DNA from: a virus
Length of the DNA: 23,001 bases
Direction: 5' to 3' (one strand)
IMG/VR virus record: IMGVR_UViG_3300048011_000266
Location: 1 to 23,001 of that record
Shown: piece by piece, positions 1-23,001 of the stretch
Layout: each line of letters begins with the position of its first letter
Numbering within the stretch: the stretch's first letter is position 1
Notes under the pieces: generated by a model
Told to the model about the DNA's origin: nothing
The model's input: only the letters and a program-made list of their open reading frames with translations
Database searches by the model: none
Program-made: the position numbers and the translations under genes

Positions 1-119
1 TTACGACAGCGTTCGTACACTCTGCGTATCATAGGAATATTATCTAATGCAATCAATGGCTTACCCGGAAAGCGTGTGCTGCCATATCTAGCGGGTATAA
101 GAATAGCGGTGGATGTCAT
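1..119 (-). CDS. kdsB: CMP-Kdo synthetase (3-deoxy-manno-octulosonate cytidylyltransferase), N-terminal fragment
   Basis: This gene starts at the ATG at 119 and runs off the left edge of the window, leaving 39 codons. The translation reads [20 protein letters not shown] and continues with PLIAL and [10 protein letters not shown]. The IPARYxSTRxPGKPL motif is the nucleotide-binding N-terminus of KdsB, which transfers CMP from CTP to Kdo to make CMP-Kdo, the donor used by Kdo transferases. The start is supported by an AGGAG at 126-130, six bases upstream. The gene overlaps the end of kdsA by 32 bases, so the two are probably translated together. Related sugar cytidylyltransferases (for example NeuA-type) share the fold, but the motif wording and the adjacent kdsA favour KdsB. 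Completeness cannot be judged here. Confidence 0.88.
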
Positions 120-861
120 CTACAACTCCTTCAAAGTCTTCTAGTTTAATCATGTTGGGACCATCGCTAGGTGCGTTATCTGGGTCAGGGTGTACTTCTA
201 AAAAGAAATTCCTAATCCCCAAAGCACTAGCTGCACGAGATAGGCCAGGAACATAATCCCTATTCCCGCCGCTGCTACTTCCGTTGCCGCCTGGCTTTTG
301 TACACTGTGCGTGGCGTCCAACACAATAGGACAATCAAAATTATCAAGCATGTAATTAAGGCCGGTGAAATCAACAACCAAAGTATTATATCCAAAGCTA
401 GTACCTCTCTCTGTAATCCAAACCTCACGGGCTTCATCACACTTACTTAGCACTCCAGCCATATCCCAGGGCGCCATAAACTGGCCCTTCTTGATATTAA
501 CAATCTTATCTGTAGCACACGCCGCTTTAATCAAATCTGTTTGCCTGCACAAGAACGCAGGAATTTGGTAAACATCAACTGCATCTTTAAATTGTCGCTC
601 AATGCGTCGAACTTGTACAACATCATGTACATCGGTAAGTGTCTTTACACCTAGTGTTACTTTTAGTGCTAAGAAATCTGTAAGTGTTGCATCCATACCC
701 ATGCCGCGTTTGCCGCCAAGACTTGAACGATTTGCTTTGTCATAACTTGCTTTGAAGTAATAATCAATGCCGTACTTGTCGCATACACGTTTGCACTCTT
801 TGGCAATCTCTGCACTCTGTGCTAGTGTTTCATGTTGACAAGGCCCTGCTATAATTCTCAT
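88..861 (-). CDS. kdsA: 3-deoxy-D-manno-octulosonate 8-phosphate synthase
   Basis: The 257-residue protein is a full-length KdsA-type aldolase that condenses phosphoenolpyruvate with D-arabinose 5-phosphate to give Kdo 8-phosphate. The diagnostic [11 protein letters not shown] motif is at 37-47, [12 protein letters not shown] at 99-110, NIKKGQF at 122-128, DATHSVQ at 182-188 and [14 protein letters not shown] near the end. Residue 8 is Cys in AGPC, where the metal-independent class (for example E. coli) has Asn, and H185, E222 and D233 can complete a metal site; this points to the metal-dependent class. It is slightly shorter than E. coli KdsA (284), starting directly at the first barrel strand. 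The start overlaps the upstream stop by ATGA, and kdsB begins inside its 3' end. A Kdo-8-phosphate phosphatase and arabinose-5-phosphate isomerase are not seen here and may be host-supplied. Confidence 0.95.
126..130 (-). promoter_or_regulatory. Shine-Dalgarno sequence for kdsB
   Basis: AGGAG on the minus strand lies six bases before the ATG at 119, inside the 3' end of kdsA. It decides the start of the truncated kdsB fragment, which otherwise could have been overlooked as the tail of kdsA. Confidence 0.75.
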
Positions 862-1115
862 TTGTTGTCCTTTACTGTGTAATACATTGTAACTACTTGA
901 TCCAAGAGCTTTTTTATTGTAGGGTACTCTTCTGACAATCTACACAAATCTTGCCAGTCACTGTAGTTTAGTAAGTCACCTTGTGCTCTTGCTACTCCTG
1001 CAGGATCGCCACCTATAATCCATCGAGGTATCTCAGGCCTGTCGCGATAATGAGCATAGACAACACCGTCGCTACGCTCATATATCAATGCCTCTCCTGG
1101 AATCAAATCACCCAT
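858..1115 (-). CDS. conserved small phage protein
   Basis: This 85-residue protein has no function I can assign. It begins MGDLIPGEALIYERSDGVVY and contains YRDRPEIPRW and GGDPAGVARAQG, a pattern I recall from small uncharacterised proteins of marine T4-like phages, so it is probably part of the conserved gene set and not an accessory gene. It looks soluble, with a beta-rich N-terminal half and a helical C-terminal half, and lacks signal or membrane segments. Its start overlaps the end of the upstream gene by 8 bases and its stop overlaps the kdsA start by 4 bases, so it is translated in the same chain. Confidence 0.75.
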   Translation of the reverse strand: MGDLIPGEALIYERSDGVVYAHYRDRPEIPRWIIGGDPAGVARAQGDLLNYSDWQDLCRLSEEYPTIKKLLDQVVTMYYTVKDNK

Positions 1116-1584
1116 TAAGCTCTTCTCTTATTTTTCGACGTGTGTTAATAAATTTATTATACATATAAGGTACATAGTTTTCGTAATAATTTTTGCTCTC
1201 AAAAACTTTACTAGCATTATCTAGTTTAGATAATCTTTGTAGTAATACCATAGTATACATTTCTTCATATAGATTTAGTGCCCACAAGTCTATATTTTTA
1301 CTTCGGCACATTCCGTTAAAACTGTCGCAGCCGCCGGAGAACTGCATTTTTGTAATTATTTCTGTATCCGTTGGCATTGCAATTATAACTACATCATTTG
1401 AATCATCAAATTGTTCAGCTTCGGAAAAGACTGTCGACCAATAATCATATGAACTATCGCACGATAACATTATTGTTTTAATTTTGTTTCTATCTAATGC
1501 TGTCTTAGCATACGTACATTTTTTAGTTTGTGCTAATTCAATAGCCCAATGTTCTACAAAATTATTTAATCTATCAATAGACAT
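1108..1584 (-). CDS. protein of unknown function
   Basis: I do not recognise this 158-residue protein. It has no predicted membrane segment or signal peptide. A hydrophobic stretch VVIIAMPTDTE near residues 65-75 suggests a buried beta strand, and there is a GGCDSFNGMC segment near the middle with two close cysteines. The C-terminal half is rich in Tyr, Asn and Lys and looks helical, ending RRKIREELNG. It starts at ATG 1584, one base after the stop of the upstream small membrane protein, and overlaps the next gene by 8 bases. The tight packing and open frame argue that it is expressed. Confidence 0.7.
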   Translation of the reverse strand: MSIDRLNNFVEHWAIELAQTKKCTYAKTALDRNKIKTIMLSCDSSYDYWSTVFSEAEQFDDSNDVVIIAMPTDTEIITKMQFSGGCDSFNGMCRSKNIDLWALNLYEEMYTMVLLQRLSKLDNASKVFESKNYYENYVPYMYNKFINTRRKIREELNG

Positions 1585-1585
1585 G

Positions 1586-1834
1586 TTACTTGTCCATTAA
1601 TTCTGCTTTGCGCTTTTCAATAGCTGCAAGTCGCTGTGCTTCGGCTTCAATATCAGCAGACTCTCTTTCTGCTTTTGCTGTTCCGTCGCGCCCCATAACT
1701 AACAAAATGATTGCTGTAATGAGAGGTGAAATCAGTAGGGCAATAAAAAACCAAAGCCATCCATTGCGTCCCCAGTTGTTAGCCCAGTAACCTACTAAAG
1801 CTGAAAATACTACTGCGATTAAAATAATATCCAA
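1586..1834 (-). CDS. small two-helix membrane protein
   Basis: The 82-residue product has two hydrophobic segments, about residues 3-19 (ILIAVVFSALVGYWAN) and 25-46 (GWLWFFIALLISPLITAIIL), joined by a short turn containing GRNG. A charged helical tail follows, rich in Ala, Glu and Lys. The only start that keeps the first helix is a TTG at 1834, one base after the cupin stop; AAGGA lies about ten bases upstream. Size and layout resemble small phage inner-membrane proteins such as superinfection-exclusion proteins (T4 Imm is similarly small with two helices) or holin-like proteins, but I see no sequence motif that decides. It sits among the glycan genes, which would suit a role at the envelope. 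Confidence 0.7.
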   Translation of the reverse strand: MDIILIAVVFSALVGYWANNWGRNGWLWFFIALLISPLITAIILLVMGRDGTAKAERESADIEAEAQRLAAIEKRKAELMDK

Positions 1835-1835
1835 T

Positions 1836-2198
1836 TTACGGTTTTCCTTTTACTTCTGTGCCGCTTGTACGACGAACAATGTCATCGTGATTAAATTCTG
1901 CCCAGTATAGTTCAAAAGCGACACCGTCTTCTAAACCTTCGAACTGGTGAATCTTGCCAGGCTTTACTTGTGTAAAGTCGCCTGCTTCGAGAATTGTTTC
2001 GTCAACAAGACCTTGATCATCTTGCCAAACTCGAACAATCATCTTGCCTGACTCGACAAAAAATCCATTCCATTTAAATTCGTGTTCATGTTCTGAACAT
2101 TTAAATCCTGCTTTATATTCAATACGGTGAAACTCTAGTACACCGTTTGCATGAATAAGCTCTGTAGCTCCCCATACCTTGCCTGCTTTAATTCCCAC
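1836..2198 (-). CDS. single-domain cupin protein (sugar-isomerase-like)
   Basis: The 120-residue protein is one cupin barrel. The first cupin motif is around residues 31-52, with GFKCSEHEHEF supplying H37 and H39; the second centres on GKIHQF with H84. The layout (WG near the start, a PG-type turn, an ESGKMIVRV strand and a closing HDDIVRR) resembles the C-terminal cupin of type II phosphomannose isomerase/ManC proteins. The likely substrate is a nucleotide sugar or sugar phosphate (isomerase or epimerase), but this is inferred. The start is a GTG at 2198 with AAGGA six to nine bases upstream. It resembles the cupin half of the fusion at 9456-10229, so the two may act on the same pathway. Confidence 0.8.
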   Translation of the reverse strand: MGIKAGKVWGATELIHANGVLEFHRIEYKAGFKCSEHEHEFKWNGFFVESGKMIVRVWQDDQGLVDETILEAGDFTQVKPGKIHQFEGLEDGVAFELYWAEFNHDDIVRRTSGTEVKGKP

Positions 2199-2208
2199 TA
2201 GTCTTCCT

Positions 2209-2715
2209 TTACATTAATAAACTATATTCTATAACTTCACTCTGTCTGCTTATATCTTTAACAAAATAAGCACATAGCGGATTCTTACCTTCTGTGATAG
2301 GAACACTTAACAACTGTCCGTTTTTCATTTTAGGAAAGTACCATTTTACGTCTGTATAAAAATTAGTAATTTTTATTTCAGCAAAGTCTGTTTTAAAACT
2401 AGTTAATGGATTAAACAAGAATGCTTCGAATCCTCTATCATTAATACTAGTTAAAGGCAATACTTCTAGGTCGCTGCCAGCTTGACTACATCCAACAGCA
2501 ACATTCCAGTCTACAGGAATTGTTACTTCGTGGCCGCCGATATCTAACACCATCGCAGGCGCACTAAAACTTTCTAAGAAAATTAACGGCGTAAAAAAGA
2601 AGTCAGGATTTTTTGGATCACTGTTGTCAAGTACGCTAAATCTTACATCATCTTCAATTTGTTCTGGCAGTTCGTCTAGGTTAAAACACTCGTTATCTAA
2701 GGTTAATATTCTCAT
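2209..2715 (-). CDS. conserved phage protein downstream of uvsW
   Basis: The 168-residue protein has no assigned function. It contains PLIFLESFSAPAMVLDIGG, IPVDWNVAVG, GFEAFLFNPLTSF and VKWYFPKMKNGQLLSVPI, a pattern I recall from uncharacterised proteins next to uvsW in marine T4-like phages. It looks like a soluble alternating beta protein without membrane segments. The ATG at 2715 follows the uvsW stop directly (TAAATG), so it is probably translated by termination-reinitiation and co-expressed with the helicase. Ten bases separate it from the cupin gene. Confidence 0.8.
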   Translation of the reverse strand: MRILTLDNECFNLDELPEQIEDDVRFSVLDNSDPKNPDFFFTPLIFLESFSAPAMVLDIGGHEVTIPVDWNVAVGCSQAGSDLEVLPLTSINDRGFEAFLFNPLTSFKTDFAEIKITNFYTDVKWYFPKMKNGQLLSVPITEGKNPLCAYFVKDISRQSEVIEYSLLM

Positions 2716-4179
2716 TTAATTCCAATCCACTTTTTCGATAGTAAATGGGTACTCTGCTTCTTTGTAAAATTTCTTACGCTGAGTTAGATGTCGCTTCGCA
2801 AACTTGCACGTTGATGTCAAGTCCCATATTTGTACGAAGTCTTTGTCCTTTGCCTTACGAACGCCTCTACCGATTGATTGTATTACTCTTACAAAACTTT
2901 TTCCAGGCTCAAGGAGAACCAAGTTAAAAATACGAGGAATATTAAGACCCACAGCAGCAACTCCATAGGTTGCAATAATGACTTCATTAGTGCCTTCACG
3001 GATTGTATCATATGTTTCCTTCCTGTCTTTTACTTTAACACTTCCGCTAATAAATGTAGCGCCGGGTATAAGTTCTGCTAATGTTTCGCCTGCACTAATC
3101 CTGTCTACAAGAATTAGAGTGTTGCCTGATTGTGATACTGTATTCATCATCTTACCAATATATTCTAAACGTGCTGTATCTGATGTTAGATACTTCAATT
3201 CGCTTTGGTAATCTCGATGTGCTACTGTATCGATAAGTTGTACTACATTAACATGGCATGCTGATAGCACGCCTTTGTCTTGTAGTTCCTTTGCAGTAAT
3301 TGCTCCGATAACAGGACCTAGACTAGCATGAATACTTTCGAATTCAAACTTCTCTCTTGGTACAGTGCCAGTTAGTCCCCAACGAATAGGAGCGTTACGC
3401 AGGTTGCGAGTAAGCAAGTTCTTGAGAACTTCTGCTTTCGCCATGTGTACTTCGTCAACAATAACAGTGCTCACACCTTCTAAGAACTCAGCCAGTGATA
3501 GTACTGCGCTGCCATCTTTATGCTTCTTGTCCAAAATATTCAAGGATTGCCAAGTGCATATTGTGTGAGTCTTACCTAGTTGCTTTCTGTCGCCAAAGTA
3601 CACCCCTACGTCCAATCCACAGTTAATATAGTCTTCTTCTGTTTGCTCTACCAAGCTCTTGTTAGGTACAATAACTAAACTACGCCCATAAGGTTCACTG
3701 ATATGTGATAACGTAGCTGTTGTAATTGTCTTACCTGCGCCTGTAGCAATCTGCTGTAGACTCTGTGGATTAGAAATAAAGTTGTTGATTGCCTCAACTT
3801 GATAGTCACGTAAAATAATTTCTGTACCAGCTACTGGATGACCTTCTGGCCAACAAACACCTTGATCGGCCCAATAGCGTTCTGTAACTGGTTGAAAGTT
3901 TAAAGTAATAGGATGTCGCCTATCTTCAATGTCAACAATTTCAACATTATTTTTTGCTAATACTTGTTGTACAACATCGAGATGATTAACGTATCCTGTG
4001 CCGCCGATACCAAAGAAAGCAACTTTGCCATCCCAGCGTCCTAGTTTGTACTGCGGCATATGTTTTGCGTAGGGTACTTCAAACTTAAGAGCATTCGCAA
4101 GTTTGCGACGAACGTCAACATCAAGTCCTTCGAGCTTGATGTTTACTTCATCTTCGATAATTAATTTACAACTAGCCAT
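2716..4179 (-). CDS. uvsW: UvsW-type superfamily 2 DNA helicase
   Basis: The 487-residue product matches T4 UvsW (503 residues), a helicase and annealing enzyme that regresses stalled forks, resolves recombination intermediates and removes R-loops so that origin-driven replication gives way to recombination-driven replication. An N-terminal DNA-binding region includes the LGRWDGK segment at 46-52. The Q-type motif LRDYQ is at 123-127, Walker A ATGAGKT at 145-151, the DEVH box at 242-245, LTGT near 269, and the arginine-finger motif QSIGRGVRK near 435. The gene overlaps the upstream conserved gene by 8 bases, and the downstream gene begins immediately after its stop. Confidence 0.96.
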   Translation of the reverse strand: MASCKLIIEDEVNIKLEGLDVDVRRKLANALKFEVPYAKHMPQYKLGRWDGKVAFFGIGGTGYVNHLDVVQQVLAKNNVEIVDIEDRRHPITLNFQPVTERYWADQGVCWPEGHPVAGTEIILRDYQVEAINNFISNPQSLQQIATGAGKTITTATLSHISEPYGRSLVIVPNKSLVEQTEEDYINCGLDVGVYFGDRKQLGKTHTICTWQSLNILDKKHKDGSAVLSLAEFLEGVSTVIVDEVHMAKAEVLKNLLTRNLRNAPIRWGLTGTVPREKFEFESIHASLGPVIGAITAKELQDKGVLSACHVNVVQLIDTVAHRDYQSELKYLTSDTARLEYIGKMMNTVSQSGNTLILVDRISAGETLAELIPGATFISGSVKVKDRKETYDTIREGTNEVIIATYGVAAVGLNIPRIFNLVLLEPGKSFVRVIQSIGRGVRKAKDKDFVQIWDLTSTCKFAKRHLTQRKKFYKEAEYPFTIEKVDWN

Positions 4180-5344
4180 AGTATCTTGAATGTCTCCTAA
4201 ATGGACTCATATGTTCTTCTCGATATACCACCAAGTCACAATTAAAAGAAATGTAACTATCAACATATCGATCCGTAGAACTCGTAAAACAAAACGCTGC
4301 GCCGGGCTTCCATTCATTATTCACAAGTAACTTTGGTAACTTACTCTTATTAATATACACTATCTTTGTTGATTTGTCAACCCAGTTGTTTAGTTTTCTA
4401 TCTTTAATCAATTGATTAAAACCTGCGTCTTTGTCTTCTAAACGAAACAGTACACTTTGTTCTTCTGGATTTAAAATATCTCTAAAATGATTTGCAAGTT
4501 CATGTAACTGGTCTTCTGGCTCGTTGTCTAATACTACTAACAGAGGAAATCTATTTAATTTCCATAATGCGTCTAAAATATTATGCAATGAATGCGCAGA
4601 CGGTTGACTGTGGAACTGCTTGTCTTTTCGAGATACAATTTGATTTACAAGAGTAGATTGATCAGTTGGTAATTCAATATGATTAAACCCATATCTAAAT
4701 CTACGATCAACAAACTGTAACATAGTTTCTGTTGTCGGCTCTCCTAGCTCATCTTTTATAATAGGTGTTAAACTAGGATGTATATTAACTAATTCCATAT
4801 TAGAAATACCACTTAGATAATCTTGCGGTTGGCTATGTATAGCTTTAATTTCTTTATGTATGCTAGTAAGTTCCTCGTCAATTTCAAACTCTTTGTTAAT
4901 AAAGTTATCTACTAATCTTAAAATATTACTTTCGGTAAGTGCAAAAGAATGTTTATGAGAACCTTTTTGATGATGGTATCCGTCACCTGCATGAGCTGCA
5001 ACTTCTTGGACTAACATTATTTCAGTTTTTCTAAAAGGAAATCTTACTTCAATATCGTTGTCTACAATTTTAATATATTTACTACGATCAATATGTCGAA
5101 CTGGTTGGCGCAATTGATTAACTGCATAATCAAAGTCCCAATCTAAATTAACAAACTGATCTCTATACGACTGTAATTTTTCATACATAAGTGCCGACTG
5201 TCTATCTGTTAGAGCAAGTCCTCGAAAGGTTTGCCTAGCAATACTAGTCATAATAGTATGGTCAGGTTTGTCAATAGTAAACTCAACAGGAGACTGTCGC
5301 AGTCCTGCAAGGTACTCTAAGCAATCTTCTAAATTTATAATCAT
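4172..5344 (-). CDS. conserved protein coupled to uvsW, function unknown
   Basis: This 390-residue protein has no function I can name. It is soluble and largely helical in its N-terminal two thirds, with RQTFRGLALTDRQSALMYEK near residue 37. A His-rich patch AHAGDGYHHQKGSHKH lies around residue 120, and the C-terminal third alternates strands and helices (FPLLVVLDNEPEDQ, WVDKSTKIVYINKSKLP) like a degenerate nucleotide-binding or helicase-like domain. The last 8 bases overlap the uvsW start, so it is translationally coupled to the helicase and may act with it; this is inferred from context only. The ATG at 5344 is 14 bases after the preceding stop and I see no clear ribosome binding site. Confidence 0.75.
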   Translation of the reverse strand: MIINLEDCLEYLAGLRQSPVEFTIDKPDHTIMTSIARQTFRGLALTDRQSALMYEKLQSYRDQFVNLDWDFDYAVNQLRQPVRHIDRSKYIKIVDNDIEVRFPFRKTEIMLVQEVAAHAGDGYHHQKGSHKHSFALTESNILRLVDNFINKEFEIDEELTSIHKEIKAIHSQPQDYLSGISNMELVNIHPSLTPIIKDELGEPTTETMLQFVDRRFRYGFNHIELPTDQSTLVNQIVSRKDKQFHSQPSAHSLHNILDALWKLNRFPLLVVLDNEPEDQLHELANHFRDILNPEEQSVLFRLEDKDAGFNQLIKDRKLNNWVDKSTKIVYINKSKLPKLLVNNEWKPGAAFCFTSSTDRYVDSYISFNCDLVVYREEHMSPFRRHSRYYG

Positions 5345-5358
5345 ACATACAGTATAAC

Positions 5359-6201
5359 TTAAAATAGTTTATCTGTCAAGCGTTTAAGTGGGATACCTTG
5401 AGAAATTTCTTCTATTGTATATTCAGTATGAGCATAGTCGTTGAGCCATTGTGTTCTGTCCGGCATCACAGGCTGTTCGATATCGTGTAAGAAATCAATG
5501 TCATTGCCGGCGTCATAAGCAAGACTATGAGTACTAACAAAAGCAGGAACACCATTGAGGATACTGTGAATACCAGGATTACTCGAATAGCTAATAGTAG
5601 CCCATATATTATCAAAGCCCATATCAAAATCGTCATAAGTGTTAGCAACATGCCTTGGCTCCTGTCTATATACGTGTTTAAGTCCACGCTCGATGTGTTC
5701 TAGTTTACAGCGTGGATGTGGACGGAATATGATTGGACGATCTGTATGTTTGCGTATCTCATCGTATGTCTGTAGGAACCAATTGCTCATACGTGGCATT
5801 TTACTCCACTGTAAACTCTTATCGTGTTGCCCGCAAATTAAAATGTACTCACCGTCTTTACGCCATGGCTTTAGTTTGAGTCCCAAGTTACGTACACGTA
5901 AATCATCCATACCAGTAGGCCCAAAATAAGCATCCCTGTTAATTCCATTTAATCCTACCTTCCAAGTTGTTCCACGTTGTATGCCACCTACTTCTAGTAC
6001 TATAGTCGGTTTGTCTTGATGCCAAACAGCTTCGTTTCTAGCCATTCTGCCATTCCAAAGAACGCTCCAAATAACATTAACGTCACTGTTAGTATTATTA
6101 TAAGAAACATCATGCCCAGCAGCCAAAAGACTGTGAGCAAAAGCATCAAAAACTGGTGCGCTATTGAGTGCGCCATTGTGTGTCCATAAACTAAACTTCA
6201 T
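5359..6201 (-). CDS. capsule-synthesis-like glycosyltransferase, paralogue 1
   Basis: The 280-residue protein starts at ATG 6201, which overlaps the end of the upstream transferase by 11 bases; a longer frame to 6270 would add 23 residues that run into that gene and is less likely. The N-terminus MKFSLWTHNGALNSAPVF is followed by a Rossmann-like first half. The second half has HTDRPIIFRPHPR, then SYSSNPGIHSILNGVPAFVS and a C-terminal TIEEISQGIPLKRL. These resemble the GT-B C-terminal domain of KpsC/KpsS-type capsule proteins (HP, then S/T-S with a GxP loop), some of which transfer Kdo. It shares this block with the genes at 7033 and 7962. The acceptor and the sugar are unknown. Confidence 0.72.
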   Translation of the reverse strand: MKFSLWTHNGALNSAPVFDAFAHSLLAAGHDVSYNNTNSDVNVIWSVLWNGRMARNEAVWHQDKPTIVLEVGGIQRGTTWKVGLNGINRDAYFGPTGMDDLRVRNLGLKLKPWRKDGEYILICGQHDKSLQWSKMPRMSNWFLQTYDEIRKHTDRPIIFRPHPRCKLEHIERGLKHVYRQEPRHVANTYDDFDMGFDNIWATISYSSNPGIHSILNGVPAFVSTHSLAYDAGNDIDFLHDIEQPVMPDRTQWLNDYAHTEYTIEEISQGIPLKRLTDKLF

Positions 6202-7036
6202 TCCAATATGCTTCTGTTCTATTAACCATAATATCTTTTCTAAGGCTCTTGCCAGTGTCTTTGCGGCCACCTTTCATATGATCTATCCATTTGCCTAGTG
6301 GTCCATTGATTAGAGGATGTCCGCCTCCGCCACTCTTTGCTTCACGCAAGTACATGTCTGCACTATAGTCATGTGATGGAAATTCACTGTACTTCTTTAG
6401 TATCTCACCGAATATATAACTGTCGTGCCATTCATCTAATAAGAACATTCCATTCTCTGCATCTTCATACATGCGTTCAAACTCTTTAAGGAATTCATGG
6501 CACACAGGATGGTTTAGATTCATGCCATAAAAGCCGCATTCTGGCCATGTCTGTGATCCTTTGCCTCTGCCTACATATGTAATGTAAGCATTGTCAGGTA
6601 ATAGCTCTGCAAAGTCTTCGTAACTCCAATTGCTGTGTACAAATGTATCTGCATCCATCCACACGCACCAGTCCTTAGAGCGTGTACAAGCGTCATACAC
6701 TGCGTATGTTTTATTGGCGAACCTAACTGCATCCCACTTGAATTCTTTCATCCAATCGCGACGTGTGTGACGCTGTGGTTCATTACTAACATCGCCATTG
6801 GCTTTAGGAACATTGCCCCACTTTTCTTTAAATGCATTTAGTTTAGGTAATGCTTGCTTTGCATCTAATATTTCAATGCGACTTGGATCAGGGTTATTAG
6901 GTTTACAATCTTCTGCATATACCAACAACTTAATACGCTTGTCTACCCTTGCTGCAAAGCTTTCTAAAAAACGCTCGCCGTATTTTGTTAATCCTGCTGG
7001 GTGAAATGTTGTTACTACTGTTATATGTTTGCTCAT
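6191..7036 (-). CDS. DxD-type glycosyltransferase (GT-A fold, probable)
   Basis: The 281-residue protein begins MSKHITVVTTFHPAGLTKYG. The start at 7036 gives an ATGA overlap with the upstream stop; upstream in-frame ATGs lie inside the previous gene. Its central WCVWMDADTFVHS carries a DxD motif that in GT-A enzymes binds the metal and nucleotide sugar, and a later ECGFYGMNLNHP plus LLDEWHDSYIF resembles the acceptor side of such transferases. There is no signal peptide or membrane segment, so it should work in the cytoplasm of the infected cell. It lies between two capsule-synthesis-like paralogues in one overlapping chain, which argues for assembly of one glycan. Family assignment beyond a DxD transferase is uncertain. 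Confidence 0.78.
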   Translation of the reverse strand: MSKHITVVTTFHPAGLTKYGERFLESFAARVDKRIKLLVYAEDCKPNNPDPSRIEILDAKQALPKLNAFKEKWGNVPKANGDVSNEPQRHTRRDWMKEFKWDAVRFANKTYAVYDACTRSKDWCVWMDADTFVHSNWSYEDFAELLPDNAYITYVGRGKGSQTWPECGFYGMNLNHPVCHEFLKEFERMYEDAENGMFLLDEWHDSYIFGEILKKYSEFPSHDYSADMYLREAKSGGGGHPLINGPLGKWIDHMKGGRKDTGKSLRKDIMVNRTEAYWNEV

Positions 7037-7965
7037 TTTATTGCCCATTTCCTTAGGTGTTTCCATGCTGTGCCGTCTTTAAGTTCATCTAATGTCCAGT
7101 GCATCTGTGCCATTTTTTGAATCCATAATTCCCTATCAAACTCTTTTAAATTTTCAATATCTGCTAGTGTATGATGAGAAACTTCAGCTGCTTGGCTTCT
7201 ATCAGGATCTAGTACGATTGAAGGAATGCCTTCGATCGCTGCTGCAACAGTTGGGCTCGAATTATAATTAATTACACAATGAGCTGTAGAAAAATCTTCT
7301 AATATATTTTCTGATTGGCTTACTTTTACATTTTTTAATCGATATCTTGCCAGAGATCGTTTATGCTCTATTATTTTTTTATCTCCTGGGTGAAATCTAA
7401 CTATTATAGTCCTATCTGATAATGTTTTAATTTTCATTATTAGTTTTACTAACCATGGTAACAATTTTTTCCCTTCCATACTCCAGCCACCGTCACGCTG
7501 ACAACATATTAAAATATTATCTCCATTGGTTTTATAAGGTTTTAGAGAAATTTTTAAACGCTGACTTATTAGATTCCATCGTTCTGGATTAGGCTTGTCA
7601 TTACAATAATCTCCGGTATTTGGAAAAATACCATCGTAACTATAACGTAAGAATTGATTTTTATTTCCTTTATCGGCATATAAAAATAAATTACTATCGA
7701 CAATAATACTGCGCTTATTATCTTTTTGCTGTTTTTCAAAAACATTTTTACGTAAATTTAAATGTTGAGAGTTTTTACTACCAGGATGTACAAACCCTTG
7801 TACAACAGCAACATCTGTATTAACTGGTTCGTAATCTGTAACAATTGTTCCTTCGTCACCGCAGCGCCATACACCTTCGATAAAATTTACAATAATAGCA
7901 GGTTTTTCTGGATTTTTATTTCCCGGAGGTATGCCCATTAAATAGGAAGCAACAGTAATTGTCAT
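7033..7965 (-). CDS. capsule-synthesis-like glycosyltransferase, paralogue 2
   Basis: The 310-residue protein is placed from ATG 7965, which forms an ATGA overlap with the upstream stop; the open frame continues nine codons further up. Features include ILICCQRDGGWSMEGKK, then LSDRTIIVRFHPGDKK, NYNSSPTVAAAIEGIPSIVL and the end WTLDELKDGTAWKHL. The HP pair and the NS-x(10)-GxP block are typical of KpsC/KpsS-like capsule transferases with a GT-B fold. The same ordered blocks occur in the genes at 5359 and 7962, so the three are paralogues. Lysine- and asparagine-rich composition is somewhat more AT-biased than neighbouring core genes. Which sugar it transfers is unknown; Kdo is plausible because kdsA and kdsB are close by. 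Confidence 0.74.
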   Translation of the reverse strand: MTITVASYLMGIPPGNKNPEKPAIIVNFIEGVWRCGDEGTIVTDYEPVNTDVAVVQGFVHPGSKNSQHLNLRKNVFEKQQKDNKRSIIVDSNLFLYADKGNKNQFLRYSYDGIFPNTGDYCNDKPNPERWNLISQRLKISLKPYKTNGDNILICCQRDGGWSMEGKKLLPWLVKLIMKIKTLSDRTIIVRFHPGDKKIIEHKRSLARYRLKNVKVSQSENILEDFSTAHCVINYNSSPTVAAAIEGIPSIVLDPDRSQAAEVSHHTLADIENLKEFDRELWIQKMAQMHWTLDELKDGTAWKHLRKWAIK

Positions 7966-8789
7966 GCCTGTGTTTCCTGTAATATGTGCCAAGCAGTTCC
8001 GTCTTCCATTTCTGCTTGCGTAAATTGTGAGTACGACAAGTGTGTTAAGAAAGAGTGCATTTCGTCTTCGGTTGGTATTCTAGGATTTTCTAGATTTGCT
8101 AGATTGGTTTCGCAAATCAACTGTGCAGCATTTGGTCCTAGAGTAATTGCAGGCTTGCCTTCCATCAATGCTTCTGTTGCTGCAATACTATTGTATGTGA
8201 TCAAACAATGTACATCATCTTGTAAGGCGTCTTGAATAGTTTTTGTGCTGATACGTTCACTTCTAATAGGCTTCATTCTAATTTCAATAGGACGATCAGT
8301 GAGTGTTTTTAACTGTGTCACTAACTTATCTGTCCACTCTTTGGCAGTACCTTGATTAAACATATTCATAACCTTGTTACTAGGCGGACATACTAGTATT
8401 TTTCTTCCAGAAGTAAATGGTTTATAAATTTCTTTCCACGACTTTTGCAACTGTAATTCAAGTCTATCAACAGGATAAACTTTTGTATTATTCATATTTT
8501 GTAGGGCATTATAAGTGATTCGATGCCATATCTTATGTTTGGAGTTGCCGAAGTAACCAGTGTCAATAGCATAAAATGGTCTACCAGTTGCCCAGCATTT
8601 TTTAATAGCTTTTTGACTTCCGCCGCCGAGTCCTCTAATAATTAAAGTGCTACTTGTATGCTCTTCATTTTCCCAACTTGATTCTAAACCGTTAACGCCT
8701 TTTATAAAACTCCGTAAATAAGGATCGTAATCATGACCTTTTTTTGCAAAATTTGCGCCGCTAGTATCTATCGCTGCTACCTTACCCAT
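7962..8789 (-). CDS. capsule-synthesis-like glycosyltransferase, paralogue 3
   Basis: The 275-residue protein starts at ATG 8789, overlapping the upstream transferase by 8 bases. It opens MGKVAAIDTSGANFAKKG and contains a glycine-rich IIRGLGGGSQKA near residue 50. It then has the shared blocks KILVCPPSN, LTDRPIEIRMKP, TYNSIAATEALMEGKPAITL and MEDGTAWHIL. Here the HP pair of the other two copies reads KP, so a putative active-site or donor-binding His is replaced. The block arrangement still matches GT-B capsule-type transferases. It is the most divergent of the three paralogues; it could have a different donor or be a non-catalytic partner. Confidence 0.7.
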   Translation of the reverse strand: MGKVAAIDTSGANFAKKGHDYDPYLRSFIKGVNGLESSWENEEHTSSTLIIRGLGGGSQKAIKKCWATGRPFYAIDTGYFGNSKHKIWHRITYNALQNMNNTKVYPVDRLELQLQKSWKEIYKPFTSGRKILVCPPSNKVMNMFNQGTAKEWTDKLVTQLKTLTDRPIEIRMKPIRSERISTKTIQDALQDDVHCLITYNSIAATEALMEGKPAITLGPNAAQLICETNLANLENPRIPTEDEMHSFLTHLSYSQFTQAEMEDGTAWHILQETQA

Positions 8790-9456
8790 TCATCATCGCC
8801 TGTAGTTCTTCTTTCCAGCGTAAACTAAACTCGCAGTTTCTATAATTTTCAAACCACGGTCCGCCTTCTGTGTAGTGTATTAATTTAGGAATTTCGATAT
8901 CATCATATACTCCTACTAGATAATTCCATGTGTGATGTAGCTCGCCGATCTCTTCATCTTTAAGCCAACTAAATCTATGAAAGTATGCGCCGTTTAGTTC
9001 CGGATCGTTTACCATATCTTGTGTAAGTCTTGCATTGCTAGGATGAGCACAGTTGAATAACACAACACTTGACCAGTTTTTGCGTGGATAGATTGTTTGC
9101 TTTTGTCCATCCATCTTCATACCTTCTTTAGGTGTGTAATCGTGTTGTACACACATAACAGCCTTTGAATCATCTACTTGATCAAATAATTCTTTAATGT
9201 CTGTAGTAAGGATCATGTCGCAATCCATAAACACTGCCCAGCCTTTGAAGTTAGCAAGTTCTGGTACTAAGAAGCGTGTAAATGTAAACTCAGTACTTGC
9301 AAGTTTGTCTTTTGGCCGTGTATACCAACCTGCGTCACGAAGTTCTTTTTGTATTAGTGGGCGTACAATTGCTTCCGGTTGTTTTGTTAAGATGCTGTGT
9401 TTACACACTTGATATGCAATATCTTCTCTTGGATCATAACCTACAAATACTTTCAT
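8782..9456 (-). CDS. GT8-like glycosyltransferase
   Basis: The 224-residue protein begins MKVFVGYDPREDIAYQVC. It contains STEFTFTRFLVPEL, a DxD motif in AVFMDCDMI near residue 79, WSSVVLFNC and a closing HYTEGGPWFENY near residue 195. The DxD and the H-x-x-x-GG-PW pattern are those of family 8 type GT-A transferases, which add hexoses to lipopolysaccharide cores or similar acceptors with retention of configuration. It has no membrane segment. Its ATG overlaps the stop of the nucleotidylyltransferase-cupin gene by one base (TAATG), and its stop region overlaps the next transferase, so it is the second gene of the chain that follows the late promoter at 10235. Confidence 0.83.
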   Translation of the reverse strand: MKVFVGYDPREDIAYQVCKHSILTKQPEAIVRPLIQKELRDAGWYTRPKDKLASTEFTFTRFLVPELANFKGWAVFMDCDMILTTDIKELFDQVDDSKAVMCVQHDYTPKEGMKMDGQKQTIYPRKNWSSVVLFNCAHPSNARLTQDMVNDPELNGAYFHRFSWLKDEEIGELHHTWNYLVGVYDDIEIPKLIHYTEGGPWFENYRNCEFSLRWKEELQAMMNG

Positions 9457-10229
9457 TAATCTCTTCTTTCAATATCTTCTTCATAACACACACCCCATTG
9501 TATTTCTAGTATGTGTGCATTTATATCACTGGGATTACTTGCTTTATGCCAAACTTCTTTTCCGATTTCATAAGGCCTAGAGGATGACTGGAGGTGTGTA
9601 ACATTTTTCAGTGAGTTATATTCGGTATCCATTTTTACAGTACCTGATAACACTTGCCATTGCTCTGAACGTTCAAAGTGTTTTTGATCACTTAGTGATT
9701 TGCCTGGATAAATTACAAGCTCTTTTACCTTGTAACCTTTGTCTGGTGCGTCATCTAGTACACGCCAGTAGCCCCAGTCACGTTCAGTCTTCTGTGTTTT
9801 CCACTCGTCTAGTATCCAACTACTGCTGTTAGCTTTGTTACTGCCGCCAACTTTCCACGCAAACTCTACATCAGGAGTATTGCCATATGTAGCGTATTCT
9901 GGTGTAGTTTTATTTGTTCTATCGCCGCCATTAGCAAACACAACAGTCCAGCTACTGCCTTTAGTAGCAAGTACTTGACCTATTGCCATGCAAGCACTTC
10001 CGTCATCGTCGTTAAATCCGATAACTTCGTCGACACATGCAAGTTCTTTAATAATTTCTGCACGTTCTGTAAAGGACATGAAAGGCTTACCCTTTTTACG
10101 AGTAAGCCAATCATCTGAATTAACACCGACTACTAAGTGATCACCAAGTTCTTGTGCTGCTTTAAAATATGCTATGTGCCCTGAGTGTAAGGGATCAAAG
10201 CCTCCAGTTACTAATACTACTTTGCTCAT
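9456..10229 (-). CDS. sugar-phosphate nucleotidylyltransferase fused to a phosphomannose-isomerase-type cupin
   Basis: The 257-residue protein has two domains. Residues 1 to about 140 form an HxGH nucleotidylyltransferase: GGFDPLHSGH at 9-18, VVGVNSDDWL, FTERAEII and NGGDR near 100, closest in style to RfaE-type heptose-phosphate adenylyltransferases. Residues about 150-257 form a cupin like the C-terminus of type II phosphomannose isomerases: WGYWRVL at 152-158, YPGKSLSDQKHFERSEQW starting near 174, SGTVKM and the closing EIQWGVCYEEDIERRD. One polypeptide therefore could isomerise and activate a sugar for the downstream transferases; the exact sugar is unknown. The gene starts at ATG 10229, five bases after TATAAATA, with no Shine-Dalgarno sequence in front. 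Confidence 0.85.
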   Translation of the reverse strand: MSKVVLVTGGFDPLHSGHIAYFKAAQELGDHLVVGVNSDDWLTRKKGKPFMSFTERAEIIKELACVDEVIGFNDDDGSACMAIGQVLATKGSSWTVVFANGGDRTNKTTPEYATYGNTPDVEFAWKVGGSNKANSSSWILDEWKTQKTERDWGYWRVLDDAPDKGYKVKELVIYPGKSLSDQKHFERSEQWQVLSGTVKMDTEYNSLKNVTHLQSSSRPYEIGKEVWHKASNPSDINAHILEIQWGVCYEEDIERRD

Positions 10230-10234
10230 ATAGA

Positions 10235-10242
10235 TATTTATA
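10235..10242 (-). promoter_or_regulatory. T4-type late promoter before the glycan gene chain
   Basis: TATAAATA, the exact T4 late promoter -10 word, is on the minus strand in the 37-base gap upstream of the nucleotidylyltransferase-cupin gene. Only five bases separate it from the ATG at 10229. Because T4 late transcripts start about six bases after this word, the predicted first base is the A of the start codon. The rest of the gap is AT-rich with no hairpin. Confidence 0.72.
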
Positions 10243-10266
10243 TGCGTAGTTTAATATAACATATAA

Positions 10267-10968
10267 TTATTGATTGTTTGATAAATCTTTAAAAATGTCT
10301 TGTATAGGTGTAATATCAAATGTGTTATTAAAGAATACTGGCTGATCTACAGTTGACAGTACTGCATCTATTTGCATACTTTTAAAATGATCATAAAATT
10401 TTGTCCCGTCACCTTTTATATTATCCGAAAATCTAACCCAAGCAGCTGGAATATTATATGCATGTGCTGCTATAATTCCGTGTAAACTACTGGATATAAT
10501 ATTTCTACATTTTGATATTTCCTTAGCAACTTCCAATGGATTTGTATTTACAACATTTATGATTTTGTAATTTAGATATTTTTCTTTAACTAGTTTGTAA
10601 TCAACAAAGTGAGGCACGATGCCTACGTCATACTCTTTTTTGCTTTCATCACAAAATAGTGGAAGTAATAGTGCAGGGTCGCCATAAACTTCTGGACAAT
10701 TGCCGCCTGCTGCAATTACTTTATTTCGTGTTAACGGTCCTCTAACAAATTTATAATTTGCATTTGGATTTAACTTTTCTTTAGATTTCATTATTCCAGA
10801 ACCTAGTACAGTGACATTATTACTAGCTCGTCTGGCAATCGAACCTATACAAATTGTATCAGCATGTTCCAGCGATGTAAAATTATATGTTATATTAAAA
10901 TGATCCAACAAGTAAGGAGTTAAAACATCGCCGAAGTTATTATCCTTTGTGTACCACCATATTTTCAT
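10267..10968 (-). CDS. polysaccharide pyruvyltransferase-like protein
   Basis: The 233-residue protein matches the polysaccharide pyruvyltransferase family, which ketalises sugars of exported polysaccharides using phosphoenolpyruvate. Visible blocks are NFGDVLTPYLL at 10-20, VLGSGIM, FVRGPLTRNKV, VYGDPALLLP and ISSSLHGIIAAHAYNIPAAW. The SLHG and GDPALL motifs are the family hallmarks. It is shorter than most bacterial members (roughly 300 or more residues) but keeps both halves. Some family members transfer other groups, so pyruvyl is the likely but not certain donor. Its ATG overlaps the stop of the GT25 gene by one base (TAATG). The next gene starts after a 37-base gap holding a late promoter. 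Confidence 0.87.
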   Translation of the reverse strand: MKIWWYTKDNNFGDVLTPYLLDHFNITYNFTSLEHADTICIGSIARRASNNVTVLGSGIMKSKEKLNPNANYKFVRGPLTRNKVIAAGGNCPEVYGDPALLLPLFCDESKKEYDVGIVPHFVDYKLVKEKYLNYKIINVVNTNPLEVAKEISKCRNIISSSLHGIIAAHAYNIPAAWVRFSDNIKGDGTKFYDHFKSMQIDAVLSTVDQPVFFNNTFDITPIQDIFKDLSNNQ

Positions 10969-11654
10969 TAATTTTCCTTTAGATTACGTGTTAAGCTTTC
11001 TGACCTTATATTATTTCCTATTGCATAAAATGGATGTAGTCTTGCTAAACTCGGAATAGTAGTTCTAGTATCAACTACCCAATCGCCAATTTGCTGATCT
11101 GCTGGCACATGTCCATTTTTCTTAATATGATTAATTAATTTTTTTGCGCCAGATGGCTTTACTATATATGCATATGCACCTTTAAAATAGTTGCCTGTTC
11201 CAATTTTATCAGGATTTTTATTTTGTAAATTTGTATACTTTTCTATAGAAAGTTGCAACGTTGATTCTTCTTCTAATACTTTATTATAAGAATTACTGTA
11301 AGGATCGCATCTATCTAGTTTTAATACATCTTCAAATGTATCCAATATATCAAATGGTAATGATTTCATCATATACCCATCATGTTCCAAAATAACAAAA
11401 GGTGTATTGGTTTCTATGCATTTTACCCATAGATAGTAATGACTAAAGAAACATCCTAATACACCAATCCGTCCTTTTTTCATTTTTCTTTTTGGCAGGA
11501 TGCCTGTTTTTTCATAGTGAAATTTTACATCATTGCCGTCAATCGCATCAAAATAAACTGGAGATAATCCGTGCAATATGGCTTGATCAAAGCAATCTTT
11601 TGCCATATTGCACGAATGTTTATTTTCTTTAAGGCGTATAATATATGCCTTCAT
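10968..11654 (-). CDS. GT25-type glycosyltransferase
   Basis: The 228-residue protein resembles family 25 lipopolysaccharide glycosyltransferases (LgtB/LpsA type). It begins MKAYIIRLKENKHSCNMAKD and has FDAIDGNDV, RIGVLGCFFSHYYLWVKC near residue 62, and FVILEHDGYM near 86, where the usual acidic metal-binding triplet EDD reads EHD. Near the end KGAYAYIVKPSGAKKLI matches the family's later conserved block. The start at 11654 overlaps the upstream gene by ATGA, tying this glycan gene into the uvsX chain. Use of Asn, Lys and Tyr is high compared with the upstream recombination genes, which may indicate later acquisition. The acceptor is unknown. Confidence 0.85.
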   Translation of the reverse strand: MKAYIIRLKENKHSCNMAKDCFDQAILHGLSPVYFDAIDGNDVKFHYEKTGILPKRKMKKGRIGVLGCFFSHYYLWVKCIETNTPFVILEHDGYMMKSLPFDILDTFEDVLKLDRCDPYSNSYNKVLEEESTLQLSIEKYTNLQNKNPDKIGTGNYFKGAYAYIVKPSGAKKLINHIKKNGHVPADQQIGDWVVDTRTTIPSLARLHPFYAIGNNIRSESLTRNLKEN

Positions 11655-12106
11655 AAACTTGCATCTTCCATGCCTGCTACTCTTAGCTTAACAACGTTTG
11701 TAATTTGCCATTGCTTTTGATCAAGTGCTTTAAGAACACCTAACCATTTGTTACGCATTAGAGCAAATTCATTAATAATCTTTTCATAGTCAACAACATC
11801 TGCCTCGCCGTCTACATATTTTTCTACGTCACGACTAGACAGAGCTCGTTGATAATTTTCAAGATATTTTTTGAAGTACGAGCTACGCAACCTACGTAGC
11901 TCGATGTTCAAGTAGTTTAGGATTGCTTCAATCTCTTGAAGCTGATTGAAACGATGTTCAACGATACCGGGCATTTCTGCGGCAGCACGTTCAACATTGC
12001 CTTTGAGCTTTACTTCGACACGAGCACTAATTAGCTCGTCTTCAAAATATTGCACAGCTGAAGGTATCTTAGATATGTCTCTCGATACTTCACTATACCA
12101 TCCCAT
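11651..12106 (-). CDS. conserved helical protein downstream of uvsX (possible recombination mediator)
   Basis: The 151-residue protein is predicted to be almost wholly helical. It includes EAILNYLNIELRRLRSSYF around residues 61-79, NYQRALSSRDVEKYVDGEAD, and a C-terminal WLGVLKALDQKQWQITNV. I recall similar uncharacterised proteins in marine T4-like phages. Its size, helix-rich layout, and the closing pattern (a helix, then W-x-I-x-x-x-x-x-LR) are loosely like T4 UvsY, the mediator that loads UvsX on gp32-coated DNA, and it is two genes from uvsX. That identification is a guess. The start at 12106 overlaps the previous stop by one base. Confidence 0.72.
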   Translation of the reverse strand: MGWYSEVSRDISKIPSAVQYFEDELISARVEVKLKGNVERAAAEMPGIVEHRFNQLQEIEAILNYLNIELRRLRSSYFKKYLENYQRALSSRDVEKYVDGEADVVDYEKIINEFALMRNKWLGVLKALDQKQWQITNVVKLRVAGMEDASL

Positions 12107-12333
12107 TATTCATCCCAATCGTCATCGTCGTCATCGACATTATCTAAATCTAAATAATAACTAATAGCTTCATCTAAATTAGAATCTGTGCCAATAACTT
12201 CTTTAAAAGTTTCATCACTAACACCGTAGTCTGCCAATAGATCAACAAACTTTTCAGCAATTAAATCCATTTGTTTTTTATCTACATATTCTTTAAACAT
12301 CGTCCAGATGTCACTGATGTGTTCTTCATTCAT
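12106..12333 (-). CDS. small acidic conserved protein overlapping uvsX
   Basis: The 75-residue protein is set to start at ATG 12333, eight bases inside the uvsX 3' end, with GAGG about a dozen bases upstream; an upstream frame to 12381 exists but would lie inside uvsX. It reads MNEEHISDIWTMFKEYVDKK, then FVDLLADYGVSDETFKEV and a strongly acidic tail with seven Asp or Glu in a row of nine. I recall this pattern next to uvsX in other marine T4-like phages. An acidic C-terminus is typical of proteins that contact ssDNA-binding or recombination partners, but no function is known to me. Confidence 0.78.
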   Translation of the reverse strand: MNEEHISDIWTMFKEYVDKKQMDLIAEKFVDLLADYGVSDETFKEVIGTDSNLDEAISYYLDLDNVDDDDDDWDE

Positions 12334-13420
12334 TTGCAGTTGCTTCCTCAATTTGATCAACAGTTGCTTCTTCTTCGTCAACTTCGTCGGTATTTACCAC
12401 AGGAGACATTTTTTCATTGTATTCCGACATAATTAAATCAAGTTTACCTTCTTGCATCCACGCCTTGCGATATTCAAGAACTTCTTCGCCTGCTAGATTA
12501 ATATACTTGAGTCGATTGCCTTGCTTTGTCAACAAGCCTTTCTTCTCAAACAATTCAACTAAGCCTGAGTAAGGATTCATACCAGTTTCATAAGGAATTT
12601 TAACCTGCACACCTTCAAACGGTTTTGCATAGCGAGTCTTCATTACTTTACAACCAGCACGGATACCCATAACTTCTGAGATCTTGTTGCCGTCTTCATC
12701 TTCTTTGAGTTTCAACTTCTTCATTGCAACAACAATACTTGATGCATAGATGAAGCCTGAGCCGCCACTGATCTTGTCATCTGGGTCAAACATATCTTGC
12801 GATGCGTATGTGTGGTTAGTACATACTAGTCCGACATTCAATGAACCAATCATGTTAACTGTGTTACGAACAAGTGAAGTCAATGCCTTAGGCTTACGAC
12901 CCATATCACCTTTCATATCACCCTTGTTAAACTGATCAACATCAGTAGGTGTTAGCAACATACCCAATGAGTCAATTACAAACAATACTTTAGGACGGTC
13001 TTCTTCATCCATTGCTTTAAAGTCTGTAATAAATGTTGAGATAGTTTTTGCTACATCGTCAATCATTGACATGTTTAGTTTAAGAAGTTTTTCTTCACTA
13101 GTGTCAACATCTAGAGCCTGTAGCCAGCTCTCATCAAGTGCGTTCTCTGAGTCAATTAGTACTACAAAGATGCCTTGATCCTGTGCATGTTTTACAATGT
13201 TACCTGAACAGAAATAACTCTTACCTGCTCCTGATTCACCTGCAAACACAGTAACCTTACCTAGCGGAACACCCTTGTGAAAGTCTCCACTAATAAGATA
13301 GTTTAGCGCATATGATCCTGTTGAAATCCAATCAGTAGGATCGTTAAAACCAGCACTCATGCCTGAGATACTTTTAGTCAAGTCCTTACGGAACTTACTA
13401 ACATCGAATGATTTAGCCAT
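12326..13420 (-). CDS. uvsX: UvsX RecA-like recombinase
   Basis: The 364-residue product is the T4-type RecA homologue (T4 UvsX is 391 residues), which forms filaments on ssDNA coated with gp32 and drives strand invasion for recombination-dependent replication. Walker A GESGAGKS is at 61-68, the catalytic-Glu segment VLIDSENALDESW follows, and Walker B LFVIDS is at 146-151. The polymerisation region lies in the first 35 residues, and the protein ends in an acidic tail (TDEVDEEEATVDQIEEATANE, shown in part). AGGAG precedes the ATG at 13420 by seven to eight bases. It is the first gene after the terminator at 13453-13490 and heads an overlapping chain. Confidence 0.96.
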   Translation of the reverse strand: MAKSFDVSKFRKDLTKSISGMSAGFNDPTDWISTGSYALNYLISGDFHKGVPLGKVTVFAGESGAGKSYFCSGNIVKHAQDQGIFVVLIDSENALDESWLQALDVDTSEEKLLKLNMSMIDDVAKTISTFITDFKAMDEEDRPKVLFVIDSLGMLLTPTDVDQFNKGDMKGDMGRKPKALTSLVRNTVNMIGSLNVGLVCTNHTYASQDMFDPDDKISGGSGFIYASSIVVAMKKLKLKEDEDGNKISEVMGIRAGCKVMKTRYAKPFEGVQVKIPYETGMNPYSGLVELFEKKGLLTKQGNRLKYINLAGEEVLEYRKAWMQEGKLDLIMSEYNEKMSPVVNTDEVDEEEATVDQIEEATANE

Positions 13421-13452
13421 GTTTTCTCCTAAAAAGCTGTAAAGTAGAGCAA

Positions 13453-13490
13453 CTAAAAAGGGTTGCTTTTTAAAGATGCAACCCTTTTAG
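13453..13490 (-). terminator. hairpin terminator between gp32 and uvsX
   Basis: An 11-base-pair stem (AAAAGGGTTGC at one arm, GCAACCCTTTT at the other) encloses an 11-base loop and is followed by a short T run on the minus strand. It lies just after the gp32 stop. It would limit read-through from the strongly expressed gp32 gene into uvsX. The arms are rich in A and T on both outer sides, so it could act in either direction. Confidence 0.78.
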
Positions 13491-13500
13491 CTTTCTTTTA

Positions 13501-14484
13501 TTAACCTTGCTGACGCGAGCGGATCATTGCAAGAATATCACTTGCGCCGCCGCCTGCAGCTTCTGCAGGTGCTGCTTCTACAGGTGCTGCTTCTACAGGT
13601 GCTGCTTCTACAGGTGCTGCTTCTGGTGCCGGTGCGCTTTGGCTTACAGCAGTTGCTTGTGGCGATGCTGCTTTTTGCGGATCACCTGTACGTGCTTGCA
13701 TGCCCGCAGGACGGAAGTAGTTACTCCAACGTTCTGCATCATATGCTTCGCCATCTACTGATGCTTCAAACATTTCTTGCATCACTTTAACAGCAGTTGC
13801 ATCTGGCTTTTTAGGAAGGAATTCACTTAGGTCAAACAACCCATGTGTATTCACTGCGGCCATTTCTGCATCACCTAGCGGACGCTCACGACGTGCCCAA
13901 TTACTTGTACCGTAGTCTGCATAACCACCTTTTGATGTTTTGTTAAGACGGAAGTCTACACCAGCAGTATAATCTGTTGGCAATTCTTCCATGTCCGGAT
14001 CCATAAGAGCTGCTTTAATGATCTGGAAAATTTGCGGACCAATAATAAAGCGTCGAATTGGATTCTCTGGTGCTTCATCTGTAGTCAACGGATTGTCTGT
14101 AACAAACCCTTGGAATACATACGAACGCTTTTTCCAATACTTACGACCCATATCTTCTAGTGAAGGATCTTTAAACCAACCACGTACCTCTTGTAGAATG
14201 TTACAGCTTTCGCCGTACATTTCCATACATGGTACTTGTACCTGTACTGGACGCGAGTCTGTTTCACCTTTAACACCTGCGAACGGAAGTTTGATCATCA
14301 AACGTTCTGCCCAAAAGAAAGTGTTGTCTGCGTTACCGTCAGGAAGGAAACGGAAAGTTGCGCTTTCGCCTTCTTTAATATTCCAAAATGGGTAAATTGG
14401 GTTAGGACCTGTTGGGCCTGTGTTGCCGCCTGCGCGGGCTTCTTGTTCTTTGAGCTTTGCTCGGATTTCTGCTAATGATGCCAT
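13501..14484 (-). CDS. 32: gp32-type single-stranded DNA-binding protein
   Basis: The 327-residue protein matches gp32 of T4-like phages (T4: 301 residues), which coats ssDNA cooperatively and organises replication and recombination. The N-terminal MASLAEIRAKLKEQEARAGG is the basic self-assembly region, followed by the OB-fold core with ESATFRFLPDG at 40-50 and GWFKDPSLEDMGRKYWKKRSY at about 102. In place of the T4 zinc ligands there are only two cysteines, C86 and C94, and the position of the third Cys is Leu97. The tail carries PVEAA repeats and ends GGGASDILAMIRSRQQG, unlike the acidic T4 tail. AGGAG lies 10-14 bases before the ATG, and a bacterial-type promoter is upstream. Confidence 0.9.
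   Translation of the reverse strand: MASLAEIRAKLKEQEARAGGNTGPTGPNPIYPFWNIKEGESATFRFLPDGNADNTFFWAERLMIKLPFAGVKGETDSRPVQVQVPCMEMYGESCNILQEVRGWFKDPSLEDMGRKYWKKRSYVFQGFVTDNPLTTDEAPENPIRRFIIGPQIFQIIKAALMDPDMEELPTDYTAGVDFRLNKTSKGGYADYGTSNWARRERPLGDAEMAAVNTHGLFDLSEFLPKKPDATAVKVMQEMFEASVDGEAYDAERWSNYFRPAGMQARTGDPQKAASPQATAVSQSAPAPEAAPVEAAPVEAAPVEAAPAEAAGGGASDILAMIRSRQQG
13556..13630 (-). repeat. 15-base tandem repeat in gp32
   Basis: Three exact copies of a 15-base unit (plus-strand GCTGCTTCTACAGGT) at 13571-13615 are flanked by a degenerate copy on each side. On the coding strand the array encodes repeated A-P-V-E-A, a flexible linker before the C-terminal tail of the ssDNA-binding protein. The period is a multiple of three, so copy number can change without a frameshift. 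Confidence 0.9.
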
Positions 14485-14550
14485 AGTGCCTTTTCTCCTA
14501 AATGTTATGCCTATGTGTAGAACAACCTATGTTGCTCTGTGCCTTTATAT

Positions 14551-14596
14551 GTTATAGCACAGTATTAATAATAACACCGTCTACAACGTTCGTCAA
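14551..14596 (-). promoter_or_regulatory. sigma70-type promoter for gp32
   Basis: TTGACG at 14591-14596 and TATTAT at 14568-14573 are separated by exactly 17 bases on the minus strand, a strong host-type (early) promoter. A second candidate -10, TATAAC at 14551-14556 preceded by TG in extended form, lies just downstream. Either would leave a leader of 60 to 80 bases before the gp32 ATG at 14484, enough for autoregulation by gp32 binding, as known for T4. Confidence 0.68.
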
Positions 14597-14632
14597 GTCT
14601 TTTTTAAAGAAAAAGAAATAAAACTTATGAGT

Positions 14633-14660
14633 GTTAGCAGATTAACGTAAACCTGCTAAC
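14633..14660 (-). terminator. possible terminator at the end of the 627-residue gene
   Basis: Perfect 8-base arms GTTAGCAG and CTGCTAAC flank a 12-base loop that contains the stop codon. A T-rich stretch follows on the minus strand after about nine bases. The stem is short and the T run displaced, so this is a weak candidate. It could instead be an mRNA-end stabiliser. Confidence 0.4.
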
Positions 14661-16525
14661 TCTCTCATTCTGTCATAATCGCCTGTGTCTGGTGCTTCCA
14701 TCTGCTGTGGTTGGTTGCGCATTTGGAACTCTTCAAACTTTGCGCCTATTTGTTCGATAAATGCCTTGGCAGGTTCTATGAACTGCTCGCCATAATCTTT
14801 TTCAACCATAGTTAATACTGCTGTTTCGCCTTTTGGAAATTCACCCGTTTCTCTATCAAAGTAACTAAGAATAAACTCGCCTAATGGTGTCTTTTGTTCT
14901 TTTTCTTCGTGACCGTCATCTTTACTAATTGCGCCATCTTTATCGATCTTAACGTCCATAGTGTCGTCATCTTCGTCTTGATTAAAATCGTGTGCATCAA
15001 TATACTGCATTACAGGATATAATGTGTTTACAATTTGATTACCAAAGCGAGCATTTTTACCTGACCCCGGCTGAGTTTCTAATTTCTTTGCTTCGCCACG
15101 TAATGTCATCATGTCATCAATTGCTGCTTTGAAGTTTTTATCAATGCCTTGAAATCCATTTGTATTTGATTCGATCCATGTATATACATCCCATGTATCA
15201 CTAACATATTCGTTTGCTAAGTTACCGTCGTACTCGCCATCGCCTGTTTCAATCTTTTTGCCTTTGCCGCGTAATACGCCTAGCGCATCACTTGCATCTT
15301 TGCTAGTTTTAATATATGCTTCTTGTACATCGTCCTCGTTTGTGTCACATTCGCAAGGTGCGCAATTACATTCTTCGCACTCTTTAGCTTCTGCAAACTG
15401 ACCCATCATTTCTTCAAAGCCTTGCTCTAGTGCAATCTCTTCTGGCACACATTTGTTTACACGCTTGCCTTTGTTCTTACCTGTGCCAGCTTGTGTGCCA
15501 GCTTTTTTATAACCATCCCAGCACTTGTCTGGTCCTGCTACTTCTTCTAAGTCGTCCGGGCCTAGTTCTTGTGCCTTTGTTGCTTCGCTTACTAGTTTAT
15601 AAATGTATGGGAATACATCTGCTAGTTCTTCATTAAACTGTTTGATAGTTAGTTGGTCAATCCAATTCTCTGCAACATCACTTGGAACATCTTCCAACAT
15701 CGGCTTTTCAAATGCAGCAAATGTTTCTGCATAGTAAGCTGGCTTCTGAAGGCTCTCAATTGTTTTCTTAACTGTAGCAATACGTTCTTTAACAACATCT
15801 ACATATCCTGCTAGACTTTCTGCCATCACAGCTGAACGGCCCATGTAGTTTTTAAACTTACGTAGTTTGCCCATTTCTTCTGACAACCCTATAATGTGTT
15901 TGCCAAAATCATCATAAGCGTTTCCGCCTTCAGCAACATGTCTTGCCATTGCTCTTGCACCACTTAGGTGTTTGAATGGATAACGGAATCTTTCGCCGTC
16001 GGCACTTTCAATATAAATTTTACCAATTTTTTGTGTGCGTCCTGTTGCACTTTCTTGGTTAATACTTTCTGTGTGTTTAACCACAATACGTGCTTCGCCT
16101 ACTTTTTGATAGCTAATACGGCTAGTGCCATAAAGTTTTGATTCTGTCATTTGTCCGTCCTCAGGGGGTTTCGCTAAGAATTTATAATCTCTTTTTGTTA
16201 AATTTGACTTTGTAATATCTCTTACGCTGTAATCCAGCATACGCTTTTTACTAAACACACGCAGTTCTTTTAAGAAGTCATACCACGCATCTTGCGTCAT
16301 TTCGTCTTGATCTTCCATAAAGTCTTTACTGTATATAACAGTTAAGCCTTCATCTTCGTCTAAGCTTAAACTTACTTTGCCTAACCCATTATAATCAAAA
16401 TCAAAGAAACGAGCCATACTCGGCTCATTAGTAACTGTTCCAGTCTCGTCACCTATTGTAACTTCTGGAAAACGTCCTCTTATCTTGTTAAAAAGGTCTT
16501 CGCCTATTTTGTCAAATTCTTGCAT
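14642..16525 (-). CDS. large probable virion protein with cysteine motifs
   Basis: The 627-residue protein has no named function. It lies between gp17 and gp32 and is probably a head or virion component, as similar large acidic proteins in marine T4-like phages are. Visible features are a CWDGYKK motif at 335-341 paired with NKC at 357-359, a cysteine cluster C383, C386, C388, C391, C393, and an internal duplication: LRGKGKKIET near 418 and LRGEAKKLET near 475, each followed by a matching aromatic V-x-x-[WY]-I-[ED] segment. The tail is acidic and ends MRELAGLR. The ATG at 16525 is four bases after GATAAATA and lacks a Shine-Dalgarno sequence. No enzyme motif was seen. Confidence 0.75.
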   Translation of the reverse strand: MQEFDKIGEDLFNKIRGRFPEVTIGDETGTVTNEPSMARFFDFDYNGLGKVSLSLDEDEGLTVIYSKDFMEDQDEMTQDAWYDFLKELRVFSKKRMLDYSVRDITKSNLTKRDYKFLAKPPEDGQMTESKLYGTSRISYQKVGEARIVVKHTESINQESATGRTQKIGKIYIESADGERFRYPFKHLSGARAMARHVAEGGNAYDDFGKHIIGLSEEMGKLRKFKNYMGRSAVMAESLAGYVDVVKERIATVKKTIESLQKPAYYAETFAAFEKPMLEDVPSDVAENWIDQLTIKQFNEELADVFPYIYKLVSEATKAQELGPDDLEEVAGPDKCWDGYKKAGTQAGTGKNKGKRVNKCVPEEIALEQGFEEMMGQFAEAKECEECNCAPCECDTNEDDVQEAYIKTSKDASDALGVLRGKGKKIETGDGEYDGNLANEYVSDTWDVYTWIESNTNGFQGIDKNFKAAIDDMMTLRGEAKKLETQPGSGKNARFGNQIVNTLYPVMQYIDAHDFNQDEDDDTMDVKIDKDGAISKDDGHEEKEQKTPLGEFILSYFDRETGEFPKGETAVLTMVEKDYGEQFIEPAKAFIEQIGAKFEEFQMRNQPQQMEAPDTGDYDRMRELAGLR

Positions 16526-16529
16526 AATG

Positions 16530-16537
16530 TATTTATC
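16530..16537 (-). promoter_or_regulatory. late promoter before the 627-residue gene
   Basis: GATAAATA on the minus strand, in the short gap after the gp17 stop, is a one-base variant of the T4 late word. It ends four bases before the ATG at 16525, so the transcript would begin at or inside the start codon. No Shine-Dalgarno sequence is visible. Confidence 0.65.
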
Positions 16538-16543
16538 AACTCG

Positions 16544-18124
16544 TTAATAGTTTGAACTTATAAAGATAGGCATAGGTGCTTCATAATCTTCCATATCTTC
16601 AGCTTGTGTAAATGTGTTATATATTCTAGGATCCCAATCTTTGAGTACTGCCATCATACGTAGTGCTAATAATGTTGCACTTACTAGGTCATCGCTCATT
16701 CCGCTTTTTGCCTGGAAACTGCTCCCGGTTGCGACATATCCTTTAAGTTCCGAAATCAGTGGTTTACTATGCAATGTCATTTTGTCGCCCTCGATCATAG
16801 TTTTAAGTCTACTACAGGCTGTAATTTTAGTACCATGTGTGGTGTTAAATCCTTTGCGGAACTTCCTTACGTGTCCTTTACGCATTGGTTCACTTACGAA
16901 TAGTCCCGGAATGTTTTCTTCACCAAAGTCATTAATAACAAGTAAGCATGCTTCGCCGATACCATTATTTTCAACACTCCAGTAGATACCATTAGTATTA
17001 TTGGTTTCTTGTTGCAAGTACTTGCATATATCTGCAAGTACTCTTATTTGTCCAGGTATTGCAGTTTGATTATGTTGCCACTCTGCTACTTGTTCGTAAC
17101 TAGGCAATTCAAATACCTGAATAGCAGCGTTGTCGCCACCGGTACCCATGCTAGGATCAAGTGCTACTGCATATGTATATTGCGGTGAAGGTTTTTTATA
17201 CCAGCGTGTTTGTCCCATATTAAGCACAGGACTTGCACCTTCCATAGTAGCAAGTTTAAGACTATTGATAAGTGTTTCATCAAATACTAGGAATTCGCAA
17301 CCATATTCTCGTCGAAACTTTTCTTCACCGATACGCCCAACTTCTTCTACTTTCCACGCTTCGTCACGATCCGGATGTTCATCCCATTGTGCAACAAAAC
17401 TATGAAAGCCGTTTGATCCTAGCTCCTGCTCATTGCCGTGTGCATCAAATTTGTCTTCGGCTTGTTTCCAGATAGTAGCAAATGTATCTTCATCACTGTT
17501 AGGTGTGCTTGTAATAATAGCACGGCCACCTGTTGCTAGTGTAGGTGATATCGAAGTCCAAAACTCTTCAGCGATGTTAGGTTGCACAAATGCAAACTCG
17601 TCACAGTATAGTAGCGAGATACTCATACCACGTCCTGTGTTGCCTGTTGTTGTTTGTGCTACAATACGTGAACCGTTTTCAAATTCAATTGATTGTTTGT
17701 TATAACTTGTAACACCTGCTCTAATATGATCAGGACAAGTTTCATACACAAAGCGTATACGTGACATAATCTCTTGCGCACCTGTGTATTTGTGTGCAGC
17801 AACTAGAATAGTTTGGTCTGGATTAAACATTGCATACCAAGCAAGATAGATACTAGCACATGTAGTCTTACCTGTTTGTCTAGGCATCATGTTAATGTTA
17901 AAACGATAGTTGTGATAACTGTGCATCAACCGCAGCTGATATTCAAAAGGATCAAACAATAACTTGCCTTTTACAGGGTGTTGAATATATGCAAACTTGC
18001 GAGCAAAGTACAAATACCCCTCGTCAGGATCCATACATTTCATCAAGTCTTCAACTTGTTCATTTGTAAATGTTTCTTGTTTGTTAGCTTTCTTAATAAG
18101 AACGCCGTCTAATGATGCTGCCAT
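16544..18124 (-). CDS. 17: large terminase subunit, packaging ATPase and nuclease
   Basis: The 526-residue product is the gp17 motor (T4: 610 residues) that cuts concatemeric DNA and pumps it into the prohead. Walker A PRQTGKTT is at 81-88, Walker B with catalytic Glu LLYCDE at 171-176, and the coupling motif TSTPN at 205-209. The nuclease domain follows with ALDPSMGTGGDNAAI, WSVENNGIGE and SGMSDDLVSA supplying the acidic triad. I chose the ATG at 18124; the frame stays open to 18178, but that extension would translate through the terminator hairpin at 18142-18165. No Shine-Dalgarno sequence precedes it; AGTAAATA ends four bases upstream of the ATG. Confidence 0.96.
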   Translation of the reverse strand: MAASLDGVLIKKANKQETFTNEQVEDLMKCMDPDEGYLYFARKFAYIQHPVKGKLLFDPFEYQLRLMHSYHNYRFNINMMPRQTGKTTCASIYLAWYAMFNPDQTILVAAHKYTGAQEIMSRIRFVYETCPDHIRAGVTSYNKQSIEFENGSRIVAQTTTGNTGRGMSISLLYCDEFAFVQPNIAEEFWTSISPTLATGGRAIITSTPNSDEDTFATIWKQAEDKFDAHGNEQELGSNGFHSFVAQWDEHPDRDEAWKVEEVGRIGEEKFRREYGCEFLVFDETLINSLKLATMEGASPVLNMGQTRWYKKPSPQYTYAVALDPSMGTGGDNAAIQVFELPSYEQVAEWQHNQTAIPGQIRVLADICKYLQQETNNTNGIYWSVENNGIGEACLLVINDFGEENIPGLFVSEPMRKGHVRKFRKGFNTTHGTKITACSRLKTMIEGDKMTLHSKPLISELKGYVATGSSFQAKSGMSDDLVSATLLALRMMAVLKDWDPRIYNTFTQAEDMEDYEAPMPIFISSNY

Positions 18125-18128
18125 ATTG

Positions 18129-18136
18129 TATTTACT
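18129..18136 (-). promoter_or_regulatory. variant late promoter before gp17
   Basis: AGTAAATA on the minus strand matches six of eight positions of TATAAATA and lies four bases before the gp17 ATG, directly after the terminator T run. The spacing equals that of the exact words at 10235, 16530 and 21935, which is the main reason to report it. TAAATA words also occur inside genes, so on its own this one is weak. Confidence 0.45.
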
Positions 18137-18137
18137 C

Positions 18138-18165
18138 AAAAAAATAGAGCCCGAAGGCTCTATTT
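18138..18165 (-). terminator. intrinsic terminator with UUCG loop upstream of gp17
   Basis: A perfect 10-base-pair stem (AAATAGAGCC with GGCTCTATTT) closes a TTCG tetraloop on the minus strand and runs into seven consecutive T. The UUCG loop is an unusually stable cap. It ends transcription from the acidic-protein gene and separates it from gp17, which then needs its own promoter. Confidence 0.88.
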
Positions 18166-18184
18166 GGTGTAACCCCACCGTAGT

Positions 18185-18796
18185 TTATTTTTTCTTAAAT
18201 TGCGGAGGTACTTCACCTTTTTTAGGCTTTTTACCTTTTGCTAAATCGTTTTTACCTTTGCCATCTTCTGCGTAATCCGGAATACCGTTTTTGTTAGCAT
18301 CTGGCTTTTTCTTTTCTTGCAGTGCAGCCATTAGCGTTGCTTTAATTGCTTCAACAGCCATTGGATTGTCGCCGTCTTGTGTGGCAGCATATGCTTTCTT
18401 TTTGCGGTTTAAGTCGTTACCATCTGGAATAGCGTCACTCATGTCGCCGTATTCTGGATCTGGTTCGTTAGCGTAATCGCCTTCGACTTCAATTTCATCT
18501 TCTACTTCTTCCATCTCTGGTTCGTCTGCTGGAGCATCCATCATTGCTGACAGTCTTTCCATGTCCATACGTGGTGAAAGTGTTTTAGCACCAACTGGTT
18601 CTGCGCCACCCAGTCCTGCATTTTTCATCATGTCTAGCAAATCAGCTACATGTTCTTTACCACTTGCATTCATGCTAACATTTACTGTTACTGGATTGCC
18701 TTTGTCCATTTCTGGCGCTGGTAACGATGCAGGCATCTCTGTCATTCCACACTCTTCAATGTGATCCATTGATTCGATTAATTTTTTCATATCCAT
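18185..18796 (-). CDS. acidic protein with a calcium-loop-like motif, possible head component
   Basis: I do not know the function of this 203-residue protein. It begins MDMKKLIESMDHIEECGMTE and contains VTVNVSMNASGKEHVADLLD, a pattern I recall from uncharacterised marine phage proteins. A Met- and Glu-rich acidic middle follows. The last 40 residues carry DANKNGIPD at 166-174, a D-x-N-x-N-G-x-x-D loop like those that bind calcium in EF-hand and thrombospondin-type repeats, then a basic Lys-rich tail. AGGAGG at 18805-18810, eight bases before ATG 18796, lies in the end of the upstream gene. Charge pattern and position between terminase genes suit a scaffold or internal head protein. Confidence 0.72.
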   Translation of the reverse strand: MDMKKLIESMDHIEECGMTEMPASLPAPEMDKGNPVTVNVSMNASGKEHVADLLDMMKNAGLGGAEPVGAKTLSPRMDMERLSAMMDAPADEPEMEEVEDEIEVEGDYANEPDPEYGDMSDAIPDGNDLNRKKKAYAATQDGDNPMAVEAIKATLMAALQEKKKPDANKNGIPDYAEDGKGKNDLAKGKKPKKGEVPPQFKKK

Positions 18797-18800
18797 AATT

Positions 18801-19358
18801 TCAGCCTCCTACAACTGCTTTTGTATTTTCTGTGTCACCAATGTCTGACGACTCTCCAACTGGAGCGCCTTCCGCGCCACTGTGCTCATTTTCTTTACGA
18901 GCAGTTTCTAATTCTTTTAGTAAACTCATTACTCTTTCGCCTGCAACATCTTTCTGTGCAGTTTCGCCGCCCATGTCTTCTTTGGTCAACATTGCTTCGT
19001 ATGGAGCACTATCGTCTATTTCTTGATATTCTTCTCTAGGATCATTTGCATTACGTACAATAATATATGCTTGATCAATGCCGCAGCACTTGCCTACATA
19101 TTCTTGTAACACTTGACTAGTAGTTGGATATTCTAATTCTGTTTCAAAATATGTAACTTCCATATTTTGTAATTGTGGAAAGTCTAGTGGGCGTTCTTGT
19201 ATTGGTGTTTTCTTTCCTGATGTCATATTAGAAACTTTAAACTTTTTAAGTATTGTTTCTAGTGTGTCAGTAAACCCTTCGGGAAGAACTCCGGCGACTC
19301 CTATTTTAAATTCATAAGTCTTTTTAGACTCTGTTAGTAATTGTGTAAATGATCTCAT
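18801..19358 (-). CDS. probable internal head protein with capsid-targeting N-terminus
   Basis: The 185-residue protein begins MRSFTQLLTES. This aligns position by position with the capsid-targeting peptide of T4 internal proteins (MKTYQEFIAEA): basic, S/T, aromatic, two aliphatics, then Glu before a small residue. LLTE-S also fits the prohead protease gp21 rule, [L/I]-x-E followed by a small residue, so cleavage after E10 is predicted. The body YEFKIGVAGVLPEGFTDTLE, DFPQLQNMEVTYFETEL and DQAYIIVRNANDPR looks like a compact alpha/beta domain, ending in a flexible acidic tail. I do not recognise a catalytic motif. The ATG sits within a 14-base palindrome, and a late promoter is 28 bases upstream. 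Confidence 0.75.
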   Translation of the reverse strand: MRSFTQLLTESKKTYEFKIGVAGVLPEGFTDTLETILKKFKVSNMTSGKKTPIQERPLDFPQLQNMEVTYFETELEYPTTSQVLQEYVGKCCGIDQAYIIVRNANDPREEYQEIDDSAPYEAMLTKEDMGGETAQKDVAGERVMSLLKELETARKENEHSGAEGAPVGESSDIGDTENTKAVVGG

Positions 19359-19368
19359 TGCGCAATGA
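19355..19368 (-). promoter_or_regulatory. 14-base palindrome covering a start codon
   Basis: TCATTGCGCAATGA is a perfect palindrome that contains the ATG of the 185-residue gene. In mRNA it could fold into a five-base-pair stem with a GCGC loop that hides the start codon, or it could be a dimeric operator. The possible Shine-Dalgarno AGGG lies about 11 bases before the ATG. Function is not shown. Confidence 0.4.
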
Positions 19369-19385
19369 TCCCTGTTCTATATGTA

Positions 19386-19892
19386 TTATTTATCTTTATC
19401 CATGCCTTTGAGCTTTTCTAAAAGACTGTTTCTGTCTGTAACAACATAGCCGGCACCATTGACTATATCGCCATCATTAGGCCCGGCACTATCGTTATCC
19501 ATCTTTTGTTTTTTAAGTTGTAGTTCTACTACTTTTAATTTATTATTAAGTTTAGCAACTTTAGCATCTAAACTAGTTTTAAGCAATCCGCCGGCAGTTT
19601 CAAATACTCTGCCGCTGTAACGACTTTCAACATTCATACCTAGGTCCATTAAATCTTCATATGCTTGCATTGCTTTGTCTGCAACTTCATTAAGCTCGTC
19701 ATCGGCCATTTTGCCTAGGCCTTTTATAGCAGGCAATGCACTAGCAATTTTATCAAACTCTTCTATGTCACGGAATGTTTCAGCTACATTAGCCATTTCG
19801 TGTTTTGTTTGCTCTGCTTCTTGAACTTCTGCCTGTTCTATAATTTCTTTTGAATCAGGTAAATTTAGTAGGTCTTCTAATTTTTTTGTCAT
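19386..19892 (-). CDS. 16: small terminase subunit
   Basis: The 168-residue protein matches gp16 of T4-like phages (T4: 164 residues), the ring-forming partner that regulates the gp17 ATPase and nuclease and recognises the DNA to be packaged. It is helical throughout, with ADKAMQAYEDLMDLGMNVES near the centre, RYSGRVFETAGGLLKTSLDA at about 92-111 and the long coiled-coil KVAKLNNKLKVVELQLKK directly after. That RYxGR-to-coiled-coil order is the recognisable part in marine relatives. A GATAAATA word lies 26 bases upstream of the ATG at 19892. Two genes separate it from gp17 in the direction of transcription. Confidence 0.85.
   Translation of the reverse strand: MTKKLEDLLNLPDSKEIIEQAEVQEAEQTKHEMANVAETFRDIEEFDKIASALPAIKGLGKMADDELNEVADKAMQAYEDLMDLGMNVESRYSGRVFETAGGLLKTSLDAKVAKLNNKLKVVELQLKKQKMDNDSAGPNDGDIVNGAGYVVTDRNSLLEKLKGMDKDK
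19387..19394 (-). promoter_or_regulatory. late promoter overlapping the gp16 stop codon
   Basis: GATAAATA on the minus strand is formed by the last codons of gp16 (GAT AAA TAA) and reads into the following gap. It lies 28 bases before the ATG at 19358, giving a normal leader of about 20 bases for the probable internal head protein. Confidence 0.6.
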
Positions 19893-19918
19893 GGTTCCAT
19901 TCCATTATATGCTACTAT

Positions 19919-19926
19919 TATTTATC
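19919..19926 (-). promoter_or_regulatory. late promoter overlapping the gp4 stop codon
   Basis: GATAAATA on the minus strand overlaps the TAA of gp4 and lies 26 bases before the gp16 ATG. A TATAAT word a few bases downstream could also act as a host-type -10, but no good -35 accompanies it. Confidence 0.6.
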
Positions 19927-20359
19927 TTCTTCTGCCTGTATGGAAGATATCGTCTTCAGTAACTATACGGAATATTATGCCTTTTTGTTTACACCAGGCA
20001 CGGGCGGCTTCCCATTTGGCTTGATTGACAATCCAATGTGCTTGATTGTGTTTACTATTTCCTAAACGTTCTTTATGTGATTGATTAGCTGGTTTAACTT
20101 CGATGAGTTCTACACGTTTTTTAGTACTCTTATCTGCATAGGAAATAAAGAAGTCAGGTACATAAACGGTTTGTTTGCCAGTTAGCGGATTGCGGTAAGG
20201 TATACGCACAGCTTCACTTGCCCATTGTTCTATTGCAGGATGTTCGTCACAGAATTTCATAAAAGTAAATTCCCATCCTGAACGATAAGTAGGAGTTTTA
20301 GTTCCTATATATTTTTCTGGATTTTTTAGATTAAATTTACCTTGTGCAAATCTAGACAT
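19922..20359 (-). CDS. 4: head completion protein gp4, TnsA-like nuclease fold
   Basis: The 145-residue protein matches T4 gp4 (150 residues; also called gp50/gp65 region head completion protein), needed to finish DNA-filled heads before tails join. It begins MSRFAQGKFNLKNPEKYIGT, followed by YRSGWEFTFM at 25-34, then VPDFF at 67-71 and IEVK at 86-89. The PD followed by ExK is the PD-(D/E)xK nuclease signature with E30 as a possible further acidic ligand, as in TnsA-type endonucleases. That suggests trimming of DNA ends at the portal, an inference from fold. The ATG at 20359 is one base after the preceding stop. Confidence 0.9.
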   Translation of the reverse strand: MSRFAQGKFNLKNPEKYIGTKTPTYRSGWEFTFMKFCDEHPAIEQWASEAVRIPYRNPLTGKQTVYVPDFFISYADKSTKKRVELIEVKPANQSHKERLGNSKHNQAHWIVNQAKWEAARAWCKQKGIIFRIVTEDDIFHTGRRR

Positions 20360-20360
20360 A

Positions 20361-20702
20361 TCATATTACAACATTTCTTTGATCAAATAATTGTGTTTGT
20401 GATATTTCTTCCTTAAACCCTAAGACACTAGTTTTAGATCTATTGAAATTAAGAATCTGAGCAACAATTAAACTTAATTGTACTTCTGTAACGCCTTTAA
20501 GAGTATCAATTAATTCTTGCACATTTAAGTTATCTATTTTTGCCTGTTGTAATAACACACTAGCTGTATTAATAGCACTAACTTCTCCGAAACCTCTTTT
20601 AAGAAAGTAACCAATAACTGCATCTACTTCGCTGGGGTTATAACTAATTTCTAAATTATAAAAATTGTTAAAAAATTCTGTAGTAATATCTTTATTTTCC
20701 AT
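20361..20702 (-). CDS. small conserved phage protein, possibly baseplate-related
   Basis: The 113-residue protein is helical with no membrane segment. It contains VDAVIGYFLKRGFGEVSAIN, LLQQAKIDNLNVQELIDTLK and, near the end, LNFNRSKTSVLGFK. I recall small proteins of marine T4-like phages with the same order (FFxKRGF, LLDxLK, N-x-x-R-x-x-TS-x-LG). No function is known to me. It is placed directly between the tube-like protein and gp4, four bases after the former's stop, so it is probably a minor virion or assembly factor. Confidence 0.75.
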   Translation of the reverse strand: MENKDITTEFFNNFYNLEISYNPSEVDAVIGYFLKRGFGEVSAINTASVLLQQAKIDNLNVQELIDTLKGVTEVQLSLIVAQILNFNRSKTSVLGFKEEISQTQLFDQRNVVI

Positions 20703-20705
20703 AAT

Positions 20706-21929
20706 TTAATATCCTAAACTATTAAGTGCATTTGATGCAACTTGTGTTAATTTTTGATCACCGCTTGCAATTTTACTCGATATTTGCGAATCATATGCTG
20801 CCTTTTGCGAAGCAGAAGCATTATTATAGTCATTAACACTTACATTTGGTATTGCTCCACTGTTAATTAATGCAGGATTTACTTGATTTCTAATAGCAGG
20901 CGATAATAGTAAACTTTCAATTTGATTACTGGTTAACGATCTCGAATTAGTCGATGTAGATGTAACTGGCTGTTGTTGATTTTGCGGATCGGGCACTGGA
21001 AGTTTATTTTGTGATAAAACATTAGTTACCACTCCTCCAATAATACCAGATGCAACTTGTTTTAAAATATTTTTACTCGGACTGTTGCTATTGCCAAAAG
21101 CCTTGTTTAATAATGCACTTGTTCCTAACCCTACTAATGCTGGCAACAGTCCTTTTTCGCCGCCGTTAGGAATCATAGCATTGTCTATATAACCTAGTGG
21201 ACTCGGAGTTACATCATACCCGACACTCTGATCTGCAAATCCAGCTGGTGTATCAATAGCAACTGTTCCGCTAGTATACTGCACTGCTTCATATGCAACT
21301 GTAATAGTATTTTCGTTAAAATCTCCTGCAGCACTGTCAACGCCTCCGTGGTCCCATGCTGTTAGCAGGGGATTAACTAGTGTATATGCTACCCAATTTC
21401 TACGAGATAATTGATATATTGTAATATATTTAAAAAATGGATTTCGCTTGCCGTTGTCTAAACCATATGACGGAACTCTTGCAAAGTATTTGTCTCGGGC
21501 GCCATATGCGCTGTTAGCGCCATTAGTAACTTTGTTTGCATCTGTAAAATAATATCTGTAGTATTCTTCTAATAATGCTCTAGTTACACTGGTATTGTCA
21601 TCATGAAAAGCAATTCTACAGTCTTGATAATCGACTCTAGTTTGCACATTCTTCTTGCGATTATATTGTTGTTTGTTTTCTACACTTGCTCTAAAGCTAG
21701 GCAAGTCTGCACTTTTAACTAATACACCTAATTCTTTTTGAAATCTAAATACGTTTGAAGTTGCACTGTTTCCAATTTCTTCGTTGGGTTCAAATCTAAC
21801 ATGATACATATACTTTTGTTTTGGCGCAAAAGCAAAATTGTTTTGAGTATAGATTTGATTAGCGTGACGTGCATCACGCAAGTGTGTTTCGGATTCTAAA
21901 TTGAAGAGGAATGCATCTTTTAAACTCAT
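20706..21929 (-). CDS. tail-tube-fold structural protein with C-terminal extension
   Basis: The 407-residue protein appears to have a tail-tube-like domain in residues 1 to about 215: KYMYHVRFEPNEEIG, VLVKSADLPSFRASVENKQ, YNRKKNVQTRVDYQDCRIAF, HDDNTSVTRALLEEYYRYYF and YITIYQLSRRNW. This order (P-x-F strand, N-x-K/R-K, DD, YY-x-YY) is that of gp19/gp54/gp48 tube relatives. The C-terminal part has a Gly/Ala-rich hydrophobic stretch near 260-310 and then a Gln/Asn/Ser-rich tail, absent from gp19. A baseplate tube initiator like T4 gp54 is the best guess; a head-proximal tube terminator is another. The ATG at 21929 is five bases after GATAAATA and no Shine-Dalgarno sequence is seen. Confidence 0.72.
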   Translation of the reverse strand: MSLKDAFLFNLESETHLRDARHANQIYTQNNFAFAPKQKYMYHVRFEPNEEIGNSATSNVFRFQKELGVLVKSADLPSFRASVENKQQYNRKKNVQTRVDYQDCRIAFHDDNTSVTRALLEEYYRYYFTDANKVTNGANSAYGARDKYFARVPSYGLDNGKRNPFFKYITIYQLSRRNWVAYTLVNPLLTAWDHGGVDSAAGDFNENTITVAYEAVQYTSGTVAIDTPAGFADQSVGYDVTPSPLGYIDNAMIPNGGEKGLLPALVGLGTSALLNKAFGNSNSPSKNILKQVASGIIGGVVTNVLSQNKLPVPDPQNQQQPVTSTSTNSRSLTSNQIESLLLSPAIRNQVNPALINSGAIPNVSVNDYNNASASQKAAYDSQISSKIASGDQKLTQVASNALNSLGY

Positions 21930-21934
21930 ACTAA

Positions 21935-21942
21935 TATTTATC
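21935..21942 (-). promoter_or_regulatory. late promoter before the tube-like gene
   Basis: GATAAATA on the minus strand ends five bases before the ATG at 21929 and follows the terminator at 21965-21998. Predicted initiation about six bases after the word falls on the A of the start codon. Confidence 0.65.
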
Positions 21943-21964
21943 TTCGTATGTTAACCGTGTATAT

Positions 21965-21998
21965 AAAGAAAAGCGAAGATTGATCTAACAATCTCCGC
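21965..21998 (-). terminator. intrinsic terminator after the tail tube gene
   Basis: GCGGAGATTG pairs with CAATCTTCGC on the minus strand (ten pairs, one G-U) around a TTAGAT loop, followed by TTTTCTTT. It lies in the 103-base gap downstream of gp19 and ends that strongly expressed message. The remaining gap sequence is AT-rich and holds the next late promoter. Confidence 0.8.
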
Positions 21999-22032
21999 TC
22001 TCTATATAAAACACCAACCTTAACTAAGCGTA

Positions 22033-22677
22033 TTAGCCAGTAATAGTTGTTCCGCCTGTTGACGCTGCTACTGCTCTTGCAGTTGCTTCGCCGATACCTT
22101 CGAATGATTCGTCTGCACCAAACTGGATAGCATTGTCATAACGAATAGTCAGTGTAGTTGTTACTGCTTCGTTAGTTGCATATGCTAATGAATTGTAGTT
22201 AGCTGATTCAATGTAGCAACCTACTAATCTAAAGCGATCAATTACTGCTGCGCCATTTGCGCCGTTGCCGCCATCAAGTATTTCAATGCTAGTTTGGAAT
22301 TTGTATGAACCACTTGATACTGCACTCGACTGTTCGAAGAAGTCGAACTGACGTTGTAGCTGCTGTCCAACAACTTTTTGTACGTTGTTGTTTGCATCTT
22401 CGCGTAGTGTAAGTGTAATTGGTTCCCATGTGTGCTTACCTGCAAGATATGTTCTTGAGTTATAAGCTTCAATTGTCATTTGTTCAAAACTAATGTTTGG
22501 ACGAGTTACGTCTACTACTTGTCTTGAAACTTCTCTAGTACCGTCTGGTCCGCCAGTTGTACCAAAGTTATCTAATAATACTCTAAAGCGATACTGTAGC
22601 TTAGGCATCAATAGTGATGAGTTGCTTCCAGCACCTTCTGTAGGTACACTAATATTTTGTAATGTTGTAATTGGCAT
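22033..22677 (-). CDS. 19: tail tube protein
   Basis: The 214-residue product is the gp19-type tube subunit that stacks in hexameric rings inside the contractile sheath. It begins MPITTLQNISVPTEGAGSNS and has MPKLQYRFRVLLDNFG, VVDVTRPNISFEQMTIEAYN, WEPITLTLREDANNN and GCYIESANYNSLAYATNE, which follow the T4-like gp19 order. It is longer than T4 gp19 (163), with extra loops and a Gly/Thr/Ala-rich tail, as in marine relatives. AGGAG lies 8-12 bases before the ATG, preceded by the CATAAATA late word. It is the only late gene here that combines an exact-core late promoter with a proper leader and strong ribosome binding site, fitting high expression. Confidence 0.93.
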   Translation of the reverse strand: MPITTLQNISVPTEGAGSNSSLLMPKLQYRFRVLLDNFGTTGGPDGTREVSRQVVDVTRPNISFEQMTIEAYNSRTYLAGKHTWEPITLTLREDANNNVQKVVGQQLQRQFDFFEQSSAVSSGSYKFQTSIEILDGGNGANGAAVIDRFRLVGCYIESANYNSLAYATNEAVTTTLTIRYDNAIQFGADESFEGIGEATARAVAASTGGTTITG

Positions 22678-22695
22678 TCTATATCTCCTATACAG

Positions 22696-22703
22696 TATTT
22701 ATG
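22696..22703 (-). promoter_or_regulatory. late promoter for the tail tube gene
   Basis: CATAAATA on the minus strand lies 18 bases before the gp19 ATG at 22677, with AGGAG (22685-22689) between. This is the classical layout and a useful contrast to the four genes whose late word abuts the start codon. Confidence 0.7.
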
Positions 22704-22707
22704 CTTA

Positions 22708-22735
22708 AATGAGTGGAGTATTTCATCCACTCATT
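22708..22735 (-). terminator. hairpin between tail sheath and tail tube genes
   Basis: AATGAGTGGA pairs perfectly with TCCACTCATT (ten pairs) around an eight-base loop. On the minus strand only a short T run follows before the gp19 late promoter. It may be a weak terminator after gp18 or an RNA-processing or stabilising hairpin between the two major tail messages. Confidence 0.55.
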
Positions 22736-22746
22736 ATATACGCATA

Positions 22747-23001
22747 TTAACCTAGTGCTGCAATTTCACCTGTGTTTTTAATTCTTAATGGAATGTAGAT
22801 GAATTCAATTGCTTTTACTGGCTCAATAGCAATGTCTAAATAAAGTTCATTTCTATCAATTCTTGCCGGTGTGTTATTTGATTCATCACATACAACTAAG
22901 AAGTCATACAATGCACGTAGTGCTACTAGTTCTAGTAACAATGCATCTGCTGCTGCTTTAACTTGATCTCTTGTGATCTTGTCGTTTGGCTCAAACAAGT
23001 A
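22747..23001 (-). CDS. 18: tail sheath protein, C-terminal fragment
   Basis: The last 84 codons of gp18 lie in the window; the gene continues past the right edge, and the frame is open through 23001, so no start is given. The translation contains YLFEPNDKITRDQVKAAADA, LRALYDFLVVCDESNNTPAR, IDRNELYLDIAIEPVKAIEF and YIPLRIKNTG. This is the conserved C-terminal domain of myovirus sheath proteins, which links neighbouring subunits during contraction. The TTG at the apparent beginning of the frame is an internal Leu codon and not a start. Gene order sheath then tube matches T4. Confidence 0.95.
   Translation of the reverse strand, partial: YLFEPNDKITRDQVKAAADALLLELVALRALYDFLVVCDESNNTPARIDRNELYLDIAIEPVKAIEFIYIPLRIKNTGEIAALG

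Follow-up and report, generated by a model that had tools for sequence, protein, structure and literature searches.

Kdo is the inner-core sugar of most Gram-negative lipopolysaccharide (LPS) and the linker of group 2 capsules. Viral genes of the Kdo pathway have appeared in several surveys: kdsB and kdsA are counted among the common viral LPS genes at surface and subsurface depths (PMC10653327), trench viruses carry kdsB (PMC9529941), and KdsA occurs together with NeuA and other LPS genes in an ocean virus of 179 kb that has three T4-like structural genes (PMC5332604). In the sections at hand, these papers give gene lists; a linked pair, a conserved place, an altered KdsB site, and a Kdo-transferase fold are absent from them. 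Searches of the open-licence literature found no paper on phage-encoded KdsB with Kdo, nothing for 8-phosphooctulonate synthase with a phage genome, and no paper naming Synechococcus phage S-SCSM2R. The main texts of a pelagimyophage paper (PMC7029224) and of PMC9602691 contain neither "kds" nor "Kdo."

Two phage genomes provide the closest points of comparison. S-SCSM2R (PQ898602), a cultured cyanophage with annotated KdsA and KdsB, and LR756500, a 462-kb distant uncultured phage, both hold kdsA and kdsB side by side, as does the locus described here. They differ from our lineage in sequence (about 40% identity in KdsA and 32–36% in KdsB), in gene order, and in a KdsB that keeps the canonical Asp.

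We describe a kdsA-kdsB pair at the edge of a phage fragment of uncultured origin, the whole IMG/VR record IMGVR_UViG_3300048011_000266. We refer to this stretch of 23,001 bases as the window. We discuss the identity of the 2 enzymes, their conservation among relatives, and the transferase genes that share their strand, and we weigh several accounts of what the pair may do for the phage.

The phage lineage and its relatives

The nearest cultured relatives of the window by UvsW are the PA5oct/Paride group, Sinorhizobium phage Phosso, and Agrobacterium phage Atu_ph07 (51–56%); by terminase, they are the PA5oct group and Phosso (50–54%). A KdsA match was present in 14 phage records, none of them from these phages. 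Relatives with kdsA occur in records that reach 201, 236, 358, and 382 kb. The sequence-only reading had invoked marine T4-like phages; since the closest cultured phages are jumbo phages, the source is better placed, by these matches, in a jumbo lineage within the T4 superfamily.

Several other matches in phage-labelled records were set aside. Two KdsA matches in Acinetobacter "phage" MD-2021a were taken as host contamination, and the one inspected sits in a pyrG-kdsA-eno chromosomal setting. Ten more, in Listeria, Staphylococcus, Enterococcus, and one "Bacteriophage sp." record, show 24.6–26.9% identity, as expected of DAHP-synthase relatives. For KdsB, 2 "Bacteriophage sp." records match at 30.5 and 32.6%, and Marine virus AG-345-D19 matches at 28.7% (75% covered), with no adjoining kdsA match in its 10.5-kb stretch.

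Gene order at the locus

The minus strand of the window carries phage genes of the tail, packaging, SSB, UvsX, and UvsW types. From base 11,654 down to the record edge, 17 listed genes follow one another on this strand with 11 overlaps and no gap above 37 nt; kdsA and the partial kdsB are the last 2 genes of this run. The features that bear on our argument are as follows.

3–119, minus strand: kdsB, CMP-Kdo synthetase-like, first 39 codons, cut by the record edge
88–861, minus strand: kdsA, putative Kdo8P (3-deoxy-8-phosphooctulonate) synthase of the metal-dependent (Cys) type, complete
126–130, minus strand: AGGAG, likely ribosome-binding site of kdsB, within kdsA
858–1115, minus strand: 85-aa protein with no assigned function, overlapping the start of kdsA by 4 nt
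1836–2198, minus strand: small cupin, 120 aa
2716–4179, minus strand: UvsW-like helicase, anchor of a conserved replication-gene neighbourhood
5359–6270, minus strand: gtA, glycosyltransferase-like, with the predicted fold of KpsC, WbbB, and KrkA (beta-Kdo transferases)
6191–7066, minus strand: conserved protein between transferases
7033–7992, minus strand: gtC, paralogue of gtA
7962–8789, minus strand: gtD, paralogue in the gtA family
8782–9456, minus strand: GT8-like glycosyltransferase (PF01501 at 24.2 bits, just below the 24.3 cut-off; phrog_28018, E 4.6e-53)
9456–10229, minus strand: fusion of an HldE-type nucleotidyltransferase domain and a mannose-6-phosphate-isomerase-type cupin
10267–10968, minus strand: polysaccharide pyruvyl transferase (PF04230 at 57.6 bits, cut-off 25.3)
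10968–11654, minus strand: GT25 lipopolysaccharide-type glycosyltransferase (PF01755 at 61.6 bits, cut-off 24)

The sequence-only reading assigned the pair to positions 1–861; both genes lie there, with the last whole codon ending at base 3 rather than base 1. Judged by their family matches, the GT8-like, GT25, pyruvyl transferase, and HldE-type genes complete a putative surface-glycan block; the family phrog_28018, matched by the GT8-like protein, is annotated as function unknown. The protein at 6191–7066 is without a Pfam match and is matched in 45 of 80 kdsA loci (the best 80 of 238); it is likely a GT-A transferase, given a DxD-like WMDAD stretch.

A predicted metal-dependent Kdo8P synthase

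The kdsA gene encodes 257 amino acids and runs from ATG to TAG. Its product passes the NCBIfam equivalog model TIGR01362 (KDO8P_synth) at 320.4 bits (321.6 on a second search; cut-off 314) and NF003543 at 333.9 bits (cut-off 242). Kdo8P synthases take the top 40 places among 50 PDB matches (best E 3.6e-76), followed by 10 weak DAHP-synthase matches that begin at E 9.6e-9. The motifs KANRSS and DATHSVQ, on which the sequence-only reading had based the same identification, occupy residues 42–47 and 182–188. Residues C8, H185, E222, and D233, which we take to be the Cys/His/Glu/Asp metal ligands of the metal-dependent Kdo8P synthases, are present in the window and in 80/80 relatives, and K-A-N-R is likewise identical in 80/80 (in both cases the best 80 of 238). 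The window KdsA passes the TIGR01362 cut-off and shares both the metal-ligand positions and K-A-N-R with the Kdo8P synthases of that family.

Two other identities were considered and rejected. A DAHP synthase is contradicted by DAHP-type models that score at most 71 bits against cut-offs of at least 267.75, and by a PDB ranking that favours Kdo8P synthases. A sialic-acid-type (NeuB) synthase, the alternative that the sequence-only reading had itself raised, is absent from the 8 listed family matches and is also contradicted by the PDB ranking. We conclude that the window KdsA is, by homology, a metal-dependent Kdo8P synthase, and catalysis is predicted on the same grounds.

The phage-group KdsA stands well apart from bacterial ones. 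The window protein shares 41–54% identity with 30 bacterial matches that were retained as loci, and 30 rows of the phage group (28 of the 80 relatives, the window, and L084) form one deep, separate clade with SH-aLRT 100. In this quick tree, the stem of the clade measures 1.97 changes per column, and its placement among mostly alphaproteobacterial sequences has weak support; for bacterial sampling, 34 of the genomes from 80 bacterial-reference-scan loci were searched, 31 matched, and 30 yielded sequences. Most simply, the clade would reflect one old capture.

A CMP-Kdo synthetase-like enzyme with an altered metal site

The ATG start codon of kdsB lies at 119–117, inside kdsA, which it overlaps by 32 nt; AGGAG stands at 130–126, with 6 nt between. 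The 39-residue fragment passes PF02348 (44 bits, cut-off 22.6), and 12/12 of its PDB matches are KdsB. This agrees with the earlier description of a kdsB start with its own AGGAG overlapping the end of kdsA. A gene broken just beyond the edge was one of the outcomes that would have spoken against the sequence-only reading; in relatives, kdsB is open to full length, and 69 full-length sequences could be aligned (of 75 cluster members, with 6 cut or short ones left out).

The fragment in the window stops short of the metal site, which we therefore read in the relatives. In Aquifex KdsB, D95 and D219 hold the Mg-A ion, according to the part of PMC3149649 at hand. At the second of these positions, all 69 full-length KdsB proteins of the phage lineage have Asn, with an invariant Glu 2 residues before it (E-I-N). 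At the same position, 77 bacterial KdsB references, which are an unfair sample of KdsB drawn from the best 80 of 195 candidates and found with patterns from the phage alignment, have Asp in 72, D-x-N in 4 (3 Desulfofervidaceae and 1 deltaproteobacterium), and a gap in 1 that is cut there. The E-I-N-like change is not phage-only, because D-x-N occurs in these 4/77 bacterial sequences; a test of one origin for the phage-group KdsB and the bacterial D-x-N sequences gave p-AU 0.353, a value that neither establishes such an origin nor rejects it. E-I-N is also carried by the KdsB of L086, from a MAG labelled Euryarchaeota (47%).

Other parts of the active site are unchanged. The Asp of the QGD motif (D98) as well as Q96, H160, E183, E189, and Q190 are identical in 69/69 lineage proteins, and QGD, H160, Y164, and E189-Q190 are shared with the KdsB proteins of TIGR00466 and PF02348, to which the lineage is nearest by sequence and fold. 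The lineage proteins are shorter (median 227 aa versus 241 in the references), and the full-length KdsB of the relative L003 misses the TIGR00466 equivalog cut-off (125.9 bits, cut-off 155.2). Both lineage records searched with this model (those of L003 and L205) fall below the cut-off, as does S-SCSM2R; LR756500 is above it. A structural model of the L003 protein (pLDDT 94.7) finds CMP-Kdo synthetases in its 32 best Foldseek PDB chains (TM up to 0.92; best E 9.5e-23), and CMP-sialate, pseudaminate, and Kdn synthetases rank far below.

CMP-sialate synthetase requires both D209 and D211, as reported in the consulted part of PMC2901514, and these residues would correspond to the E-I-N spot. The simplest reading of the alignment would be a metal ligand shifted 2 residues upstream. 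We class the lineage KdsB as like CMP-Kdo synthetase but altered at the metal site: it has Asn for the Mg-A Asp, Glu 2 residues before, and a score below the equivalog cut-off, and it would work like KdsB rather than count as a strict member.

A selected and optional cassette

We recovered relatives of the window KdsA from an IMG/VR scan and kept the best 80 of 238, such that the following counts describe close relatives and not all viruses. In 77/80, kdsB lies downstream of kdsA; of the other 3 contigs, 2 end inside kdsA and 1 ends 51 bp after it. Spacing could be measured for 75 pairs, of which 50 overlap (35 by at least 25 nt and 15 by 4–10 nt), 18 are separated by 0–138 nt, and 7 by 553–966 nt. 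In 4/80 loci, a gene of one family starts in the gap between kdsA and kdsB, and the copy in L036 is hemE-like. Median dN/dS, a simple pairwise NG86 count over pairs that share history, is 0.157 for kdsA (969 pairs) and 0.215 for kdsB (450 pairs). Both genes are under purifying selection.

Presence and absence were scored around UvsW, an anchor that does not presuppose kdsA, in the best 80 loci of at least 600. A closed uvsW-to-cl6/cl7 interval was available in 57; the other 23, in which cl6/cl7 was not seen, were left out. Of these 57 intervals, 23 hold both kdsA and kdsB, 30 hold neither, 3 hold only kdsB, and 1 holds only kdsA, where "neither" refers to the uvsW interval and not to the whole record. 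Whole-record searches for kdsA in 12 of the records with an empty interval located the gene elsewhere in 1, the 382-kb relative, where it adjoins the small cupin more than 220 kb from uvsW, with no kdsB match in the record.

On the UvsW tree, each of kdsA and kdsB needs 9 changes. Across 6 supported independent kdsA contrasts, kdsB changes the same way in 4.4 on average, the opposite way in 0.1, and is unchanged in 1.5; the median p of this kinship-corrected co-occurrence is 0.125, with 6 contrasts too few for significance. The kdsA-kdsB pair is an optional cassette, gained and lost together among close relatives. It resembles the auxiliary metabolic genes of phages: a host-type gene stands between phage genes in a conserved place.

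Two neighbours are more frequent where the cassette is present. The small cupin occurs in 75/80 kdsA loci (the best 80 of 238) and in 22/23 intervals with kdsAB versus 10/30 with neither; in the 6 contrasts it follows kdsA in 3.6 and opposes it in 0.1, again too few for significance. It goes with the cassette and may act on the sugar. The 85-aa protein is found at 64/80 kdsA loci, some contigs stopping short of its position, and in 23/23 intervals with both genes versus 13/30 with neither.

Similar KdsA and KdsB sequences (L084, L085) come from a MAG labelled Neomarinimicrobiota. Their contigs carry the same phage core genes, and we regard them as misbinned phage rather than as genes of that bacterium.

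A partial pathway

The sequence-only reading proposed a search for kdsC and kdsD. Across 15 long relatives (42–236 kb, in records that may be incomplete), we found no match to the models for kdsC (TIGR01670), kdsD (TIGR00393), or waaA. In 14 control genomes, the KdsC, KdsD, and WaaA models match 11, 14, and 3 genomes and score above cut-off in 4, 3, and 3. The phage set is therefore partial and would need the host. LR756500 combines kdsA and kdsB with a KdsD-like isomerase domain (158 bits against TIGR00393, below the 203.7 cut-off), and phages can therefore assemble more of the pathway.

Neighbouring genes with a Kdo-transferase-like fold

Transferases upstream on the same strand had been called capsule-synthesis-like, and structural comparison bears this out for gtA. 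A Foldseek search with its model (pLDDT 92.8) puts KpsC, WbbB, and KrkA chains in the first 26 places, with TM up to 0.50. By VIA, it aligns with KpsC (8fux) at Z 13.7, rmsd 3.8, and 235 aligned residues; ranks 1–15 are all retaining beta-Kdo transferases (Z 13.7–10.7), and the best other protein reaches 9.9. The gtA family is linked to Kdo transferases by fold comparison only, because sequence searches gave no such match: a gtA alignment profile against PDB sequences yielded 6 matches (best E 0.047) with no Kdo transferase among them, and phmmer of one QxxxD-bearing member yielded no match. PF05159 was matched in 1/15 long phage records, below cut-off. The paralogue gtC is 29.6% identical to gtA over 179 aa and has a weak match to the surface carbohydrate model TIGR04396 (26 bits, cut-off 125).

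Two motifs describe what is kept and what is lost relative to KpsC (GT107), WbbB (GT99), and KrkA (GT140). The first, (K/R)xHP, binds CMP in Kdo and sialic acid transferases, according to the part of PMC12887879 at hand. It is present in 31/31 gtA rows (RPHP at 183–186 in the window) and 9/9 gtC rows (RFHP in the window), and in 0/5 gtD rows, where the His of RxHP is replaced by Lys in gtD and is absent in 5/5. The second is the QxxxD nucleophile, whose position was judged from motif and spacing rather than from residue-level structure alignment. There, gtA reads Q148-H-D-K-S152, with Q148 kept and Ser at +4 in 31/31 rows, gtC has Gly in 9/9, and gtD is without the Gln in 5/5. The window's 3 copies thus lack a QxxxD nucleophile, in contrast to the known enzymes with which gtA shares its fold and the RxHP motif. 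A simple assignment of the gtA family to the retaining beta-Kdo transferases fails on this missing catalytic Asp.

The family is large and widespread. It has 293 members in 110/161 phage loci, some contigs being counted twice as they were fetched by both scans. QxxxD is retained in place in 9/293 members, on 8 contigs (L042 and L175 are the same contig, counted twice). The motif search itself gave 15, of which L243, L245, L074, L075, L217, and L234 were left out as their QxxxD does not follow the expected strand. Four further family proteins with QxxxD appeared in a later sample (L277, L278, L279, and L281/L300). The family does not track the cassette: a match is present in 24/30 uvsW loci whose interval lacks both kdsA and kdsB, and members occur in 23/24 long records (empty interval in 10). 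A tie between the QxxxD members and kdsAB is weakened by L278, which sits in a 92-kb record without a kdsA match.

On these models, the window transferases are predicted to have a Kdo-transferase-like fold and, with the exception of gtD, a CMP-binding motif. They are independent of the kdsAB cassette, and CMP-Kdo is a candidate donor.

What the pair may do for the phage

The account we favour is that of an intact, selected, and optional kdsA-kdsB cassette that boosts CMP-Kdo for envelope remodelling; we put its probability at roughly 0.58. In this account, the pair closes a phage operon of replication and glycan genes and would supply Kdo8P synthase, the first Kdo-specific step, together with CMP-Kdo synthetase. 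Arabinose-5-phosphate (from KdsD) and dephosphorylation (by KdsC) would come from host enzymes, which are assumed. Host transferases, phage transferases, or both would draw on the extra CMP-Kdo to remodel the infected cell's surface glycans. The simplest purpose would be to hide or change receptors, or to sustain envelope supply during a long jumbo-phage infection. KdsB is described as the rate-limiting step of LPS biosynthesis in the part of PMC3149649 at hand, and supply of both the first Kdo-specific step and the rate-limiting one would fit the usual logic of auxiliary metabolic genes. Catalytic activity, the use of host KdsC and KdsD, the destination of the sugar, and the benefit to the phage are the elements of this account that we infer. 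Several observations weigh against it: the Mg-A Asp is replaced in the lineage KdsB and the L003 protein scores under the equivalog cut-off; 4/57 intervals have one gene only and the 382-kb record has kdsA with no kdsB match; the kinship-corrected co-occurrence rests on 6 contrasts; and the window kdsB is seen for 39 codons.

The altered KdsB site gives rise to another view, in which the enzyme activates a sugar other than Kdo or is inactive, and the pair serves another path, such as a Kdo derivative or a Kdo8P sink. An invariant E-I-N where 72/77 bacterial references have Asp, the shorter protein, the sub-threshold TIGR00466 score, and the requirement for D209 and D211 in CMP-sialate synthetase (PMC2901514, in the part consulted, with the positions matched by our reading) all point that way. 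Yet sequence and fold are nearest KdsB, the remaining active-site residues are identical in 69/69, D-x-N recurs in bacteria, and the gene is under purifying selection; we consider this view improbable. That Kdo or a Kdo glycan decorates the virion or the phage DNA instead of the cell surface would suit a cassette that lies among replication genes (UvsX, SSB, and UvsW) with transferases in the same operon, and seems to us very unlikely. Chance, host contamination, or a decaying passenger gene could be entertained for a fragment of uncultured origin, and we give these next to no credence: phage replication, packaging, and tail genes flank the pair, the same gene order recurs in dozens of contigs, and dN/dS is well below 1. 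The surrounding phage core genes rule out host contamination for the window and its relatives.

The proposal of the sequence-only reading was bolder: a dedicated phage Kdo glycan, in which the KpsC-fold transferases of the operon use phage CMP-Kdo to build a polymer or decoration outside the repertoire of host enzymes. The genes are indeed linked, the gtA model is nearest KpsC, WbbB, and KrkA by both Foldseek and VIA, the CMP-binding (K/R)xHP is kept throughout gtA and gtC, and 9/293 members plus 4 later proteins keep QxxxD. The idea of one linked set for synthesis, activation, and transfer is not borne out as stated, with Ser in gtA and Gly in gtC at the nucleophile, the His lost in gtD, a family that is common in loci and long records whose interval lacks kdsAB, and a QxxxD member, L278, in a record without a kdsA match. 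We consider the proposal doubtful: as a hypothesis, the dedicated phage Kdo glycan has merit, but it is not a finding, and kdsA-kdsB is a real, selected pathway fragment. A wider picture, which we offer tentatively and also think unlikely as a whole, is of a marine jumbo lineage with a portable CMP-Kdo module, in which KdsA, a KdsB with a rebuilt metal site, and a multi-copy, diversifying transferase family, sharing the beta-Kdo-transferase fold and in many members its CMP-binding motif, specify phage Kdo glycans on the cell. Under this picture, most of the family's transferases, having lost the nucleophile, would transfer from a CMP-sugar by another mechanism.

Implications

As far as our searches of the open-licence literature and the phage collection tell, a conserved, optional kdsAB pair in a jumbo lineage is new, as are a KdsB with E-I-N and the fold of Kdo transferases in the products of neighbouring genes. 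Because the cassette comes and goes between close relatives, phages with and without kdsAB can be compared directly. The KdsB variant is a natural test of the role of the second metal-binding Asp. Should the KpsC-fold family use CMP-sugars, transferases of this kind would reach into phages and would no longer be confined to the double-displacement mechanism. Earlier explanations of phage LPS genes invoke either a changed cell surface that counters other phages or stuffer DNA (PMC5332604 and PMC9529941, in the sections at hand). Those explanations lacked a defined product; here, the enzymes name the sugar, Kdo. The presence of kdsAB in many relatives points to remodelling of the infected cell's surface by these viruses.

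Kdo gene sets in distant and related phages

The kdsA gene (Kdo-8-phosphate synthase) and the kdsB gene (CMP-Kdo synthetase) occur in several arrangements across the records compared with the window:

L164 (LR756500.1), 2578-9913: Kdo gene group of an uncultured 462-kb phage
L307, 9018-10185: kdsA and the small cupin gene together, in a 381,886-base virus record
L082 (cyanophage S-SCSM2R), 11980-13401: kdsA and kdsB in convergent orientation

In LR756500.1, kdsA, a canonical kdsB, and the gene for a 408-aa protein that ends in a KdsD-like isomerase domain adjoin one another; upstream lie a pyruvyl-transferase homologue and a weak match to a surface-glycan transferase (NF046086, 28 bits against a cut-off of 200). 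The kdsA-cupin pair of L307 is more than 220 kb distant from the helicase gene uvsW, and a search for kdsB across the 381,886 bases of that record found no match. The purpose of kdsA and kdsB in S-SCSM2R is puzzling, because the LPS of marine Synechococcus reportedly lacks Kdo.

Two contigs assigned to one Neomarinimicrobiota MAG, PBPT01000082.1 (L084) and PBPT01000016.1 (L085), share this phage gene block, and their match scores are almost equal. Both are phage sequence misbinned into that MAG, possibly assembled twice.

Transferases

L062, 1002-2708: double-length member of the KpsC-fold family

Such double-length forms, of approximately 570 aa, are present in several relatives. Residues 46-188 of the GT25-like protein at window positions 10968-11654 also match phrog_61 (E 9e-8), described as a 2OG-Fe(II) oxygenase; phrog_61 is probably a mixed phrog, and the window protein is probably not an oxygenase.

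Other genes around kdsA and kdsB

L036, 10764-11741: hemE-like uroporphyrinogen decarboxylase gene, starting between kdsA and kdsB
L036, 15302-17038: BtuB-like TonB-dependent receptor, downstream
L075, 8771-9421: queuosine-precursor transporter, upstream of kdsA (TIGR00697, 95 bits, cut-off 50.95)

Among the best 80 of 238 KdsA relatives, the hemE-like cluster is found in 4 loci, the BtuB-like receptor cluster in 11, and the queuosine-precursor transporter cluster in 25. The L075 transporter may be linked to deazaguanine modification.

Follow-up and report, generated by a model that had tools for sequence, protein, structure and literature searches.

The gene at positions 18801-19358 (minus strand) of the window, which is the whole stretch of DNA analysed and the entire 23-kb viral record, encodes a 185-residue virion structural protein of the family phrog_14802. 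We propose, with a probability of about one half, that this conserved protein, which has a predicted ferredoxin-like domain, is a minor component of the head (core) and is processed to its mature form by a gp21-type protease, in a lineage of the T4 superfamily. According to this proposal, the amphipathic N-terminal decapeptide would anchor the precursor to the core of the prohead or to the inner shell, and the phage's gp21-type protease would then cut after E10 (LTE↓S, the arrow marking the cut). The acidic mature protein, comprising residues 11-185 with the ferredoxin-like domain, a helix and a flexible tail, would then form part of the completed head, either internally or close to the portal. 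Lineages lacking E10 would retain the helix, as happens in the T4 D10 mutant. The proposal gives a testable assembly signal to a virion protein that is conserved and named but has no assigned role, and it raises the question whether T4-style decapeptide targeting extends to jumbo phages.

A conserved gene of the head and packaging cluster

The open reading frame starts with ATG and its product begins MRSFTQLLTESKKTYEFKIG. Against PHROG, residues 1-142 of 185 match phrog_14802, "virion structural protein", at E 3.5e-10, and this family, assigned to the category head and packaging, is matched by all 36 of the family members scanned; the window protein has no match above cut-off in Pfam, NCBIfam or PADLOC. 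Several hundred relatives occur in viral contigs, and homologues are encoded by the isolates RaK2, K64-1, 121Q, PBECO4, CBB, GAP32, PA5oct, Vibrio 2.275, Atu_ph07 and Phosso; a search of the viral contigs with the PA5oct homologue found none. The family is already known, and it occurs in a lineage of the T4 superfamily to which the RaK2/121Q/CBB/PA5oct jumbo phages belong. The proteins CBB_210, RaK2 ORF047, 121Q gp557 and PA5oct EST35_0202 are homologous to the window protein over residues 1-142 at about 23-30% identity.

In the order of transcription, the window carries genes for a tail tube protein, a tube-like protein, a 113-aa protein, the head-completion protein gp4 (19922-20359, minus strand), a gp16-like protein (19386-19892, minus strand), the phrog_14802 protein, a 203-aa protein with no assigned function (18185-18796, minus strand; 200-359 aa in relatives), the large terminase gp17 (16544-18178, minus strand), a 627-aa protein, gp32, UvsX and UvsY, and the gene was correctly described in the earlier note as adjoining terminase and head-completion genes. 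The gp16-like gene matches phrog_16202, a family of unknown function, and we take it to encode a small terminase only from its position and a resemblance; comparison of its product with solved structures gave nothing useful. The gp32 and UvsX genes are presumably such, by resemblance. Protease and capsid genes are absent from the 23-kb window. The 203-aa neighbour, which has no family match, contains apparent repeats of an MKK(L/I)(I/L)E(S/N)MD-like motif. Elsewhere in the window, a sugar cluster (88-861 and 8782-11654) encodes a DAHP/KDO-8-P synthase-like enzyme, glycosyltransferases of families 8 and 25, a cytidylyltransferase fused to a mannose-6-phosphate isomerase-like domain, and a pyruvyl transferase.

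This setting is stable across the family. The gp16-like gene lies immediately upstream of the homologue in 106 loci, and most isolate-phage homologues show the order gp4, one further gene, then the homologue; gp4 and the gp16-like gene precede the homologue in CBB, RaK2, 121Q and PA5oct as they do in the window, whereas the downstream genes differ, with gp17 located elsewhere in 121Q and CBB. In some relatives an additional gene separates the homologue from the gp16-like gene (L136:7301-7975, L068:7140-7982). Members of the window's clade differ little in length (185-187 aa), and median identity over 119 loci is 78.9% for the phrog_14802 protein, 78.0% for the gp16-like protein, 82.1% for gp4 and 89.8% for gp17, so that the protein behaves like a core gene product whose identity to relatives tracks that of gp4 and the gp16-like protein.

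The earlier note had taken the product for a candidate injected head protein, possibly with an anti-defence role. The corresponding reading, that of a T4 IP-type internal protein which is packed into the head in many copies, is injected along with the DNA and inhibits a host defence, is in our estimate very improbable. The T4 internal proteins are not highly conserved (PMC9026906), unlike the window protein, which is conserved to the degree of gp4 and the gp16-like protein and is fixed in its synteny. Because the gene changes slowly and keeps its place, an anti-defence role is unlikely. The lack of a PADLOC match points the same way only weakly, since that library covers defence rather than counter-defence. 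The gene's constant position, flanked by the gp16-like gene on one side and by the 203-aa gene and gp17 on the other, and close to gp4, favours an accessory of the connector, neck or packaging machinery that would work at the portal alongside gp4, gp16 and gp17 and carry an N-terminal docking helix that is normally left uncut. We regard this as a possible reading, although an unlikely one, for reasons that lie in the virion data and in the N-terminal peptide.

Homologues in virions

Members of the family have been found in virus particles. Mass spectrometry of CBB virions identified CBB_210 from 13 unique peptides that cover 60.5% of its sequence (PMC5259590 Table 4), the record of PA5oct EST35_0202 bears a note of ESI-MS/MS virion detection, and phAPEC6 gp270c (16.20 kDa) was identified in virions from 4 unique peptides covering 41.1% of its sequence (PMC7247149 Table 1). 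The last protein is assigned to the family by gene order and mass: the 121Q homologue (gp557, L102:8001-8534), when read from Met38, has 141 aa and a mass of 16,204 Da, which fits gp270c and suggests that the phAPEC6 gene is annotated with too late a start, at an internal Met38. If the N-terminus is placed at Met38, the true one would be missed in the phAPEC6 proteomics. The Atu_ph07 record AUZ94910 (L149:6001-6756) also appears to be annotated from an internal Met and for that reason lacks the propeptide; its frame extends upstream to MKTLQDYLTESKK.

These detections place the homologues in the virion and not specifically in the head, and a neck or tail location is compatible with them. The earlier note's suggestion of an uncharacterised structural protein is supported by these homologues as to "structural", whereas the family itself turns out to be a known one. 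The detections agree with an internal protein of the IP type. With regard to the portal accessory, the phAPEC6 virion table (PMC7247149) lists gp270c but not the gene numbers at which gp4 and the gp16-like protein would be expected, which argues against that reading.

Two of the phages concerned, 121Q and phAPEC6, also possess an inner body whose make-up is unknown (PMC5646251, PMC7247149), and both encode a phrog_14802 homologue. The inner body of phiKZ and of 121Q/phAPEC6 is among the closest known systems, although in sequence the phiKZ inner-body proteins do not resemble those of phAPEC6 (PMC7247149). The phrog_14802 protein is one candidate among many for the 121Q/phAPEC6 structure, and it is highly doubtful that, in jumbo phages of the 121Q/RaK2 type and the marine phages related to them, it is a gp21-matured part of the inner body (or of its prohead precursor) that enters the cell with the DNA.

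The N-terminal decapeptide and its candidate cleavage site

The case for prohead targeting and gp21 processing, which we consider plausible, begins with residues 1-10 (MRSFTQLLTE; 19329-19358, minus strand), a candidate propeptide defined by sequence comparison and modelled as a helix over residues 4-10. It is followed by a candidate gp21-type cleavage site between E10 and S11 (LTE↓S, residues 8-11; junction codons at 19326-19331, minus strand), which conforms to the L/I-x-E rule for gp21 (PMC9026906); the reading frame, the MRSFTQLLTES start and the fit to this rule are all as the earlier note had them. Its statement that the start mirrors MKTYQEFIAEA of T4 internal proteins is, against IPIII (record X04567, in which residues -10 to -1 are marked as removed), true of the register, which fits at positions 4 (F/Y), 7 (L/F), 8 (L/I) and 10 (E), and not of the identity, which is 2/11 (M1 and E10 only). 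In the IPIII decapeptide, targeting depends mainly on positions 4 and 7 and processing on positions 8 and 10, and aspartate at position 10 blocks processing while targeting is kept (PMC9026906).

T4 gp24 is an essential shell protein of the HK97 fold. Its first ten residues are removed by the prohead protease, and it forms the shell vertices (PMC9958956). The gp24 peptide MAKINELLRES is nearer to that of the window, with an identity of 5/11 and the same LLxE↓S ending, so that, judged by these short alignments, the candidate tag appears to resemble the gp24 peptide at least as much as those of the injected internal proteins; no relationship was found between the body of the window protein and HK97-fold gp24. 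Because a shell protein carries the same kind of decapeptide, such a peptide does not define internal proteins: it is the mark of a prohead protease substrate, shell proteins included, and not necessarily of an injected effector. Other family members are as close to IPIII as to gp24, or closer, and the form MKSFTEFLTES of some relatives is identical to MKTYQEFIAEA at 5/11 positions. Together with the shared register, this favours an IP-type protein, as do the weak further matches of 14/36 members to phrog_2667, the "internal head protein" family of IPI-IPIII, which span approximately residues 1-40 at E 0.003-0.2 (best 0.0032). These matches also count in favour of the head-protein reading that we propose. 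For the window protein itself no phrog_2667 match is listed at E up to 1, and its body has no match to the IP family.

It is doubtful that the likeness to T4 propeptides is a chance resemblance or a generic amphipathic start on a virion protein located elsewhere in the particle. In favour of that explanation are the low identity to IPIII and the strict T4-propeptide pattern, which in G001, a 200-kb relative, has 1 match among 198 genes, on the phrog_14802 homologue, with 0.3 expected by shuffling (P 0.27), and taken alone is weak. When all gene starts are scored without gaps against the IPIII and gp24 peptides, the homologue ranks 1/194 in G001 and 2/359 in a second relative, G004; in PA5oct and 121Q the same comparison places it fifth or sixth at best. 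One search returned 75 distinct homologues, with L/I8 in 75/75 and E10 in 74/75; as it was unable to catch PA5oct and RaK2, the count for E10 becomes 74/77, the exceptions being RaK2 (D10), PA5oct (A10, also Y8) and Phosso (S10). Homologues with as little as about 25% identity still show the pattern. Because of the first rank in G001 against both T4 peptides and the presence of E10 in 74/77 homologues, the match, as far as sequence comparison goes, is more than chance.

On T4 itself, as a positive control, the pattern falls on two internal proteins, on gp61.1 and on gp24. Beyond the homologue, it recurs on no other protein in G001 and on one in G004; in PA5oct it falls only on an unrelated protein, and the scaffold-position protein of 121Q also fits it. 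T4 employs its decapeptide on several proteins and these phages do not, which speaks for the chance explanation and against the core-protein reading that we prefer. The scaffold at the gp22 position of 121Q (L181:14438-15553; 121Q 334438-335553) starts MSKLEKLLKES, identical to the T4 gp24 propeptide at 6/11 positions and first among 598 gene starts. When N-termini are compared more broadly within each genome, neither gp22 nor gp23 stands out, which also counts against the core-protein reading.

A protease of the required type is present in the lineage. Peptidase_S77 scores above cut-off in G001, G002, G003, PA5oct, 121Q, Vibrio 2.275, CBB, RaK2, Phosso and Atu_ph07, that is, in 7/7 isolate genomes tested and three contigs; it was not found in five other viral contigs, possibly fragments. 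Likely junctions in the major capsid protein (gp23) of relatives have the form (L/M/F)xE or (L/M)E, with S, T or N as the next residue, as in LSE↓T, LSE↓S, LTE↓S, LRE↓S and LVE↓N. For 121Q, a cut after LTE in LTE↓S gives a computed capsid protein of 37.24 kDa, and the observed change is from 42.2 kDa to about 37 kDa (PMC5646251).

The loss of E10 in PA5oct, RaK2 and Phosso means that cleavage is not universal among the relatives, and the PA5oct homologue is in the virion although it lacks this residue. The lineages without E10 still begin with a hydrophobic stretch, in accordance with an uncut docking helix at the portal. In the window's own clade, however, nearly all members keep E10 and S/A11, and a docking helix alone would need neither. 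A propeptide on the phrog_14802 protein is proposed here as a new candidate feature; no description of one was found in the open-access papers searched.

Predicted structure of the mature protein

The alpha/beta domain that the earlier note could not assign is modelled as ferredoxin-like. The AlphaFold2 model, built from 36 sequences taken from the window and from viral contigs, has a mean pLDDT of 64.6 (about 80 for residues 11-100) and consists of the short helix 4-10, a beta-alpha-beta-beta-alpha-beta domain at approximately residues 14-105 (19044-19319, minus strand), within which a conserved KKTPIQERPLDF loop occupies residues 49-60, a helix at residues 140-158 predicted with low to middling confidence (18885-18941, minus strand), and disordered linkers and tail. 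The fold search returned common ferredoxin-like folds alone (ribosomal S6, ACT domains; best Z 8.3), and sequence searches of solved structures with the window protein returned none. These folds are too common for a function to be read from them, and a plain small alpha/beta module of this kind would also suit a portal accessory. A weak fold match to a protein of Serratia phage phiMAM1 was rejected as a relative, the profile search of that genome, run with no positive control, being empty.

The mature protein has a computed pI of 4.53 and a charge of -14.4, compared with a pI of 9.65 and a charge of +10 for IPIII. Acidic rather than basic, it departs from the T4 internal proteins in this respect too. 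Taken together with the decapeptide shared by gp24, the conservation and the fixed place in the head and packaging cluster, this leaves injection and an anti-defence role unsupported.

In relatives, the labels gp67 and gp22 denote positions beside gp21 and gp23. The C-terminal tail ENTKAVVGG (18804-18830, minus strand) resembles the C-terminus of the gp67-position core protein of relatives, the likeness being the best of 193 in G001 with a close runner-up; as the pattern was chosen after being seen, and was not reproduced in PA5oct or 121Q, a tail shared with that core protein is suggestive only. A separate C-terminal likeness concerns the 627-aa protein 3' of gp17 (14642-16525; phrog_13484, virion structural; 528 to 940 aa in relatives), which ends in MRELAGLR, similar to IRRLAGLN of the gp22-position scaffold protein in relatives. 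In G001, only 2/194 genes have such a motif in their final 25 residues, namely the homologue of the 627-aa protein and the gp22-position scaffold.
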